Assembly: GCA_944380855.1 (NCBI GenBank) | Contig: CALWIW010000004.1 | Coordinates: 32,236 to 96,235 of the forward strand | DNA: 64,000 nucleotides | From: an uncultured Clostridia bacterium | Lineage (GTDB): Bacteria; Bacillota; Clostridia; Oscillospirales; Acutalibacteraceae | Direction of reading: 5' to 3' | Part shown: positions 1 to 64,000 of the stretch, piece by piece | Numbering within the stretch: the stretch's first letter is position 1 | Layout: each line of letters starts with the position of its first letter | Notes under the pieces: generated by a model | Seen by the model: only the letters and a program-made list of their open reading frames with translations | Database searches by the model: none | What the model was told of the DNA's origin: nothing | Made by a program: the position numbers and the translations under genes

Positions 1-845
1 GAAGCGTTGAACTTTCCGAATGTGTGGAAAAAGCTCTGTCAGGGGAACACTGTACTCAGGTTTTGGAAAGCAACGGAAGATTTTGCAGAATAGCGTCAAA
101 TCCTGTAAAAAACGGAGAGAAAATTGCAGGAGCCGTTATTGTTATTCTTGATATTACTGAAAACGCAAAAAGAGAGGAGCTAAGACGTGAGTTTACGGCG
201 AATGTTTCTCACGAACTTAAAACTCCTCTTACATCAATTGCAGGCTTTGCCGAGCTTATGAAGTACGGTATGGTAAAACAGGAGGATATAAAGGACTTCT
301 CCGAAAGCATTTACGATGAAGCCCAAAGACTTATTACCCTTGTAAACGATATTTTAAATCTTTCCGCTCTTGACGAGGACGGTGTAAACCGGGAAAAAGA
401 AAGTATTAATCTTTTGGAATTATCAAAAGATGTGGCGAAAAGTCTTAAAATACCCGCAGAAAAGAAAAGTGTTACCCTTACGGTAACAGGAGACAATGTG
501 TTTGTGATGGGGTCAAAGAAAATCTTACGGGAAATGATTTACAATCTTTGTGACAACGGTATCAAATACAACATTGACGGGGGAAAGGTCAATGTTGCTG
601 TTACCGCTGAAAACGGTCACGGAAAACTCGTTGTTTCCGACACGGGTATCGGAATTCCTAAAGAAGACCAAAACAGAGTTTTTGAAAGATTTTACAGGGT
701 TGACAAAAGTCATTCAAGAGAAATCGGGGGAACAGGTCTTGGCCTTTCAATTGTGAAACATTCGGCAATGTTTCATAATGCGGAAATTTATCTTCAGAGC
801 GAACCGGAAAAAGGTACGGTGATTACTGTATTATTTCCCCTTTGA
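1..845 (+). CDS. PhoR-type sensor histidine kinase, 5' truncated by window edge
   Basis: The reading frame is open from the first bases of the window, so the true start lies upstream and only the C-terminal part is present. It shows the tail of a PAS-like domain (ending ILDITENAKREE), the HisKA dimerisation helix with the phospho-acceptor histidine in NVSHELKTPLTSI, then a HATPase_c domain with the N box (NLCDNGIKYN), G1 box (DTGIGIPKED) and G2 box (GGTGLGLSIVKH). This order is that of the PhoR/WalK class, which autophosphorylates and passes phosphate to a response regulator, usually encoded just upstream. The sensor and membrane part, and hence the stimulus, cannot be seen. The gene ends at a hairpin shared with the convergent neighbour. 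Confidence 0.93.
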   Translation, partial: SVELSECVEKALSGEHCTQVLESNGRFCRIASNPVKNGEKIAGAVIVILDITENAKREELRREFTANVSHELKTPLTSIAGFAELMKYGMVKQEDIKDFSESIYDEAQRLITLVNDILNLSALDEDGVNREKESINLLELSKDVAKSLKIPAEKKSVTLTVTGDNVFVMGSKKILREMIYNLCDNGIKYNIDGGKVNVAVTAENGHGKLVVSDTGIGIPKEDQNRVFERFYRVDKSHSREIGGTGLGLSIVKHSAMFHNAEIYLQSEPEKGTVITVLFPL

Positions 846-865
846 GATATAGAATAATTTTAAAC

Positions 866-888
866 ACAGACGTCCTTTGGGCGTCTGT
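866..888. terminator. Hairpin between convergent genes
   Basis: Arms ACAGACG and CGTCTGT enclose a short loop that can add two more G-C pairs. It sits between the end of the kinase gene and the end of the convergent small gene, so it could serve both. The following U tract is poor. Confidence 0.6.
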
Positions 889-890
889 TG

Positions 891-1106
891 TCAGTTAAAG
901 GATAAATCCGCAAGATAATATTCCACTACTTCTTCAAAATGTATCGGGTCTAATTCTTCCCTGTTAAATTCACTGACCATTTCCATTATTGTTTCAAAGC
1001 TGTCGGTTATGTCTTCAAGCCGCATAAGCTCTTGGCTTTCGCTTATTGCGGATATGCCGTATGAAATCCTGTCGTCAAAGACAGTTTTGATTACCCGATA
1101 ATACAT
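891..1106 (-). CDS. Small DUF6514-like protein
   Basis: This encodes a 71-residue soluble acidic protein with no signal peptide or membrane segment. The pattern YGISAISES, then a helix with ITDSF, then LDPIHFEEVVEYYL, resembles the DUF6514 family of small Clostridia proteins. That assignment is from memory of the family pattern and is moderate. A good ribosome-binding site (GGGGGAC) lies about six bases before the ATG, and a plausible sigma-A promoter lies about 75 bases upstream. It is monocistronic and convergent with the sensor kinase gene. No function is known. Confidence 0.7.
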   Translation of the reverse strand: MYYRVIKTVFDDRISYGISAISESQELMRLEDITDSFETIMEMVSEFNREELDPIHFEEVVEYYLADLSFN

Positions 1107-1179
1107 TCTTGTCCCCCGTACATTATGATAATAAAATGTGAAAATATCAATACATAATGTGAATAAATACCACTAACTT

Positions 1180-1208
1180 AATTTATCATTTATGATGATA
1201 GATGTCAA
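1180..1208 (-). promoter_or_regulatory. Sigma-A-type promoter for the DUF6514-like gene
   Basis: On the minus strand TTGACA (1208-1203) is followed after 17 bases by TAAATT (1185-1180). The transcript would begin about 70 bases before the start codon, in a very AT-rich region that otherwise shows no gene. Confidence 0.5.
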
Positions 1209-1338
1209 TATTAATTACAATAATGTAATTATAAATACATATTAAAATTTTACGGAAAAAACAATTTTAAATGTTTTATATTTACCATGACATAAAAGTG
1301 AAAGTTTACTGAAAAATCATCTTATAGATTGTGCTTTG

Positions 1339-1367
1339 TTGACAATGATTGATAAAGCCGTTATAAT
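1339..1367 (+). promoter_or_regulatory. Consensus sigma-A promoter of the zinc-ribbon gene
   Basis: TTGACA (1339-1344), 17-base spacer, TATAAT (1362-1367): a perfect consensus. Transcription would start near 1374, which rules out the possible ATG at 1376 as an efficient start and favours the ATG at 1418. Confidence 0.85.
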
Positions 1368-1417
1368 TTAAAACGATGGAATATGAAAAAATTATTGTAA
1401 TTGAAAGGGTGTTGTTT

Positions 1418-2290
1418 ATGTCTTTTTTCAGCGATCTCGGTAAGGCATTCAGTTCTTCCGGTTCAAACAACGTACAAAATACTAATGCAGGTTCTGATAT
1501 TTCTAAGCTTAACAGAACAATTAACGAAAATAAAAGCAAGATAGAGAACGCATATAAAGAAATAGGAAATATTTATTTTAATACATACGGTGAAAATCCG
1601 GCTCCGGAACTTGCCGAAAAGGTAAATTTTATCAAACAGCTTACAAGCGATATAGAAAAAATGGAGGAAGAAATTAAGCTCCTTAACGGATATATCCGTT
1701 GTCCGAAATGTGCGGTTTTGGTAAAAAATACCGATTTTGTTTGCTATAACTGCGGAGAAAAATTAAGAGCTCCGGAAGTTGATAATCGTTGCCCCGGCTG
1801 CGGAGCAGAGATGATTCCAAATGCGTCTTTTTGTACAAAATGCGGAAGACCTGTGACAGCGGCCCAGCAATCACAGCAGCCCCAACAGTCTGTAGCTTTT
1901 CAGGAGCCACAGCAGCCCCAGCAGTCTGTAGTTTTTCAGGAGCCGCAGCAGCCCCAGCAGTCCGTAGTTTTCCAGGAGCCGCAGCAGCCCCAGCAGTCTG
2001 TGGTTTTTCAGCAGCCGCAGCAGCCCCAGCCTCCTGTAACTTTCCAGCAACCACAGCAACCTCAGCAGGTTAATCTGGTTCAGCAGCCGGCAAGTTCTTA
2101 CCAGCATAATCAACAGGCTTCACCTATGCAGCAGCCTGTAAATTATCAGCAGCCGCCTGTTGAGCAGTCAGCACCGGTTCAGCCTGAAATTCCTAAGCCG
2201 GAAAAGCCGAATGTTAAGGTATGTCATTACTGCGGCTATGAAATGGACGCAAGCAATTCATTTTGCCTGAGATGCGGAGAGAAATTATAA
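1418..2290 (+). CDS. Zinc-ribbon protein with a Q/P-rich tandem repeat
   Basis: The product has 290 residues. An N-terminal region with an amphipathic helix, probably coiled coil (residues about 20-90), is followed by two zinc-ribbon CxxC pairs (CPKC/CYNCG and CPGCG/CTKCG), then a low-complexity Q/P segment with five copies of a 12-residue repeat of the type QQPQQSVVFQEP, and a final C-terminal zinc ribbon (CHYCG/CLRCG). There is no signal peptide. The start at 1418 is chosen because AAAGGG lies upstream and the longer frame begins on top of the transcription start. Zinc ribbons with disordered linkers suggest protein or nucleic-acid binding, but the function is unknown. Confidence 0.8.
   Translation: MSFFSDLGKAFSSSGSNNVQNTNAGSDISKLNRTINENKSKIENAYKEIGNIYFNTYGENPAPELAEKVNFIKQLTSDIEKMEEEIKLLNGYIRCPKCAVLVKNTDFVCYNCGEKLRAPEVDNRCPGCGAEMIPNASFCTKCGRPVTAAQQSQQPQQSVAFQEPQQPQQSVVFQEPQQPQQSVVFQEPQQPQQSVVFQQPQQPQPPVTFQQPQQPQQVNLVQQPASSYQHNQQASPMQQPVNYQQPPVEQSAPVQPEIPKPEKPNVKVCHYCGYEMDASNSFCLRCGEKL
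1874..2053 (+). repeat. Five in-frame copies of a 36-bp repeat
   Basis: A 36-base unit (12 codons) is repeated five times inside the zinc-ribbon gene, the first four copies nearly identical and the last diverged. It encodes Q/P-rich linker. It also creates long open frames on the other strand and in other phases that are not genes. Confidence 0.85.
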
Positions 2291-2324
2291 TTTAAAGTTA
2301 TTTTACGAAGTGAGAGGTAATCCT

Positions 2325-3032
2325 ATGGAAAAAACCTTTGTTACTGCCATTGTTGTGGCTGCCGGAGGCTCTACGAGAATGGGCGGTCATGTCAGCAAAC
2401 AGCTTATGTGTATTCTCGGAAAATCCGTTATTGAGCATACTCTCGGGGCTTTCGAAAATTCTGACAGCATTGACGAGGTTATCGTTGTGGCAAGAGACTG
2501 CGATAAAGAGGAAATTGAAAAGCGTATTGAAAGAAACGGCTTTAAGAAAATTAAAAACATTGTCACAGGCGGTAAAACGAGAAGTGAAAGTGTCAGAAAC
2601 GGTATAAGCAGGTGCGATAAAAAGACAACTCACGTAGCTATACATGACGGAGCAAGACCCATGGTTACTCCGGAAGATATTGAAAATGTAGTAGGCGTGG
2701 GTATATGCACAGGCGGAGCAACCTTGGGAACTAAGGTTATTGACACTATAAAAATAATAGGAAAAGACGGTATTATTATCTCCACTCCGGAAAGAGAGAA
2801 GCTTGTGGCTGTGCAGACGCCCCAGGTATTCAGACTTGAAGAGTACATTGCGGCTCTTGACCAATTAAAAGAAAAAGGCAAGGAAGCGGAATTTACCGAC
2901 GATTGTGCTATTTTTGAAGCAACAGGAAGAAACGTAAAAGTGGTTGAGGGAAGCAGAGAAAATATTAAAATCACCACTATGGAGGATATTACTGCTGCTG
3001 AAAATATCCTGCGAAACAGGAGAAAGGCTTGA
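2325..3032 (+). CDS. ispD: 2-C-methyl-D-erythritol 4-phosphate cytidylyltransferase
   Basis: IspD transfers CMP from CTP to methylerythritol phosphate, the third step of the MEP isoprenoid pathway. The 235-residue product carries the nucleotide-binding loop [10 protein letters not shown] followed by SKQL, the HDGARPMV motif, and a C-terminal [10 protein letters not shown] close to the family's usual end. The ATG at 2325 follows GAGAGG at 2312-2317 with good spacing; a GTG 15 bases upstream would overlap that ribosome-binding site. ispF starts four bases after the stop, so the two are co-transcribed. Other MEP genes (dxr, ispG) lie about 40 kb away in this window. Confidence 0.95.
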
Positions 3033-3036
3033 GTTT

Positions 3037-3516
3037 ATGGATATAAGAGTGGGACACGGTTATGATGTACACCGGCTTGTGGAAAACAGAAAGCTTATTT
3101 TAGGCGGAGTGGAAATTTCTTGGGAAAAAGGACTTTTGGGACACAGCGATGCAGATGTTCTGCTTCATGCAATAAGCGATGCAATTTTGGGTGCCGCCGC
3201 CTTGGGAGATATAGGCAGGCATTTTCCCGATACCGACGAAAAATACAAAGGGGCTGACAGCCTCCTGCTTCTTAAAGAGGTGTGCCAAAAGGTATTTGAA
3301 AAAGGTTTCCGTGTGTCAAATATTGATGCTACCGTAATTGCACAAAAGCCTAAGCTTAAAGAGTATATTCCGAAAATGTGTGAGAATGTAGCAAAGGTTT
3401 GCGGCATAGACACAGACAGAGTCAATATAAAGGCAACAACCGAAGAAAAGCTTGGTTTTACAGGCAGGCAAGAGGGAATTTCTGCACACAGCGTTTGTCT
3501 TTTGATTAAAGAATAA
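3037..3516 (+). CDS. ispF: 2-C-methyl-D-erythritol 2,4-cyclodiphosphate synthase
   Basis: IspF cyclises CDP-methylerythritol phosphate to methylerythritol cyclodiphosphate with release of CMP. The 159-residue product has the family's usual length and hallmarks: the N-terminal [10 protein letters not shown] with metal-binding Asp and His, [23 protein letters not shown], and the C-terminal [14 protein letters not shown] longer frame opening at 2944 inside ispD is rejected, because the family begins with this RVGHGYD segment and the ATG at 3037 follows AGGAG/AAAGG. It is the second gene of the ispD-ispF pair; the next gene starts 40 bases later with its own strong ribosome-binding site. Confidence 0.95.
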
Positions 3517-3556
3517 AAGTGTAAAAGATATTTTTACCTGCGGAGGATTAAATGAT

Positions 3557-5161
3557 ATGCACAAGGGAATAAAAAAAAGAAAGACTTTTTTCAAAAAAGC
3601 ATTTTCTTTGACTATGGGATTATTTTTATCGGTATGCTCGGCGGCAGGACTGACAGGCTGTGCTGCACAAGAGCCGGACAAGTATCCGGATAAGGAAGCA
3701 TTAAAGATTGCTATTGTTAATTTTTATGATTCAGATAACAGCGTGGAATTTAATCAGGCAGTAGTAAATAAAGTCAACGAGTATTTAGACAACATGAACT
3801 GCGAATATAAGGTTGAATTTTCAGGCATAACAATAAAGGACGAGAATTTCAAAGAAAGCGACGCATACCAAAATCTCAAAAATGCAGATATTGTTTATGC
3901 TACTCCCTCATATGTTACGAAAGATGATAAGGTGCAGATGATAGATGTGCTTAACGCCCTTGTTGAGGACGGTTATGCACAAAAGCTTGATGAAAGCCTG
4001 GGTGAAGGACTTTCTCAGGCGGCTTCTGTAATTGAAAATTACGGTTTTCAGTTAGAAGAAGATGTTTACTCCTTGCCGCTTAATGTGCAGATACCCGTAA
4101 GTGCCGGAATTAAAATCGAAAAAGAGCTTTTCGAGAAATCAGGGTTTGAGCCAAGGGCTTTGGAAAGTTTTGAGGACTGTGAGGAGCTGTTCGAAAAGCT
4201 TTCAAAGGCAGACGAAGAAAGGGCTTTTTTGTTTGTTGATCAATCGGCAAGTACAGTAGGATATATTGAGATTGGATATAAGACCACAAAGCCTGCAATT
4301 ATGGACTATATGAAAGACTATATGTTTGTAAGTGCGTCTACGGCAATTGATTTGAAAACTGGTAAGGCAGTAGATGTTTACGACTGTGAGGAGATAAGTA
4401 ATTATCTTAAAACTATGTATTCATATTCCGAAAAAGGGTATACTACCGGAACTTCCAAGGACTCAAGAGCAATGTTTGATATAGCGGTTTACCCTGAGCC
4501 GTATATGGAGAAGAACGGTTCTGATGATGAAGATTCCTACTACTATGTTTTGCCCATAGGAGAAATGATTTCGGGATATACAAGAGAAACACCCGTAACG
4601 GGAGTTTGTATTTCTTCAAAAACCTCACATCAGGACTGGGCTGAAGAATTTTTAAATCTTGTATACAGCAACAGGGATTTCAGAAAAACTGTTATGTTCG
4701 GCAACACGGATATGAATGTTGAGGAATATCTCGCTTATATAGAGAAAAATCCCAGAAAAGGACTTAATCCCACTTATTCGGTTCCTTTCACCGAAATGGA
4801 CGAGGATTTGAATAATATATATAACTACACTGACCTTGAGGGAAACACCTTAACCATGGAGGAAATATATAGGGCGGCAACCGAACAGGCTCCCGATTCT
4901 ATGTTCTGTATAGACGACGTTGATTTTAAATCCCTTGAAGAAATGATACTGACCGTTGATAAAAAAATGGAGGAAATTCTCAGAGATATGCCGTATATAT
5001 TTGCTGACGGCGGTGTGCTTTCCGAAACCGACCCGTCAACGGAAGAAACTTATATTAACGAGGACACAATCGAAAAAGGTCTTGACAGTATAAGCAAACA
5101 AATGGAAGAAAGCGGCGGAACTAAGATAACCGAATCCATTAATAAGCAGTTGGAAAATTAA
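3557..5161 (+). CDS. Large lipoprotein resembling an extracellular solute-binding protein
   Basis: The 534-residue product begins with a lysine-rich segment, a hydrophobic helix and a lipobox LTGC with the acylated cysteine at residue 35. The mature part starts ALKIAIVNFYDSDN and has the mixed alpha/beta look of an ABC sugar-type solute-binding protein (family 1-like), including a likely hinge region (TPVTGVCISSKTSHQDWAEEFLNLVYSN). No permease or ATPase genes lie beside it, so its transporter, if any, is elsewhere, or it acts as a sensor lipoprotein. The ATG at 3557 is placed ten bases after GGAGG. It ends before repeat copy 1. Confidence 0.75.
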   Translation: MHKGIKKRKTFFKKAFSLTMGLFLSVCSAAGLTGCAAQEPDKYPDKEALKIAIVNFYDSDNSVEFNQAVVNKVNEYLDNMNCEYKVEFSGITIKDENFKESDAYQNLKNADIVYATPSYVTKDDKVQMIDVLNALVEDGYAQKLDESLGEGLSQAASVIENYGFQLEEDVYSLPLNVQIPVSAGIKIEKELFEKSGFEPRALESFEDCEELFEKLSKADEERAFLFVDQSASTVGYIEIGYKTTKPAIMDYMKDYMFVSASTAIDLKTGKAVDVYDCEEISNYLKTMYSYSEKGYTTGTSKDSRAMFDIAVYPEPYMEKNGSDDEDSYYYVLPIGEMISGYTRETPVTGVCISSKTSHQDWAEEFLNLVYSNRDFRKTVMFGNTDMNVEEYLAYIEKNPRKGLNPTYSVPFTEMDEDLNNIYNYTDLEGNTLTMEEIYRAATEQAPDSMFCIDDVDFKSLEEMILTVDKKMEEILRDMPYIFADGGVLSETDPSTEETYINEDTIEKGLDSISKQMEESGGTKITESINKQLEN

Positions 5162-5180
5162 ATGTTTTACTAATACAAAT

Positions 5181-5407
5181 AGGTTGCATAGCAAATGTTG
5201 GGGGATTGGGATTCCAAAGGGACTACGTCCCTTTGGCAGGTGGTTTGGAGGACAGCGTCCTCCAAGGTCTTAAAATGCTGTAAAAAACGCAGGAGGGGAG
5301 CAAAAAACAGTTCGGTGAACTGTTTTTTGCTGGGGAACCCACGTCAGGGGTTCCCCGATAACCCTTTATTTTTCTTAATTCACTTTTTACCTCAACTATT
5401 GACAAAT
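5181..5407 (+). repeat. 227-bp multi-hairpin dispersed repeat, copy 1
   Basis: This is the forward-oriented copy of an element also present at 41129-41356 and 49660-49892. It holds four near-perfect hairpins: CCAAAGGGAC/GTCCCTTTGG (5214-5236), TTGGAGGAC/GTCCTCCAA (5245-5265), GCAAAAAACAGTTC and its complement (5300-5330), and GGGGAACCC/GGGTTCCCC (5332-5356). The ends are imperfect inverted repeats around CAA-N2-GTTGRGG. It carries no plausible transposase, so it is a MITE-like or structured-RNA repeat. Its orientation is defined here as plus. Confidence 0.85.
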
Positions 5408-5420
5408 AAACTATAAATAA

Positions 5421-5460
5421 AAGCTCATGGCAAAAGAAATATGCCATGAGCTTAATTTTT
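5421..5460. terminator. Bidirectional rho-independent terminator
   Basis: Perfect 12-bp arms AAGCTCATGGCA (5421-5432) and TGCCATGAGCTT (5442-5453) are followed by AATTTTT on the plus strand and TTATTT on the minus strand. It lies between the repeat and the 3' end of the symporter gene. Confidence 0.85.
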
Positions 5461-5474
5461 GTACCTGTGCTTTA

Positions 5475-6803
5475 TTACGCTGCTGTTACGGTATTGTATA
5501 TGTTTACAAATCCGCTGACTGTAACAACAAGGATTAAAACAGGGGTTATATATTTAATTGTAAAAATCCATATTTTTGCAAGCTTGAATTTCTTTGCACC
5601 CAATGTCATTTCGTTTGCAAGAATTTTCGGCTCCCATCTCCAGCCCACAAACCAGCACATCAAAAGACCGCTGAGAGGGAGAAGAATATTGTCGGTAAAC
5701 ACACTCATCAAATCAAAGAAGTTGTAACCGGCAATATTAAAGCCTGACAAAGCTCCTGTTGCAAGACAGCTGGGAACTCCTAAAAGAAATACTGCAAGAC
5801 CTACGCCCAAAACGGCTTTTTTTCTGCCGATTTTCCACTTCTGTGTAACGAAAGAAACGGAAACCTCAAGGAGAGCAATTCCACTTGTTACTGCGGCAAA
5901 GAATACAAGAATAAAGAATGCAATTGCGAAAATAAATCCGCCGCCTATTTCGCTGAAGATTTTCGGCAAAATTCCGAAAATAAGTCCGGGGCCTTGCTCA
6001 ACGTCAAGTCCAAATGAGAACACAGCAGGGAATATTGCTATACCTGCCAAAACCGCAATGGCTGTATCCATAACGGCAACCTGAGCACAGCTTTTTGGAA
6101 TGTTTTCGTCCTTTTTCAAATAGCTTCCGTAGGTTATGGTGATACCCATACATAAGCTCAGAGAGTAGAAAACCTGTCCCAAAGCTTCGCTTATGGAAGT
6201 AAAGGTAAAGGAAGAATTGTCCGATGGAAGAAACATAAATTTAAGTCCCTCAACAGCATTGGGCAGGGTAACAGTTCTTACAATAATTATAATCATAAGA
6301 ATAAAGAGAGCCGGCATCATAAACTTGCTGGCTTTTTCTATGCCCTTAACGCCCATAAGGCAGATAATAACCGCAGAAGCCATAAACAGGAAATGCCACA
6401 GCACAGTTTCGTTGCTTGCGGAGAACGCCGCAAAATCTGCCGGAGCGTTGGCTGTTGTCACATAGCTGAAAAGATATTTTAATATCCAGCCGCCGATAAC
6501 GCTGTAGTAGCTTAAAATTACAAAAGCGGCAAATACGCCTAAAAATCCGACTATACCGGCTTTTTTGTTGATTTTTTTGTAGCTTTCAACGGGATTTTTT
6601 CCGGAATATCTTCCGAGGCTCATTTCCAGCATCATAACCGGAAGTCCTAAGATTACAATGAACAAAAGATAAACGATAAGGAAAGAAAATCCGCCGTTTC
6701 GTCCCATTATATATGGGAATTTCCATAGATTTCCAAGACCGATTGCCGCTCCGGCGGTAGCCAAAACAAAGCCCAAACGGCTTGACCATTGATTGTTTTT
6801 CAT
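5475..6803 (-). CDS. Sodium-dependent transporter, NSS/SNF family
   Basis: The 442-residue membrane protein opens with WSSRLGFVLATAGAAIGLGNLWKFPY, cited here in two parts as the family's TM1 signature: GFVLATAGAAIGLGN then LWKFPYIMGRNGG. This is the sodium- and substrate-binding unwound helix of LeuT/MhsT-type symporters. About eleven hydrophobic segments follow, matching the short bacterial branch of the neurotransmitter:sodium symporter family, which imports amino acids or related amines with Na+. The substrate cannot be read from sequence. The ATG follows GAAAGG, and an extended -10 promoter lies upstream. It is monocistronic and divergent from the lipoprotein/ABC operon. Confidence 0.92.
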   Translation of the reverse strand: MKNNQWSSRLGFVLATAGAAIGLGNLWKFPYIMGRNGGFSFLIVYLLFIVILGLPVMMLEMSLGRYSGKNPVESYKKINKKAGIVGFLGVFAAFVILSYYSVIGGWILKYLFSYVTTANAPADFAAFSASNETVLWHFLFMASAVIICLMGVKGIEKASKFMMPALFILMIIIIVRTVTLPNAVEGLKFMFLPSDNSSFTFTSISEALGQVFYSLSLCMGITITYGSYLKKDENIPKSCAQVAVMDTAIAVLAGIAIFPAVFSFGLDVEQGPGLIFGILPKIFSEIGGGFIFAIAFFILVFFAAVTSGIALLEVSVSFVTQKWKIGRKKAVLGVGLAVFLLGVPSCLATGALSGFNIAGYNFFDLMSVFTDNILLPLSGLLMCWFVGWRWEPKILANEMTLGAKKFKLAKIWIFTIKYITPVLILVVTVSGFVNIYNTVTAA

Positions 6804-6866
6804 AATATTAACCTTTCTTCAGTATTTGTCTTGTCACAATCAAAGTGAAAGACGATATTTAAAGTA

Positions 6867-6895
6867 ATTATATCAAATTTTCACATTGTACACAA
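6867..6895 (-). promoter_or_regulatory. Promoter of the NSS transporter gene
   Basis: On the minus strand TTGTGT (6895-6890), 17-base spacer, TATAAT (6872-6867), with TG one base before the -10 box (extended -10). Confidence 0.6.
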
Positions 6896-6941
6896 GAGAA
6901 GAAACAGAAATTGCCGGAATTTTAAAATAATATGGTATATT

Positions 6942-6970
6942 TTGACTGTGTTGGTAAAAAAACATATAAA
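6942..6970 (+). promoter_or_regulatory. Promoter of the lipoprotein/ABC operon
   Basis: TTGACT (6942-6947), 17-base spacer, TATAAA (6965-6970). This would give an untranslated leader of about 115 bases before the TTG start at 7092. Confidence 0.6.
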
Positions 6971-7091
6971 ATTATACGGTTATATTTTAACTAATTATTA
7001 AAAGTTTATTAATTATTTCTTAAAATTATTGTTGTTTTTGAAATTAAATGTTAAAATTTACTTGAGAAGGATGAAAACGGAGGTGGTTGTT

Positions 7092-8312
7092 TTGAAAAGG
7101 AATATTAAAAAAGTAACATCTATAGTATTGGTAGTTTTTCTTTTAATTTTAAGCGGATGCGGAGGAGATGTTGACTATACTAAGGCTCCAACGGTCGAAG
7201 GGGAAACGCAGGAGAGTTTTGAAAACAACGAGGAGTTTTTAAAACACATTGAATTTACAATAAACGATAAAATTACTGTTAATGCAGATATTAATATTGC
7301 GGACAACGTAAATTTGTCAGATATTAAAATTTATAACGGTGTAACTCAGTCCTATAATGTAAATGTGAATTATTCAGAACTGTTTGAAATTGATGATAAA
7401 AATGTTATTAACAAGTTTGAGGAGGAGTATACCCCGGGAGTTATTTCCCAACGATACGACTATGAGGACGGCAGTATTCTTGTAGCTACTGAGAATGGCA
7501 TAACTTATAGGTCAGAAAGAGAAAAAAATTACAGTTCAATGCTGGATTATTGTTATTACACTGAGAACATAGCTGATAATTTGGACTGCGGACATGATTT
7601 ATCGTTTCTTACAAGAGACGAGGCTGAAAGCAAAGCAAGAGAATATATTGAGGCGGCTTTCGGTAAGGATATTGAATATTCGGTGGATAGGGTAATTTCA
7701 GTAGATAAAGAAACGCTGAAAAATTATTACAGAGATGGTAAAGACTGTTCAGATGGCTGTTATATAATATTTTATAATCAGATTTTTAATGGAATTTCAA
7801 TGCCTTTTTTCAAAGTTCCTGCCGGTGAAACAAATAACGGTTTTGACAGCTTGGGAACAAAGACATATATTCCTCGTCCTATAATTATTGATGAAAAGGG
7901 ACTGGTTTATTTTACAACACTTAGGCAAGACGGAATATTAAAATGTACAGAAGTCACTCAAAAAGGACAGAGTATCATCTCCCCTGAGAAGGCATTGGAA
8001 AAAATAAGCAAATCCATAGAAGCCGGAACAGGCGGTTACGGAGAGGTTTTTGATATAAGGCTTTGTTATATTGATTTTCTGAAAGGTACCGATACGGAAA
8101 ATCCAAAAGAGTACGAAATTCGTCCGGTTTGGATATTTTCACTCAGAACATCGTTACAGAAAATTGAAGAAAGAGACAATTTACAGCTATCGGATATAGT
8201 AGACAATTCTGTTATGTCGTGGACAGTAGACGCAATTACGGGAGATTTTGTGATGAGCGGTGTTTGGCCGTTGGCACATAATTATATACAAGAGGATATT
8301 CAGCAATCCTGA
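7092..8312 (+). CDS. Lipoprotein of unknown function, first gene of an ABC exporter operon
   Basis: From the TTG at 7092 the product has 406 residues and starts with a textbook lipoprotein signal: KRNIKK, a hydrophobic stretch, and lipobox LSGC. This start is preferred because GGAGGTGG lies eight bases upstream; an ATG at 7029 or 7071 would place extra charged residues before the signal and lacks a spaced ribosome-binding site. The mature part has no recognised catalytic motif. It is rich in acidic residues and ends in a region of probable beta strands (VWIFSLRTSL, SWTVDAITGDFVM). It precedes two permeases and an ATPase by short gaps, so it probably assists or senses for that transporter. I do not recognise the family with certainty. 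Confidence 0.75.
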   Translation: MKRNIKKVTSIVLVVFLLILSGCGGDVDYTKAPTVEGETQESFENNEEFLKHIEFTINDKITVNADINIADNVNLSDIKIYNGVTQSYNVNVNYSELFEIDDKNVINKFEEEYTPGVISQRYDYEDGSILVATENGITYRSEREKNYSSMLDYCYYTENIADNLDCGHDLSFLTRDEAESKAREYIEAAFGKDIEYSVDRVISVDKETLKNYYRDGKDCSDGCYIIFYNQIFNGISMPFFKVPAGETNNGFDSLGTKTYIPRPIIIDEKGLVYFTTLRQDGILKCTEVTQKGQSIISPEKALEKISKSIEAGTGGYGEVFDIRLCYIDFLKGTDTENPKEYEIRPVWIFSLRTSLQKIEERDNLQLSDIVDNSVMSWTVDAITGDFVMSGVWPLAHNYIQEDIQQS

Positions 8313-8326
8313 AAGGACGTGTAAAA

Positions 8327-9145
8327 ATGAACGTTTTTTTCGGTGCATTTAGAATGGATTTAAAAAGAGTATTTATAAATTCGCTCTTTTATTCAACTAT
8401 AATTGTTTTGATTGTATTTTTTACATTTAACGGAGCTGTAAAAGGTGCTTTTGATGATTTATCAAATCCCAGCGGTGTTTTTTCCGTTTGGAGAACCTGT
8501 GTACATAACGGCTATGCAGTGTTTGCCTTTGCAATAGCTTCATTCCCTTATACACACTCTTTCTGCACGGATTTTGAAAACAGAAATTTTAGGTGTGAAA
8601 TAATCAGAACAGGTGTAAGAAATTATATAGCAGCAAGAATAGTGTCTGTATTTTTTTCAGCTTTTATTGTTTTTGTATTGTCCGCTTTATTGTATTTTGC
8701 TGCATTGTACTTTGTCCTATCTTTTCTTAATGGCTGCTGGGTAAATGTTTTTTACAGAGACAGGGACATGATGGCAAATCAGTTGTTAGTGTACTCTGAT
8801 ATGGCTGAAAGAGGATTTTGGTGGCTGCCTATTGTTTCGGAAACATTGCTCCAGGGATTGGAAACAGGCATTTGGGCATTGGGAGGACTTTGTGTTTCTG
8901 CCTTTACTGTAAATAAATTTATTGTTATTATTACACCTTATTTAGTTTCATACTATTTAAGATATTTTATGCTGTTTGTTCCTCTATGGGATTTTGATTT
9001 AAATTCAACCTACAGTCTGCTTATTAATTACAGCTATACTACTTTACCAAGATGGATAATAATTTTATTGTATACTGTATTTTTTGTCGGATTGTTTTCT
9101 GTGGTCTTTTCGCAAAAGGCGAAAAGGAGGATTTACTATGGCTGA
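8327..9145 (+). CDS. ABC-2-type membrane protein, permease A
   Basis: The 272-residue protein has about six hydrophobic segments, beginning with a cytoplasmic stretch and TM1 (SLFYSTIIVLIVFFTFNGAV). It includes a cytoplasmic SFCTDFENRNFRCEIIRTGV segment like the amphipathic region of ABC-2 permeases that contacts the ATPase. It starts 14 bases after the lipoprotein stop with AAAGGACG upstream, and its last eight bases overlap the next gene, indicating translational coupling. With the following permease and ATPase it should form a heterodimeric exporter. The substrate is unknown; antibiotic-peptide or signal export is possible but unproven. Confidence 0.75.
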   Translation: MNVFFGAFRMDLKRVFINSLFYSTIIVLIVFFTFNGAVKGAFDDLSNPSGVFSVWRTCVHNGYAVFAFAIASFPYTHSFCTDFENRNFRCEIIRTGVRNYIAARIVSVFFSAFIVFVLSALLYFAALYFVLSFLNGCWVNVFYRDRDMMANQLLVYSDMAERGFWWLPIVSETLLQGLETGIWALGGLCVSAFTVNKFIVIITPYLVSYYLRYFMLFVPLWDFDLNSTYSLLINYSYTTLPRWIIILLYTVFFVGLFSVVFSQKAKRRIYYG

Positions 9146-10016
9146 TAAAATTAGGATAGCTTGGTTTATTTCTCAGCTTAGTCTGAAAAAGCTTATGAGA
9201 AATCCCAAAATCTGGGTTATGATTTTTCTGATGGGCTTTCATATGTGGGATGCTTTTTTAACCGTTCGCTATAAATCAGCGGAGCTTGGTCTGAGCGTAT
9301 CGCCTTGGTCTGTTCCTTTTATTTTTAATACTGATTTGACATTGGCGATGCTTCTCATGATGGTGGTTGTTTGGTTCTGCGATGCACCTTTTATGGACGA
9401 ACACCAGCCCTACACTATAGCCAGAAGCGGCAGAACGGTTTGGTTTTATGGACAGGTTGTTTACATAATAAAAGGTACTTTTATCTGCCTGCTTTTAATA
9501 GTGTTTTTTTCAATTCTTCCTATAATCGACAGATTTGCCCTTTCCGACCAGTGGGGAAGAGTTTACACAGAGCTTGCAAGTCAAGATTTTATAATGGAAA
9601 GCGGAAGTGTTCTGAATTTTAACGTATCACCGGAAATAATAGGAAGATACAAGCCTGTTACCGCAACGCTGTTGTCAGCAAGCTTATTTTGGCTTAATTC
9701 AATTTTTCTTTGTCTGGTGATGTTTGCCTTAAATTTGAAACTGCCCAAATATCTCGGAACGGGACTTGCACTCTTCATTGCGTTTTTGGGCGGTGGTTCA
9801 AGCATTTACAACAGCCTGGGAAGCTTTACTGATGTACTTAAAAAGATAATACCCACCTGTTGGTGTAAAATAGACAATATTTCCAACAACCCAATAACAG
9901 GCAGGGTGAGCTTTATGTATGCGTATACATTCCTCTTTATTGCAATAATTGTGCTGATTATTATTGCAAGGTTCTTTATGAAGAGATACATAGTTGAAAT
10001 ATTGCCCCATGATTAA
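9138..10016 (+). CDS. ABC-2-type membrane protein, permease B
   Basis: The 292-residue protein has about six predicted membrane segments and the topology of permease A: a short cytoplasmic N terminus (KLMRNPKIWVMIFLMGFHMW), then a cytoplasmic segment DEHQPYTIARSGR that parallels the equivalent loop of permease A, and a C-terminal membrane helix with basic residues (RFFMKRYIVE). The ATG at 9138 follows AAAAGGAGG with ideal spacing; an earlier GTG-type start inside permease A is rejected. It overlaps permease A by eight bases and is 12 bases before the ATPase gene. It is likely the second half of a heterodimeric ABC-2 pore. Confidence 0.75.
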   Translation: MADKIRIAWFISQLSLKKLMRNPKIWVMIFLMGFHMWDAFLTVRYKSAELGLSVSPWSVPFIFNTDLTLAMLLMMVVVWFCDAPFMDEHQPYTIARSGRTVWFYGQVVYIIKGTFICLLLIVFFSILPIIDRFALSDQWGRVYTELASQDFIMESGSVLNFNVSPEIIGRYKPVTATLLSASLFWLNSIFLCLVMFALNLKLPKYLGTGLALFIAFLGGGSSIYNSLGSFTDVLKKIIPTCWCKIDNISNNPITGRVSFMYAYTFLFIAIIVLIIIARFFMKRYIVEILPHD

Positions 10017-10028
10017 GGAGGGAGAGCA

Positions 10029-10679
10029 ATGTCAGAGGTTATTATTAAAGTTGAAAATGCTGTCAGAAAATTCAAGGAAAACAACGCCTTAAACGGCGTC
10101 AGTATAGATTTTGAAAAGGGTAAAATCCACGGCATTGTAGGAAGAAACGGAAGCGGAAAAACCGTGCTTTTCAAATGTATCTGCGGTTTTATGCCCATGA
10201 CCTCAGGAAAAATTACTGTTTCCGGAAAGGTTATCGGAAAAGATGCGGACATACCGGACAATGTGGGGCTTATCATAGAAACCCCGGGATTTCTCCCAAA
10301 TTACAGCGGCTTTAAAAATCTGAAGCTTTTGGCGTGTATAAAAAGAAAAATCGATGACAAAAAAATTATGGAAACAATGAAGAGAGTCGGACTTGACCCA
10401 AAAAGCAAAAAGCATGTTAATAAATATTCTTTGGGTATGCGTCAGCGTTTGGGAATTGCTCAGGCGATTATGGAAGACCCTGACATTCTTATACTTGACG
10501 AACCGATGAACGGTCTTGACAATGAGGGTGTGGAGGAAATGAGGGAGCTGTTTTTAAACCTGAGAAACGAGGGAAAAACAATCCTACTTGCCAGCCACAA
10601 TAAGGGAGACATAGAATACCTCTGCGATACCGTAAGAGAAATGGACCACGGAAATGTGATAAGTTATTATGAACAGTAA
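10029..10679 (+). CDS. ABC transporter ATP-binding protein
   Basis: The 216-residue ATPase has Walker A GRNGSGKT, the Q-loop region (VGLIIETPGF), ABC signature YSLGMRQRLG, Walker B DILILDEP, and a switch histidine in LLASHNKGDIE. Its short length and sequence match the CcmA/bacitracin-type (BcrA-like) ATPases that drive ABC-2 permeases. It follows permease B after 12 bases with AAGGAGGGAG as ribosome-binding site. It powers the two adjacent membrane proteins. It is the last gene of the tight operon; a further lipoprotein gene starts about 140 bases downstream. Confidence 0.93.
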   Translation: MSEVIIKVENAVRKFKENNALNGVSIDFEKGKIHGIVGRNGSGKTVLFKCICGFMPMTSGKITVSGKVIGKDADIPDNVGLIIETPGFLPNYSGFKNLKLLACIKRKIDDKKIMETMKRVGLDPKSKKHVNKYSLGMRQRLGIAQAIMEDPDILILDEPMNGLDNEGVEEMRELFLNLRNEGKTILLASHNKGDIEYLCDTVREMDHGNVISYYEQ

Positions 10680-10820
10680 TGGTTATCGGTATTATGATTA
10701 AGAATAAGAATAAGGAATAAAAGTTGTTAAGGGGTAGTTTTTATGTTCTGATTATTAGCTTAACAATATTCTCTATAAATATTATTAAGTTTAATTTAAA
10801 TAGAAAGGCAGGGTTGAATT
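10680..10820 (+). other. Short AT-rich spacer with a weak inverted repeat
   Basis: No gene is seen. An imperfect 12-bp inverted repeat (CTTAACAATATT at 10759-10770 with AATATTATTAAG at 10778-10789) lies just before the next ribosome-binding site. It could be an attenuator-like stem or chance in AT-rich DNA. Confidence 0.35.
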
Positions 10821-11738
10821 ATGAAGAAGAAAAATGTTGTTTTAAGTGTTGTTATAATCCTGTTTTTGATTACGGCGATATTCAGCGGCTGCGGCACCGA
10901 GGAAACAAAAATTATTTATGACGGTAATTTGAACAAAGTGAATTTCAATTATACATCAGACGGCGTAACTTTCATGCTGACCTTTGCCTCTACCGATGAA
11001 AATATAGAAATAGGCGAAACAAGCTTTGATGGTGTTAACACATTCCTCCTTAAGACTGAAAAGCCTAATGATGAATCTATTGCAAAAGAGGATCAAAAGA
11101 ACGTGACAAGCCAGGCAAAAAAGGACGGCTATTATCTGCATATGATATCTGTAGGTGTTACTGTGCAACCGGGATTTGATGATCCGATTACTGTTGCCAA
11201 AGTTACACAGAATATCAACGGCATTGATTATGAATTTGAGTTTGATACTCCGGCAGTCTTTGTTCATATTTCAAAAAATTCAGTGAAAGGATATAGTGTT
11301 TGGTGTCCTCTGGTTATTTCCGACGATTCCGTAACAGAAAAAAGTTCTTTTGCCCATAACTTTTACCTTGACGATAAAGAAGTGGATTCGGTTACAATAC
11401 AAAATGTCTATTTTACAGATTTTTTAGAATTAGATAAACCTGTTCTTGTTGTAAACGGCGAAACAATCGGCACACTTGAAGAATGTTTACCTTATGAAGC
11501 AAAAACAGAAGATGAAAAAATAACAATACAATCCTCTTATAAATATAAGGAAGAAAGCAACTGTACCGAATTCGATTACATATGGACAACCTTCGTTGTA
11601 GAGTTTACAAAGCCCGGTGATGACACGGTCTATAAAACAACCTGTCCTATAAATATACAGGGTATTGCTTCGGTGGAAGAAGCACAAGGTGCATTGGATT
11701 ATATTTTATCAAATCAAAAGGAAAATACTTTGGGTTAA
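10821..11738 (+). CDS. Lipoprotein of unknown function
   Basis: The 305-residue product starts KKKNVVLS, a hydrophobic stretch and lipobox FSGC (cysteine near residue 24). The mature domain looks beta-rich, alternating strands and acidic loops (for instance DPITVAKVTQNINGIDYEFEF), and ends near a short helix (EEAQGALDYILSN). No catalytic motif is recognised. It lies 141 bases after the ABC ATPase on the same strand and may be part of the same system, making it a transporter with two lipoproteins. A strong hairpin ends the transcript shared with the convergent treA. Confidence 0.7.
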   Translation: MKKKNVVLSVVIILFLITAIFSGCGTEETKIIYDGNLNKVNFNYTSDGVTFMLTFASTDENIEIGETSFDGVNTFLLKTEKPNDESIAKEDQKNVTSQAKKDGYYLHMISVGVTVQPGFDDPITVAKVTQNINGIDYEFEFDTPAVFVHISKNSVKGYSVWCPLVISDDSVTEKSSFAHNFYLDDKEVDSVTIQNVYFTDFLELDKPVLVVNGETIGTLEECLPYEAKTEDEKITIQSSYKYKEESNCTEFDYIWTTFVVEFTKPGDDTVYKTTCPINIQGIASVEEAQGALDYILSNQKENTLG

Positions 11739-11746
11739 ACAGTAAC

Positions 11747-11790
11747 AAATCCCGGCTGACGTGTTAAAAAAATCATGTCAGCCGGGATTT
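11747..11790. terminator. Bidirectional terminator hairpin
   Basis: Arms AAATCCCGGCTGACGTG (11747-11763) and CATGTCAGCCGGGATTT (11774-11790) pair over 17 positions with one G-T wobble. It lies between convergent genes, about 40 bases from the end of treA. Confidence 0.8.
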
Positions 11791-11833
11791 ATAATAGGAG
11801 ATAATAGAAAAAAGGCGAGAGTGAATTTTTATA

Positions 11834-13477
11834 TTACTTTATTACTGCAAAGGTTTCAAAGGGGCGGAGTGTTACCTCTTTTTCTGACTTTACATTCTTA
11901 TAGTTTGATATTAAAATCTCTTTTCCCACAAATTCTTCGGGGAGGGAGATTTTTGTTTCTGTTCCGTAAAAGTTGCAGACTACAAAAAGTTTTTTGCCCT
12001 CATATTCTCTTGAATAGGCGAACACATTCGTGTCGTCTTCCATTTCGGGTTTATATGAGCCATAGGCAATTACGTCATTTTCTTTTCTAAGAGCTATAAG
12101 CTTTTTGTAATAATGGAACACGGAATTTTCATCTTTTACAGCCTTATCTGTGTTGATTGTTTTATAATTTTTATTTACCTCAATCCAAGGTGTGCCTGTG
12201 GTGAAGCCTGCGTTTTCGCTGTTGTCCCACTGCATGGGAGTTCTTGAGTTGTCCCTTGAGCGGCAGCGGAGAATTTCGTAAACTTCTTTCTCAGGTATGC
12301 CCTCAGCTTTAAGTATTTTAAAATAGTTGAGGCTTTCAACGTCCTTATATTGGGAAATGTCCTCAAAGCAGGCGTTTGTCATGCCGATTTCTTCACCCTG
12401 ATAAACATAAGGTGTTCCACGCATAAGGTGTATCATTGTGGCAAGCATTTCGGCGGATTCCTTTGGGTAGTTTTTATCGTCTCCGAATCTTGAAAGCACA
12501 CGGGGCTGGTCGTGGTTGCACCAGAAAAGTGCATTCCAGCCATTGCCTTTCTCCATGCCTGTCTGCCATTTATTCAAAAGATTTTTCAAAGCCATAAAGT
12601 CGCAGGGCTGAAGCTCCCATTTGTTTCCGTTTTTATAGTCAACCTTTAAATGGTGGAAGCTAAAGCACATGGAAAGCTCTTTTTCATCGGGATTTGAATA
12701 TCTTATGCAGTTGTCAATGGTGGTGGAGGACATTTCTCCCACAGTCACCATTCCGTTTTCATTAAGTCCGCTGTCAAGGCAAAGCTCTTTTAAATACTGA
12801 TGAACTCTTATTCCGTCGGTGTAAAATCTTCTGCCGTCGCCATCAAAGTCGTCCTCAAAGTAGTCGGGCTTTGAAATAAGGTTTACCACGTCGAAGCGGA
12901 ATCCTTTAACGCCTTTGTTCTGCCAGAATTTCAGTATGTCTTTTAATTCTGCCCTTACCTTCGGGTTTTCCCAGTTAAGGTCAGCCTGTGTTTTGTCGAA
13001 AAGATGGAGGTAGTATTTATTGAACTTTGGAACATACTCCCATGCGTTTCCTCCGAACTTTGAAACCCAGTTTGTAGGTGCTGAGCCGTCTTTCTTTGGG
13101 TCACGGAAAATATAGTAGTCCATGTACTTTGGGTCGCCCTCCATGGCTTTTTTGAACCACTCATGCTCAGTTGAGGTATGGTTGAAAACCATATCAAGCA
13201 TTATTCCGATACCCAGCTTTCCTGCCTCTGAAATAAGGTTTTCTGCGTCCTCCATTGTGCCGTAGCGTGGGTCGATATTTCTGTAGTCCGCTACATCGTA
13301 ACCGTTGTCCTTTTGAGGCGATACAAAAAACGGTGTGAGCCATATATAATCTATGCCTAATTCCTTTAAGTAAAGCAACTTATCGGTGACCCCTTTAAGG
13401 TCACCGAGTCCGTCGCCGTTTGAATCGTTAAAGGATTTCGGATAAATCTGATAAACAGTCTGTTTTTTAAATTCCAT
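11834..13477 (-). CDS. treA: Trehalose-6-phosphate hydrolase (GH13)
   Basis: This 547-residue cytoplasmic GH13 enzyme is expected to split trehalose 6-phosphate into glucose and glucose 6-phosphate. The barrel begins YQIYPKSFNDSNGDGLGDL and contains SPQKDNGYD typical of the trehalose-6-P/oligo-1,6-glucosidase group. Catalytic residues visible are Asp196 (GFRFDVVNL), Glu248 (TVGEMSS) and Asp323 (NHDQPR). There is no signal peptide. Position 67 bases after a trehalose-type PTS gene and near a TreR-like regulator favours this over a plain alpha-glucosidase. Transcription is with treP from a promoter near 15050. Confidence 0.9.
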   Translation of the reverse strand: MEFKKQTVYQIYPKSFNDSNGDGLGDLKGVTDKLLYLKELGIDYIWLTPFFVSPQKDNGYDVADYRNIDPRYGTMEDAENLISEAGKLGIGIMLDMVFNHTSTEHEWFKKAMEGDPKYMDYYIFRDPKKDGSAPTNWVSKFGGNAWEYVPKFNKYYLHLFDKTQADLNWENPKVRAELKDILKFWQNKGVKGFRFDVVNLISKPDYFEDDFDGDGRRFYTDGIRVHQYLKELCLDSGLNENGMVTVGEMSSTTIDNCIRYSNPDEKELSMCFSFHHLKVDYKNGNKWELQPCDFMALKNLLNKWQTGMEKGNGWNALFWCNHDQPRVLSRFGDDKNYPKESAEMLATMIHLMRGTPYVYQGEEIGMTNACFEDISQYKDVESLNYFKILKAEGIPEKEVYEILRCRSRDNSRTPMQWDNSENAGFTTGTPWIEVNKNYKTINTDKAVKDENSVFHYYKKLIALRKENDVIAYGSYKPEMEDDTNVFAYSREYEGKKLFVVCNFYGTETKISLPEEFVGKEILISNYKNVKSEKEVTLRPFETFAVIK

Positions 13478-13544
13478 AGAAATTCTCCTTTAATGTCAAA
13501 ACGATTTTTATTTATTTGTGAGAAAGGAATAACGTTATATGCTT

Positions 13545-14975
13545 TTATGAAGTCTTTCCGAACTTGTTAAGCTTTGTCTTTGAAAGTATCATTGTAAACA
13601 ATACGGGAAGCACAAGGGCGATTACCATTGCTATGGCAAACATCGGGATACTCTCTATCTTCATGGAAAGAATTCCCGGAATACCGCCCACGCCTACGCT
13701 GGAAGCCTTGCAGACAAAGAGCATTGAGAACAGACCTCCAATACCTGAACCCAGCATACCGCCGATAAATGGATAAAGATATTTAAGATTGATACCGAAA
13801 ATTGCAGGCTCTGTAACGCCTAAGTATGCGGAGATAACCGCAGGTACTGCAACCTGTTTGTCCTTTTGATTTTTTCTGTTCATGAGAATGTAACCAAGAC
13901 AGGCTGAACCCTGTGCAATGTTGCAGAGAACAAGTATAGGCCACATATATGTTCCGTTGATTATCGGGTCGGCACAAAGCTGGAGATCAATAGCCAGCAT
14001 GGTGTGGTGCAAACCTGTGATAACAAGCACCGGATAGAAAAGACCGTAAAGTCCGCCGAAGAGCCAGCCTACTGAGGACTGGAAGCCCCATGCAACGCCC
14101 TGTGAAATCCATTCGCCTAACTGCCAGCCGATAGGACCTAAAACGGCGTGGGCAAGGAAAACTGTGGGAACCAATGCACCGAAGGGAACTACTATCATCT
14201 GAATTGCCTGAGGAGTAATTTTTCTGAAAAATCTTTCAAGATATACAAGTGTAAAGCCTACAAGGATTGCAGGGATAATCTGTGACTGATAACCGATTCT
14301 TTCAATCTGGAAAATTCCCAAATCATAAATCGGAATATTTTCAGCAGTGGCTACAGAATATGCATTGATAAGCTGTGGGGAAACAAGGGTTATACCTGTT
14401 ACTATACCGAGGATTTCCGTTCCCTTCATTTTCTTTGTGATACTCCAAACTACGCCGATTGGCAGGAAGTGAAGTGCCGCTTCGCAGATAAGCCAGAGAA
14501 AATCGTAAAGGCCCTGGCACCAAGGATAAACGTCCTTGAGAGTTGCTGTTCCGTCGTTAAGCATATAAATGTCGCCTATTACGCTTCTAAAGCCCAAAAG
14601 CAAACCGCCTACAATGATTGCGGGAATAAGGGGAGCAAAAATTTCCGCAAGGTTTGAAACAGCTCTTTGAGCTAAATTCTGATTTTGTTTTGCCGCCTGT
14701 TTAACTTCTTCCTTTGAAACCGCCTGGATTCCTGCGTATTCTGCAAATTCCTTGTAATATTCGGAAACCTGATTGCCGATTATTACCTGGAACTGGCCTG
14801 CCTGTGTGAATGTTCCTTTTACTGTGGGCAGAGCTTCGATTTTTTTAATGTCAACCTTTGATTCGTCTTTTAAAACGAACCTGAGTCGCGTTACGCAGTG
14901 CATAAGAGACGCGATATTTTCTTTGCCGCCTACGTATTCCAGCAATTCTTTTACTTCATTTCCGTACTTTGCCAT
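13545..14975 (-). CDS. treP: PTS trehalose transporter subunit IIBC
   Basis: The 476-residue permease imports trehalose with phosphorylation. Residues 1-85 form the EIIB domain with phosphorylated Cys27 in MHCVTRLRF. The EIIC domain follows with about ten membrane segments and the motif GITEPAIFG-like sequence (here LGVTEPAIFGINLKY). No EIIA domain is fused, so a separate EIIA (often the glucose one) must supply phosphate, as for TreB/TreP in other bacteria. Trehalose specificity is inferred from the sequence type plus the adjacent treA and treR. The start follows AGGAGG. Two operator-like palindromes and a consensus promoter precede it. Confidence 0.92.
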   Translation of the reverse strand: MAKYGNEVKELLEYVGGKENIASLMHCVTRLRFVLKDESKVDIKKIEALPTVKGTFTQAGQFQVIIGNQVSEYYKEFAEYAGIQAVSKEEVKQAAKQNQNLAQRAVSNLAEIFAPLIPAIIVGGLLLGFRSVIGDIYMLNDGTATLKDVYPWCQGLYDFLWLICEAALHFLPIGVVWSITKKMKGTEILGIVTGITLVSPQLINAYSVATAENIPIYDLGIFQIERIGYQSQIIPAILVGFTLVYLERFFRKITPQAIQMIVVPFGALVPTVFLAHAVLGPIGWQLGEWISQGVAWGFQSSVGWLFGGLYGLFYPVLVITGLHHTMLAIDLQLCADPIINGTYMWPILVLCNIAQGSACLGYILMNRKNQKDKQVAVPAVISAYLGVTEPAIFGINLKYLYPFIGGMLGSGIGGLFSMLFVCKASSVGVGGIPGILSMKIESIPMFAIAMVIALVLPVLFTMILSKTKLNKFGKTS

Positions 14976-15021
14976 TAAGAATAACCTCCTGTCTTTTTAA
15001 CTTGTTCATATAAGCTGTACG

Positions 15022-15078
15022 TTGTTTAAACAAGTTTTATCTTGTCTATATTATACAGTTGTTCAAACAGGTTGTCAA
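15022..15078 (-). promoter_or_regulatory. tre promoter with two TreR-type operators
   Basis: On the minus strand TTGACA (15078-15073), 17-base spacer, TATAAT (15055-15050) form a perfect sigma-A promoter. A near-palindrome TTGTTCAAACAG (15059-15070) fills the spacer between the -35 and -10 boxes, and a perfect palindrome TTGTTTAAACAA (15022-15033) lies just after the expected transcription start near 15043. The TTGT-N4-ACAA form is like known TreR operators. Repression by TreR is inferred. Confidence 0.8.
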
Positions 15079-15228
15079 CCGAAAAAAGACAAATTATATT
15101 AAAATAAACAACCTATAACTTTATTTATTATTACCATTGACTTCTGCATATTCACCAATTATTCACATTTTATTTGTTATTATTAAATTAACCTATTTGA
15201 AAAAACGGTACAGGTTTTTTACAAAAAA
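15079..15228. other. AT-rich spacer upstream of the tre promoter
   Basis: Between the tre promoter and the treR terminator I see no gene and no clear structure, only AT-rich DNA. Confidence 0.5.
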
Positions 15229-15252
15229 TTCCACAGCCCTAAAGCTGCGGAA
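15222..15252 (-). terminator. Rho-independent terminator of treR
   Basis: Minus-strand arms TTCCGCAGC and GCTGTGGAA (15252-15229, one wobble) are followed by TTTTTTGT. It ends the ptp-treR transcript before the tre promoter. Confidence 0.8.
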
Positions 15253-15264
15253 TAAATAATCATA

Positions 15265-16002
15265 TTAATAATCTGCAAGTTCCTTTACTCTGTGTGCTCT
15301 GTCATAGAAAATAAAGTCGTCGGGTGTATGTCTTGACTCCGTATATTCAAACATAATGCCGTCTGAATTATATGTATAGTTTTCTACCGCTGCTACGCAG
15401 TTTGCTCCGTTTAATTCCAAATTTTCTTCATCAAGCTTGTTTATTCTCTTGACCTTTACAATTCTTCTTGTACTTACAATTTCAACATGGAGAACATTTT
15501 CCAAATATTCATATATGGAATGTTCAGCGATGGTTTCATTAAAGCCCGGCATTACCGATTTCAGAAAATAGTTGTGGTCAATTGTTGAAGCTTTTCCGTC
15601 AATATATCTCAGCCTTTGCAGATAATAAAGCTCTGCTCCGACCTCAAAGGGGATTTTTTTGTGAAGCTGTTCGTCAACGGTGATTTCCTTAAAAATCAGA
15701 ATTTTTGTAACAACGGTTTTTCTGTTTCGGATTGCGGCTTCTTTAAAGGATTCTATTTTTCCCAGTGAATAAAAGGAAGGCTCGTCCGGCTGGTAAATAA
15801 CACGAACGCCCTTGCCTTTTATGCTTTGAAGATATCCTAAAGACACCAGCTCGCCTATAGCACGTCTTACGGTATTTCGGGAACAGTCATATTCCGATAC
15901 CAATACAGATTCGGAGGGGATAAGGTCGCCGTGGCGGTATTCCTCGTCCTCTATTTTCATTTTCAATTCGTGGTAAATCTTGTTGTATTTGGTTTTTGCC
16001 AT
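15265..16002 (-). CDS. treR: GntR/HutC-family repressor, TreR-like
   Basis: The 245-residue regulator has an N-terminal winged helix-turn-helix (residues about 5-70, with IPSESVLVSEYDCSRNTVRRAIGEL split here as PSESVLVSEYDCSRNTVRRA) and a C-terminal UTRA ligand-binding domain of the HutC subfamily (YYLQRLRYIDGKASTIDHNYF as its core). TreR proteins of this build bind trehalose 6-phosphate and release the tre operators. The gene lies upstream of treP-treA on the same strand, with matching TTGT-N4-ACAA sites between. It begins 16 bases after the phosphatase gene stop, so the two are probably co-transcribed. Confidence 0.88.
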   Translation of the reverse strand: MAKTKYNKIYHELKMKIEDEEYRHGDLIPSESVLVSEYDCSRNTVRRAIGELVSLGYLQSIKGKGVRVIYQPDEPSFYSLGKIESFKEAAIRNRKTVVTKILIFKEITVDEQLHKKIPFEVGAELYYLQRLRYIDGKASTIDHNYFLKSVMPGFNETIAEHSIYEYLENVLHVEIVSTRRIVKVKRINKLDEENLELNGANCVAAVENYTYNSDGIMFEYTESRHTPDDFIFYDRAHRVKELADY

Positions 16003-16018
16003 ATATATCAGAACTCCG

Positions 16019-16474
16019 TTATTTTTGTTTGTCCAAGAATTTTAAAAAGCCTTTCAGTCCTCGTGATATATCCTCATATGTAACGTCAAAATTCCCGGTA
16101 TACCAAGGGTCTGCAACATCTCCGCCGCCTGCAAAATCAAGAAGCTTAAAAACTTTTTTGTCATGGTCGGTTTTAAAAATTCTCATGGTGTTTCGCAGAT
16201 TATTGCTGTCCATAACAATAAAATAATCGTATTTGTCGTAGTCTGATTGTTTAAGCTGAACAGCATATTTACCCTTGCAGGAAATTCCTAAATTAGAGAG
16301 TACTTCCCGTGTGCCGTGATGAACAGGACTTCCTATTTCTTCGGTGCTTGTGGCAGAGGAGACGATTATAAACTCGTCCTTTCGGTTTAATTTCTCCACC
16401 ATATCCTTAAATAAAAATTCCGCCATAGGAGAACGGCAAATATTGCCGTGGCAGATGAACATTACTTTTGTCAT
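16019..16474 (-). CDS. Low-molecular-weight protein-tyrosine phosphatase
   Basis: The 151-residue enzyme has the P-loop CHGNICRS at residues 9-16, with nucleophilic cysteine and phosphate-binding arginine, followed by PMAEFLFKDM, and the general-acid aspartate in DPWYTGNFD near the C terminus. It should dephosphorylate tyrosine on protein substrates in the cytoplasm. It lacks the neighbouring tyrosine kinase or capsule genes seen with Wzb-type enzymes. It stands first in a likely two-gene unit with treR, though a functional link to trehalose is not evident. The start is preceded by AGAGG. Confidence 0.93.
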   Translation of the reverse strand: MTKVMFICHGNICRSPMAEFLFKDMVEKLNRKDEFIIVSSATSTEEIGSPVHHGTREVLSNLGISCKGKYAVQLKQSDYDKYDYFIVMDSNNLRNTMRIFKTDHDKKVFKLLDFAGGGDVADPWYTGNFDVTYEDISRGLKGFLKFLDKQK

Positions 16475-16793
16475 ATTTGTATACCTCTTAAATTTTGGAT
16501 TTATTTTTGAAATTTCCGATAGAATTTATCTTCACTTCTGTCTATAACTTCGACAAAAGAACTTTATTATTAAATAGAAAATATTTTACTCTGCTTGTTA
16601 AATTTAATTATCGCAAAGTTTGCGGCAATTGAATTTTAAATTTTTTATGGAAATTCTTCATGGTGATAAGTCATTATATCACAAAAAAGTTATTATTTTC
16701 AAGACAGGTGCATATATCTTTTTGCGTTCAGTGGCATAAAAAGCCTGTCTTCATATTATATAACTGAACAATATTTTTTAACGGAGTGTTATT
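16475..16793. other. Intergenic region between divergent genes with two inverted repeats
   Basis: No gene is visible in these 319 bases. A short inverted repeat CGCAAAGTTTGCG (16612-16624) could be an operator. A longer stem AAGACAGG (16701-16708) with CCTGTCTT (16744-16751) encloses about 35 bases and sits some 40 bases before the DUF3343 gene; it may be a leader RNA stem or terminator of an unseen transcript. Confidence 0.5.
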
Positions 16794-17015
16794 ATGAAAT
16801 ATAATGTACTTGTACTTTCTACCATAACATATGCTATGAAAGGAAGAGAAATATTAAGAAAACACGGAATAACTGCTTATGTAGAGAGCGTAAGCATAGA
16901 AAAACAAGGTCAGTCATGCGGCTACGGCTTATATATTCCTGAGAAAATCGAAGACGCCGAGGAAATTTTGGCAAAATATAATATCAGAGTAGTTGAAAGA
17001 ACGGTGAGGAAATGA
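16794..17015 (+). CDS. DUF3343 / putative Se/S carrier-like protein
   Basis: The 73-residue protein matches the DUF3343 (Se_S_carrier-like) family: beta strand NVLVLSTITYAMKGREIL, then a helix, then the conserved SCGYGLYIP segment with one cysteine, and EDAEEILAKYNI. It has no signal. It ends in a four-base ATGA overlap with the cysteine-desulfurase-like gene, so the two are translationally coupled. The pairing suggests the single cysteine takes sulfur or selenium from that enzyme. This role is inferred from family naming and context only. Confidence 0.85.
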   Translation: MKYNVLVLSTITYAMKGREILRKHGITAYVESVSIEKQGQSCGYGLYIPEKIEDAEEILAKYNIRVVERTVRK

Positions 17016-18151
17016 TATATCTTGACAATTGTGCCACTACTTTTCCAAAGCCGGAAAATGTAATACGAAGCGTCTGCAATTCTTTTAGAAAATTTGGTGC
17101 AAATCCGGGAAGAGGCGGCCACAATGCCGCAATGGAAGCTTCTCAGCAGGTCTTCAATGTAAGAGAAAAGATAAAAGATTTTTTTAATGCAGGAGAACCT
17201 GAAAACGTAATTTTTACATCGGGCTGCACAGAATCCCTTAATACAGTTATTAAAGGTATTCTCAGGCAGGGTGACCACGTGGTGATTTCATCTCTTGAAC
17301 ACAATTCGGTTGTTCGTCCTCTTGAAAGGCTGAAAAAAGAGGGCCTTATAACTTATGATGTGGCACAGGTGTGCGAATGTGATCATGATAAAACAGTTGA
17401 TAACTTTAGAAATAAATTTAATGACCATACAAGACTTGTGGTTTGTACTCACGCCTCAAATGTTTTCGGTTTGAGACTTCCTATTGAGAGAATTGCGGCT
17501 CTTTGTCACCAATACGGAATTAAAATATGCGTTGACGCCGCACAAACCGCAGGAGTTTTGCCCATTGATGTAAAAGGAGATTGTATAGACTATTTATGTT
17601 TGTCCGGACATAAAGGGCTTTACGGACCTATGGGAATCGGTGTTTTGATAATAAACTGTGAAGAAATTCCGAAGCCGTTAAAAGAAGGCGGTACGGGAAG
17701 CAGTTCTGTAAGCTTTGAACAGCCTGTATTTCTTCCGGACAGATTTGAAAGCGGAACGCCAAATTTGCCGGGTATATGCGGCTTGGGTGCAGGAATAGAT
17801 TTTGTAAAAAGCAGGGGTATGGAAAGGATATTTAAACACGAAATGCATTTTCTTTCCCGTGTGTATAACGGACTTGAAAAAAATAAAAATATAATTCTGT
17901 ATACACAAAAGCCCGATTTAAACTTTCACGTCCCTGTTTTGTCTTTAAATGTCAGGGGTAAATCATCTGAAGAAACAGCCGCAGTTTTAAACAGAAGGTA
18001 TAACATTGCAGCACGTGCAGGACTTCATTGCTCGCCCCTTGCACACATAAGCTACGGAACGGAAAATATAGGAACGGTAAGAATTTGTCCGTCGGTTTTT
18101 TCTGATTATTCTCATGGAGATATGTTGGTAAACGCCTTGAAAAAAATCTAA
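17012..18151 (+). CDS. Class V aminotransferase, cysteine-desulfurase family
   Basis: The 379-residue PLP enzyme starts MIYLDNCATTFPKP, has FTSGCTESLN, the PLP-contacting HASNVFG and DAAQTAG, and the Schiff-base lysine in SGHKGLYGPMG. A C-terminal cysteine that could carry persulfide is in ARAGLHCSPLAH. It is therefore expected to remove sulfur (or selenium) from cysteine (or selenocysteine), in the SufS/CsdA-like group II line. No iron-sulfur scaffold gene lies beside it. Its partner is the DUF3343 protein with which it overlaps by four bases. Confidence 0.9.
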   Translation: MIYLDNCATTFPKPENVIRSVCNSFRKFGANPGRGGHNAAMEASQQVFNVREKIKDFFNAGEPENVIFTSGCTESLNTVIKGILRQGDHVVISSLEHNSVVRPLERLKKEGLITYDVAQVCECDHDKTVDNFRNKFNDHTRLVVCTHASNVFGLRLPIERIAALCHQYGIKICVDAAQTAGVLPIDVKGDCIDYLCLSGHKGLYGPMGIGVLIINCEEIPKPLKEGGTGSSSVSFEQPVFLPDRFESGTPNLPGICGLGAGIDFVKSRGMERIFKHEMHFLSRVYNGLEKNKNIILYTQKPDLNFHVPVLSLNVRGKSSEETAAVLNRRYNIAARAGLHCSPLAHISYGTENIGTVRICPSVFSDYSHGDMLVNALKKI

Positions 18152-18168
18152 AAAATTAAAGATTATTC

Positions 18169-18196
18169 TTGCAATCCTTTCATATTGTGATACAAT
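18169..18196 (+). promoter_or_regulatory. Promoter of the cdaA-cdaR operon
   Basis: TTGCAA (18169-18174), 16-base spacer, TACAAT (18191-18196), with TG one base before the -10 box. The predicted start is at about 18203, exactly where a long-range RNA stem begins. Confidence 0.6.
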
Positions 18197-18202
18197 GATA
18201 GT

Positions 18203-18299
18203 AACGGTAAAAGAAATTAATAACGCAGGTTTTCAAGCCTGCTACATATATATTGTGAGTTTTATGTTTGTTTGAATGTATCCTATTGCTTTTGCCGTT
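18203..18299 (+). ncRNA. Structured 5' leader of cdaA
   Basis: AACGGTAAAAG (18203-18213) can pair with CTTTTGCCGTT (18289-18299), 11 pairs with one G-U, closing a domain of about 75 nt that holds a GCAGG/CCTGC hairpin (18225-18242). The closing stem starts at the predicted transcript 5' end and stops 27 bases before the cdaA start. It does not match a riboswitch class that I recognise. Confidence 0.5.
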
Positions 18300-18325
18300 A
18301 TTACTAAAGTCTTTGGGGGATTATT

Positions 18326-19201
18326 ATGGAGTTTTTACAGGAATGGTTTTCTAATCTCTTCTCCATTTCACGGACTTTTGAATTTAAAGATTTTCTTGAT
18401 ATTGCCGTTATTGCGTTTATCATATACAGTATGTTTAAGCTTGTAAGAGAAACAAGAGCGGAACAGCTTTTAAAGGGAATTATTGTTCTTTTGGTGGTGT
18501 ATTTCTTTTCCGCTGTATTCAGCTTGAATATGCTAAATATGCTTTTAAAGATGTTTTTCGAGTTTTCCGTAATTCTGATTGCGATTATATTTCAGCCGGA
18601 AATCAGAAAGGCTCTTGAACAAATCGGACGAAGCAAAATTTCCCGAAAATCCTTGAAATTCATTCAGCCCGCCAGAAGCGATGAATGGAAAGAAAGAGTT
18701 AAAAAGGCGATTGTTGATGTGGCTGATACTTCTGCTATATTCAGCCGTACAAAAACCGGAGCTTTGATTGTTTTTGAGCGTGAAACCATGCTTTCTGATA
18801 TTGCGGCTACCGGCACGATACTTGACGCCTCTACTTCCGTGGCTTTGCTTGGTAATATCTTTTTTAACAAAGCTCCTCTGCACGACGGTGCCTGTATTAT
18901 CAGAGACGGAATGATACATTCTGCCGGCTGTATACTTCCTCTTACAAAAAATAAGGACGTTGACGTAAATCTCGGAACAAGGCACAGGGCGTCTCTCGGT
19001 ATGAGCGAGGAGTCGGACGCTGTTGTTCTTGTGGTGTCTGAGGAAACCGGAACAATTTCTCTTGCTATAAACGGAGTGCTCAGAAGAGATTACGGAAGAG
19101 ACGAGCTGATAAAAGAGCTTGAATCCTTATTGATTAAAGAAGATGAGGATAAAACTGACTTTTTGTCGCTGTTTACAAAGAGGAAGGGGAATGATAAATG
19201 A
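18326..19201 (+). CDS. cdaA: Diadenylate cyclase CdaA
   Basis: The 291-residue protein joins two ATP into cyclic di-AMP, a second messenger for osmotic and cell-wall control. Three N-terminal membrane helices (residues about 20-90) lead into the DAC domain (about 100-260) with the catalytic motifs LHDGACII and TRHRASLGMSEESDA. This is the CdaA (DacA) architecture. The start follows GGGGGA. It overlaps cdaR by four bases (ATGA), the classic cdaA-cdaR pair; the usual third gene, glmM, is not here. A structured leader precedes it. Confidence 0.96.
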   Translation: MEFLQEWFSNLFSISRTFEFKDFLDIAVIAFIIYSMFKLVRETRAEQLLKGIIVLLVVYFFSAVFSLNMLNMLLKMFFEFSVILIAIIFQPEIRKALEQIGRSKISRKSLKFIQPARSDEWKERVKKAIVDVADTSAIFSRTKTGALIVFERETMLSDIAATGTILDASTSVALLGNIFFNKAPLHDGACIIRDGMIHSAGCILPLTKNKDVDVNLGTRHRASLGMSEESDAVVLVVSEETGTISLAINGVLRRDYGRDELIKELESLLIKEDEDKTDFLSLFTKRKGNDK

Positions 19202-20451
19202 GAAAATTCTTAAAAAGCGATAAGTTTCTTATTTTAATTTCCGTTGTATTGTCAGTTTTGCTCTGGTTTGGAATGAACTTTGGCAGCGGAAGCGAATTTA
19301 CTAAGACTGTTTACGACATACCTGTCACCATTGAGCTTCCTCAGGAGGCTTCTGACAACGGATATGAGATATTCGGGACGGAACAGCTTACTGCTTCTGT
19401 TTCCGTTACGGGAAACAGAATGATTGTGGGTTCTCTGTCAAAAGCCGATATTCAGATTGTTGCCCAGCAGACAAGCAGTATAACTACCGCCGGAACCTAT
19501 ACTCTGCCCCTTGCCGCAAAAAAAGTTGGTGTTAAATCGGATTATGAGTTTTCTTCCGCAGTATCACCGTCAACTATTGTGGTTAATGTGGACAGATATC
19601 AGGAAAAAACTCTTGATATTAAACCGGAGCTTGTTTATAAAGTGGACAGCGGTTACTATTCCAGAACTGTTTTGGATGAAAGCTCCGTGGTGGTTTCCGG
19701 TCCGGAAAGCGTTGTTTCTAAGGTGGCAAAGGCAGCGGTTACCGATAAAATCAGCGGAACAATTACCGAAACAAGAGATATAACAAGCAGTGTTTTGCTT
19801 TTTGACGAAAACGGTGATGTTATAAACAGCAAGGATTTGTCAATGAGTGTAACTACTACCAATGTTACTATCATAGTTGAGCCGGAAAAAGAACTTCCTA
19901 TTGTAGTTCCCTTGGAAGGAGTGCCCGAGGGAATGGATTTAAGCAAATACATTACCGTAGAACCGTCAACCATAAGGGTTGCAGGTGAAGCTTCGATAAT
20001 GGATACACTTGATTCCATACCTGTGGAGCCTATCAATATTTCTGAATACGATAACAGCGTGCATACAATTGAAATGCAGGTTGCGGTTCCGTCTTCCTGC
20101 AGAAATATCAGCAATATAAACACCGTTACCGTAACAATAGATTTCAGCGAGTTTTCTAAGCGGACATATACCGTGACGAATTTTGAAAAGAAAAATATTC
20201 CCGACGGTTATTCTGCGGAGGTTGCACTGAAACAGCTGGAAATAGAACTTATAGGAACGGAAGAAAATCTCAATGCTATAAGTGAAGAGGACTTGGTGGC
20301 TGTTATTGACTGGTCAGAAACAACGGAAGGAATTGTTGCGGGAACAACAGAAATGCCCGTTAAAATTGAGATTGCAGATGGAGAGGCAAAGGCTTGGGTG
20401 TACGGTAAATACAAAGCCAACGTTACAGTAGTTCGTGCCAATTCTGCTTAG
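19198..20451 (+). CDS. cdaR: YbbR-domain protein CdaR, regulator of CdaA
   Basis: The 417-residue protein has one N-terminal membrane anchor (residues about 9-24, FLILISVVLSVLLWFGMNF) and an extracytoplasmic part made of about four YbbR repeats of roughly 80 residues, recognisable by the recurring pattern VTIELPQE / IDIKPELV / LPIVVPLEGVPEG / RTYTVTNFEKKNIP. CdaR binds and modulates CdaA at the membrane in other Firmicutes. The four-base overlap with cdaA supports this role. It is followed by two hairpins before the next gene. Confidence 0.92.
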   Translation: MRKFLKSDKFLILISVVLSVLLWFGMNFGSGSEFTKTVYDIPVTIELPQEASDNGYEIFGTEQLTASVSVTGNRMIVGSLSKADIQIVAQQTSSITTAGTYTLPLAAKKVGVKSDYEFSSAVSPSTIVVNVDRYQEKTLDIKPELVYKVDSGYYSRTVLDESSVVVSGPESVVSKVAKAAVTDKISGTITETRDITSSVLLFDENGDVINSKDLSMSVTTTNVTIIVEPEKELPIVVPLEGVPEGMDLSKYITVEPSTIRVAGEASIMDTLDSIPVEPINISEYDNSVHTIEMQVAVPSSCRNISNINTVTVTIDFSEFSKRTYTVTNFEKKNIPDGYSAEVALKQLEIELIGTEENLNAISEEDLVAVIDWSETTEGIVAGTTEMPVKIEIADGEAKAWVYGKYKANVTVVRANSA

Positions 20452-20471
20452 CGATTGCAAATGATTATATG

Positions 20472-20503
20472 TTTGTCGATTGCCGCATATTGCAATTGAC
20501 AAA
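20472..20503 (+). terminator. Hairpin after cdaR
   Basis: Arms TTTGTCGATTGC (20472-20483) and GCAATTGACAAA (20492-20503) pair with one wobble. The U tract is weak, so it may be the first half of a tandem terminator with the next hairpin. Confidence 0.55.
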
Positions 20504-20573
20504 TCTATAGTTTTATGATTATAGTGAAATTCAGAAGAATTTTAGATTAAAAAAAATACGGCGGACAGCCTTT

Positions 20574-20607
20574 AAGGAGATTCGACAGTTTTCGGATCTC
20601 CTTTTTT
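20574..20607 (+). terminator. Rho-independent terminator downstream of cdaR
   Basis: Arms AAGGAGAT (20574-20581) and ATCTCCTT (20596-20603), with extra CG pairing inside, are followed by a T run. Confidence 0.8.
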
Positions 20608-20640
20608 GTATAATTCTTTTGTAAAACAGTATACACATAA

Positions 20641-20690
20641 TGTATATACAGATTTAATTTGACCGGTATATACAGGTATGGTATAATATA
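20641..20690 (+). promoter_or_regulatory. Promoter of the SCP2-like gene with palindromic operators
   Basis: TTGACC (20659-20664), 17-base spacer, TATAAT (20682-20687), with TG one base before the -10 box. Palindromes TGTATATACA (20641-20650, upstream of -35) and GTATATAC (20666-20673, in the spacer), plus further TATAC motifs on both sides, suggest a repressor site. The regulator is unknown. Confidence 0.7.
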
Positions 20691-20746
20691 TACGAAGAGG
20701 TATTCTCTTTTTGTGTGGCAAAATAATATGAAAGGATTGATAATGT

Positions 20747-21064
20747 ATGACATTTCAGGAAGTTTTTACGGAAATTAAGTCAATGTTTATGAAGGCTGAT
20801 GTAAGCGAAATTAAAGAGCATCTTGCTTTTCAGTTTAACATGACAGGAGAGGGAGAAGGAATTTTTTACGCCGAAATTAAGGACGGAAAAGTAAATGTAG
20901 AGCCTTACTCATACAATGACAGAGATGTGCAGTTTACCTGCTCTGCCGATACTCTCTTAAAAATTGCCAAGGGTAAAATGAACCCCATTACGGCTTTTAC
21001 TTTCGGAAAGCTTAAAATAGACGGTGCTTTGGAAAAAGCTTTGGTTCTTCAAAAGTTGATATGA
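20747..21064 (+). CDS. SCP2 sterol-binding-domain protein
   Basis: The 105-residue soluble protein consists of one SCP2-like lipid-binding domain: an N-terminal helix pair, the strand FNMTGEGEGIFYAEIKDGKV, then VQFTCSADTLLKIAKGKMNP and a final FGKLKIDGALEKALVLQKL. Bacterial stand-alone SCP2 proteins are thought to bind lipids or acyl chains, with no proven substrate. AAAGGA lies ten bases before the ATG. It is monocistronic from a strong promoter with palindromes, so its expression is probably switched by a repressor. Confidence 0.88.
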   Translation: MTFQEVFTEIKSMFMKADVSEIKEHLAFQFNMTGEGEGIFYAEIKDGKVNVEPYSYNDRDVQFTCSADTLLKIAKGKMNPITAFTFGKLKIDGALEKALVLQKLI

Positions 21065-21173
21065 TAATTCACATAGGTTTAATTTCATCTTCAAAAAATC
21101 AACATAATCTGTTTGTATAATTACAATTGTAACAGGGAAACATAGAACCAACAAAACATACTTTTACTCCTTT

Positions 21174-21212
21174 CAACACGGTGTTGCTTGGCAATGCCGT
21201 GTTGTTTTTTGT
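21174..21212 (+). terminator. Strong rho-independent terminator
   Basis: Fourteen-pair stem: CAACACGGTGTTGC (21174-21187), loop TTG, GCAATGCCGTGTTG (21191-21204), with two wobbles, followed by TTTTTTGTG. It lies about 110 bases after the SCP2-like gene and before the pyrE promoter. Confidence 0.88.
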
Positions 21213-21235
21213 GCTTCTTGGAGATTAAAAATCTA

Positions 21236-21264
21236 TTTACAAAGATTTAAATATATGGTATTAT
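21236..21264 (+). promoter_or_regulatory. Promoter of pyrE
   Basis: TTTACA (21236-21241), 17-base spacer, TATTAT (21259-21264), with TG one base before the -10 box. The leader is short, so no PyrR-type attenuator is present between it and pyrE. Confidence 0.6.
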
Positions 21265-21303
21265 AAATTTGAAAATTTTACTTGTAAAAAGGAGTAATTC
21301 GCA

Positions 21304-21885
21304 ATGATTAGCAATGAGAGAGTTATAGAAATACTCAAAGAAGCAGGTGTTTTACTTGAGGGTCACTTCAGACTTACTTCAGGCAGACACAGCAATAAAT
21401 ATCTTCAGTGTGCAAAAATTTTCAGAAACACTAAGTACAGCGAGGAACTTTGCGGTGCTTTAGCTGAGCAGTTTGCAGATGATGGCGTAGAGGTTGTTAT
21501 CGGACCTGCAATGGGTGCTGTTCAGATGGCTTACGAGGTTAGCCGTCATTTAAAGTGCGAGAACTTTTTTGCTGAGAGAGAGGCAGACGGCAAAATGGCT
21601 CTCAGAAGAGGTTTTGAAGTAAAGCCGGGTATGAAAGTTCTCTTGGTAGAGGACGTTGTTACAACAGGCGGTTCTGTTAAGGAAGTTTTAGAACTTGTAA
21701 AGGCTGCCGGTGCAGATGTTGTAGGTATAGGTTCTATCGTTGACAGAACAGGCGGAAAGATTGATTTCGGCGTACCTTTCAAGGCTGTTATCAGCGTAGA
21801 GGTTGAGTCTTGGGAGCCTGATGAGTGTCCTTTGTGCAAAGAAGGCAAAATTGAGCTTGTAAAGCCGGGCAGCAGAAAAGTATAA
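21304..21885 (+). CDS. pyrE: Orotate phosphoribosyltransferase
   Basis: PyrE joins orotate and PRPP to make orotidine monophosphate in pyrimidine synthesis. The 193-residue product has the PRPP-binding motif VLLVEDVVTTGGSV, the substrate loop region FFAEREADGKMALRRGF, and LTSGRHSNKYLQCAKIF at the N terminus. A C-terminal CPLCKEG extension, found in the thermophile-type PyrE branch, is present. AAGGAG lies nine bases before the ATG. It stands alone, away from other pyr genes, with its own promoter; pyrH is about 17 kb away. Confidence 0.95.
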   Translation: MISNERVIEILKEAGVLLEGHFRLTSGRHSNKYLQCAKIFRNTKYSEELCGALAEQFADDGVEVVIGPAMGAVQMAYEVSRHLKCENFFAEREADGKMALRRGFEVKPGMKVLLVEDVVTTGGSVKEVLELVKAAGADVVGIGSIVDRTGGKIDFGVPFKAVISVEVESWEPDECPLCKEGKIELVKPGSRKV

Positions 21886-21914
21886 TCATTATTTATTAAT
21901 TTTAAATTAACTGG

Positions 21915-21941
21915 GAGCGGGATAACGGTGTTATTCCGCTT
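21915..21941 (+). terminator. Hairpin between pyrE and radC
   Basis: Arms GAGCGGGATAAC and GTTATTCCGCTT close over a GGT loop, with wobble pairs. No U tract follows, so termination is uncertain. Confidence 0.45.
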
Positions 21942-21979
21942 CGGTTATATCAGGTCACTTTTTATAAAGAGGTGTGGTT

Positions 21980-22678
21980 ATGGCATACAAACACGATCAC
22001 GGCGGTCATCGGGAACGAATGAGAGAAAAATACATAAAGTACGGCCTTGATATTTTCGAGCCTCATGAGGTATTGGAAATAATGCTGTTTTATGCCGTTC
22101 CGAGAGTTGATACCAATCCATTGGCACATCGGCTTATTAATACCTTTGGTTCTTTATCTGCTGTTTTGGACGCAGATGTAAATCAGCTTATGGAAGCCGG
22201 TTTAAGTAAAAATGCAGCGGTTTTCCTTAATATGCTTCCTGAACTGTCAAGAATTTATCTTGAAGATAAGAGGGCAAAAAGGCAGATTATTACAAGATAT
22301 ATGCTTGGAGAGTTTTTCAAAAGTAAATTCATCGGCAGAACCGAGGAATATATTATCGCTTTGTACTTAGATGCAAAAGGAAAAGAACTGAGCTGTTCCG
22401 TTGTTTCAAGCGGAAGCTTCAGTGCTGCCAGCGTGCCTTTCGACAAGATAATAAATATGGCGTTGGTATGTAAAGCTAAGTCTGTTGCCATTGCCCACAA
22501 CCATCCCAGCGGCAGTGTTTTGCCCTCGGAAAAGGATATTGATGTTACCTTTTTGCTTATGGAAAAATTAAAGGCAATGGATATTAAGCTTTTGGACCAT
22601 ATCATTATTGCCGGCGAAGAATATCTTTCTGTGGGCGACTGCATGGCAAGAATGGGTGACTTCTCCTTTGCCGATTAA
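21980..22678 (+). CDS. radC: RadC/JAB-domain protein
   Basis: The 232-residue protein has an N-terminal helix-hairpin-helix-like region (about 30-95) and a JAB1/MPN-type metal-binding domain with the motif AIAHNHPSGSVLPSEKD (His-x-His and distant Asp). RadC family members are named for DNA repair, but their real role is unsettled. The ATG at 21980 is preferred because AGAGG lies eight bases upstream; a GTG six bases earlier is too close to it. The gene ends in a hairpin terminator built from repeat-like sequence. Confidence 0.9.
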   Translation: MAYKHDHGGHRERMREKYIKYGLDIFEPHEVLEIMLFYAVPRVDTNPLAHRLINTFGSLSAVLDADVNQLMEAGLSKNAAVFLNMLPELSRIYLEDKRAKRQIITRYMLGEFFKSKFIGRTEEYIIALYLDAKGKELSCSVVSSGSFSAASVPFDKIINMALVCKAKSVAIAHNHPSGSVLPSEKDIDVTFLLMEKLKAMDIKLLDHIIIAGEEYLSVGDCMARMGDFSFAD

Positions 22679-22690
22679 TTTTATATCCGA

Positions 22691-22760
22691 CTTTTTTATT
22701 TCCGCCTTGCAGAAGTTTGCCTTAAAAATAAACTTCATTTCAAGGCGGGCGATTTTTTTA
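22691..22760 (+). terminator. radC terminator made of two facing repeat ends
   Basis: Arms CCGCCTTG (22702-22709) and CAAGGCGG (22741-22748) enclose a second stem GAAGTTT (22712-22718) with AAACTTC (22730-22736); a run of seven T follows (22753-22759). The sequence 22691-22718 closely resembles the terminal inverted repeat of the adjacent element. Confidence 0.75.
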
Positions 22761-23156
22761 TATCCGACCTGCAAAGGTTCCACTATTGATAAAGTTCTGC
22801 TCAGGTCGGGTTAGACGTTTTGTTTAAGCTTTGGAATAGTCCGCTTTCGATGGGGTTTATTTTTGAATGACAAGTTTTTTAATAAATTTATTTACACTAA
22901 GTTGATTATAAAACAATACCCACGGTTTTTATGATTGAACCATGGGTATTGTTTTATAGTTATATAAATTACTTCCTTTGATAGGATAAACCAATCTCAG
23001 GTCAGCAAAAAAAGTTAAACCATAATGTCATTTTGTAGCTTGCATAAATTATACCTATGATAGGATAAGCCATTCTAAGTCAGGAAAGTGAAGTCAAATC
23101 CGCCGCATCGAGGAGGTAATCCTCCAGATGAACTTTTCCAAGGCGGATATAAAAAA
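22754..23156. mobile_element. 403-bp MITE-like element with terminal inverted repeats
   Basis: The first 26 bases (22754-22779, beginning TTTTTTATATCCG) and the last 26 (23131-23156, ending CGGATATAAAAAA) are inverted repeats matching at 22 positions by my alignment. No transposase frame is present. Inside are a terminator-like hairpin (22910-22955), two diverged direct units of about 79 bp beginning GATAGGATAARCC (22980 and 23059), and a small hairpin GGAGG/CCTCC (23112-23124) enclosed by a CCGCC/GGCGG stem. The 3' part recurs at 25246-25446. Confidence 0.75.
22910..22955 (+). terminator. Hairpin inside the MITE-like element
   Basis: Arms of 18 bases, containing CAATACCCACGGTT (22914-22927) and AACCATGGGTATTG (22938-22951), pair with one mismatch and end in TTTTAT. 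It looks like a terminator in both directions. Confidence 0.6.
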
Positions 23157-23158
23157 GC

Positions 23159-23187
23159 TTGACAAGTGTTATATACTGTTATATACT
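23159..23187 (+). promoter_or_regulatory. Promoter of the GntR/ABC operon
   Basis: TTGACA (23159-23164), 17-base spacer, TATACT (23182-23187). The direct repeat TGTTATATAC occurs at 23167-23176 and 23177-23186, covering the spacer and -10 box, a likely site for the GntR-type regulator. The -35 box begins three bases after the MITE-like element ends. Confidence 0.8.
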
Positions 23188-23214
23188 GTTTATAGAACAG
23201 GAGGGGAATATACA

Positions 23215-23586
23215 TTGAAGATAATTATAAATAATTCATCTGTACAGCCTATATATGAGCAGATTGTAAATCAGATTAAGGCAATGATAACAGATGGAAC
23301 GCTGAAGATTGACACTATGCTGCCTTCTGTTCGTTCTTTGGCAAAGGAATTGAAGATAAGTGCACTGACGGTTAAAAAGGCTTACGATACTTTGGAGCAA
23401 AACGGTTTTGTTGTAACCGTTCACGGAAAGGGAAGCTTTGTAGCCGGTGCAAATCAACAGCTCCTGTTGGAAGAACAGAAAAAAGAGGTGGAAGCTCTGA
23501 TGGAAACGGCCGTCCGAAAGGGCAGAAGCTGCTCTATGAGTGACCAGGAACTGAAAGATTTGTTCCTGCTTGTATTGGAGGAGTAA
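23215..23586 (+). CDS. GntR-family regulator, YtrA subfamily
   Basis: From the TTG at 23215 the product has 123 residues, the usual size of the YtrA subfamily: a winged helix-turn-helix (PIYEQIVNQIKAMI, LPSVRSLAKELKIS, TVKKAYDTLEQNGFV) and a short C-terminal helical dimerisation tail, with no large ligand domain. GGAGGGG lies eight bases before the TTG. A longer frame opening at 23128 runs through the MITE-like element and the promoter and is rejected. It is followed two bases later by the ABC ATPase gene. YtrA-type proteins repress their own ABC operons and often respond to cell-wall antibiotics. Confidence 0.9.
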   Translation: MKIIINNSSVQPIYEQIVNQIKAMITDGTLKIDTMLPSVRSLAKELKISALTVKKAYDTLEQNGFVVTVHGKGSFVAGANQQLLLEEQKKEVEALMETAVRKGRSCSMSDQELKDLFLLVLEE

Positions 23587-23588
23587 CT

Positions 23589-24437
23589 ATGCTTAAAATG
23601 ACAAGCGTAAAAAAGAATTACAAGGACTTTACTTTGGACTGCACAATGGAAATTAAGTCCGGATATATAACGGGACTTGTGGGAAGAAACGGAGCGGGAA
23701 AAACCACAGCCTTTAAAAGCGTTTTGGGACTTATTTCTGTTGATGGGGGAGAAATTGAGATTTTCGGAAAGAAACTTTCCGATTTTAAGTCAAGGGATAA
23801 GGAAAAAATAGGCGTTTTGCTTTCGGACAGCGGTTTTTCTGGGGAATTAAAGGTAAAGGATATAATACCTGTTTTGTCTGCTGTTTATTCGCAGTTTGAT
23901 AAGGAAGATTTTTTAAAAAAATGCAAACAGATGAAACTGCCTCTCAATAAGAAAATAAAAGAGTTTTCCACAGGTATGAAAGCAAGACTTAAATTGATTA
24001 TCGCAATAACCCACAATGCGGATTTGCTTATTTTAGACGAGCCAACCGCAGGTATGGACGTTATGGCAAGGGAAAGTATAATTGATATGCTCAGGGAATA
24101 TATGGAGCATGGGCAGAGAGCTATACTTATAAGCTCCCATATTTCCGGAGATTTGGAGGGTTTATGCGACGATATATACATGATTGATAACGGAAAAATT
24201 ATTCTTCATCAGGATACCGACGTTATCCTCAGCAGTTACGGAATATTAAAGCTCAGGGACGAAGAATACAGAAATCTTGATAAAACTCATATTTTAAAGA
24301 TTAAAAAAGAAAATTTCGGCGTCAGCTGTCTTACCGACGAAAAGCAGTTTTATTCGGATAATTACCCGGGAATAGTTGTGGAGCGTGGCGGAATTGACAG
24401 CGTTATTACAATGATGATAGGCGGTGAAAATCCATGA
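23589..24437 (+). CDS. ABC transporter ATP-binding protein, YtrB-like
   Basis: The 282-residue ATPase has Walker A GRNGAGKTT, signature FSTGMKARLKL, Walker B DLLILDEPTAGMD and switch histidine SSHISGDLEG. A C-terminal extension of about 70 residues follows, as in the ATPases found with YtrA regulators. It starts two bases after the regulator and overlaps the permease gene by four bases (ATGA). It should power the adjacent ABC-2 permease. The substrate is unknown. Confidence 0.93.
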   Translation: MLKMTSVKKNYKDFTLDCTMEIKSGYITGLVGRNGAGKTTAFKSVLGLISVDGGEIEIFGKKLSDFKSRDKEKIGVLLSDSGFSGELKVKDIIPVLSAVYSQFDKEDFLKKCKQMKLPLNKKIKEFSTGMKARLKLIIAITHNADLLILDEPTAGMDVMARESIIDMLREYMEHGQRAILISSHISGDLEGLCDDIYMIDNGKIILHQDTDVILSSYGILKLRDEEYRNLDKTHILKIKKENFGVSCLTDEKQFYSDNYPGIVVERGGIDSVITMMIGGENP

Positions 24438-25093
24438 AAGGACTGCTTATAAAGGATTTAAAGCTCATACTGAGCAATAAAGCTATGTTTTTAATTATAC
24501 TGGTGATTATGGGAATGATTGCCGTTACCGGTGTGTCTATAACTGCTTTTGTTACCTCATATATATCGCTTCTTTTTACAACAATGGTTGTTACAACAAT
24601 CAGCTATGACGATTACGACAGATGTATATCGTTTTTGATGACTCTTCCGGTGAGCCGTAAGGACTATGTAAGGGGAAAATATGTATTTGCTGTTATTGCC
24701 GAGCTTTGCGGAATTCTATTGTCAGTTGTTCTGAATATAGCAATAAATATGATTAAAAAAGGTCAAATGGATTATAATGAGCTGTTATTTTCGTGTGCTG
24801 TGATTTTTTTCATGATGCTTGTTTTTATATCCGTTTTACTACCCATTCAGCTTAAATTCGGAGGAGAACACGGAAGAGTGATTCTCTTTGCGGTGGTTAT
24901 TTTGAGCGTTGCAGGTGCTTTCGGAGTTAGTCAGCTTTTAAAAGCTTTGAATTTGGATTTAAACTGGCTTCTTGAAACTGTGATTCTTGGAAATGCAGTG
25001 ATGTCAGCAGTTATAAGCTTTTTTATAACCGGACTTCTTTTATGTCTTTCTTACGCAATAAGCAATCGTATAATGAAAAAACGTGAGCTTTGA
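24434..25093 (+). CDS. ABC-2 permease paired with the YtrB-like ATPase
   Basis: The 219-residue protein has about six membrane segments. It begins with a cytoplasmic GLLIKDLKLILSNK, then a hydrophobic helix, and contains the motif SYDDYDRCISFLMTLPVSRK typical of ABC2_membrane_5-like permeases (ATPase-contacting region), followed by DYVRGKYVF. It overlaps the ATPase gene by four bases. Together with regulator and ATPase it forms a compact three-gene operon; homologous systems respond to envelope stress, but the cargo is not readable. Confidence 0.88.
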   Translation: MKGLLIKDLKLILSNKAMFLIILVIMGMIAVTGVSITAFVTSYISLLFTTMVVTTISYDDYDRCISFLMTLPVSRKDYVRGKYVFAVIAELCGILLSVVLNIAINMIKKGQMDYNELLFSCAVIFFMMLVFISVLLPIQLKFGGEHGRVILFAVVILSVAGAFGVSQLLKALNLDLNWLLETVILGNAVMSAVISFFITGLLLCLSYAISNRIMKKREL

Positions 25094-25108
25094 TTTCGGA
25101 GATACGTT

Positions 25109-25189
25109 ATGGATAATATACTTTGCTGGATAGCAGGCGGTGTAATTGTTTTGGCTATAATAAGATACCTGCTTTATAAAAAAAGATAA
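25109..25189 (+). CDS. 26-residue single-span membrane protein
   Basis: An ATG 15 bases after the permease stop, with CGGAG about seven bases upstream, opens a frame of 26 codons: MDNILCWIAGGVIVLAII then RYLLYKKR. One hydrophobic helix followed by a basic tail would place the C terminus in the cytoplasm. It ends just before the operon terminator. Small membrane peptides of this kind often accompany ABC transporters. It is below normal gene-calling length and could be chance, but position, ribosome-binding site and topology all agree. Confidence 0.55.
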   Translation: MDNILCWIAGGVIVLAIIRYLLYKKR

Positions 25190-25194
25190 AAAAT

Positions 25195-25233
25195 AAACTG
25201 CCGGAAAATTTTTTACACTTTCCGGCAGTTTTA
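25195..25233 (+). terminator. Terminator of the GntR/ABC operon
   Basis: Arms AAACTGCCGGAAA and TTTCCGGCAGTTT are perfect, enclosing a T-rich loop, followed by TTAGC TTTT. Confidence 0.88.
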
Positions 25234-25245
25234 GCTTTTCTAAAA

Positions 25246-25446
25246 ACTATGAATAAACGGTTCCAAGTCAGAAAACAAACTTAACCCTGACATATGGTGT
25301 TTTTTAGATTGAACTACAATCACACCTTTAGTAGAGTAAACCACTCTCAGTCAGGAAAACAAAGTTAAACCCGCCGCATATAGGAGGTAATCCTCCAGAT
25401 GAACCTATCCAAGGCGGAAATAAAAAACAAGGCGGATATAAAAAAA
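25246..25446. repeat. Partial copy of the MITE-like element
   Basis: This region aligns with 22970-23157 in the same orientation, including the CTCAGTCAGGAAA, CCGCCGCAT, AGGAGGTAATCCTCCAGATG and CCAAGGCGGA segments. The left terminal repeat is missing. The right end is duplicated: CAAGGCGGAAATAAAAAA then CAAGGCGGATATAAAAAA. It stops at the stop codon of the convergent desulfoferrodoxin gene. Confidence 0.75.
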
Positions 25447-25827
25447 TTATTTGTCAGCTTTCCAGAGACCGTGGAGATTGCAGTATGCGAAAGCAGAGAT
25501 AACTTCGTCTGTGTCACAGAGAACAAATTCTGCCTTTGGCTCTGCACCCGGTTTAAGCTCTTTACGCTGGTTGCCCTCTTTTGTTTCGATGGAAATCCAC
25601 TCGATGAAATGTTCTTCGATCATTGGATGCGGAACTTTGCCGACTGTTACTGTTACTTTCTTACCGTCAACAGCGATAACAGGAACGTGCTTTTCTGTTG
25701 CAGCGTCTGTAGAACCCGGAATAATTTCCTTCATTTTCTCTCCGCAGCATACAACGGGAACGCCATTATCCTTTACAAATGCCACAATGTTTCCGCAGTG
25801 TTCACACTTAAAAAATCTTTGTTTCAT
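25447..25827 (-). CDS. dfx: Desulfoferrodoxin (superoxide reductase)
   Basis: The 126-residue class I desulfoferrodoxin has an N-terminal desulforedoxin domain binding iron through Cys8, Cys11, Cys27 and Cys28, and the superoxide reductase domain with iron ligands His47 (TEKHVPV), His67 (PHPM), His73 (EEHFIEW), Cys116 and His119 (CNLHGLW). It reduces superoxide to peroxide without making oxygen, a trait of anaerobes. It is monocistronic with its own promoter. The stop codon TAA is formed at the junction with the A/T tract of the neighbouring repeat copy. Confidence 0.97.
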   Translation of the reverse strand: MKQRFFKCEHCGNIVAFVKDNGVPVVCCGEKMKEIIPGSTDAATEKHVPVIAVDGKKVTVTVGKVPHPMIEEHFIEWISIETKEGNQRKELKPGAEPKAEFVLCDTDEVISAFAYCNLHGLWKADK

Positions 25828-25888
25828 AATAACCGTCTCCTTTTATTTTAAATTAATTATAAATTTGTTTTGATTGTTCTTTAAGCCT

Positions 25889-25917
25889 ATTATAGTTTAT
25901 TTATGTGAAGATTACAA
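25889..25917 (-). promoter_or_regulatory. Promoter of dfx
   Basis: On the minus strand TTGTAA (25917-25912), 17-base spacer, TATAAT (25894-25889). The untranslated leader is about 55 bases. Confidence 0.65.
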
Positions 25918-25988
25918 TAACTTTATGTGTATTTATTATTAAATTATGTGTATATTTTATTTTGAGGCTATACTGCTGTTTGTTCATG

Positions 25989-25997
25989 TGTTATAAT
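25989..25997 (+). promoter_or_regulatory. Extended -10 promoter upstream of the TIM-barrel-like gene
   Basis: TG, one base, TATAAT (25992-25997). I see no good -35 box at the right distance; the extended -10 may suffice. Confidence 0.45.
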
Positions 25998-26029
25998 AAA
26001 ATAAACATAAAAGTAAAAGGAGAATTAAT

Positions 26030-26965
26030 GTGGCTAAAAGAATTTTGAATATGGTTCCCCAGGAGCTTATAAATCTTACAAAGAATGAGTTTTTATCCGC
26101 TATAGCAGGAAGTGAGGGCAGAGTGCTTGCGGCTGAAACAATAGGAGTGACAATACCGTTGCTTACAGATGTTACAAACGCCGAGTTTGCCGCTTCCATG
26201 GGTGCGGATTTGATACTTTTAAATATGTTTGACGTGAGAACACCAAATATAATGGCTTTGCCGAAAGTAAAGCCGGAGGACACTGTGAGAGAGGTCAAAA
26301 GGCTTACGGGAAGAATGGTTGGAATAAACCTTGAGCCTGTTGACGATGAAGCTGCAAAGGAAAACGCAGAAACCTTATGGGAAATGAGTGCGGGAAGATA
26401 TGCAACCGCAGACAATGCAGAAATTGCCGCTGATATGGGTGTTGACATGATTGTCCTTACCGGCAATCCGGGAAACGGCGTAAGTAATAAGGCGATTGTA
26501 GATTCTCTGAAATCAATTTCCGAAAGAGTAGGGGACAGAATTGCTCTTGCCGCAGGAAAAATGCACGCTTCCGGTATTGTGGGAGAGGGCGGAGAAAATA
26601 TCATAACAAAAGATGATATTAAAAGTTTTGCCGAGGCGGGTGCCGATATTATTCTTCTGCCTGCACCGGGAACTGTTCCGGGAATTACTACAGAGTATAT
26701 CAGAGGACTTGTAAGCTATGCCCACAGCCTCGGAAAGCTCACAATAACATCTATCGGAACATCTCAGGAGGGTGCAGACACAGATACAATAAAAAGAATT
26801 GCCATTGAATGTAAAATGACCGGAACGGATATTCACCATATAGGCGATTCCGGTTATGTGGGAATGGCTCTCCCCGAGAATATCATGGCATACAGTGTTG
26901 TCATAAGAGGTATAAGACACACTTACCACAGAATGGCACAGTCACTTGCAAGAGTGAAAGAATAA
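26030..26965 (+). CDS. TIM-barrel-like protein of unknown function (DUF7916-like)
   Basis: The 311-residue soluble protein starts at a GTG with AAAGGAG seven bases upstream; the overlapping ATG two bases earlier is in another frame. The sequence repeats beta-alpha units with glycine/aspartate strand ends: NAEFAASMGADLILLNMFDV, AADMGVDMIVLTGNP, AEAGADIILLPAPGTVPG, TITSIGTSQEGADTDTIKRI, DIHHIGDSGYVGM. That pattern points to a TIM barrel with a phosphate-binding end. I recall similar proteins being annotated as DUF7916 or as haloacid-dehalogenase-like, but no catalytic motif of the latter is visible. Its function is unknown. Confidence 0.75.
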   Translation: MAKRILNMVPQELINLTKNEFLSAIAGSEGRVLAAETIGVTIPLLTDVTNAEFAASMGADLILLNMFDVRTPNIMALPKVKPEDTVREVKRLTGRMVGINLEPVDDEAAKENAETLWEMSAGRYATADNAEIAADMGVDMIVLTGNPGNGVSNKAIVDSLKSISERVGDRIALAAGKMHASGIVGEGGENIITKDDIKSFAEAGADIILLPAPGTVPGITTEYIRGLVSYAHSLGKLTITSIGTSQEGADTDTIKRIAIECKMTGTDIHHIGDSGYVGMALPENIMAYSVVIRGIRHTYHRMAQSLARVKE

Positions 26966-26993
26966 TTGATTTTTATTATGGAGGGGGAGACTG

Positions 26994-27554
26994 ATGAAAT
27001 GCTTATCTGAATTACCGCAAGGCTACAAAAAGATTTTATCTTTGGACTTGCAAAAGGATAAAAAACTTGCACTTAAAATAAATATAGCCTCTTTGGTTGT
27101 TGCCGCTGTTATGGGAATAATTGCTGGACTGGTTATTGCAAAAGAATATTTTCTGTATTTTGACATTGTAAAAATTATGATTATCTTTGCGAGCACGTTT
27201 GCCTACTTGGTATTGCATGAATTTGTTCATGGAATGGCAATGAAATCTTTTGGTTTAAAGACCGTTAAATATGGGTTTACGTTATTGTATGCATATGCGG
27301 GCAGCAAGGATTATTTTAAAAAAAATATGTATATTATTACTGCCCTGGCACCAATGGTGATTTGGGGAGTGGTGCTGGTGATACTTAATCTGATTTGCGG
27401 TATGGAATGGTTTTGGGTGATATACCTGATTCAGATTTATAATATCGCCGGTTCTGTCGGGGATATGTATGTTGTACATAAAGTTTCTAAAATGCCAAAA
27501 GATGTGCTTGTTTTGGACTCTGGAGTGTCCATGGAATTTTATTCAGCGGAATGA
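26994..27554 (+). CDS. DUF3267 membrane protein with HExxH motif
   Basis: The 186-residue membrane protein has about four hydrophobic segments and the zinc-binding motif HEFVHGMAMKSFG at the end of the second. It also carries the C-terminal NIAGSVGDMYVV segment typical of the DUF3267 family of putative zincin peptidases. This is the layout of small intramembrane metalloproteases, with the third ligand probably the aspartate in GSVGD. GGAGGGG lies nine bases before the ATG. It follows the TIM-barrel-like gene by 28 bases and may share its transcript. Substrate unknown. Confidence 0.85.
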   Translation: MKCLSELPQGYKKILSLDLQKDKKLALKINIASLVVAAVMGIIAGLVIAKEYFLYFDIVKIMIIFASTFAYLVLHEFVHGMAMKSFGLKTVKYGFTLLYAYAGSKDYFKKNMYIITALAPMVIWGVVLVILNLICGMEWFWVIYLIQIYNIAGSVGDMYVVHKVSKMPKDVLVLDSGVSMEFYSAE

Positions 27555-27567
27555 TTTATGTTTTGTA

Positions 27568-27596
27568 TTGACAAGGATATTTTTAAGGTTTATAAT
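27568..27596 (+). promoter_or_regulatory. Consensus promoter of the alaS T-box transcript
   Basis: TTGACA (27568-27573), 17-base spacer, TATAAT (27591-27596): perfect consensus. The transcript would begin near 27603, about 295 bases before alaS. Confidence 0.88.
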
Positions 27597-27602
27597 AAAC
27601 AG

Positions 27603-27845
27603 GTCGAATTGAAAATACAGCAAACGGCAAAGACGGAGTTAAATAACTTGTTTTCCGCAAAGAGAGAGAACGACAGGTGGAAAGTTCTTCGGAAGAGGGT
27701 TATGTGCCGCTCCTGAGCTTTCGGTGATGAGCCGAACGTAGTTCTGCGTTAAAGATTTCAAGGGGTCGTTTTAATTTTAAAACGGCAATTTGGGTGGTAC
27801 CGCAGGTTTATCTCCTGTCCCATGTTGGGGCAGGAGTTTTTTTGT
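27603..27845 (+). ncRNA. T-box leader riboswitch of alaS
   Basis: The leader carries the conserved T-box antiterminator sequence GGGTGGTACCGC (27792-27803) and a terminator with arms CTCCTGTCCC (27812-27821) and GGGGCAGGAG (27827-27836) followed by eight T. Upstream, stem I features are visible, including the AGAGAGAGAACGA region and a 3' strand with two alanine codons in a row, GCC and GCT (27706-27711), one of which is the likely specifier. Uncharged tRNA-Ala should stabilise the antiterminator and allow alaS transcription. Confidence 0.92.
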
Positions 27846-27896
27846 TTTTCAGTTTAATAAATTCAGATATAAAGAAATTTAAGGAGAGTAATAATT

Positions 27897-30530
27897 ATGC
27901 AGTGGACTGGACTTAACGAACTGAGAGAAAAGTTTCTTTCTTTCTTTGAAAGCAAGGGTCATTTAAGATTACCAAGTTTTTCTCTTATACCAAAGGATGA
28001 CAACAGCCTTTTGCTTATCAACAGCGGAATGGCTCCTATGAAAAAATATTTTACAGGTGAGGTTACACCTCCGAGAAAGCGTGTTACCACCTGTCAGAAA
28101 TGTATCAGAACTCCTGATATTGAGCGTGTTGGTATTACTGCCCGTCACGGAACTTATTTTGAGATGCTTGGAAACTTTTCTTTCGGAGATTACTTCAAGC
28201 ATGAAGCAACAGCCTGGGCATGGGAATTTTTCACCAAGGTTTTGGAAATGCCTGAGGAGCTTCTCTATGTTTCTATTTATGAAGATGACGACGAGGCTTT
28301 TGAAATCTGGACAAAGGAAGTTGGCGTTGACCCAAGCCATATTGTAAGAATGGGCAAAGAGGACAACTTCTGGGAGCACGGTTCAGGTCCATGCGGTCCT
28401 TGCTCTGAAATTTATTTCGACAGAGGTCCTAAAAAGGGCTGCGGCAGTCCCGACTGCCACGTTGGCTGTGAATGTGACAGATTTGTTGAGGTTTGGAACT
28501 TGGTATTTACTCAGTTTAACAACGACGGACACAACAACTACACACCTCTTGACCACCCGAATATTGATACAGGAATGGGACTTGAGCGTCTTGCCTGTGT
28601 AATGCAGGGTGTTGACAACCTGTTCTTGGTTGATACAGTTCAAAATATTATGAAGCACATCTCTGAGCTTACAGGGGTTAAGTACGGAGAGAGCGAAAAG
28701 AGCGATATTTCACTGCGTGTTATTACAGACCATATCAGAAGCACAACCTTTATGATTGGCGACGGAGTCATGCCGTCAAACGAGGGTAAGGGCTATGTTT
28801 TACGCAGACTTTTGAGAAGAGCCGCACGTCACGGCAGACTCCTGGGAGTGAAAGAGCCTTTCCTTTACAAGGTTTGCGAAACTGTAATTAAAGAAAACGA
28901 AAGTGCTTATCCTGAGCTTAGAGAAAAGCAGGAGTTTATCACAAAGCTTATAAAGGTTGAGGAAGAAAACTTTGCAAACACTGTTGAGCAGGGTCTTAAT
29001 ATGCTTCAAAGCATTATTGACCGAGGCGACGTTGAAACTCTTTCAGGTGAGGACAGCTTTAAACTTCACGATACTTTCGGTTTCCCGATTGACCTTACAA
29101 GAGAAATTCTTGAGGAAAAGGGAATTTCAGTTGATATCGACCGTTTCTATGAGCTTTTGGCAGAACAGAAAAAGCGTTCCCGTGATATGAGAAAAAATGC
29201 AGGTGCGGACGCTTGGATAAGCGAAAGCACAGACCTTTCAGATATTGCAAAGACAGAGTTTATCGGATACTGTGAAAATGAAACTCAGGCTGAAATTCTT
29301 GCTATTGTAAAAGACGGCGAGCGTGTAGAGGCTGTTGGCGAGGGCGAAAGTGCAATATTTGTTCTCAGCAAAACTCCTTTCTACGCAGAAAGCGGTGGAC
29401 AGATAGGCGACAGCGGTATAATCTGCGGAGAAGGTTTTGAAATTGAAATTTCCGATACAACTAAAGACCACGGCGGAATTTTCCTCCATGCAGGCGTTGT
29501 AAAGGCAGGCAGCGTGGCTGTGGGAATGTCAGCTGACGCTAAAATTGACGCTGTACGCCGTATGGACATAATGAGAAATCACACAGCCGCTCATCTGCTT
29601 CAGGCTGCTTTAAGAGAGGTTTTGGGAAATCATGTTGAGCAGGCAGGTCAGCTTGTAACAGACCACTCCGTAAGATTTGACTTTACACATTTTTCAGCTC
29701 CTACTGCTGCGGAGCTTATGGCTGTTGAAGCAAGAGTAAATGAAATTATTCTTTCAGGTGTTCCTGTAAATGTTATGGAAATGCCTATTGATGAGGCTAA
29801 GAAAATGGGAGCTATGGCACTTTTCGGTGAAAAATACGGCGATATTGTAAGAGTTGTAAAAGCAGGCGATTTTTCAACAGAGCTTTGCGGCGGTACCCAT
29901 GTTGATAACACAGCTAAAATCGGTTTGTTTAAAATCAGACAGGAAGGTTCTGTTGCCGCAGGTGTAAGACGTATTGAGGCTGTAACAGGTCACGGCGTTT
30001 TGAAAATGGTAGAAGATACAACAAATATGATTGCACAGGCGGCTATTGCTCTTAAAATTTCAAATCCTAAGGATGTTGTTGCAGGTGCGGAAAGAATTGC
30101 CGACGAGATGAAAGAGCAGGCAAGAAAAATTCAGGAACTCCGCGATAAGATAGCTGCAACTCAGATTAATTCTCTTATGGCAAAGAGCCAGCTTGAAAAA
30201 GGTGTAAGAATTATTTGTGCCGCTATGACTGACGTAACAGGCGACATGATTAAGGAAATGTGCGGAAAAGTTCTCGACATTGCACCGAAGGCGGTAATTG
30301 TTCTTGCAGGTATCAGCGACGGAAAGGTAACATTCGGTTGTGCCTGCGGAAAGGAAGCCAGAGATAAGGGAGCAAATGCAGGAAAGATTGTAAAGGCAGT
30401 TGCCCAGATTGCAGGAGGCAACGGCGGCGGAAAGCCTGATATTGCTATGGCAGGTGCTAAAGACCCGACAAAGGTTGACGAGGCTATTATGCAGGCAAAG
30501 TCAATTATTCTTGATATGATTAAAGAATAA
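27897..30530 (+). CDS. alaS: Alanine--tRNA ligase
   Basis: The 877-residue enzyme charges tRNA-Ala. The class II catalytic domain begins LREKFLSFFESKGHLRLPSF and includes motif 2 (TARHGTYFEMLGNFSFGDYF in its extended form) and motif 3 (GMGLERL). The editing domain has the zinc-binding HTAAHLL and CGGTHV motifs, and a C-terminal C-Ala region with glycine-rich GGNGGGKPDIAMAG is present. Length and order match bacterial AlaRS. The T-box leader upstream provides amino-acid-dependent control, and a strong terminator follows. Confidence 0.98.
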   Translation: MQWTGLNELREKFLSFFESKGHLRLPSFSLIPKDDNSLLLINSGMAPMKKYFTGEVTPPRKRVTTCQKCIRTPDIERVGITARHGTYFEMLGNFSFGDYFKHEATAWAWEFFTKVLEMPEELLYVSIYEDDDEAFEIWTKEVGVDPSHIVRMGKEDNFWEHGSGPCGPCSEIYFDRGPKKGCGSPDCHVGCECDRFVEVWNLVFTQFNNDGHNNYTPLDHPNIDTGMGLERLACVMQGVDNLFLVDTVQNIMKHISELTGVKYGESEKSDISLRVITDHIRSTTFMIGDGVMPSNEGKGYVLRRLLRRAARHGRLLGVKEPFLYKVCETVIKENESAYPELREKQEFITKLIKVEEENFANTVEQGLNMLQSIIDRGDVETLSGEDSFKLHDTFGFPIDLTREILEEKGISVDIDRFYELLAEQKKRSRDMRKNAGADAWISESTDLSDIAKTEFIGYCENETQAEILAIVKDGERVEAVGEGESAIFVLSKTPFYAESGGQIGDSGIICGEGFEIEISDTTKDHGGIFLHAGVVKAGSVAVGMSADAKIDAVRRMDIMRNHTAAHLLQAALREVLGNHVEQAGQLVTDHSVRFDFTHFSAPTAAELMAVEARVNEIILSGVPVNVMEMPIDEAKKMGAMALFGEKYGDIVRVVKAGDFSTELCGGTHVDNTAKIGLFKIRQEGSVAAGVRRIEAVTGHGVLKMVEDTTNMIAQAAIALKISNPKDVVAGAERIADEMKEQARKIQELRDKIAATQINSLMAKSQLEKGVRIICAAMTDVTGDMIKEMCGKVLDIAPKAVIVLAGISDGKVTFGCACGKEARDKGANAGKIVKAVAQIAGGNGGGKPDIAMAGAKDPTKVDEAIMQAKSIILDMIKE

Positions 30531-30556
30531 TAAAAGTATAGTCTTTGTTTTAAATT

Positions 30557-30600
30557 CCCCATGAAAATTTCTCCGGAGATTTTCATGGGGCTATTTTTTT
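30557..30600 (+). terminator. Terminator of alaS
   Basis: Arms CCCCATGAAAAT (30557-30568) and ATTTTCATGGGG (30579-30590) with extra inner pairing, followed by CTATTTTTTT. Confidence 0.9.
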
Positions 30601-30741
30601 ATTTAACATTGAAAATGTATTAAAAACCGTTAATTATACATTTATCCTTGGTTTTAGTGAAATTTTTCCACTTAATTATGCATAAAAGAAAAATTTATGT
30701 ATAATAAATATGTAAAAAAATTACAGAAGCAGTGTTTTATT

Positions 30742-32169
30742 ATGAAAAGAAAGATAAAAATTTCAGCGTCCATATTATTATGCATGGTTTTGTGCGTATG
30801 TATTTTTACTTTTCCTCAGTCAGTAAAAGCAGTGGAAATATACGACTACTCAAACTTTTGGGCTATGGGAAATGCAAAAATCTCTGTAGATACCGGAATT
30901 TATTGCAGTGCTTTTTCCGGTACAGTGGGTTACGGTGGTGTTATGTATCCTTATGGTTCTTCCTTTACTGTTTCGTGTGATTACAGAATATTTGCCGCCT
31001 GTGCCGCCGGAGGCCGATTTTTCTATTTTACCGAAATTTCCCCTGATTTTCCTGACTGCAATATTGTTGTTTATGATTCAAACAGCGGACTTTACGATAT
31101 ATTTGCAGTATCAAATCTTCATGTTTCTTCCAATGACTTAGTAGCCGCCGACAGCAGCGGTAATATTTATTTTGTTCCCTCAGATAACGGAAGTTTAGTA
31201 AAGTGCTTTGCAATGAGCGGGCGTCCTTGTGCCGAGATATCTTTGGGTGGTTCGGTTAATAAGCTTATAACTGCTGGAAACGGAAATGTTTTGGCTGTAT
31301 GTTCAAATGGTAATTATTTGATTAACAGCAGCGGAAGCTGTACATATGTGGGAGGAGGAAGCGATATCTTTCCAAGCGGAAACGGTTATTTTTCCAACGG
31401 CTCGGGAACAGTATATAACAGCTCTCTGAGCAGTGTTTATACAGGCTTAGGAATTGCTGTCTGTACTTCCGGCGGTTATGTTTATTACAGTGACGGAAAG
31501 CTTAATTGTGCGGACTATTCCGGAAAGCTATATGCAGCAGCGGATTGTATTGATAATGTGTCCCGTCTGTTTGCTATGGGAGATACGGTGATTACCTTTA
31601 ATGGTTCAGGTGTGTTTGACTTGTATACGGGAAATGACTTTTATGAATTGCAGGAGAATACAACCGAACCGCCTACACAGATTGTGACTGAGGAAATAAC
31701 AAGACCTGTGGAAACAACTTCCGAATCGCAGGAGCAAACAGAATACGAAAGTTCTGATACCATGTCGTCTAACGGCGAAATTGCGGTTGTATCGGACGTA
31801 TATGATTTTGATGAAAATATCAGGTATATATTAAACGTTTTTCCTTCGACAAAAGAATCAGAGTTTATAGGAAATTTTTCAATGAAAAACTGTGACTTTA
31901 TATTGCAGCGTGGAAACGATACAAATTTATACATAGCAAACGGTGATGTGATAAGTTTTGTTTCTGATAAGGGCAGTAAAACATACAGAATTGTGGTAAA
32001 CAAGGATTTTAACTGTGACGGAAAGTTTAACGGCAATGATGTTGATGCAATGGCGAATTTATTGTTGGTGGGCGGAAATATACAGCAATGGCAGCAGATG
32101 TGTGCAGATTCCGACAAGGACGGAAATATTGCCTTAAAGGATTTGTATGACTTGTACCTTAATTTATAA
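30742..32169 (+). CDS. Secreted protein with C-terminal dockerin
   Basis: From the ATG at 30742 the product has 475 residues: signal peptide (KRKIKISAS, hydrophobic core, cleavage after SVKA), a region of about 280 residues of repeated beta strands with DNG/SGN turns resembling a propeller (SGNIYFVPSDNGSLVKC), a Thr/Glu-rich linker, and a C-terminal dockerin with two calcium loops, DFNCDGKFNGND and DSDKDGNIALKD. Dockerins plug into cohesins of cellulosome-type scaffolds. The earlier ATG at 30697 overlaps a TATAAT-like box at 30700-30705 and is rejected. No ribosome-binding site is strong at either. No glycoside hydrolase motif is seen, so the catalytic or binding role is unknown. Confidence 0.75.
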   Translation: MKRKIKISASILLCMVLCVCIFTFPQSVKAVEIYDYSNFWAMGNAKISVDTGIYCSAFSGTVGYGGVMYPYGSSFTVSCDYRIFAACAAGGRFFYFTEISPDFPDCNIVVYDSNSGLYDIFAVSNLHVSSNDLVAADSSGNIYFVPSDNGSLVKCFAMSGRPCAEISLGGSVNKLITAGNGNVLAVCSNGNYLINSSGSCTYVGGGSDIFPSGNGYFSNGSGTVYNSSLSSVYTGLGIAVCTSGGYVYYSDGKLNCADYSGKLYAAADCIDNVSRLFAMGDTVITFNGSGVFDLYTGNDFYELQENTTEPPTQIVTEEITRPVETTSESQEQTEYESSDTMSSNGEIAVVSDVYDFDENIRYILNVFPSTKESEFIGNFSMKNCDFILQRGNDTNLYIANGDVISFVSDKGSKTYRIVVNKDFNCDGKFNGNDVDAMANLLLVGGNIQQWQQMCADSDKDGNIALKDLYDLYLNL

Positions 32170-32190
32170 TTATCCCCAATGATTTTTTAG

Positions 32191-32219
32191 TTGCATAAAC
32201 AGTTAAACAGTGATATAAT
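32191..32219 (+). promoter_or_regulatory. Promoter of glyA
   Basis: TTGCAT (32191-32196), 17-base spacer, TATAAT (32214-32219), with TG one base before the -10 box. Confidence 0.7.
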
Positions 32220-32293
32220 ATTGACTAAAGTTTTATTTTTTTAGAAGAATAAGAAAAGAATGAAAAATGTGAAAAAAGAAAAGAGGAATTTTA

Positions 32294-33547
32294 ATGGCTA
32301 TTGACATCTTGCACAGCATAGACTTTGTCAACAAGTATGACCCCGAAGTGGGAGAGGCTATGCTTTTGGAGCAGAAAAGACAGAAGAGAAATTTGGAGCT
32401 TATTGCCAGTGAGAATATTGTTTCTCCTGCCGTTATGGCTGCAATGGGAAGCTTGCTGACAAATAAGTATGCAGAGGGTTATCCGGGCAAGCGTTATTAC
32501 GGCGGCTGTCAGTATGTTGACATTGTTGAGGATATTGCAAGAAAAAGAGCCTGCGAGCTTTTCGGATCTGAACACGCTAATGTTCAGCCTCATTCAGGTG
32601 CTCAGGCAAATATGGCTGTTTATTTTGCGATGCTTAAGCCGGGCGATACAGTAATGGGAATGAACCTTGCAGAGGGCGGACATCTCACACACGGTTCTCC
32701 TGTTAATATGTCAGGTTCATATTTTAACTTTGTTCCTTACGGAGTTGACCCTGTAACTCATATAATAGATTTTGACAACGTAAGAAAGATTGCTCAGGAA
32801 TGTAAGCCGAAGATGATTGTCTGCGGAGCAAGTGCATATCCGAGAATTATAGATTTTGCAAAGTTCAGGGAGATTGCCGACGAGGTCGGTGCATATCTTA
32901 TGGTTGATATGGCTCATATTGCAGGTCTTGTTGCGGCAGGAGTTCACCCAAACCCTGTTCCATATGCTGACTTTGTCACAACTACAACACACAAGACTTT
33001 GAGAGGTCCGAGAGGCGGTCTTATCCTCTGCCGTGAGGAATACGCAAAGGCTATAGATAAGGCGATTTTCCCGGGAACACAAGGCGGTCCTCTTATGCAC
33101 ATTATTGCCGCAAAGGCTGTATGCCTTGGCGAAGCTTTGAAGCCTGAGTTTAAGGAATACGGCAAAAAGGTTGTTTCAAACTGTAAGGCTCTCGCCGATG
33201 GTCTTTTGAAGAGAGGCTGCAAGCTGGTAAGCGGCGGTACAGACAATCATGTGCTTTTGCTGAACCTTATCGACAGCGAAATTACAGGCAAGGAGCTTGA
33301 GCATCGTCTTGACGAGGTTTATATCACTGCAAACAAAAACACAGTTCCTAACGAGCCGAGAAGTCCTTTTGTTACAAGCGGTGTTCGTATGGGTACTGCG
33401 GCAGTTACAACAAGAGGCTTGCAGGAAGAGGACATGGACAAGATTGCAGAGTATGTATATCTTGCAATGAATGATTTTGAGAACAGTGCCGATAAAATCA
33501 GAGCAGGTGTTGAGGAAATCTGCAAGAAGTATCCTCTTTACGAATAA
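32294..33547 (+). CDS. glyA: Serine hydroxymethyltransferase
   Basis: GlyA converts serine and tetrahydrofolate to glycine and methylene-tetrahydrofolate, feeding one-carbon metabolism. The 417-residue PLP enzyme has the family landmarks [46 protein letters not shown] and the PLP-lysine motif [14 protein letters not shown]. Length is normal. Ribosome-binding site AAAGAGG precedes the ATG, and an extended -10 promoter lies about 75 bases upstream. It is a single-gene unit followed by a hairpin. Confidence 0.98.
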
Positions 33548-33572
33548 TAATTTTAACAGATATAAAAATTTA

Positions 33573-33606
33573 AGGAAGGTATTTCGCTTTTGCGGGATAC
33601 CTTCCT
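33573..33606 (+). terminator. Hairpin after glyA
   Basis: Perfect 10-bp arms AGGAAGGTAT and ATACCTTCCT with a GC pair inside the loop; no clear U tract follows. Confidence 0.55.
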
Positions 33607-33638
33607 GTGATATTAAATCATTATGAGAGGTGATAATA

Positions 33639-34916
33639 ATGTCAACACCCCTTGCCGACAGACTTCGTCCTCAAAGTTTAGATGATATTGTGGGACAAAA
33701 GCATCTTTTGGCTCCCGGAAAGCCTTTGAGAAAAATAATTGAAAGCGGAAAAATTCCAAACCTGATTTTTTACGGCCCGTCAGGTGTAGGAAAAACCACT
33801 CTTGCCACTTATATAGCAAAAAAGACAGACAGAACATTAAAAAAGCTGAACGGTACCACTGCGTCAACTGCTGATATAAAAGAGATTTTTTCACAGCTTG
33901 ACACCTTTGCGGGAATGAACGGTATTTTGCTGTATTTGGACGAGATACAGTATTTTAATAAAAAACAGCAGCAGACGCTTTTGGAATACATTGAAAACGG
34001 CAGGATAACCCTTATCGCCTCTACAACTGAAAATCCTTATTTTTATGTTTACAATGCGATTTTAAGCCGCTGTACTGTTTTTGAGTTTAAATCCGTGGAA
34101 AGCGAAGAAATTAAAAAAGCGGTTTTCCGTGCGGTAAATACATTGGAAAAAGAGTCTGAATATCCGGTTGATTTTCCAAAGGAAGCGGCGGATATTATTT
34201 CAAAATCCTGCGGCGGAGATGTGAGAAAAGCCATGAACAGCGTGGAGCTTTGCTTTGCTTCTGCCGAGCTTGCTGACGGGGTTTTGCACATAAAAGCCGA
34301 GGACGCAGCCGAACTGTCCCAAAAAAGTGCCATGAAGTACGACCGTGACGGAGACGAGCATTACGACATTGTTTCAGCTTATCAAAAGAGCATGAGAGGC
34401 TCTGACCCTGACGCCGCACTGCATTATTTGGGCAGACTGTTGGAGGCAGGGGATCTTATAAGTGCCTGCCGCAGACTTATGGTTTGTGCCGCTGAAGATG
34501 TTGGGCTTGCTTACCCTCAGATTATCCCCATAGTTAATGCATGTACCGATATGGCGATGAAGCTTGGACTTCCCGAAGCGAGAATTCCCCTTGCCGACGC
34601 TGTGGTTCTTGTGAGCACTGCTCCTAAATCTAATACGGCTTATTTGGGAATAGACGGTGCCGTTGCGGATATCAGAGCAGGAAATATCGGACCTATTCCA
34701 CGACAGCTTCAGAATATGCACTATGACGGCGAAGATAATCAAAATAAAGGTCAGTTTTATAAATATCCCCATGATTACGAAAACCGGTATGTTGAGCAGC
34801 AGTATTTGCCTGATGTTATAAAAAACCGAGTTTATTATAAGTTCGGCGACAACAAAAATGAGCAGGCGTTTAAACAGTATTGGGAAAAGGTCAAGGGTAA
34901 AAAATTACCGGGGTGA
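33639..34916 (+). CDS. rarA: Replication-associated recombination protein A (RarA/MgsA)
   Basis: The 425-residue AAA+ ATPase has ADRLRPQSLDDIVGQ at the N terminus, Walker A GPSGVGKTT, Walker B LLYLDEI, sensor STTENPYF and the arginine finger region LSRC. The C-terminal helical and tetramerisation part includes ISACRRLMVCAAEDVGLA and IPRQLQNMHYDGE. RarA acts at stalled replication forks. The ATG at 33639 lies six bases after GAGAGGTG; the GTG at 33630 is inside that site. The next gene starts four bases after the stop. Confidence 0.95.
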   Translation: MSTPLADRLRPQSLDDIVGQKHLLAPGKPLRKIIESGKIPNLIFYGPSGVGKTTLATYIAKKTDRTLKKLNGTTASTADIKEIFSQLDTFAGMNGILLYLDEIQYFNKKQQQTLLEYIENGRITLIASTTENPYFYVYNAILSRCTVFEFKSVESEEIKKAVFRAVNTLEKESEYPVDFPKEAADIISKSCGGDVRKAMNSVELCFASAELADGVLHIKAEDAAELSQKSAMKYDRDGDEHYDIVSAYQKSMRGSDPDAALHYLGRLLEAGDLISACRRLMVCAAEDVGLAYPQIIPIVNACTDMAMKLGLPEARIPLADAVVLVSTAPKSNTAYLGIDGAVADIRAGNIGPIPRQLQNMHYDGEDNQNKGQFYKYPHDYENRYVEQQYLPDVIKNRVYYKFGDNKNEQAFKQYWEKVKGKKLPG

Positions 34917-34920
34917 TACG

Positions 34921-35532
34921 GTGGACTGTTTTTTAATAAGCAAATTCAGACTTGCACAGGACAGTAAGAGAAATATTCAGCATACAAACGGGTTGGAACT
35001 TCTTTATAAGGGTCTGAGAGATTTTTATTTTGAAGCTGAGCCGGAGAATTTTTTAATTGCAAAAACCGATTCAGGAAAACCGTTTTTTTTTGATAAGCCG
35101 GAGTATAATTTTAATATTTCCCACAGCGGTGAGCACTGTGCCGTTATGATAAGTGATAAAATGTGCGGAGCGGACATAGAAGAGATAAGAGCTTTTCCAA
35201 AAAAAGTTCTGAAAAAAATTTGCACGGAAAAAGAAACGGAATATATTTTTTCATTGCCTGAGGATAAACAGGAAAAAGCCATGTGGACGCTTTGGACATT
35301 AAAAGAAAGCTATGTAAAAGCTATAGGCAAAGGCTTGTCTTTCGGTATGAAAAATGTTTTTTTTGATAAATTTCCTTTTGAGAATAATACAGAAAAGAAA
35401 AAAATATCGTGGGGAGATACAGCCTTTTTTGATAAGGATAATATGACTTGTATTGAAAATAAATTCGGGACATTTTATTTATATTCAGACGATGAGGTAT
35501 GTGTTTCTTTTTGCCGCAGTTCAGGTACTTAA
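34921..35532 (+). CDS. 4'-phosphopantetheinyl transferase, Sfp-like
   Basis: From the GTG at 34921 the product has 203 residues. It carries the Sfp-type signature: NISHSGEHCAV, CGADIEEI (metal-binding Asp and Glu), and WTLKESYVKAIGKGLS. These enzymes move the phosphopantetheine arm from CoA onto carrier proteins of fatty-acid, polyketide or peptide synthases. The GTG starts four bases after the rarA stop with GGGGTG upstream, so translation is coupled; a longer frame starting inside rarA is rejected. No synthase cluster is nearby, so it may serve the general acyl carrier protein or a distant pathway. Confidence 0.9.
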   Translation: MDCFLISKFRLAQDSKRNIQHTNGLELLYKGLRDFYFEAEPENFLIAKTDSGKPFFFDKPEYNFNISHSGEHCAVMISDKMCGADIEEIRAFPKKVLKKICTEKETEYIFSLPEDKQEKAMWTLWTLKESYVKAIGKGLSFGMKNVFFDKFPFENNTEKKKISWGDTAFFDKDNMTCIENKFGTFYLYSDDEVCVSFCRSSGT

Positions 35533-35602
35533 TGGCTGTAAGATTTAATGTTCCTGAATTTTAACTGTAATAAAACAACATTTGTTATACAGCTTTTTTT
35601 AG

Positions 35603-35631
35603 TTGTTAAAGCAGGTATGATGTGATATAAT
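35603..35631 (+). promoter_or_regulatory. Promoter of pcrA
   Basis: TTGTTA (35603-35608), 17-base spacer, TATAAT (35626-35631), with TG one base before the -10 box. Confidence 0.7.
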
Positions 35632-35665
35632 TAATCGGAAAAAAACAGCTTGGTAAGGAGAAATT

Positions 35666-37891
35666 ATGGAACTTAATGAATTGCAAAAGCAGTTTTCTAA
35701 AATGAATAATATGCAGCAGCAGGCGGTTTTCTGCACGGAAGGCCCGCTGCTTATTCTTGCCGGTGCAGGCTCGGGAAAAACCACCGTCCTTGTAAACCGT
35801 ATTGCTTATATACTAAAAGCCGGTTTGTGCAGGCCGTGGCAGATTTTGGCTATAACTTTCACCAATAAGGCCGCCGGTGAGTTAAAGGAAAGAATTTGCA
35901 GTGCCGTTGAGGAGGGCGGAGAGGACATTTGGGCGGCAACCTTCCACTCTACCTGTTCAAGAATTCTGAGAAGATACGGCGACAGACTGGGTTATACAAA
36001 TAAGTTTACGGTTTATGACACCGACGACACAAGAAGGCTCATGAAAGATATTCTGAAACAGCTTTCTGTAGACGAAAAAATTCTGCCCCACAAAACCGTT
36101 TTAAACGAGATATCAAGGGCAAAGGATAAAATGATTACGCCTGAACAAATGAAAGCCGAAGCCGGATATGACAGCAGAAAAATAACCATAGCCAAAGCCT
36201 ACGGCATTTATCAGGAAAGACTGAAATCGGGCAATGCTATGGATTTTGACGACCTGCTTATGAACACGGTGGCGTTGTTTGAAAAATGTCCGGAAATTTT
36301 GCAGTATTATCAGAATCTTTTCAAATATATTATGGTGGACGAATATCAGGACACCAACAAGGTTCAGTACAAATTTGTAAGTATGCTGGCGGCAAAACAC
36401 GGAAATATCTGTGTTGTAGGTGACGACGACCAGAGTATTTACAAGTTCAGGGGAGCGACCATTGAAAATATTCTTTCCTTTGAAAATACTTTCAAGGGTG
36501 CAAAGGTTATACGCCTTGAACAGAATTACAGAAGCACGAAAAATATTCTGAACGCCGCCAACAATGTTATTGCAAACAATACGGCAAGAAAAGGAAAAAC
36601 CCTTTGGACTAACAATGAGGTGGGCGATAAAATAGTTCTGCATACTGCTTCTTCGGAAAGAGAAGAGGCCGCCTATATAGCAAAGGTGATACTTGAAGAG
36701 GTGGCGGCAGGACGAAAGTTTTCAGATTTTGCGGTGCTTTACAGAATGAACGCACAGTCCAACTCGGTGGAGTTTGCCTTATCCAGAAGCGGTATTCCTC
36801 ACAGGATTATAGGAGGTCACCGTTTCTATGACCGTGAGGAAATAAAGGATTTGACCGCTTATCTACAGGTTATAAACAATCCCCTTGATGATGTAAGACT
36901 TAGAAGAATTATAAACCGCCCTAAAAGGGGAATAGGTGAAACCACGGTAAACAAGGCTGCCGATATTGCCTCGGCGTTAGGTGAAAGTATTTTTCAGGTT
37001 ATTAAAAATGCGGCTGATTATCCCGATATTTCAAAATCTGCCTCAAAGCTTAAAGCTTTCTGCGACTTGATTGACGATTTGTCGGAGTACGCAAACAACG
37101 AGTACAACAGCCTTGAGGGACTCTACAACGAGATTTTAGACAGAACAGATTACATCAATTATATAAAAGCCACTAAAGAGGATCATGCTGAAGTTAAAAT
37201 AGAAAATATCGAGGAGCTTCTTTCAAATATTAAAAATTTTGAAGAGGATTACGGCGATGAGGCTGATTTGTCAACATTCCTTGAGGATATAGCTCTTCAG
37301 ACAGACATAGATAATTACGACGAAGAGGCGGACACTGTTGTTATGATGACAATGCACAGTGCCAAAGGACTTGAATTTCCGGTGGTGTTTATTCCCGGAA
37401 TGGAAGAGGGAATATTCCCGTCCTTTTCTTCGGCTATAGACCCGGAGGAGCTTAACGAGGAAAGACGTCTTGCCTATGTGGGAATTACCAGAGCAAAGGA
37501 AAAACTGTATCTTATAAAGTGTCAGTCAAGAATGCTATTCGGTACTACAAACAGGTATATGCCCTCGAGATTTACCAAAGAAATTCCCTCGGAGATTTTG
37601 GAACTTACGGGAATGGAGAGAAAAATAAGAGAGCCTTTAGGTAATTATGAACCCTATGCAACTGAAAAAACCTCGGGCTTTAAGGGTCACACTCAGGTTA
37701 TAAAACCTGCGTCAGCCGCAGCGTCATCAGCTTCTTATTCGGTTGGAGATATGGTAAGACATAAGGTGTTCGGCGACGGCATGGTCATAAAAACCGAGAG
37801 AATGGGTAACGACACAATGCTTGAGATTGCTTTTGACAAGGCAGGAACAAAGATACTTATGGCAAATTTTGCGAAGCTTACAAAGCTTTAA
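35666..37891 (+). CDS. pcrA: ATP-dependent DNA helicase PcrA/UvrD
   Basis: The 741-residue superfamily 1A helicase has the Q motif region NMQQQAVFC, Walker A AGAGSGKTTVL, motif II VDEYQD, motif III GDDDQSIYKFRGA, motif IV EQNYRST, motif V TMHSAKGLEFPVVF and motif VI VGITRAKEKLYL. The C-terminal tudor-like domain (VGDMVRHKVFGDGMV) binds RNA polymerase in PcrA proteins. It works in DNA repair and removal of stalled complexes. AAGGAG precedes the ATG. It is monocistronic with an extended -10 promoter. Confidence 0.97.
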   Translation: MELNELQKQFSKMNNMQQQAVFCTEGPLLILAGAGSGKTTVLVNRIAYILKAGLCRPWQILAITFTNKAAGELKERICSAVEEGGEDIWAATFHSTCSRILRRYGDRLGYTNKFTVYDTDDTRRLMKDILKQLSVDEKILPHKTVLNEISRAKDKMITPEQMKAEAGYDSRKITIAKAYGIYQERLKSGNAMDFDDLLMNTVALFEKCPEILQYYQNLFKYIMVDEYQDTNKVQYKFVSMLAAKHGNICVVGDDDQSIYKFRGATIENILSFENTFKGAKVIRLEQNYRSTKNILNAANNVIANNTARKGKTLWTNNEVGDKIVLHTASSEREEAAYIAKVILEEVAAGRKFSDFAVLYRMNAQSNSVEFALSRSGIPHRIIGGHRFYDREEIKDLTAYLQVINNPLDDVRLRRIINRPKRGIGETTVNKAADIASALGESIFQVIKNAADYPDISKSASKLKAFCDLIDDLSEYANNEYNSLEGLYNEILDRTDYINYIKATKEDHAEVKIENIEELLSNIKNFEEDYGDEADLSTFLEDIALQTDIDNYDEEADTVVMMTMHSAKGLEFPVVFIPGMEEGIFPSFSSAIDPEELNEERRLAYVGITRAKEKLYLIKCQSRMLFGTTNRYMPSRFTKEIPSEILELTGMERKIREPLGNYEPYATEKTSGFKGHTQVIKPASAAASSASYSVGDMVRHKVFGDGMVIKTERMGNDTMLEIAFDKAGTKILMANFAKLTKL

Positions 37892-37999
37892 ATGAGTTGT
37901 GATGTGTTTTCAGGTAAATGCAAAGGATTTTGTGTTTTCTGACGGTTGGAATTATTTGAAAATAATTACCGATAATCTCACTAAAATATGTAAATTGTA

Positions 38000-38028
38000 T
38001 TTACATATTTAGCAAAATAGTGTATTAT
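38000..38028 (+). promoter_or_regulatory. Promoter of the pyrH operon
   Basis: TTTACA (38000-38005), 17-base spacer, TATTAT (38023-38028). The -10 box overlaps an in-frame ATG at 38027, so translation must begin further down, at 38063. Confidence 0.7.
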
Positions 38029-38062
38029 GTTCTTAAATATGAAGTATGACGAGGTGTTTTCT

Positions 38063-38773
38063 ATGGACGTAAAGTATAAAAGAATTCTTTTGAAATTATC
38101 CGGCGAATCTCTTGCAGGCAAGGCAGGCCACGGCATAGATTTTGATACCGTATACAGATACTGCGAGCCTATAAAAAAATGCGTTGAGGCGGGAATTCAG
38201 GTTGCCGTTGTAGTAGGCGGAGGAAACTTCTGGAGAGGAAGAAGCTCCGGAAAAATGGACAGAACACGTGCAGACCATATGGGTATGCTTGCAACTGTTA
38301 TCAACGCTTTGGCAGTTGCAGACGTGCTTGAGGAGCAGCTGGGACTTGACGTAAGAGTACAGACCGCAATTTCCATGCCCCAGGTTGCCGAGCCTTATAT
38401 CAGAAACAAGGCTGTAAGACATCTTGAAAAGGGCAGAGTTGTTATTTTCGGATGCGGTACGGGAAATCCTTTCTTCAGCACAGATACTGCCGCTTCTCTG
38501 CGTGCTGTTGAAATTGAAGCAGACATAATTTTGAAGGCTACAATGGTTGACGGAGTTTATGATTCCGACCCGAAGAAAAATCCCGACGCTGTTAAATATG
38601 ATACTCTTTCTTTCCAAGAGGTGCTGAGCAGAGAACTTGCAGTTATGGACAGCACCGCGGCTTCTCTTTGCAGAGACAACGATATTCCGATTCTTGTATT
38701 CAGCGTTGACGAGCCTATGAATATTTATTATGCTGCCTGCGGTCAGGAAATAGGAACCCTTGTGAAAAAATAA
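38063..38773 (+). CDS. pyrH: UMP kinase
   Basis: PyrH phosphorylates UMP to UDP. The 236-residue amino-acid-kinase-fold protein begins with [12 protein letters not shown], has [29 protein letters not shown] and [13 protein letters not shown], all family landmarks, and [11 protein letters not shown] near the nucleotide site. The ATG at 38063 is six bases after GAGGTG and is the normal family start. It is first in the conserved cluster with frr, uppS, cdsA, dxr, rseP and polC; rpsB and tsf, which often precede it, are absent upstream. Confidence 0.97.
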
Positions 38774-38845
38774 TTGAACGCAAATCATGCGTATATATAA
38801 TATAAACTACGATTTTAAATTACGTGATTTACGGAGGAACTAACA

Positions 38846-39400
38846 ATGAAAGAACAAATCAACAATTGCTCTGAGCGTATGCAGAGAAGAATCGACCACC
38901 TTGTTAAGGATTATGCCGCTATTCGTGCAGGCAGGGCAAATCCAAAGGTTTTGGATAAAGTTACGGTTGACTATTACGGAGTAGCAACTCCCGTTAATCA
39001 GCTTGCTTCCGTATCTGTAACAGAAGCAAGAACCCTTATGATTCAGCCATATGACTCTTCTGTTCTCAGAGGAATTGAAAAGGCTATTCAGTGTTCCGAT
39101 ATAGGAATTAATCCTCAGAATGACGGCCGTGCAATAAGACTTGTGTTCCCTCCTCTTACAGAGGACAGACGTAAGGAAATTGTGAAGGAAGCCGCAAAAA
39201 TGGCTGAGGACACGAAAGTACAGATAAGAAATGTCCGCAGAGAAACCATGGATACTCTCAAGAAAATGAAGAAAGACGGAGATCTTACAGAGGACGATCT
39301 TAAGCAGGCCGAAAAGAAGGTTCAGGACATTACCGATAAATTTATTAAAGAAACCGATAAGATTTCCGAGGCAAAACAGAAAGAAATTATGGAGATTTAA
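38846..39400 (+). CDS. frr: Ribosome recycling factor
   Basis: RRF with EF-G splits the ribosome after termination. The 184-residue protein is the usual length and has the three-helix bundle sequence: YAAIRAGRANPKVLDKVTVD, VTEARTLMIQPYD, GINPQNDGRAIRLVFPPLTE and the C-terminal helix with RNVRRETMDTLKKMKKDG. GGAGG lies upstream of the ATG. It follows pyrH by 72 bases and is two bases before uppS. Confidence 0.98.
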   Translation: MKEQINNCSERMQRRIDHLVKDYAAIRAGRANPKVLDKVTVDYYGVATPVNQLASVSVTEARTLMIQPYDSSVLRGIEKAIQCSDIGINPQNDGRAIRLVFPPLTEDRRKEIVKEAAKMAEDTKVQIRNVRRETMDTLKKMKKDGDLTEDDLKQAEKKVQDITDKFIKETDKISEAKQKEIMEI

Positions 39401-39402
39401 TC

Positions 39403-40164
39403 ATGGCATTTTTCGGCATTGGAAAATCTCAGAAAGATTCGGGAGAGCTTACCGACATATCTCAAATTGAACTTCCTAAGCATGTGGGCATTATCATGGA
39501 CGGCAACGGAAGATGGGCAAAAAAAAGAGGCTTGCCGAGAAGTGCAGGACATAAGGCGGGAGCCAATAATTTCAGAACCATTACAAGATATTGCAGTGAT
39601 ATCGGTATAAAGTATCTTACTGTTTATGCTTTTTCTACGGAAAACTGGAAACGTCCTGCCGATGAAGTTTCGGCGTTGATGTCTTTGTTTAAATCCTATC
39701 TTAACGAGGCTCTTACCGACTTTAAGGACGACAGTATTGTGGTTAAATTTATAGGAGATAAGTCGGGATTCAGCAAGGAATTGCAGGAGCTTATAAGAGA
39801 AAACGAAGAAGAATCCGCAAGCCGTGACGGAATGGTGCTTAATATTGCCATGAATTACGGGAGCCGTGCGGAAATTACCATGGCTGTAAAAAATATTGCC
39901 CAAAAGGTAAAATCCGGGGAGCTGTCTGTGGAGGATATTACAGAACAAACCATATCGGACAATTTGTATACTGCCTTTCAGCCCGACCCGGACCTTGTTA
40001 TTCGTCCCAGCGGAGAGTACAGAATATCTAATTTCCTGCTGTGGCAGTCTGCGTACACCGAATATGTTATCATGGATAAGCTTTGGCCTGATTTTACCAA
40101 AGAGGACATGAACCGTGCGTTGCTGGAGTTTGCAAACAGAAACAGACGGTACGGCGGTGTATAA
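39403..40164 (+). CDS. uppS: Isoprenyl transferase (undecaprenyl diphosphate synthase)
   Basis: UppS makes the C55 lipid carrier for peptidoglycan from isoprenoid units supplied by the MEP genes also in this window. The 253-residue product has the catalytic HVGIIMDGNGRWAKKRGLPR with the key aspartate, GHKAGANN, YAFSTENWKRP and the C-terminal DLVIRPSGEYRISNFLLWQ. That last motif has EYRIS, where many UppS proteins have GEQRLSNF or GEYRISNF, so it is normal. It starts two bases after frr. Confidence 0.97.
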   Translation: MAFFGIGKSQKDSGELTDISQIELPKHVGIIMDGNGRWAKKRGLPRSAGHKAGANNFRTITRYCSDIGIKYLTVYAFSTENWKRPADEVSALMSLFKSYLNEALTDFKDDSIVVKFIGDKSGFSKELQELIRENEEESASRDGMVLNIAMNYGSRAEITMAVKNIAQKVKSGELSVEDITEQTISDNLYTAFQPDPDLVIRPSGEYRISNFLLWQSAYTEYVIMDKLWPDFTKEDMNRALLEFANRNRRYGGV

Positions 40165-40187
40165 AATCTGAATTAGGGGAAGAAAAA

Positions 40188-41018
40188 ATGAAAGTTAGAA
40201 TTATTTCTGCAGCTGTGGGCGTAGCTCTTCTTATGGGGGTGCTGGTACTTGCAGAGTTTTACCCGATTTTTGTGGGGATAATATTGGGTTTAGTAACCGC
40301 AATAATGACAAGCGAATATCTCAGTGCTAAAAAGCTTCACCGGAATTTTATGATTTCGATACCCTGCATATTGCTGTCGCTGACTGCCCCTATACTTGTT
40401 TTCTACATGAACCTGATGTTCCTGCTGTACGGATTTGCTTTGGTTCTGATGTTCTCGCTGATATTTTATCATGATTATCTCAGTTATTTTGATACGGCGT
40501 TTGCCATTACCGGAACCTTGGTTATCACTTTCGGAATGACAAGCATAAGTGCCTTGTGCGTCAAGGGCGAGTATACATCTTTCTATGTTATTGCCTGTCT
40601 TTGCGTTCCGTGGCTTTCCGACGCCGGTGCGTATTTTACGGGAACTTTCTTGGGAAAGCATAAATTATGCCCGAAAATAAGTCCTAAAAAAACTGTGGAG
40701 GGTGCCGTAGGCGGTGTGATTTTCGGAATACTCAGCGGTGTTGTTGCAGGTATGGTTTTCTCCTCGTTTATATACGGAGCAGACAAGGTTTATATAAACT
40801 ATGCGGGACTTGCTTTAATAGGTGTTGTGAATTCCGTTATCTCTATAATGGGCGACCTTTGTTTCTCAATTATCAAGAGAAGCTGTTCAATTAAAGATTA
40901 CGGTACAATAATGCCGGGACACGGGGGTCTGCTCGACAGATTTGACAGCGTTATTTTTTCAGCTCCCTTTGTGTATATTTTTTGCAGATACTTTGTGCTT
41001 ATCGCTCCGGCTGTATAA
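40188..41018 (+). CDS. cdsA: Phosphatidate cytidylyltransferase
   Basis: CdsA makes CDP-diacylglycerol, the branch point for phospholipids. The 276-residue protein has about eight membrane segments and the conserved C-terminal region: WLSDAGAYFTGTFLGKHKL, ISPKKTVEGAVGG and the signature KRSCSIKDYGTIMPGHGG followed by LLDRFDS. It follows uppS after 23 bases with GGGGAAG upstream. A hairpin terminator and repeat copy 2 come after it, separating it from dxr. Confidence 0.96.
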   Translation: MKVRIISAAVGVALLMGVLVLAEFYPIFVGIILGLVTAIMTSEYLSAKKLHRNFMISIPCILLSLTAPILVFYMNLMFLLYGFALVLMFSLIFYHDYLSYFDTAFAITGTLVITFGMTSISALCVKGEYTSFYVIACLCVPWLSDAGAYFTGTFLGKHKLCPKISPKKTVEGAVGGVIFGILSGVVAGMVFSSFIYGADKVYINYAGLALIGVVNSVISIMGDLCFSIIKRSCSIKDYGTIMPGHGGLLDRFDSVIFSAPFVYIFCRYFVLIAPAV

Positions 41019-41083
41019 TGATATTTACATTTTATTCGTTCATCATATAACATATAAAGGATATTTCTGCTTAGGCAGTGAAA

Positions 41084-41124
41084 ATAGCGGTTTTCGATTT
41101 TCGATGACCGCTATGATGTTTTTA
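41084..41124 (+). terminator. Terminator-like hairpin after cdsA
   Basis: Arms ATAGCGGT (41084-41091) and ACCGCTAT (41107-41114) with additional inner TCGA pairing, followed by GATGTTTTT. It suggests that at least part of the pyrH-cdsA transcript ends here. Confidence 0.6.
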
Positions 41125-41128
41125 GGAT

Positions 41129-41356
41129 ATTTGTCAATGTTTGGGGCAAAAAGTGAATTTAGAAAAAATAAAAAGTTAGCAGGGAACACTGACGTGGGTT
41201 TACGGCAAAAACAGTTCACCGGACTGTTTTGCTCACTCCTGCATTTTTTGCAGCATTTTAAGACCTTGGAGGACGCTGTCCTCCAAACCACCAGCCAAAG
41301 GGACAGTGGTCCCTTTGGAATTTCAAAATTTTCCCCCAACATTTGCCATACAACCT
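41129..41356 (-). repeat. 227-bp multi-hairpin dispersed repeat, copy 2
   Basis: This is the reverse-oriented copy of the element at 5181-5407. The CCAAAGGGAC and TTGGAGGAC hairpins are fully kept, the AAAACAG hairpin is slightly imperfect, and the GGGGAACCC hairpin has decayed. It is inserted between cdsA and dxr, inside an otherwise conserved gene cluster. The first and last bases match the ends of the other copies. Confidence 0.85.
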
Positions 41357-41434
41357 GTTTTTATTAAGCAATAAACCGAACATTATAACACTCAGAAATG
41401 AATACTATTTTATATCCGAAAGACGGTGATTTTT

Positions 41435-42589
41435 ATGATGCGAAACATTTCTATATTGGGTTCAACAGGCTCAATAGGAACTCAGGCTCTTGATGTTGTT
41501 GATAAGCTTGGTCTTAAAGTCTGGGCATTGACGGCTAACAGCAGTATAGATGTGCTGGAAAATCAAATACGAAAATATAAACCGAAAATTGCTGCTGTTG
41601 CAGATGAGGAAAAAGCATTGCTTCTCAAAAAAAATGTGGCTGATACAGGTACAAAGGTTTTGGCAGGCATGGAGGGTATTGTAGAAGCTGCCTGTGTAAA
41701 AGAGGCTCAGGCTGTTTTAAATTCAGTTGTAGGTATGGTGGGACTTGAACCTACTTTGGCAGCTATTGAAGAGGGTAAGGATTTGGCTCTTGCCAACAAG
41801 GAAACACTTGTGGCAGGCGGAAAGCTTGTGATGGAAAACGCAAAAAGAAAGGGCGTTTCAATACTTCCTGTTGACAGCGAACACTCTGCAATCTTTCAGT
41901 GTATGCAGGGTGCAAATTCCAAAAAGGAAATAAAAAAGCTTGTTATAACTGCTTCCGGAGGTTCTTTCTTCGGAAAGAAAAAGGAAGAACTGAAAAACGT
42001 TACTGTTGAACAGGCATTAAATCACCCTAACTGGAGCATGGGTGCAAAAATAACGGTGGATTCCGCAACTCTTATGAACAAAGGTCTTGAGGTTATTGAG
42101 GCTTACTGGCTTTTCGGATTGCCTGTTGAAAAAATAGATGTTGTGGTTCACAGAGAAAGTATAATTCATTCAATGATTGAATATGTGGATAATTCTGTTA
42201 TCGCTCAGCTTGGAGTTGCCGACATGAGAATACCAATTCAGTATGCGATAACCTATCCTCAGAGGTTTGAATCTCCTGCACAGGAACTTGACCTTGTAAA
42301 AGTGGGCTCTATGAGCTTTTATGAGCCGGATTACGAAACCTTTAAATGCCTTAAAACCTGTATAAAGGCAATAAAAACAGGCGGTCTTGCTCCTACTATT
42401 GCAAACGGTGCTAACGAAGCCGCCAACAGCCTGTTCAGAAAAGGAAAAATAAAATTCCTTGATATAGGGGATTTGGTAGAGTCTGCCGTTGAAAATGTTT
42501 CGGGCGGAGATTACAGTACCTTAAAAGAAGTTTTGGACGCCGACAAAAGGGCAAGAGAGTTTGTTTTTAAGACTACGGGAGAATTTTAA
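41435..42589 (+). CDS. dxr: 1-deoxy-D-xylulose 5-phosphate reductoisomerase
   Basis: Dxr makes methylerythritol phosphate from deoxyxylulose phosphate with NADPH, the first committed MEP step. The 384-residue product has the NADPH fold ISILGSTGSIGTQALDVV, the metal ligands in VDSEHSAIFQC and the conserved NHPNWSMGAKITVDSATLMN region, plus GLEVIEAYWLF. The ATG at 41435 is used; GGTG lies about seven bases upstream, and the GTG at 41426 overlaps that site. It is separated from cdsA by repeat copy 2 and is 87 bases before the probable rseP start. Confidence 0.97.
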   Translation: MMRNISILGSTGSIGTQALDVVDKLGLKVWALTANSSIDVLENQIRKYKPKIAAVADEEKALLLKKNVADTGTKVLAGMEGIVEAACVKEAQAVLNSVVGMVGLEPTLAAIEEGKDLALANKETLVAGGKLVMENAKRKGVSILPVDSEHSAIFQCMQGANSKKEIKKLVITASGGSFFGKKKEELKNVTVEQALNHPNWSMGAKITVDSATLMNKGLEVIEAYWLFGLPVEKIDVVVHRESIIHSMIEYVDNSVIAQLGVADMRIPIQYAITYPQRFESPAQELDLVKVGSMSFYEPDYETFKCLKTCIKAIKTGGLAPTIANGANEAANSLFRKGKIKFLDIGDLVESAVENVSGGDYSTLKEVLDADKRAREFVFKTTGEF

Positions 42590-42676
42590 GAAAACCGTCG
42601 CAATTGCGACATAATTCTTTAAGGTTTTCAGAGGATAATAAAGATATTTAATCAGCATAAAAATGGAGATGATTTT

Positions 42677-44050
42677 ATCACAGCGGTTATTCTTATTATT
42701 ATAGGTGTTTTGTTATTCGAGCTTATTGTTTTTGTTCACGAGTTCGGTCATTTTATTACCGCAAAAAAAAGCGGTATTCAGGTCAACGAATTTGCTTTGG
42801 GAATGGGTCCTAAAATTTTCAGTTTTCAAAAGGGTGAAACAAGATATTCCCTGCGTCTTATTCCCATAGGCGGATATTGTGCAATGGAGGGTGAGGACGA
42901 CGAAAGCGATAATCCCAGAGCCTTTGAAAAGGCGAAAGTTTGGAAAAGAATGATTGTAGTAATAGCAGGTGCTGTTATGAACATTCTTTTGGGATTTATC
43001 CTGATGTTCGTAACGGTTGTTCAGCAGCCTGCGTATTCCTCAACTACAATTGAATCCTTTCCCGAGCTTTCCTATTCTCAAAACAGCGGACTCAAGGCAG
43101 GCGACAAGCTTTTAAAAATTAACGGAACTTCAATTGTCAGCAGCAGGGATATTTCCTTTGCTTTAGCCACCTCAAAGCCTGTGGAGGTGGACGGAAGTGA
43201 GCTTTCTGTTTTTAAGGAGGATTGCCTTGTAAATCTGTTTTCCTTTTTGGGAACAACACTTACAGAAAGAAACGAAGCTCTTCAGGAGGGTAAAACCGAT
43301 GTTATGAGCGATGAGGACGCTCAGGCGATGTACAGCGAATATTTGCAGATTGTAGAGAATATAAACAAGGCGGAAACAAAGGAAGAAACTCGAAATATCT
43401 ATGAAGAGGGCTACAAAAGCCTTTATGCCTATACGTCATCTGCTGATGCTGAAGTACCTGCCATAGAAATTAAAGATACAAGAACCAGATTCCGTGTGGA
43501 TATTCTTGTTGAAAGAGCAGGCAGACAGGTTTTGCTGGAGGACGTGGATTTTTACACATATGTAAATCAGGAATCAGGTCAGCCCTCTGTAGCGGTGGAT
43601 TTTTACACAGTCCCTATTGAAAGAAACTTCGCAACTGCAATAACGGAAAGCTTTAATCAGACTGTTTCCGTTGGAAAAATGGTTTGGGAAAGCCTTGTGG
43701 GAATTGTAACCGGAAGATTCGGACTTAACGAGCTTTCAGGACCTATAGGTGCGGCTTCGGCTATTTCTCAGGTGACTTCTCAAAGTCTTGCGGATAACGG
43801 ATTTGTAGAGGGACTTAACACTCTTATTTTTATGATGACCGTTATTACAGTAAACCTTGGAATATTTAATATGCTTCCTTTCCCGGCATTGGACGGAGGA
43901 AGATTTGTTATGCTTATTATTGAAGCTATAAGGAAAAAGCCTGTATCTATGAAGATACAAAACGCTATAAATGCCTCAGGCTTTGTAATTTTGCTGGCTT
44001 TCATGGCGTTGATTTCCCTTAAGGATATTTGGCAGATAATAGGAGGTTAG
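42677..44050 (+). CDS. rseP: RIP-family intramembrane zinc metalloprotease, possible AUC start
   Basis: RseP/RasP site-2 proteases cut membrane-embedded regulators. The protein has HEFGH in TM1, a PDZ-containing central part and NMLPFPALDGGRF (third zinc ligand) near the C terminus. The family starts about 20 residues before HE. The only standard start in frame is a TTG at 42710, which leaves nine residues before HE and removes half of TM1. An ATC at 42677, eight bases after GGAG (42665-42668), gives ITAVILIIIGVLLFELIVFV-type N terminus of normal length (457 residues). The start is therefore placed there with caution. ispG follows four bases after the stop. Confidence 0.85.
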   Translation: MTAVILIIIGVLLFELIVFVHEFGHFITAKKSGIQVNEFALGMGPKIFSFQKGETRYSLRLIPIGGYCAMEGEDDESDNPRAFEKAKVWKRMIVVIAGAVMNILLGFILMFVTVVQQPAYSSTTIESFPELSYSQNSGLKAGDKLLKINGTSIVSSRDISFALATSKPVEVDGSELSVFKEDCLVNLFSFLGTTLTERNEALQEGKTDVMSDEDAQAMYSEYLQIVENINKAETKEETRNIYEEGYKSLYAYTSSADAEVPAIEIKDTRTRFRVDILVERAGRQVLLEDVDFYTYVNQESGQPSVAVDFYTVPIERNFATAITESFNQTVSVGKMVWESLVGIVTGRFGLNELSGPIGAASAISQVTSQSLADNGFVEGLNTLIFMMTVITVNLGIFNMLPFPALDGGRFVMLIIEAIRKKPVSMKIQNAINASGFVILLAFMALISLKDIWQIIGG

Positions 44051-44054
44051 AGCT

Positions 44055-45098
44055 ATGGCAAGTAAGAAACAGGTAACTGCGGGAAATGTTAAAATCGGCG
44101 GCGGAGCAAAAATTACCGTTCAGTCAATGCTTAATGTTCCCGCAAGCGATATTGAAAACAGCGTTAAACAGGCTGTTGCACTGGAAAAAGCAGGCTGTGA
44201 AATTATAAGGGCAGCTATTCCCAACAAGGAAGCTGTTGCACTTATTCCTGCACTTAAAGAAGCGGTAAGTATTCCTGTTGTGGCGGATATTCATTTCGAC
44301 TACCGTCTTGCCCTTGAAGCGGTGGAAGCGGGAATAGACAAAATAAGAATTAATCCCGGAAATATCGGCTCTGACGACAGGGTAAAGGCGGTTGCAGACG
44401 CCTGCAAAAGAAAGAATATTCCTATAAGAATCGGGGTTAATTCTGGTTCTCTTGAAAAGGAAATTTTGGCAAAGTATGGTCACCCCACTCCCCAGGCTTT
44501 GTGTGACAGTGCCTTGTACCATGCTTCATTGCTTAATAAATTTGATTTTGACGATATCGTACTTTCCATGAAGTCCTCAGACGTAGCCACAATGGTAAAG
44601 GCTTATGAGCTGGCGGCTCAGCAATGCGACTATCCTCTGCATTTGGGAGTTACCGAGGCCGGAACAGAGAGAATGGGAATTATAAAATCCGCCGCAGGTA
44701 TAGGCTCTTTGCTTTTGAAAGGAATAGGCGATACCATAAGGGTTTCCCTTACAGCAGACCCGGTAAAGGAAATTTACGCCGCTAAGGATATTTTGAAAGC
44801 TTTGGATATTGACAGAAGCGGAATACAGTTTGTTTCATGTCCCACCTGCGGAAGAACAAAAATTGACCTTATAGGCCTTGCGGACGAAGCGGAAAGACGT
44901 TTGAGGGACTGCAAGAAAAATATAAAGGTTGCCATAATGGGCTGTGTCGTAAACGGTCCGGGAGAGGCAAGGGAAGCCGATATTGGAATTGCCGGAGGCG
45001 ACGGAAACGGACTTGTGTTCAAAAAAGGAGAAATTTTGAGAAAAGTACCTGAGGATAAGCTTATTGACGCTTTGATTGAAGAAATTGAAAAGCTGTAA
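44055..45098 (+). CDS. ispG: 4-hydroxy-3-methylbut-2-enyl diphosphate synthase
   Basis: IspG (GcpE) reduces methylerythritol cyclodiphosphate to HMBPP with a 4Fe-4S cluster. The 347-residue enzyme has VQSMLNVPASD, VADIHFDYRLAL, KIRINPGNIG, LGVTEAGT, and the cluster cysteines in SCPTCGRT and MGCVVNGPGEA. It is the short bacterial form. It starts four bases after rseP and polC follows within 24 bases of its stop. In many Firmicutes proS stands between rseP and polC; here ispG does. Confidence 0.97.
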   Translation: MASKKQVTAGNVKIGGGAKITVQSMLNVPASDIENSVKQAVALEKAGCEIIRAAIPNKEAVALIPALKEAVSIPVVADIHFDYRLALEAVEAGIDKIRINPGNIGSDDRVKAVADACKRKNIPIRIGVNSGSLEKEILAKYGHPTPQALCDSALYHASLLNKFDFDDIVLSMKSSDVATMVKAYELAAQQCDYPLHLGVTEAGTERMGIIKSAAGIGSLLLKGIGDTIRVSLTADPVKEIYAAKDILKALDIDRSGIQFVSCPTCGRTKIDLIGLADEAERRLRDCKKNIKVAIMGCVVNGPGEAREADIGIAGGDGNGLVFKKGEILRKVPEDKLIDALIEEIEKL

Positions 45099-45121
45099 TT
45101 TTGAGTGAAAAGGAATGTTTG

Positions 45122-48100
45122 ATGAATACTTTAGGAAATGTTTTTTCAGATTATTTGGAAGAACCTTTTGACCAGCGAATTGCCCGGGGAGAGATAACCG
45201 GGGTAAAAATAAATAAGTCCAAAAGGACTTTGAATTTGTTTGTTTCTTTTAAAGAATATATTGAAAGAAAGACTATTTTCAGCTCCGAGGAAAAAATAAA
45301 AAAATCGGGGCTGAACCTTATGGGTGCAAATATAACGCCCAAATTTGTAAATAACGAATTTAAGGCTGAATATTTTCCCGATATGGTAGAGGCTTTAAAA
45401 CGTCATATTCCCAGAATTAACGGAACCTTTTCAAACGCCGAGGCGGTATGCGACGATGAGAGAAAGGTTATTACCATTGAGTTAAAGCACGGGGGAAAGG
45501 CACTGCTTGATTCCTGTAATTTTGACAGGGAATTTTCAAACCTTGTGCAGACGGAGTTCGGAACTCATTTTAATATAGAGTACAAGGGCGTTCTTGAAAT
45601 GGACGCTGAAAACGAGCTTTATATTCAGGAACAGCAGCACGCTCAGGAAACAATAAAAAGAGAGGCGGAAACTAAAGCTGCTCAGTTCTATATCGAGGAA
45701 GAGGAAAACAGAAATAAGATTCACGAAAAGAAAGTAAAAGCAAAAGAGGCTGAAAACCCCGTTGTAGAGATAAGAGAGGGAGAGGATTTGGCTCCCGCAA
45801 TTTTACCGTCAACAATCAGACCACTTTACGGCAGAGTTATTAAGGGAAAAATTGTGCCCATTAAAACTTTGGCGGCAGATACCGGGAAAACGGTTGTGTG
45901 GGGAGATGTTTTCGGCTTTGAAAAGAAAACCACAAAATCAGGTGATAAAAATATTATCACAATAAATATAACCGACTATACCGGTTCTACAACCGTCAAG
46001 GTTTTCAACTCCGTAAAGGACTGTGCCGTTTTGGATTCCATAAGCAAGAGCGGAACTATTGTTGCCGCAGGAAGCATGGAGTACGACAGGTACGCCGGAG
46101 AAATAGTTTTAAATGCCGATTCAATAGGAACAGTCAGCAAAAAGGAAGTGGCGGACAACGCGGAAACAAAGCGTGTTGAACTTCACTTGCATACAAATAT
46201 GTCATCTATGGACGGTGTTTCTTCCGCCGAAGAGATTATAAAGAGAGCGGCGAAATGGGGACACAGGGCTGTGGCAATTACCGATCACGGTGTTGCTCAG
46301 GCTTTCCCCGAAGCTATGAACACTGTTGAAGCCTTAAACAAGGGCGGAAACGACATAAAGGTTATTTACGGAACGGAAGCCTATTTTATAGACGACCTTG
46401 TAAATTCCGTTGTGGGAAACAGAAACGAGCCTTTGAACGGCACGTTTATATGCTTTGATATTGAAACAACAGGACTTTCCGCCGCAAGGGATAAAATTAC
46501 GGAGATTGGTGCGGTAAAGGTAGTAAACGGTGAAATTGTTGATGAGTTCAACACCTTTGCAAATCCCGAAATGCCTATACCTGCAAAAATTACCGAGCTT
46601 ACGGGTATTACCGACGCAATGGTTGCAGACGCTCCATCTCAGGAAGAGGCAGTGAGAAGCTTCCTTGAATTCTGCGACGGAAATGTATTGGTTGCACACA
46701 ACGCCGGATTTGATACTTCATTTATCAGAGCCGCCTGCAGCAATATGGGTGAAACATTTGATTACACCTACATTGATACGGTTGCCATTGCCAGAGCGGT
46801 GTTAAAGGATATTAAAAACTGCAAGCTGGACACAGTGGCTAAATATCTGCGTTTGGGAGAGTTTAACCACCACAGAGCCTGCGACGACGCCATGATTTTG
46901 GCAAAAATCTTTGTTTCTCTTTGCAGCCGCCTTGAAGCGGATTATAATATTACCGATGTCTGCGATATAAATACAAAGATTAACGGCGGAGATTTTAAAA
47001 AGCTGAAGCCATATCATCAGATAATTCTCGTAAAGAATAAAGCGGGACTTAAAAATCTTTACAAGCTTATATCTATGGCACATCTTAAATATTTTTACAA
47101 AACACCGAGAATACCTAAGTCCGAGCTTATAAAGCACAGGGAGGGTCTTTTGATTGGCTCTGCCTGCGAAGCCGGCCAGCTTATGAGGGCGGTTATTGAG
47201 GGAAAATCCATAGGCGAGCAGAAAGAAATCGCTTCCTTTTACGATTTTCTTGAAATTCAGCCTACGGGCAACAATATGTTTATGGTTCGGGAGGGAATGG
47301 TAAATTCAGTTGAGGATTTGCAGAATTTCAACAAAGCCATAGTAAAGCTGGGTAAGGAGCTTAACAAGCCTGTTGTGGCTACCTGCGACGTTCATTTTCT
47401 TGACCCTCACGACAGTGAGTACAGAAAAATTTTGCAGTTCAGCAAGGGTTTTACCGATGCGGATAATCAGGCTCCCCTGTATTTCAGAACAACAGCGGAA
47501 ATGCTCAAGGAGTTTTCTTATTTGGGCGAGAAAAAAGCCTATGAGGTTGTTGTTGAAAACACCAACAAAATCGCAGATATGATAGAGCGTGTCCGTCCTA
47601 TTCCCGAGGGAAATTTCCCGCCCTTTATTGACGGTGCAGAGGAACAGCTTACGACAATTACGTGGCAAAGGGCAAAGGACAAATACGGAGACCCTCTGCC
47701 TGAAATAGTTAAGGCAAGACTTGACAAGGAGTTAAATTCAATTACCACATATGGTTTCTCTGTTCTGTATATGACAGCTCAGAAGCTTGTTGCTGACAGC
47801 GAGGCTCACGGATATTTGGTTGGTTCCCGAGGAAGCGTTGGTTCTTCCTTTGTTGCAACAATGTCCGGTATTTCCGAGGTTAATCCTCTTTGTCCTCACT
47901 ATGTCTGCCCCAAGTGCAAGCACAGTGAATTTATCACCGACGGCAGTGTTGGTTCCGGCTTTGACCTGCCGCCTAAGAACTGCCCTGAATGTGGTGAAGA
48001 AATGCACCGTGACGGACATGAAATCCCCTTTGAAACCTTTTTGGGTTTTAAAGGCGACAAGGTTCCTGATATTGACCTTAACTTCAGCGGAGAATATCAG

Positions 48101-49501
48101 TCCTTTTCTCACAGATACACGGAAGAGCTTTTCGGAAAGGACAACGTTTTCAAAGCTGGAACAATAGCCACTGTTGCGGATAAAACCGCCTTGGCATATG
48201 TGCGTAAGTACGAAGAAGAAAAGGGAATTACTTTCCACAGAGCCGAGCAGGCTCGCCTTGCAAAGGGTTGTACCGGTATAAAAAGAACCACCGGTCAGCA
48301 CCCGGGAGGCATGGTAGTAGTTCCTAAGGGTATGGAGGTTTACGACTTCTGTCCTGTACAGCACCCTGCCAACGATATGAAATCAGACAACATAACCACA
48401 CATTTCGACTTCCACTCAATCCACGATACAATCTGTAAGCTGGATGAGCTTGGACACGATGTGCCGACAATTTACCATTATTTGGAAGAGTTTACCGGAA
48501 TTTCCGTTATGGACGTATCTATGAGCGACCCACAGGTTATGTCTTTGTTTACATCAACGGAAGCTCTTGGTGTTACTCCCGAGGACATTGATTCACAAAC
48601 GGGAACCTTTTCTCTGCCGGAGGTTGGAACAAACTTTGTTAGAAATATGCTGATAGAATCCCAGCCGAAAACTTTTTCCGACCTTTTGCAGGTTTCCGGC
48701 CTTTCCCACGGAACCGACGTTTGGATTGGAAATGCCGCTGACCTTATACACAACGGAACCTGTACCATTTCCGAGGTTATCGGTACACGTGACTCTATTA
48801 TGACATATCTTATGCATAAGGGACTGGAGCCGGGAATGGCATTTAAAATAATGGAAATTGTCAGAAAAGGTAAAGCTACAAAGCTTCTTACAGAGGAGCA
48901 TTTAAACGCCATGAAGGAACATAATGTTCCCCAGTGGTATATTGATTCCTGTATGAAGATTAAATATATGTTCCCTAAGGCTCACGCTGCGGCATACATG
49001 ATAGCCACCCTGAGATTGGGCTGGTATAAGGTGCATAAGCCTGTTGAGTATTATGCGGCCTATTTTACCGTACGAAACGACGGTTTTGACGGTGCTACTG
49101 TTATTAAGGGCAGACAGGCAGTTCTCAATAAAATGCAGATGATAAAAAGCAAGGGAAATGAGGCTTCAATGAAAGAGCAGGCGGAGCTTCCAATGCTTCA
49201 GATAATAAACGAAATGCTTGCAAGAGGCATAGAGGTTTTGCCTATTGATATTTATAAGTCAAAGGCGAAAAAGTTTGTTATTGAGGACGGAAAAATAAGG
49301 CTTCCTTTCTGCGTTTTGGCAGGCGTCGGCATGGCGGCTGCGGAAAGCCTTGAAGAGTGCGGCGAAAAGGAAAAATACCTTTCCGTTGAAGAAATGCTGA
49401 GAATTACAAAGGTTTCAAAATCTGTTATTGAAACTTTAAGAGAGGTCGGAGCATTAAAGGACTTGCCTGAAAGCTCACAGATGTCATTGTTTGCAATTTA
49501 A
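45122..49501 (+). CDS. polC: DNA polymerase III PolC
   Basis: PolC is the replicative polymerase of low-GC Gram-positives. From the ATG at 45122 (AAGGA seven bases upstream; a TTG 21 bases earlier is rejected) it has 1459 residues: N-terminal domain, OB domain (about 250-330), a PHP domain beginning ELHLHTNMSSMDGVSS that is split by a DEDDh proofreading exonuclease (FICFDIETTGLS near residue 442), then the polymerase core with zinc cysteines (CPKC/CPEC), catalytic DIDLNFSGEYQ and the finger and tau-binding regions. It is the last gene of the cluster, followed by a terminator. Confidence 0.98.
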   Translation: MNTLGNVFSDYLEEPFDQRIARGEITGVKINKSKRTLNLFVSFKEYIERKTIFSSEEKIKKSGLNLMGANITPKFVNNEFKAEYFPDMVEALKRHIPRINGTFSNAEAVCDDERKVITIELKHGGKALLDSCNFDREFSNLVQTEFGTHFNIEYKGVLEMDAENELYIQEQQHAQETIKREAETKAAQFYIEEEENRNKIHEKKVKAKEAENPVVEIREGEDLAPAILPSTIRPLYGRVIKGKIVPIKTLAADTGKTVVWGDVFGFEKKTTKSGDKNIITINITDYTGSTTVKVFNSVKDCAVLDSISKSGTIVAAGSMEYDRYAGEIVLNADSIGTVSKKEVADNAETKRVELHLHTNMSSMDGVSSAEEIIKRAAKWGHRAVAITDHGVAQAFPEAMNTVEALNKGGNDIKVIYGTEAYFIDDLVNSVVGNRNEPLNGTFICFDIETTGLSAARDKITEIGAVKVVNGEIVDEFNTFANPEMPIPAKITELTGITDAMVADAPSQEEAVRSFLEFCDGNVLVAHNAGFDTSFIRAACSNMGETFDYTYIDTVAIARAVLKDIKNCKLDTVAKYLRLGEFNHHRACDDAMILAKIFVSLCSRLEADYNITDVCDINTKINGGDFKKLKPYHQIILVKNKAGLKNLYKLISMAHLKYFYKTPRIPKSELIKHREGLLIGSACEAGQLMRAVIEGKSIGEQKEIASFYDFLEIQPTGNNMFMVREGMVNSVEDLQNFNKAIVKLGKELNKPVVATCDVHFLDPHDSEYRKILQFSKGFTDADNQAPLYFRTTAEMLKEFSYLGEKKAYEVVVENTNKIADMIERVRPIPEGNFPPFIDGAEEQLTTITWQRAKDKYGDPLPEIVKARLDKELNSITTYGFSVLYMTAQKLVADSEAHGYLVGSRGSVGSSFVATMSGISEVNPLCPHYVCPKCKHSEFITDGSVGSGFDLPPKNCPECGEEMHRDGHEIPFETFLGFKGDKVPDIDLNFSGEYQSFSHRYTEELFGKDNVFKAGTIATVADKTALAYVRKYEEEKGITFHRAEQARLAKGCTGIKRTTGQHPGGMVVVPKGMEVYDFCPVQHPANDMKSDNITTHFDFHSIHDTICKLDELGHDVPTIYHYLEEFTGISVMDVSMSDPQVMSLFTSTEALGVTPEDIDSQTGTFSLPEVGTNFVRNMLIESQPKTFSDLLQVSGLSHGTDVWIGNAADLIHNGTCTISEVIGTRDSIMTYLMHKGLEPGMAFKIMEIVRKGKATKLLTEEHLNAMKEHNVPQWYIDSCMKIKYMFPKAHAAAYMIATLRLGWYKVHKPVEYYAAYFTVRNDGFDGATVIKGRQAVLNKMQMIKSKGNEASMKEQAELPMLQIINEMLARGIEVLPIDIYKSKAKKFVIEDGKIRLPFCVLAGVGMAAAESLEECGEKEKYLSVEEMLRITKVSKSVIETLREVGALKDLPESSQMSLFAI

Positions 49502-49512
49502 TAATAAAAAAT

Positions 49513-49550
49513 AAAATCAGCAAAGGCAGTGAAAAGCTTTTGCTGATTTT
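49513..49550 (+). terminator. Terminator of polC
   Basis: Arms AAAATCAGCAAA and TTTGCTGATTTT with an inner GC pair, followed by ATTATGTTT. It starts 12 bases after the polC stop. Confidence 0.85.
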
Positions 49551-49599
49551 ATTATGTTTACGGTTAAAAAAACGATAATTATGATAAAAAACCTTTAAA

Positions 49600-49646
49600 A
49601 AACTCCCGGATTTACTTAACGAAATTGTTCATAAATTCGGGAGTTT
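49600..49646. terminator. Second hairpin between polC and repeat copy 3
   Basis: Fifteen-base arms AAACTCCCGGATTTA (49600-49614) and TAAATTCGGGAGTTT (49632-49646) pair with one wobble. On the minus strand it could end transcription coming from the GH13 gene. Confidence 0.55.
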
Positions 49647-49659
49647 AAATTTAAAGCTC

Positions 49660-49892
49660 TTTGTCAATAGTTGGGGCATAAAGTAAATTTAGGAAAAATA
49701 AAAAGTTAGCGGGGCATACTGACGTGGGTTTTCCGGCAAAAAACAGTTCACCGGACTGTTTTTTTGCTCATCTTCTGCTTTTTTTACAGCATTTTAAGAC
49801 CTTGGAGGACGCTGTCCTCCAAACCACCTGCCAAAGGGACAGTGGTCCCTTTGTAATCCCAAAATTTTCTCCAAAACATTTGCCATACAACC
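49660..49892 (-). repeat. 227-bp multi-hairpin dispersed repeat, copy 3
   Basis: This is the second reverse-oriented copy. The TTGGAGGAC and CCAAAGGGAC hairpins are kept (the outermost pairs of the latter are lost), the CAAAAAACAG hairpin is longer through extra T, and the GGGGAACCC hairpin is decayed. It fills most of the gap between polC and the end of the convergent GH13 gene. Confidence 0.85.
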
Positions 49893-49919
49893 AAATTTAA
49901 CTTATATCAGGTTTCATTA

Positions 49920-51614
49920 TTAATCCATTGGGGCAAAGCGGAGAATTTTTTTACCGTCACGCACTATAACCTCATTGAACATTGAATAGGGCCTTACCCA
50001 AAGTGTGCCGTCAGCAAGGTTTTTGTATACTACCATTTCTTCTTCGGTTTCGCTGTGTTTGGCAATGCCCAAAACTTCGTATTCTCCGCCTTTAAAATGA
50101 CGGTATTTGCCGGGTTTAACAGGCTGAGGAACAGGAATCTCTTCAACCTCAACCTCTTTAACCTCTGCGGCTTTTTCTTCAACTGCCGGGTCTGTTGTTT
50201 CCTCAACTGCCAAAGCTTCCTGCTGTGGTTCAGCCTTTTGGCACTGATCCTCGGAAAGTCTGAAATCGGCACTGCCCTGAACTAAAATTCTTGCAGAATA
50301 TGGAGGAATAGAAATATTTGCCCAGCCGTTTGCTGAAAATGTTTCATATTCGTTTAGAACGTCTACAAGATTTGTATCGCCGTCAACTTTGAAATCCATA
50401 CTTTTAGCTTCATTGGCAAGATTAAGTGCGATATACACGGTTTGATCTTCATATTGTCTTTTAAATACAAGCTGTTCGTTTTTAATGTTTACATTTTCAA
50501 AGGCACCGTATTTTAATGCCTTAAGGCCCAGGCGTGCCTTTCCCAGACGTCCTAAGAAATTGCATAACTCAAGATTGGGATTAACAAGATTGTGGAAATC
50601 AAGACATGGACGGAGAGCCTCGTCGCTGGAATTTGTTCTCACACCCTCTATTCCGTATTCGCTTCCGTAATAAATTGACGGAACGCCGGGCATTGTATAC
50701 ATCAAAGCATAAACGTTTGCAAGGTGGTTTTTATCTCTGAGTGTGCTTGCGATTCTGTTTACATCGTGATTGTCAACGAAGTTATAGGTGTAAATGTTTC
50801 TGTATATTCCGCCGCCGCTGGCATTTCCGAACTGACGCTGAAGTGAATGGGCAATTTCAAAATAATTGTGGTCATTGTGGGAGGAATAGATTCCCTTATA
50901 ACATTCATAGTTTGTAACAGAGTCCAAAGCTTCAGGATTTGCATATCGGGAATAATCTCCGTGGATTATTTCGCCGTAAAGCCAAAAATCACTTTTCTTT
51001 GACTTGCACATTGCGCGAAGTTCCTTGAAGAAGTTGACGTCTATGCAGTCCGCAACGTCAAGGCGGAGACCGTCAATATCAAATTCATCTATCCAAAAGG
51101 AAACGGCACCCAATAAATGGTTTACAACGTCACGGTTGTGATGATTCAGCTTTACAAGGTCATAGTGGCCTGCCCAGCCCTCATACCAAAATGGGTCGCC
51201 GTAGGGGCTTGAGCCGCCGAAATTGAGATTTTGAAACCAACTGCAATAGGGAGAAGCACTGCCTTTTTCCTGAACATCCTTAAACGCCCAAAATTCTCTG
51301 CCTACATGGTTGAACACACCGTCAAGGATTACTTTGATTCCGTTGCTGTGGAGTGTGTCGCATATTCTTTTAAAAGACTGGTTGTCGCCCAAACGCTTAT
51401 CTATTTTATAATAATCACGTGTATCATAGCCGTGCTTTGTGCTTTCAAAAACAGGGTTGAATACTATGGCGTTAACCTTCAGCTTTTTATAATGGTCTAT
51501 CCATTCGTAAATTTTATCAAGTCGGTACTCTTGTTTATTGTCGTTCATAATGGGAGCACCGCAGAACCCCAACGGGTAAATATTATAAATTATGCTTTCG
51601 TTGATAAAACTCAT
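49920..51614 (-). CDS. GH13 alpha-amylase-family enzyme fused to a DUF1653 domain
   Basis: The 564-residue protein has no signal peptide, so it works in the cytoplasm. The GH13 barrel shows region I DGVFNH, nucleophile Asp186 (GLRLDVADC), acid/base Glu215 (LYGEII) and Asp284 (FVDNHD), most like neopullulanase/cyclomaltodextrinase-type enzymes that hydrolyse malto-oligosaccharides. A beta C-domain (about 370-445) is followed by an acidic Glu/Val/Pro linker and a C-terminal DUF1653 domain (about 501-563, GKYRHFKGGEYEVLGIAKHS). DUF1653 usually occurs alone; its function is unknown. GGAGG lies nine bases before the ATG. The gene is monocistronic and divergent from ppa. Confidence 0.9.
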   Translation of the reverse strand: MSFINESIIYNIYPLGFCGAPIMNDNKQEYRLDKIYEWIDHYKKLKVNAIVFNPVFESTKHGYDTRDYYKIDKRLGDNQSFKRICDTLHSNGIKVILDGVFNHVGREFWAFKDVQEKGSASPYCSWFQNLNFGGSSPYGDPFWYEGWAGHYDLVKLNHHNRDVVNHLLGAVSFWIDEFDIDGLRLDVADCIDVNFFKELRAMCKSKKSDFWLYGEIIHGDYSRYANPEALDSVTNYECYKGIYSSHNDHNYFEIAHSLQRQFGNASGGGIYRNIYTYNFVDNHDVNRIASTLRDKNHLANVYALMYTMPGVPSIYYGSEYGIEGVRTNSSDEALRPCLDFHNLVNPNLELCNFLGRLGKARLGLKALKYGAFENVNIKNEQLVFKRQYEDQTVYIALNLANEAKSMDFKVDGDTNLVDVLNEYETFSANGWANISIPPYSARILVQGSADFRLSEDQCQKAEPQQEALAVEETTDPAVEEKAAEVKEVEVEEIPVPQPVKPGKYRHFKGGEYEVLGIAKHSETEEEMVVYKNLADGTLWVRPYSMFNEVIVRDGKKILRFAPMD

Positions 51615-51638
51615 GGTACATAACCTCCGAATTAACGT

Positions 51639-51668
51639 ATTTTACTGATTTTTGTTAAAGTTAGTCAA
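51639..51668 (-). promoter_or_regulatory. Promoter of the GH13-DUF1653 gene
   Basis: On the minus strand TTGACT (51668-51663), 18-base spacer, TAAAAT (51644-51639). Confidence 0.6.
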
Positions 51669-51700
51669 TAACTTTTTATAGTTTAACATAAAATTAGCTA

Positions 51701-51729
51701 TTGTGCAATAGTTTTCTATATGTTATAAT
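51701..51729 (+). promoter_or_regulatory. Promoter of the pyrophosphatase gene
   Basis: TTGTGC (51701-51706), 17-base spacer, TATAAT (51724-51729), with TG one base before the -10 box. Confidence 0.7.
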
Positions 51730-51767
51730 ATAAAGGCAGTATTAAAAATATACTTGGAGGGAAAAAT

Positions 51768-52298
51768 ATGAACATTTGGCATGATATGGATTCGTCAAGA
51801 ATTAATGCTTTGGATTTTATGGTGGTAATTGAAATACCTAAGGGAAGTCAGTCTAAATACGAGCTGGACAAACAGACGGGATATTTGGTGCTTGACAGAA
51901 TTTTGCATACTTCAACACACTATCCTGCCAACTATGGATTTATACCCAGAACATACGCTGACGACGGCGACCCTCTTGACGTACTTGTTCTGTGCAGTCA
52001 GGTTATGTATCCTCTTACAACCGTAAGATGTTATCCTATCGGAGTAATAAACATGATAGACAACGGAAAGAACGACGAAAAAATAATCGCCATTCCTTTT
52101 AACGACCCGTCATATAATACCTATTCCGATATTTCTCAGCTTCCAAAACATACCTTTGACGAAATGGCACATTTCTTTAAGGTTTACAAATCCCTTGAGA
52201 ACAAGGAAACTGCTGTAGATGAGGTTCAGGACGCTGCCAAAGCAATTGAGATAGTTCATTCCTGTATTAAAAATTATAAAGAAAAATTTAATTGCTGA
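51768..52298 (+). CDS. ppa: Inorganic pyrophosphatase, family I
   Basis: This soluble enzyme hydrolyses pyrophosphate, pulling biosynthetic reactions forward. The 176-residue product has the family I core: VVIEIPKGSQSKYELDK, YPANYGFIPRTYADDGDPLD with the metal-binding aspartates, and a C-terminal VHSCIKNYKEKF helix. Family I is less common in Firmicutes, which often use the manganese family II, so the type is worth noting. GGAGGG lies upstream of the ATG. It is monocistronic and ends in a hairpin shared with the convergent ClC gene. Confidence 0.95.
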   Translation: MNIWHDMDSSRINALDFMVVIEIPKGSQSKYELDKQTGYLVLDRILHTSTHYPANYGFIPRTYADDGDPLDVLVLCSQVMYPLTTVRCYPIGVINMIDNGKNDEKIIAIPFNDPSYNTYSDISQLPKHTFDEMAHFFKVYKSLENKETAVDEVQDAAKAIEIVHSCIKNYKEKFNC

Positions 52299-52316
52299 TT
52301 TGCGTGAGTAAAAATA

Positions 52317-52344
52317 AAAGGCAAGACGTTTCAGCCTTGCCTTT
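52317..52344. terminator. Terminator between ppa and the ClC gene
   Basis: Arms AAAGGCAAG (52317-52325) and CTTGCCTTT (52336-52344), followed by GTATTGTTT on the plus strand and by TTTATTTTTA on the minus strand. Confidence 0.75.
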
Positions 52345-52358
52345 GTATTGTTTAAAAT

Positions 52359-53690
52359 TTATTTCGCATTTATATTTATAAATTCAGCTTTCAGCTTGGA
52401 ATATAATATTTTTTGGCTTGAGTACAGACCGTAGTATCCAGAAAGCATATAGCTTACAAAAACTGCGGCGGCGAAATAAAGAAGTCCGCTTGTTCCGAAT
52501 ATCTCAACGCTGAGGATAATTGATGCAATGGGACAGTTTACAACTCCGCAGAAGGTGGCTGCAAGTCCTATTGCCGCACCGAACTGAGGGTCTATTCCTA
52601 TAAGACTTCCGGTAAAATATCCGAAAGCGGTACCGATAAACATGGTCGGTACTATTTCTCCGCCTTTAAAGCCTGCCGCTATGGTTATTGCGGTAAATAT
52701 TATTTTCATAATAAAATCAAACCAGTAAGCTTTTTCTCCTGCGAATATGCTTTCCACATATTCCATACCCGTTCCGTTAAAACGGTGTGTATTAATCAGG
52801 AGAGTAAGTATAATTATTATGCAGCCTCCTGCAAAAATCCGTATATAAGGATTTTTAAATATTTTTTTGAAAAGCTTTGCGGTATTTTTCAGTGTAATGC
52901 AGAAAATAATACTGACAACGGCACAAAGAGCCCCGAGAAATACAACTTTCAGCAATACTGTTATTTCAAGCTGCGGTATGTTTTCAATATTGAAAAATAA
53001 AGGGGACGCTCCCATTAATGAGGAAATAAAAAATCCTGATACGGAAGCTATCAGGCAAGGAACAAGAGCACTGTAGTAAAATACGCCGACACTTATAACT
53101 TCGATTGCAAAGATAACTGCGGTAAGAGGAGTTCCGAACAGCGATGAAAAAACGCCGCTCATTCCGCACATGATTACTATATGCATATCTTTTTCGTCCA
53201 GGCGGAAAAGACTTCCTATTTGCCGCCCGATACTTCCGCCAAGCTGTAATGCGGCTCCTTCCCTGCCGGCAGAACCTCCGAAAAGCTGGGTTATTACAGT
53301 TGATGCAAATATGAGAGGTGCAATAAGTATAGGCACTTCGTTATGAGTGCGAACAGAGCTTATAATTATGTTCGTGCCGGGGTCGTTCTTAAATTTTAAA
53401 CTTCTGTATAAGAGGACTATAATAAGTCCGCCAAACGGAAGAAAATAGAGGAGAAAAGGGTTTGCGTTATGAAGTTCTGTGACATATTTAACGCTTTCGT
53501 GGAAAAGTCCTCCCGTTAAGCCGCCTGCACAGCCTGTTAGGGCAGCTATTACAAACCATTTGAAAAAAGTAAAAATATAATTTTTTATTGAAAAAATTTT
53601 CCTTTTAATGATAAGCTTAAAGTTTTCAGTAATTTCGCCTATTGGTTTTTTGCAGGCGAAAATGTGATTTTCGTTGTTTTCGGGATTCAA
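52359..53690 (-). CDS. ClC-family chloride channel or H+/Cl- antiporter
   Basis: The 443-residue membrane protein has the ClC landmarks GSAGREGAALQLGG (with the gating glutamate), an inner GxFxP-like region GGEIVPTMFIGTAFG, and about ten hydrophobic segments. The start is taken at the TTG at 53690, six bases after GGGAGGG. An ATG 51 bases upstream lies on the -10 box of the promoter and cannot be transcribed as a start. Bacterial ClC proteins exchange chloride or fluoride for protons; selectivity here cannot be decided, though the GREG form is the chloride type. No CBS domains follow. Confidence 0.92.
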   Translation of the reverse strand: MNPENNENHIFACKKPIGEITENFKLIIKRKIFSIKNYIFTFFKWFVIAALTGCAGGLTGGLFHESVKYVTELHNANPFLLYFLPFGGLIIVLLYRSLKFKNDPGTNIIISSVRTHNEVPILIAPLIFASTVITQLFGGSAGREGAALQLGGSIGRQIGSLFRLDEKDMHIVIMCGMSGVFSSLFGTPLTAVIFAIEVISVGVFYYSALVPCLIASVSGFFISSLMGASPLFFNIENIPQLEITVLLKVVFLGALCAVVSIIFCITLKNTAKLFKKIFKNPYIRIFAGGCIIIILTLLINTHRFNGTGMEYVESIFAGEKAYWFDFIMKIIFTAITIAAGFKGGEIVPTMFIGTAFGYFTGSLIGIDPQFGAAIGLAATFCGVVNCPIASIILSVEIFGTSGLLYFAAAVFVSYMLSGYYGLYSSQKILYSKLKAEFININAK

Positions 53691-53731
53691 GACAAGCCCT
53701 CCCTGACATATTTTTTGTTTGAAACACGATA

Positions 53732-53760
53732 ATTTTACCATTAAAACAGGATACAGTCAA
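53732..53760 (-). promoter_or_regulatory. Promoter of the ClC gene
   Basis: On the minus strand TTGACT (53760-53755), 17-base spacer, TAAAAT (53737-53732), with TG one base before the -10 box. It overlaps an ATG at 53741, which is why the start was moved to 53690. Confidence 0.7.
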
Positions 53761-53809
53761 TTTTTATGTTTTAATAAAACATATTTAATAAATAGAGAGG
53801 AAGATAATA

Positions 53810-54763
53810 ATGATGTTAAATAAAAGAAAAGTAGTTATTGTTGGTACGGGAATGGTTGGAATGAGCTTTGCCTACGCTCTTTTAAATCAAAATGTATGCG
53901 ACGAGCTTGTTTTGATTGATATAAATAAGAAAAGAGCCGAGGGCGAAGCGGCAGACCTGAACCACGGAGTTGCTTTTTCTTCCAGCAGTATGAGAATTTA
54001 TGCAGGAACATACAACGACTGCTCCGACGCAGATATTGTTGCTATATGTGCAGGTGCAAACCAAAAGCCCGGCGAGTCAAGACTTGAGCTTCTCCAAAGA
54101 AATACCGCTGTTTTTAAATCTATTGTAGGCCCTGTAGTCAGAAGCGGTTTCGGTGGAGTATTCCTTGTTGCCACAAACCCTGTTGATATTATGACAAGAA
54201 TTACTTGCGAACTTTCTAATTTTAACCCGTCCAGAGTTGTAGGAACAGGTACAACACTGGATTCTGCAAGACTTCGTTATCTTGTGGGCGATTATTTTGG
54301 AGTTGATCCGAGAAATGTCCATGCTTATGTAATAGGTGAACACGGTGACAGTGAATTTGTTCCTTGGTCACAGGCTCTCATTTCAACAAAAAGAATTACC
54401 GATATCGTTGAAAAAAGCGGCGAGCAGTACAGCCTTGAGGATTTGGATAAAATAAGTTCAATGGTAAGAGGAGCTGCACAGCATATTATTGAAGCCAAGG
54501 GTGCTACCTATTACGGCATCGGTATGGCAATGGTAAGAATTGCAAAGGCAATTTTGCAAAACCAAAACAGTGTATTGACTGTTTCTGTAAGACTCAGGGG
54601 AGAATACGGTAAAAAAGGCGTATTTATAGGAAATCCGGCTATTATTAACAAAAACGGAGTTGACAGAACAATTGAACTTGAGCTTACTCCGGACGAACTT
54701 GAAAGAATGGAGAACTCCTGCAACTTGCTTGACGATTGCTTTAACAGTATTGAACTTATTTAA
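53810..54763 (+). CDS. ldh: L-lactate dehydrogenase
   Basis: The 317-residue enzyme reduces pyruvate to L-lactate with NADH to recycle NAD+ during fermentation. It has the NAD-binding VVIVGTGMVGMSFAYAL, the adenine-side acidic LIDINKKRAEGEA, substrate-loop residues in GANQKPGESRLELLQRN, VATNPVDIMT, and the catalytic histidine motif GEHGDSEFVPWS. Gln in AGANQKPGE and the Asp-Leu-Asn-His stretch favour lactate over malate dehydrogenase. GAGAGGAAG precedes two adjacent ATG codons; either may be used. A strong terminator follows. Confidence 0.95.
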   Translation: MMLNKRKVVIVGTGMVGMSFAYALLNQNVCDELVLIDINKKRAEGEAADLNHGVAFSSSSMRIYAGTYNDCSDADIVAICAGANQKPGESRLELLQRNTAVFKSIVGPVVRSGFGGVFLVATNPVDIMTRITCELSNFNPSRVVGTGTTLDSARLRYLVGDYFGVDPRNVHAYVIGEHGDSEFVPWSQALISTKRITDIVEKSGEQYSLEDLDKISSMVRGAAQHIIEAKGATYYGIGMAMVRIAKAILQNQNSVLTVSVRLRGEYGKKGVFIGNPAIINKNGVDRTIELELTPDELERMENSCNLLDDCFNSIELI

Positions 54764-54786
54764 TATTTATTATTAATATATTGTCT

Positions 54787-54823
54787 AAAAACGGAAAAAG
54801 AAGAAATTTCTTTTTCCGTTTTT
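54787..54823 (+). terminator. Terminator of ldh
   Basis: Arms AAAAACGGAAAAAG (54787-54800) and CTTTTTCCGTTTTT (54810-54823), perfect, ending in a T run. Confidence 0.9.
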
Positions 54824-54958
54824 TAATAAAAATGCTGATAAATAAGATGTATTAAGAATTAATTTTAAATTGAAGGATTGTTATTTAACCGATACAAAAT
54901 ATTAAATACAAAACAGATAAAATAAATAAAAAATTATAATAGATGTTGTATATTTTTA

Positions 54959-54988
54959 TTGACAAATTTGATATATTTGATATATAAT
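54959..54988 (+). promoter_or_regulatory. Promoter of the cohesin-like/dockerin gene
   Basis: TTGACA (54959-54964), 18-base spacer, TATAAT (54983-54988). The leader to the TTG start at 55060 is about 65 bases. The 54824-54958 stretch is AT-rich with no gene seen. Confidence 0.65.
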
Positions 54989-55059
54989 TAAGAAGATAAA
55001 AAGATATACTTTTTATTCCGAATACTGATTTTTACTTAAAAAGAACGGAGGTAATTGTT

Positions 55060-57840
55060 TTGAGGAAAGGATTAAAAAAGTGTGTTGCGATAATTCTTAC
55101 TATCGCAATGTTGGTGTCCGTTTTGTCGGTATCCTTTGTTGCAAGTGCAGCTGAAGATACTGTTACAATTAACGGTCAGGAATTTAAGGTCGGCGACACA
55201 ATTGAAGTAACAAAGGAAATTACAATTAACGACTATTGGATGCTGGATTCTCAGGTAAGCGTTCCATATGACAATACCGTTTTGGATTTTGTTGAGGGAA
55301 CAGAAGCTGAAATGTTCCCGATGCTTGCAGGCCATGGTTTGATTTGGAATGATACCGGAGACGAGATAAGAATTACAGCTTCCGATGTAAACGGAATTGA
55401 TTTTACAAACGGCGGAGTTCTTTATACTCTCAAATTCAGTGTTATCAGCGGTTCTGGTACTGCTGTAACAATCGACGAGAACCTTGAAGAAATTTCTACG
55501 TTCCCATTCCCGGGCGATCCTTCTTCTGATGAAAATAAGGACAAGCCTATTGATCCTGCGGATATCATTGTAGTTACAGACGGAAGCGGAAACATTGATA
55601 CATCTAAAGGTTCTGAAAAGCCAACTGTTGTAGAAGATGCAAACAGCAGTGATACTCTTAATGTAAACGGCACAGAAGTATCTGTAGATGATACCATAAC
55701 TCTTTCAAAGAAAATTCAGGTTAATGACAACTGGCTTATGAACGGTCAGTTTACAGTTAACTATAACCCTGAATATTTGAAGTTTGCACCTTCAACAGAT
55801 GATGAAATGTTCCCTAATATTAACAGTCAGTTGGTATATAATGACGTAAAAGATGCTGAGGACAACAGCACAGGAGAAATTATTGTTACATTTACTGACT
55901 TTGAAAACGGATATGATTTTACAACAGAAAAATATCTGTATGTACTTCCGTTCACAGTTGTTAAGGGTTCTAAGGACGCTCAAAAGGTTACAGATGAGCT
56001 TCAGGTAATGTGCTCCTTTAACTTCCCGGGAGATCCGGCTACAGCCGGAAATGATGACGAAACAATGGTAAGTGTTTTGAATCCGGACACAAATGAAATT
56101 GCAGATGGCAAGGGTACTTCTCAGGAAGATCCTGTTGTTAACGATGTTATTGATAACAATATCGTTATTAACGGTGAAACATACTTGCCGGGCGACAAGA
56201 TAAATCATTACTATAAAGTTCAGAACGCCTGCTGGATTGCAAACGGTCAGTTTGAAGTTATTTATCCAAGCGATGTTGTTGATTTTATTGTAGACGAAGC
56301 TACATATCCTGCAGTTGAAGCTGCCGGAATAAAGGTTGTATATAACGTATATGACAATCAGGACGGAACAAAAAGTGTACTGTTTAACTTTACAGCAGCT
56401 GCCGGAGGTCCAAAAGGTATTGACGTAACAACTGCCGCAAAGTTGTTTAACTTCTACTTTGTAGTAAAAGAAGACGCTCCTGCAGGTGATTACACTATTG
56501 AAACAGATATAGTTGAGATGTATGTATATACAACTCCGGGTGAGCCTGAGGAATTTGATGATACACTGATGAAAAACGCTGTAGAGGGCGACATAGTTAA
56601 TGTTGGTTCTCAGGAAATTGTAACAGAGCTTTCAAAGATTGATACAGATAAGCTTCAAAAGTTGATTGATGAAGCAGAAGCAATCGACCCAACAGGATAT
56701 ACAGAGGGTTCTGCAAAGGCATTGGCAGACGCTATTGTACAGGGTAAAGATGCACTTCGTGAACCTACAGAAGAAAATGTAAATGCAGCTATTGCGGCTC
56801 TTGAAGCAGCTATTGCAGGACTGACAGTAGACACAGCAGCTCTTGAAGAACTTATTGATCAGGCAGAGGCTATTGATACAACAGGCTACACAGACGATTC
56901 AGCACAGGCATTGGCAGACGCTATCACAAAGGCACAGGAAGCTTTGGCAGTACCTACAGTTGACGGAGTAGCAGAAGCTATCACAGCACTTCAGGCAGCT
57001 ATAGACGGACTTGCAGTTGATACAACAGACCTTGAAGCACTCATAGAGGAGGCAGAGGCTATTGATACAACAGGCTACACAGACGATTCAGCACAGGCAT
57101 TGGCAGATGCTATCGCAAAGGCTCAGGCAGCTTTGGAAGCACCTACAGTAGACGGAGTAAAGGAAGCGGTCGAAGCACTTCAGGTTGCTAAAGACGGACT
57201 TACAGTAGATACAGCAGAGCTTGAGTCACTTATAGTCAAGGCTAATTCAGTAATAGAGAATAAAGATGTATATGACATTGATACTATTGAGACTCTTGAA
57301 GCCGCTATAGAAGCAGCGGAAGCTGTCTTGGAAGGCAATCCATCGATTGATGATGTAAATGCTCAGATAACGGCTCTTACGGAAGCTTTAAGCGGTATAA
57401 AACCTGATACTCAGGCTCTCCGAACAGCTATTGCGGCAGTTGAAGAATTTGAATATTTGACAAATCAAATATATTCACCAAAAAGCAGAGCTGAATTAAG
57501 TGAAAAAGTAAATGTTGGTAACGAAATTCTTGAAAGAATAAAAACAGAGTTTGTAACCTATGAAGAAGTTCAAAAAGCAGCAGATGATATCAATACTGCT
57601 ATTAATAATCTTGTAAAAGGAGTTCTCCTTGGAAACGCTAATCGTGATGACAGAACAAATATTAACGACGTTACATGGATTCAGAAATATCTTGTAAAGA
57701 TTATAGAAGAAGCTGAAATTGATAAGCTTGCAGCAGATGTCAATAAAGACAAAAAGGTTACAATAGTTGACGCAACCGAAATACAGCTTCGCCTTGCTGC
57801 AAACGATGATGACGAATATGTTTATCCGGATGAAGTATAA
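55060..57840 (+). CDS. Surface protein with cohesin-like, FIVAR-type and dockerin modules
   Basis: The 926-residue protein starts at a TTG eight bases after CGGAGGT. A signal peptide (to about residue 31, SFVASA) is followed by three related beta-rich modules (about 33-175, 198-345, 367-515), each with the pattern VNGxxxxVGDTI, W(M/I)xxxQFxVxY and a FNFPGDP-like end, resembling cohesin or cohesin-like folds. Next come about five FIVAR-type three-helix repeats of 63 residues (LIDEAEAIDTTGYTDDSAQA type; about 528-853). A C-terminal dockerin (about 855-915) has NANRDDRTNINDVTWIQKYL and DVNKDKKVTIVDATEIQ. Cohesin plus dockerin in one chain is typical of adaptor scaffoldins. Cohesin identity is inferred. 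Confidence 0.75.
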   Translation: MRKGLKKCVAIILTIAMLVSVLSVSFVASAAEDTVTINGQEFKVGDTIEVTKEITINDYWMLDSQVSVPYDNTVLDFVEGTEAEMFPMLAGHGLIWNDTGDEIRITASDVNGIDFTNGGVLYTLKFSVISGSGTAVTIDENLEEISTFPFPGDPSSDENKDKPIDPADIIVVTDGSGNIDTSKGSEKPTVVEDANSSDTLNVNGTEVSVDDTITLSKKIQVNDNWLMNGQFTVNYNPEYLKFAPSTDDEMFPNINSQLVYNDVKDAEDNSTGEIIVTFTDFENGYDFTTEKYLYVLPFTVVKGSKDAQKVTDELQVMCSFNFPGDPATAGNDDETMVSVLNPDTNEIADGKGTSQEDPVVNDVIDNNIVINGETYLPGDKINHYYKVQNACWIANGQFEVIYPSDVVDFIVDEATYPAVEAAGIKVVYNVYDNQDGTKSVLFNFTAAAGGPKGIDVTTAAKLFNFYFVVKEDAPAGDYTIETDIVEMYVYTTPGEPEEFDDTLMKNAVEGDIVNVGSQEIVTELSKIDTDKLQKLIDEAEAIDPTGYTEGSAKALADAIVQGKDALREPTEENVNAAIAALEAAIAGLTVDTAALEELIDQAEAIDTTGYTDDSAQALADAITKAQEALAVPTVDGVAEAITALQAAIDGLAVDTTDLEALIEEAEAIDTTGYTDDSAQALADAIAKAQAALEAPTVDGVKEAVEALQVAKDGLTVDTAELESLIVKANSVIENKDVYDIDTIETLEAAIEAAEAVLEGNPSIDDVNAQITALTEALSGIKPDTQALRTAIAAVEEFEYLTNQIYSPKSRAELSEKVNVGNEILERIKTEFVTYEEVQKAADDINTAINNLVKGVLLGNANRDDRTNINDVTWIQKYLVKIIEEAEIDKLAADVNKDKKVTIVDATEIQLRLAANDDDEYVYPDEV
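56862..57107 (+). repeat. Near-identical 189-bp coding repeats (FIVAR units)
   Basis: The segment 56862-56918 recurs unchanged at 57051-57107, a period of 189 bases or 63 codons, within the surface-protein gene. The flanking units at 56670 and 57230 are more diverged. Such identity implies recent duplication or gene conversion. Confidence 0.75.
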
Positions 57841-58115
57841 TGATTGTGGTATCATTCGTTTATTGTATTGGTCTGTACACGAATGAAGAAGGAATCCTTT
57901 TGAGAACGGCTGATGTTGTTCAGGCTAATATGGCAAAGGCGACCGGAAACACTGAATATAGATTATCTAATTCTGCAGTATATGTAGAAATCAATGCTAC
58001 TATTCAGGTGAAACCTACACTTCTTGCATTGCCACTGTTTGCTGATGTTGAAGGAAACCCCTCAACGAATCAAAAATGGTATACATTTGAATACAAATCA
58101 ATAAAAGGCTATTAA
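57840..58115 (+). CDS. Short unrecognised frame, possibly a gene remnant
   Basis: A 91-codon frame begins with an ATG that overlaps the stop of the surface-protein gene (TAATG). It has a hydrophobic N terminus (IVVSFVYCIGLY) but no separate ribosome-binding site, and a middle part that resembles the C-terminal half of an extracellular beta protein (TADVVQANMAKATGNTEY, LSNSAVYVEINATIQVKP). It is not recognised. It may be a translationally coupled small gene or the decayed end of a longer gene, given the truncated genes that follow. Confidence 0.35.
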   Translation: MIVVSFVYCIGLYTNEEGILLRTADVVQANMAKATGNTEYRLSNSAVYVEINATIQVKPTLLALPLFADVEGNPSTNQKWYTFEYKSIKGY

Positions 58116-58128
58116 GGAGAATGAAACG

Positions 58129-58770
58129 ATGAAAAAACTTTTGTGCTTAATTACAGTTATATTTTTACTGTTATCAATGACTGCTTGTGGAAACTCTACA
58201 CAGGAAGAAAACAACAACCCAAGTACTGATAATAGCCAAAGTCAGCAGTCCAACTCTGAAACGACCAATAACGAAAAAGATGATGATAGCAACGAAATCA
58301 CATTCTCTTATTCGTACAAAGTTCCCGGCAAGAATATCGTAATTGATGTTCCGAACTATCAGGAAATGGAAAAAGGGTTTACCCAACTTTATATTCTTCA
58401 CGGTGAAAAATATGTTGCTGTAACAGCAGCAAAAAACTCCACCGCAACAGATCTAAGTGTGGCTCATACGGATGCTTTTGCGAAATTTAAAGAAAACATT
58501 CAAAACTACAGCTATGTAAATTCCTTAAACGTTACTCAAGATGCAACAGAAACAATTAATGGTATTGAAGTATATAAGTACGAAGGAACAATGAACTGTG
58601 GAAAAGATACTATTTACGATGCATATGTTATTGGTTATTCTTTCGTGATGGACGGTGTTCCGTGTACTGTGACAGGTTCGGTTATCAACCAAGAACAACC
58701 TGCAGATATGATTGCTGAGATGAAAGCAACCGTTGAAGCGATGATTAAGACACTTAGAAGCGAGCGCTAA
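58129..58770 (+). CDS. Small lipoprotein of unknown function
   Basis: The 213-residue product has a lipoprotein signal (KKLLCLITVIFLLLSMTACG, cysteine at about residue 20), then a Ser/Asn/Gln-rich linker of about 40 residues, then a compact domain of about 140 residues starting FSYSYKVPGKNIVIDVPNY and ending in helix MIAEMKATVEAMIKTLRSE. The fold resembles small cell-surface lipoproteins of the PsbP/DUF-type alpha-beta class, but I cannot name the family. GGAGAATG lies upstream of the ATG. The next gene starts 20 bases later. Confidence 0.7.
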   Translation: MKKLLCLITVIFLLLSMTACGNSTQEENNNPSTDNSQSQQSNSETTNNEKDDDSNEITFSYSYKVPGKNIVIDVPNYQEMEKGFTQLYILHGEKYVAVTAAKNSTATDLSVAHTDAFAKFKENIQNYSYVNSLNVTQDATETINGIEVYKYEGTMNCGKDTIYDAYVIGYSFVMDGVPCTVTGSVINQEQPADMIAEMKATVEAMIKTLRSER

Positions 58771-58790
58771 TTACTTTTGGAGGGATGGAA

Positions 58791-58979
58791 GTGTTTGAAA
58801 AATTAAAAAAAGAGAATGGTTCTGTAACAATTGAAGCTACCATCTCTCTCTCTGCGTTTATGTTTGCTATTGTTACCATTCTGACAATAGTTAACGTATG
58901 TATTGTGCAAGCGAGAATGTCTTATGCTTTGAATATGAACGATGTGTCAATAATTCAGTATTTGGAATCCTTGCATTAA
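58791..58979 (+). pseudogene. Truncated TadE-like pilin-related gene
   Basis: From the GTG at 58791 (GGAGGG six bases upstream; the ATG at 58785 is too close) the frame gives 62 residues: FEKLKKENGSVTIEATISLS then a hydrophobic helix FMFAIVTILTIVNVCIVQ and a short SYALNMNDVSIIQYLESLH tail. The start is that of TadE-like proteins with a pilin-type segment, which normally run on for 100-250 residues after a similar ISQY segment. Here the frame stops at once, followed by a strong terminator. It is probably a fragment, though a short functional pseudopilin cannot be excluded. Confidence 0.55.
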
Positions 58980-58995
58980 AAGATTAATGTAAAAC

Positions 58996-59042
58996 AAAAA
59001 ACAAACCGAGAACTGTTTCGGCAGCTTCTCGGTTTGTTTTTT
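58996..59042 (+). terminator. Strong terminator before the recombinase cassette
   Basis: Perfect 17-bp arms, AAAAAACAAACCGAGAA (58996-59012) and its complement (59026-59042), ending in a T run. It marks the left edge of the more GC-rich recombinase region. Confidence 0.9.
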
Positions 59043-59126
59043 GTTTAATAATGTAATTCAAATTTGGTATTAATGGAATAACGATTATTAGGCAGGTGGT
59101 TTGTATGGGAAACGGTAATATATATT

Positions 59127-60170
59127 TTGTTTAAGTACGGTTACCTTTGGGACGGAAACAACCTTGTCATCGAACCAAAGCAGGCAGAAATCATCAAGCA
59201 TATATTTTCTGATGTTCTCTCAGGCAAAGGCGTAGAGACGATTGCCAAAGAACTCAACGCGCAAAATATACCGTCAAAGAAGGGCGGCCGCTGGACTCCT
59301 ACCACGATTCGCGGAATCCTATCCAATGAAAAATATGTGGGAGATGTCATTTTCCAAAAAACCTATACCGATGAAAGACTTGCTCGGCACAGAAATACCG
59401 GACAGCAGGATATGTATATGGTTACTGAGCATCATCCGGCAATTATAAGCCGTGAGGATGTTGAGGCGGTACAGTGCCTTACGGCACAGAGATCCAAGGA
59501 GAAAGGCATTGAAAAAGGTGCCTCAAAATACCAAAAGCGATATGCTTTCTCTGGGAAAATCATCTGCGGTGAATGCGGTGATACCTTTAAGCGTCGTATT
59601 CATTCCGGTTCATATGAAAACTATGCCGCATGGTGCTGTAATACCCATCTTTCCGATAAGGCATCATGCTCTATGAAGTACATCCGGGATGATGCATTAC
59701 AAATGGCTTTTGTAACCATGCTGAATAAGCTGATCTACAGCCACAAGCTGGTCTTGAAACCGTATCAGAGGACGATTGCAAACAATTCAAAGGACAAAGC
59801 ACTTGGCCAGATTCAGCGGTTAGAGCGTTTACTGGAGCAGAACTTGGAGCAAAGAGAAACCCTCACCAAGCTTACGACCCAGGGATATATCGATCAGGTG
59901 CTTTATAACCGGGAAAACAATGCGCTTCTTGCCCAAGCGGATGAATACCGGGCAAACATAGAAGCCATTAACACAAATATGACCGGCGATGTATCGAAAC
60001 TGAGTGAAACCGCAAAACTGCTTCGTTTTGCAGAACAAAGCGATATGTTGCAATCCTTTGATGAAACGCTCTTTACCAGCTTTGTAGATCACATTCAGGT
60101 ATTCAACCGCAGTGAAATCTGGTTTGTTCTAAAATGCGGACTTACTCTCAAAGAAAGGATTGGTGAGTGA
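59127..60170 (+). pseudogene. Large serine recombinase lacking its catalytic domain
   Basis: The 347-residue frame begins at TTG 59127, directly with the recombinase domain (FKYGYLWDGNNLVIEPKQAE, SKKGGRWTPTTIRGILSNEK), then the zinc ribbon (ICGECGDTF... CSMKYI) and a C-terminal coiled coil (RLERLLEQNLEQRETL). The N-terminal resolvase domain with the catalytic serine, about 150 residues, is missing; upstream DNA does not encode it. It is therefore a remnant or a DNA-binding partner, not an active recombinase. It abuts the next gene with no gap, and its DNA is richer in GC than neighbours. Confidence 0.85.
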
Positions 60171-60587
60171 ATGGGACATACACCTTTTGGCTACCGGATA
60201 GAAAACGGTGTCGCAGTTGTTGACAAGATCGATTCCGCACAAATCAAAACGCTATATTCCGCTTATCTCAGTGGGCTTTCTCTGGAAACCGCCGCAAATG
60301 AGGCCGGGATTAAAGCCTATCACGGAACGGTTAAGCGTATTTTGGAAAACAAGCGTTATCTTGGGGATGATTTCTATCCGCCCATTATTGACCGCAAAAC
60401 CTTTTGTGCGGCTCAGGAGGAGAGAAAGCGCCGAGCCACAAAACTTGGCCGTGATTATCAAAAAAAGGAGCATCGCTCCATTCGGATACCGACCGTATTC
60501 ACAATGAAAGCAGGCGTACAATATGACCCGAATCCCCAAAAACAAGCAGAATATCTCTACAGCCTAATTGAAAGTGAGGTGCTGTAA
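60171..60587 (+). CDS. Small recombinase-domain protein without catalytic domain
   Basis: The 138-residue protein starts on the base after the previous stop and ends on the base before the next start. It has a recombinase-like region (FGYRIENGVAVVDKIDSAQI, LSLETAANEAGIKAYHGTVK, RILENKRYLGDDFYPPIID) followed by a basic segment and a short tail, but no resolvase catalytic domain and no zinc ribbon. Such middle proteins occur between two serine recombinases in Clostridia integrative elements and probably act as an accessory DNA-binding factor. This role is inferred. Confidence 0.8.
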   Translation: MGHTPFGYRIENGVAVVDKIDSAQIKTLYSAYLSGLSLETAANEAGIKAYHGTVKRILENKRYLGDDFYPPIIDRKTFCAAQEERKRRATKLGRDYQKKEHRSIRIPTVFTMKAGVQYDPNPQKQAEYLYSLIESEVL

Positions 60588-62147
60588 ATGGGAAATGTTA
60601 TGGTGATCCCCGCCAGAAGGCAGGTCGGAAACACTGTCCGCCAGGACACAAAACCGAAGCTTCGAGTCGCAGCGTACTGCCGTGTCAGTACTGACAGCGA
60701 TGAGCAGGCTACCAGCTATGAGACTCAGGTTGCACATTATACGGAGTACATTCAAAAGAATCCGGAGTGGGAATTTGCAGGCATCTTTGCCGATGACGGT
60801 ATTTCCGGCACCAATACAAAAAAGCGTGAGGAATTCAACAAGATGATTGAGGCTTGTGAAGCCGGAAACATCGACATGATTATTACCAAGTCCATCAGCC
60901 GCTTTGCACGAAACACGCTGGATTGCCTGAAATACATCCGAAAGCTGAAGGATCTGAATATTCCTGTTTTCTTTGAAAAGGAATCTATCAACACCTTGGA
61001 CGCCAAGGGTGAAGTGCTTCTAACAATTATGGCTTCACTGGCTCAGCAGGAATCCCAATCCTTAAGCCAGAATGTAAAGCTCGGTCTTCAGTTCCGCTAC
61101 CAAAATGGTCAGGTGCAAATAAACCACAATCGTTTTCTGGGGTACACAAAGGATGCAGACGGACATCTTATCATCGACCCGGAACAGGCCGAAGTGGTCA
61201 AACGCATATACCGAGAATACCTGGAAGGCTTGAGCATGGACAAGATTGCCGCCGGATTGGAACATGACGGTATTCTCACCGGAGCAGGAAAAACAAGGTG
61301 GCACACCAGCACCATCAATAAGATTTTGAGAAACGAGAAATATATCGGAGACGCTCTTCTGCAAAAGACCTACACAACCGATTTTTTGAGCAAAACTCGA
61401 GTAAAGAACAACGGCATTGTTCCGCAGTACTATGTGGAAGGCGACCATGAAGCCATTATTCCTCGGGATATTTATATGCGGGTACAGGAGGAGCTTGTCC
61501 GCAGACGTGTTATAAAAACCAGTGCCAATGGCAAAAAAAGAAGCTACAGCTGTAACCACTGCTTTTCACAGATTGTAGTTTGCGGCGAGTGCGGAGAGCT
61601 GTTCCGGCGGATTCACTGGAACAATCGTGGATGCAAATCCATTGTATGGCGCTGTATCAGCAGACTGGAACCCACCGGGCAGGAATGTCATGCCAGAACC
61701 GTCAACGAGACTATTTTGGAAAATGTGGTGTTGGCAGCCATCAATGAACTGCTGGGAGATAAGCAGGGATACCAAGAACAGCTTCAGCAGAATATAGCGG
61801 AGGCAATCCGTTCCGCCTCTACAGGGAAGGATGACATCGATGAAAAACTGATGACTCTTCAGCAGGAACTGATTCAAAAGGCAAACGACAAGGAAAGATA
61901 CGATGCGGTTGCCGATGAAATATTACGACTCCGGGAACTGAAACAGCAAAATGCCATGGACACTGCCTCCCGCGACGAGCAGATTCGCCGTATCAATGAA
62001 CTACAGGATTTCATCTGTACTCAGCCCACGTATCTGACCGAGTTTGACGAACATTTGGTAAAACGCTTACTGAAACAAATTATCGTATATGAAAATTATT
62101 TAAAAATAGAACTAAAATCCGGACTCAGTATTGAGATTGAAGGATAA
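60588..62147 (+). CDS. Large serine recombinase (site-specific integrase)
   Basis: The 519-residue protein has a complete resolvase domain with catalytic Ser34 in [13 protein letters not shown], the arginine motif [14 protein letters not shown], the recombinase domain ([40 protein letters not shown]), a zinc ribbon with [10 protein letters not shown], and a coiled coil (about 400-480). Such enzymes insert and excise integrative elements at att sites. It is the only catalytically intact member of the three-gene cassette. A hairpin follows. No conjugation or cargo genes are visible in the window, and att sites cannot be fixed. Confidence 0.95.
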
Positions 62148-62160
62148 TACTTATAAACGC

Positions 62161-62199
62161 ACAAGTCCCCCTCAGCCACAATGGTTGAGAGGGACTTGT
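62161..62199 (+). terminator. Hairpin after the recombinase cassette
   Basis: Arms ACAAGTCCC and GGGACTTGT extend inward with CTCA/TGAG; one mismatch and one wobble. The U tract is weak. Confidence 0.65.
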
Positions 62200-62401
62200 T
62201 TCAGTTCAGTGTATTGCCGATTTAATTTTTTGAAAAACTGTTTTGAGAAAAATATTTATTTGAATAGGATTTATCTTATAAATATATAATTTGCTTCGTC
62301 TGTGAAATCTAACACTTAGGTTAAAAAATTCACAGTATATCTCGTTTGTGACAAATTCGATTTTGGATATATCCTGTTTCTATAAGTTATGTTTTATTCT
62401 G
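62200..62401. other. AT-rich spacer
   Basis: Between the recombinase hairpin and the end of the LuxR-type gene no gene or clear structure is seen. Confidence 0.5.
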
Positions 62402-64000
62402 TCAGCTAATGTTATTTGGTTTTTCCTTTTCTTCTTCCTCTTGCTTCATAATTGCGGAATAACGCAAAAGCTGTTTAAGTGAATGGACTCCGAGCTTTGT
62501 GTAAATATTTCTGTTGTGGAAACGAACTGTAGATTCCTTAAGTCCTAACAAATTTACAATTTCCTTTACGGTTTTTCCGGAAATATACAGATTTAATATC
62601 TCCCTTTCTCTTTCTGTAAGGAATTTAAGACCGTTCTTGAAATCCTCGTAATCGTACGGATCGACTTCGTTCTTTCTGGAATAAGCCAGTCTCTCCACCT
62701 GCTGAACAGTTTCATTGTGTGCGTTCTGAATTTTTTCAAGAGAAGTCAGCATATCCGCCTTTTCTTTTTTTATTTCGTCAAGTGCAGCTTCATTGATACG
62801 ATCCTGTTCGGCAAGAAAAGCGAACAGGTCATCTATTTCCAAAATGCCTGAATGTCTGTCGTATTCTTTTTGTTTGAGCTGTTCCAGACTCTTTTTAATA
62901 GGTGACAGATATCTGCGTGTAAAGAAATAACTGCACCCAATCGTTGCTGAGAGAATAAGCAGAACAAGCAGTAAAATTCGCAGTGTATCGTCTAAAACCC
63001 ATTTGTCATAGTCTTGTTTTGGAATAAGTGTCGTAAGAAAAAAGCTGTCGCTGTTCCTGCATAGGTTAACTTGTTTTATTACACCGATATAAGACGAAGT
63101 ATCTCCTCGGAATAACGTCAGTCCGCTGCCGAAAGAAGAGGAAACGTACATTCCGTCAGGTGATAAATAATATCCGTTTTTAATACCGCAGCTAAAGCTG
63201 TCTGCATTATTTATGCTTCCTTCGCTGCCTTTGTTAATCGTAAATACAGCGTGATCCAGCTTGGATGGCTGGCTGAATGTGTGCTTGAAATAACTCTCGC
63301 TGATCTCAAACCCGCACAGTCCGTATACTGTTTTGTCTTTGCCTGTAATCGGGATTGTCATTAACATAACTCTTTCCGATGTTCCCGTAAGAGTAAATAT
63401 ATCGGAGATGCGATATGCGCTGGTCAGGGGAAGTTGGGCACTGTCCGTCAGCTCGTTGTAGTTTGGAAATAAATCAGTATTAAACTCCAACCGCCATTTT
63501 CTGTGGGGCATAACGCCGTGTTCTTTTCCGAGCTGTGTGAGTCCCCGATAAAGCAAAATACCGGTATCCGAGTAATCTAAAGAACTGCGCTGCAAATACA
63601 AACCCGTGTGAGAGTTTTCGGCATTATCCGCATCCGCATTTACCGTTGCATTCAGAACAATAAAGGCTCCTGAACAGTTGGCTTCAAGAAGCTTTTGCCT
63701 GAGTATATCGAAAGTTGCTTCCTGAACAGCGGCAATGTTTTCCTCTGAATCCTTGATATCTGAAAAATCAATATGATTTTCTGAAAGGTAATTTTCAATA
63801 GCATCGGCAGTATCGACAGACAATTGAATGCTCATAACAGCCAATCCTTCAAAATGTGATTCAATTTGTCTGTGAAAAACATCAGCTTGGAAATCCAATG
63901 TTTCAAACGTTGTTTGCTCTGCGCCTGTAAATTGTCCTAATAACAGCAGTCCGGAAAACAGCAATGTCAGGACAAGCGCTACGAGGATAAACATATAGGC
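62402..64000 (-). CDS. Membrane-anchored LuxR-type regulator with extracellular sensor, 5' end at window edge
   Basis: At least 530 residues: an N-terminal membrane helix, a large extracytoplasmic region of about 310 residues with the dCache-like motif pattern (LYGLCGFEISESYF, LSPDGMYVSS), a second membrane helix (LRILLLVLLILSATIGCSYFF as its core), a HAMP-like and coiled-coil linker (RRYLSPIKKSLEQLKQKEYD), and a C-terminal LuxR helix-turn-helix (LTEREREILNLYISGKTVKE, LGLKESTVRFHNRNIYTKLG). It links an outside signal directly to DNA binding. An ATG lies at 63994 but the frame stays open to the window edge, so the true start may be outside. No ribosome-binding site can be checked. Confidence 0.85.
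   Translation of the reverse strand, partial: AYMFILVALVLTLLFSGLLLLGQFTGAEQTTFETLDFQADVFHRQIESHFEGLAVMSIQLSVDTADAIENYLSENHIDFSDIKDSEENIAAVQEATFDILRQKLLEANCSGAFIVLNATVNADADNAENSHTGLYLQRSSLDYSDTGILLYRGLTQLGKEHGVMPHRKWRLEFNTDLFPNYNELTDSAQLPLTSAYRISDIFTLTGTSERVMLMTIPITGKDKTVYGLCGFEISESYFKHTFSQPSKLDHAVFTINKGSEGSINNADSFSCGIKNGYYLSPDGMYVSSSFGSGLTLFRGDTSSYIGVIKQVNLCRNSDSFFLTTLIPKQDYDKWVLDDTLRILLLVLLILSATIGCSYFFTRRYLSPIKKSLEQLKQKEYDRHSGILEIDDLFAFLAEQDRINEAALDEIKKEKADMLTSLEKIQNAHNETVQQVERLAYSRKNEVDPYDYEDFKNGLKFLTEREREILNLYISGKTVKEIVNLLGLKESTVRFHNRNIYTKLGVHSLKQLLRYSAIMKQEEEEKEKPNNIS

Follow-up and report, generated by a model that had tools for sequence, protein, structure and literature searches.

A hairpin-rich repeat of 230 to 238 bp occurs three times between the genes of the 64,000-nucleotide stretch analysed here (the window). 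Two readings were left open in the preliminary description: an outside transposase may have moved it as a MITE, or it may be a structured RNA or mRNA stabiliser present in several copies. We found that the repeat is an ISL3-type MITE, a known kind of element, and we think it likely that a double hairpin of REP-like, intercistronic type, older than the MITE and active at the RNA level, was captured by it. The source genome is that of a gut-type bacterium, a congener of Anaeromassilibacillus sp. An172 (G001), the nearest relative among the genomes searched; the genus is placed in the Acutalibacteraceae, Clostridia. The assembly is a 1.89 Mb draft in 63 contigs and is 86.2% complete.

An ISL3-type MITE with 8-bp target duplications

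The strict ends of the three window copies are defined by 8-bp target duplications. The features are as follows, with the parts of the element given for copy 1.

5182..5411, plus strand: MITE copy 1, 230 bp, between a 534-aa ORF without Pfam match and an SNF-family transporter ORF, which are convergent
5174..5181: left target duplication of copy 1, TACAAATA, matching the right one at 7 of 8 positions
5412..5419: right target duplication of copy 1, TATAAATA
5182..5203, plus strand: left end of copy 1, ISL3-like inverted repeat
5390..5411, minus strand: right end of copy 1, ISL3-like inverted repeat
5214..5236, plus strand: hairpin 1, CCAAAGGGAC/GTCCCTTTGG, first half of the module, with covariation
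5245..5265, plus strand: hairpin 2, TTGGAGGAC/GTCCTCCAA, second half of the module, with covariation
5300..5330, plus strand: hairpin 3, 14-bp stem with A6/T6 flanks
5332..5356, plus strand: hairpin 4, GGGGAACCC/GGGTTCCCC, intact in copy 1 alone
41125..41355, minus strand: MITE copy 2, 231 bp, flanked by a CTP_transf_1-family ORF and a DXP reductoisomerase ORF, both on the plus strand
41356..41363: target duplication of copy 2 at the element's left side, TAAAAACA, 8/8
41117..41124: target duplication of copy 2 at the element's right side, TAAAAACA, 8/8
49655..49892, minus strand: MITE copy 3, 238 bp, flanked by an amylase/DUF1653 ORF and a DNA polymerase III alpha-type ORF
49893..49900: target duplication of copy 3 at the element's left side, TTAAATTT, 8/8
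49647..49654: target duplication of copy 3 at the element's right side, TTAAATTT, 8/8

The preliminary description had located the same copies in the same orientations, but its ends were 0–5 bp off. All three copies indeed lie between evident genes; only a mechanical 141-aa TTG ORF (40942-41367) overlaps copy 2. Copy 3 sits between the stop codon of the ORF 49920-51614 (minus strand) and the terminator-like palindrome behind that ORF, while the DNA polymerase III alpha-type ORF (45101-49501, plus strand) converges on it from the opposite side. No ORF of 100 aa was found inside copies 1 and 3.

Aligned with their flanks, the three copies show a mean column identity of 86%. Hairpins 1 and 2 are kept in all of them, the one exception being the outermost C of hairpin 1, which is an A in copy 3. 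Hairpin 3, previously called mostly kept, is present with small changes, and hairpin 4 forms a perfect 9-bp stem in copy 1 only (by eye), confirming its decay in the other two. The imperfect inverted ends are real as well, with 16 of 22 consensus positions agreeing between them. Judged by eye from its A6/T6 flanks, hairpin 3 is probably a bidirectional intrinsic terminator; a terminator scan of copy 3 listed none, the A/T flanks of this hairpin lengthening its stem past the scan's rule. Upon RNA folding, copy 3 gave a z of -2.38, with 4 of 200 shuffles folding as well or better, which is modest when taken alone. A known RNA family was rejected, since no Rfam family came at or near the gathering score: the window gave at that score a T-box only, located elsewhere and not at the copies, and a 351-bp stretch searched at a relaxed threshold gave three weak matches far under it. 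The T-box leader (27621-27825, 103.2 bits) stands upstream of the 877-aa ORF 27897-30530.

For the target-duplication test the element ends were taken as GGTTGTATRGCAAATG... and ...CAACTATTGACAAAGARCC, an alignment of 40 copies showing where the likeness stops. Both ends and enough flank are available at 40 of 82 places of the module (hairpins 1 and 2). The flanking 8-mers of these 40 copies match at 8/8 positions in 10 cases, at 7/8 in 10, at 6/8 in 6 and at fewer in 14, giving a mean of 5.78/8. Shuffled partners average 3.22, and none of 2000 shuffles exceeded 4.03. Position by position, the flanks agree in 24–30 of 40 copies inside the 8 bp, compared to 5–11 of 40 just outside on both sides. 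The 14 copies with at most 5/8 matches are compatible with decay, and insertion is not proved copy by copy.

An empty site was looked for with one copy, and it was found. An172 lacks copy 3 at the matching site, where a single TTAAATTC links the end of the gene to the palindrome that follows. The other flanking gene of copy 3 is located on a different An172 contig, hence gene order is not kept further out. We also considered that the repeat might be the remnant of a larger coding element. None was found at the copies examined, and the sharp ends, the 8-bp duplication and the lack of a transposase match in the genome led us to reject this idea.

Read backwards, the right end is GGCTCTTTGTCAATAGTTGGGG, which we take to be reminiscent of ISL3 ends. 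Of 150 genomes sampled from the bacterial family, 14 contain the ISL3 transposase domain PF01610; a search for it gave no match in the 86% complete source assembly or in An172. Because no ISL3 transposase was found in the source assembly, we can only infer movement in trans. In genome G127 of the same family, three of four fetched loci (L083, L091, L098) turned out to be a 1,381-bp element with both ends, GGCTCTATAATAAATGTTGGGG and CCCCAACTATTGACATAGAGCC, and a perfect 8-bp duplication is present at two of these three complete elements. The MITE agrees with the G127 ends at 17/22 positions on the left and 21/22 on the right, in the same asymmetric arrangement; as a control, 300 shuffled left 22-mers matched the G127 left end at 16/22 at most. 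The exact 19-base right end is additionally found beside ISL3 transposase fragments in two more genomes of the family (L075, L076). Between the ends of the 1,381-bp elements we saw no double hairpin. The 8-bp duplications, the empty site and the ends of the complete ISL3-family elements thus support the earlier proposal of a MITE with an outside transposase.

That three copies in the window would mean many in the genome proved right: BLAST gave 43 matches at E <= 0.001 in the source genome, 40 of them at E <= 3.1e-37 and the remaining three being short alignments to single palindromic hairpins, in a search that scored 40 of 107 first-look candidates only. Several copies are located at contig ends, so that two places may be the halves of one copy. 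Both neighbours could be assigned for 35 two-ended copies: convergent genes flank 14 of them, co-directional genes 21 (8 sense, 13 antisense) and divergent genes none; the assignment is ORF-based, with some overlap by mechanical ORFs. We read this bias against promoters as selection on insertions, with survival at gene ends, and not as function. By eye, several copies (e.g. L003, L010, L020) stand directly behind terminator-like palindromes with T runs.

The double hairpin with and without the MITE

The best matches of the element in An172 span hairpins 1 and 2 only. Of 48 distinct core sequences, 36 went into a covariance model (R1) of this module of about 74 nt; the other 12 were near-identical and were omitted. 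In the source genome R1 finds 76 places at 66 bits or more: 40 with both MITE ends, 20 with the left end only, 3 with the right end only and 13 with neither, the labels being fuzzy matches (one "left" copy, L182, is free-standing by eye). Beyond this genome, R1, whose E-values are rough, detects the module in 31 of 299 further genomes sampled from the family, four of them only at E 2.9e-4 to 1e-3, and in 22 of 245 sampled from the order; 17 of these 22 belong to other families, five of the 17 being found only at E 1e-4 to 1e-3. Among 347 genomes drawn from the phylum there are two with the module, both marginal (5.3e-4 and 6.6e-4). Module places are multi-copy, intergenic, palindromic and often paired or tandem, the traits by which REP/BIME repeats are recognised.

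These counts bear on the reading that the repeat is a purely selfish ISL3 MITE. The hairpins would then serve transposition alone, through contact with transposase or replication or as a guard against read-through, and modules that stand free would be MITEs in decay or unrelated look-alike palindromes. The ends, the 8-bp duplication and the empty site are all ISL3-MITE-like, 20 of the 76 strong copies have kept the left end without the right one, as decay predicts, and hairpin-rich MITEs are ordinary according to the excerpts of PMC10969869 at hand. However, a MITE end within 4 mismatches was found at 0 of 32 module places examined in other genomes, and in An172 one stands beside 1 of 12 module copies (by eye).

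A number of further arrangements were seen around the module and hairpin 3. In the source genome, L181 (C11:23474) and L186 (C2:103543) are free-standing modules in tandem in which single hairpins are repeated. An172 contains two inward-pointing module pairs around genes; they resemble a composite element, an idea we set aside as no common outer ends were seen by eye. At L142 (genome G236, about 1427–1567) a unit resembling hairpins 3 and 4 and the double-hairpin module stand side by side with inverted orientation, giving the impression that the inside of the MITE is a mosaic of two separate repeat modules. A hairpin resembling hairpin 3 (AACAGTCCGGTGGACTGTT) occurs in other genomes near tRNA/tmRNA genes. 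ARAGORN reported a tmRNA in L044, tRNA-Lys in L047 and tRNA-Pro in L048, and no tRNA/tmRNA in the remaining scanned loci of this kind (L043, L045, L046 and L050 also contain the hairpin). In L048 the hairpin is situated between two copies of the tRNA-Pro 3' end (1360 and 1608), like a very small integrated element.

We next come to the stems. In an alignment of 36 rows from the source genus, 97.7% of the cells pair and 7 of 19 pairs have changed on both sides, compared to 1–4 pairs in slid controls. The second alignment (A3), mainly of other genera, comprises 41 matches in 39 distinct rows, was fitted to R1 and contains a few overlapping minus-strand rows. Here 97.0% of the cells pair, and 16 of 19 pairs and 146 cells have changed on both sides, against 36 +/- 6.4 cells in shuffles and 4–34 in slid controls. 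Perfect stems of quite different sequence are plainly visible in the raw module stretches, too. From this data we conclude that the module stems covary beyond the controls; the signal is the same for an RNA and for a DNA palindrome. Further copies and stem covariation, whose absence would have spoken against the preliminary description, are hence both present. The alternative of a structured RNA or mRNA stabiliser is partly supported, by the covariation of hairpins 1 and 2 and their occurrence without MITE ends in many related genomes; a role as RNA is putative.

By BLAST of An172 loci against loci of the source genome, module-bearing stretches aligned on both sides at at least four places, four of which were inspected. 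At the first, An172 and the source genome have the module at one and the same position, with DNA_pol3_beta (dnaN) on one side and, on the other, an S4-domain ORF followed by a RecF/SMC-like ORF; in the source genome hairpin 2 contains one broken pair here and hairpin 1 is weakened. The second, again the same spot in both genomes, is between an AA_kinase and an Aldedh ORF, by our reading a proB-proA-like pair. Hairpin 2 differs from that of An172 by three compensated pairs at this site, its outermost pair is lost in the source genome, and the spacer of the source genome contains a second inserted module copy. At the third place, upstream of an antiporter-like ORF (named by eye), An172 possesses a free-standing module (L049) and the source genome a hybrid (L170, C10:35215), in which the left half of a MITE is joined to a free-standing right half. 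This suggests recombination of copies through the core. The fourth pair (L124/L063) resembles an old MITE in both genomes, and its left-side alignment is poor. Decay of a selfish MITE leaves both the cross-genus covariation and the intra-operon sites shared with An172 unexplained.

Conservation in inserted copies and competing readings

Within the MITE the hairpins are better conserved than the ends. Over 20 copies with good duplications, substitution averages 0.027 for hairpin 1, 0.005 for hairpin 2 and 0.009 for hairpin 3, versus 0.074–0.118 in the ends. Private mutations, counted in 32 copies, hit 12 of 1687 cells in hairpins 1 and 2, compared to 108 of 4854 in the remaining sequence without hairpin 3 (Fisher p 2e-5), a rate per site in the module of about one third of the rest. 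Hairpin 3 has 9 of 731, and its lower rate is not significant (p 0.095). As the copies counted here came from searches with the hairpin model, intact cores are favoured among them, a bias that a search by the right end removes only in part. Made without using the core, that search gave 40 places, 37 of them with the core adjoining and a 38th (C29:156) with a core cut by the contig end, showing that MITEs without the core are rare at best. An inside without function would be expected to decay at least as fast as ends on which movement depends, so that selection or conversion would have acted on the hairpins after insertion.

A constraint on mobility alone should not reduce private mutations in copies that are already inserted. 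Given this, together with the missing MITE ends elsewhere, we consider the purely selfish MITE unlikely, although it fares best among the rivals.

Somewhat further back, and unlikely as well, we place a role of the hairpins chiefly at the DNA level, where they would form cruciforms or bind proteins (as nucleoid or gyrase sites), or a likeness maintained by conversion between copies. Palindromes covary whether they are read as DNA or as RNA, and the hybrid L170, compared to L049 of An172, shows that copies can recombine through the core. Nevertheless, the three compensated pairs at one shared site and the stem changes across genera need both arms to change together, and conversion explains likeness within a genome but not pairing across genera. 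Moreover, the free-standing copies of An172 are mostly sense-oriented in co-directional spacers, in small numbers, which speaks against action as DNA.

Least probable of the three is a reading in which the double hairpin moves on its own, as a REP-type element served by a Y1/HUH (TnpA-REP-like) single-strand transposase, and the MITE is its passenger or a mosaic built on it: the module is dispersed, intergenic, palindromic and multi-copy, has multiplied in tandem at L181 and L186 and was inserted a second time in the proB-proA-like spacer, but Y1 presence does not follow the module (16 of 32 genomes with it, 137 of 268 without, scored by presence or absence and provided that the same 300 genomes were drawn) and a Y1 transposase gene was not found in the source assembly.

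We thus favour the capture of an older double hairpin by the MITE. An ISL3-family transposase supplied in trans would recognise the imperfect ends of about 22 bp, and the MITE would insert into AT-rich DNA between genes, duplicating 8 bp, as the duplications and the empty site show. It would at some point have taken up the module, capture in this direction being the one we propose, and hairpin 3 would serve as a bidirectional terminator. In transcripts that read through, the double hairpin may act between cistrons like a REP/BIME element, stabilising the RNA or serving as a processing block. The host would retain it by selection in inserted copies, as the covariation, the shared sites and the low private variation suggest, and the MITE would thereby have multiplied the module across the source genome. 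A fuller version is possible, and we advance it with more reserve. In it, this Clostridia order has a structured intercistronic RNA element not described before, formed by hairpins 1 and 2 and selected by the host in operons, which the ISL3 MITE captured and seeded downstream of dozens of genes.

Known relatives and biological meaning

The closest parallel is a MITE of Microcystis aeruginosa, which the excerpted text of PMC11448079 describes as a 187-bp, non-autonomous ISL3-type element with ends beginning GGCTCTTCG, 8-nt direct repeats and a stem-loop. The present element shares with it the small size, the lack of autonomy, ISL3-matching ends, 8-nt repeats and a stem-loop. It differs in that the Microcystis MITE has matching ISL3 elements in the same genome, and its core is not reported in those excerpts (PMC11448079) as an independent repeat of other genera, unlike the module here. 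With the ISL3-family insertion sequences (PF01610; G127) our MITE has in common the asymmetric ends and the 8-bp duplication; those of G127 in contrast are 1,381 bp long, contain a transposase and lack a visible double hairpin.

REP/BIME sequences have been proposed to be mRNA stabilisers and attenuators, according to the available part of PMC2267715. Like these and the REPINs, the module forms dispersed intergenic palindromes with paired hairpins and tandem units. Unlike REP and REPINs, it showed no association with Y1/TnpA-REP genes when scored by presence or absence, and it is found within a DDE-type MITE with target duplication. NEMIS/Correia and ERIC repeats use TA-type targets, which differs from the 8-bp duplication here. 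They are described, as far as the extract of PMC2229807 goes, as MITE-like repeats whose RNA stem-loops affect neighbouring mRNA. Our element is also a MITE-like repeat with stem-loops, with other ends and in other taxa. To our knowledge, SPRITE of Streptococcus pneumoniae has neither ISL3 ends nor a double-hairpin module. Hairpin 3 resembles the rho-independent-terminator-like sequence that the excerpts of PMC10969869 report for this small repeat.

In the literature on MITEs, ISL3, REP and Clostridia kin, a coverage that leaves most subscription journals outside, no description of the module was found, nor was one of a MITE together with Ruminococcaceae or Anaeromassilibacillus insertion sequences. 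As far as this literature goes, what is new is a MITE carrying an order-level double-hairpin repeat that is more conserved than the MITE's own ends.

The finding provides a dated test case for the spread of small structured repeats: the same double hairpin stands alone in various genera and, in a single genus, forms part of a DDE-type MITE; An172 offers an empty site together with shared intra-operon sites. An action of the module on mRNA would mean that the MITE has rewired dozens of genes at their 3' ends in one sweep; the effect, and the selection on it, could then be measured by comparing older with younger copies. Should the reading as a captured RNA be true, we would be looking at a transposon that spreads a part of post-transcriptional control through one genome.
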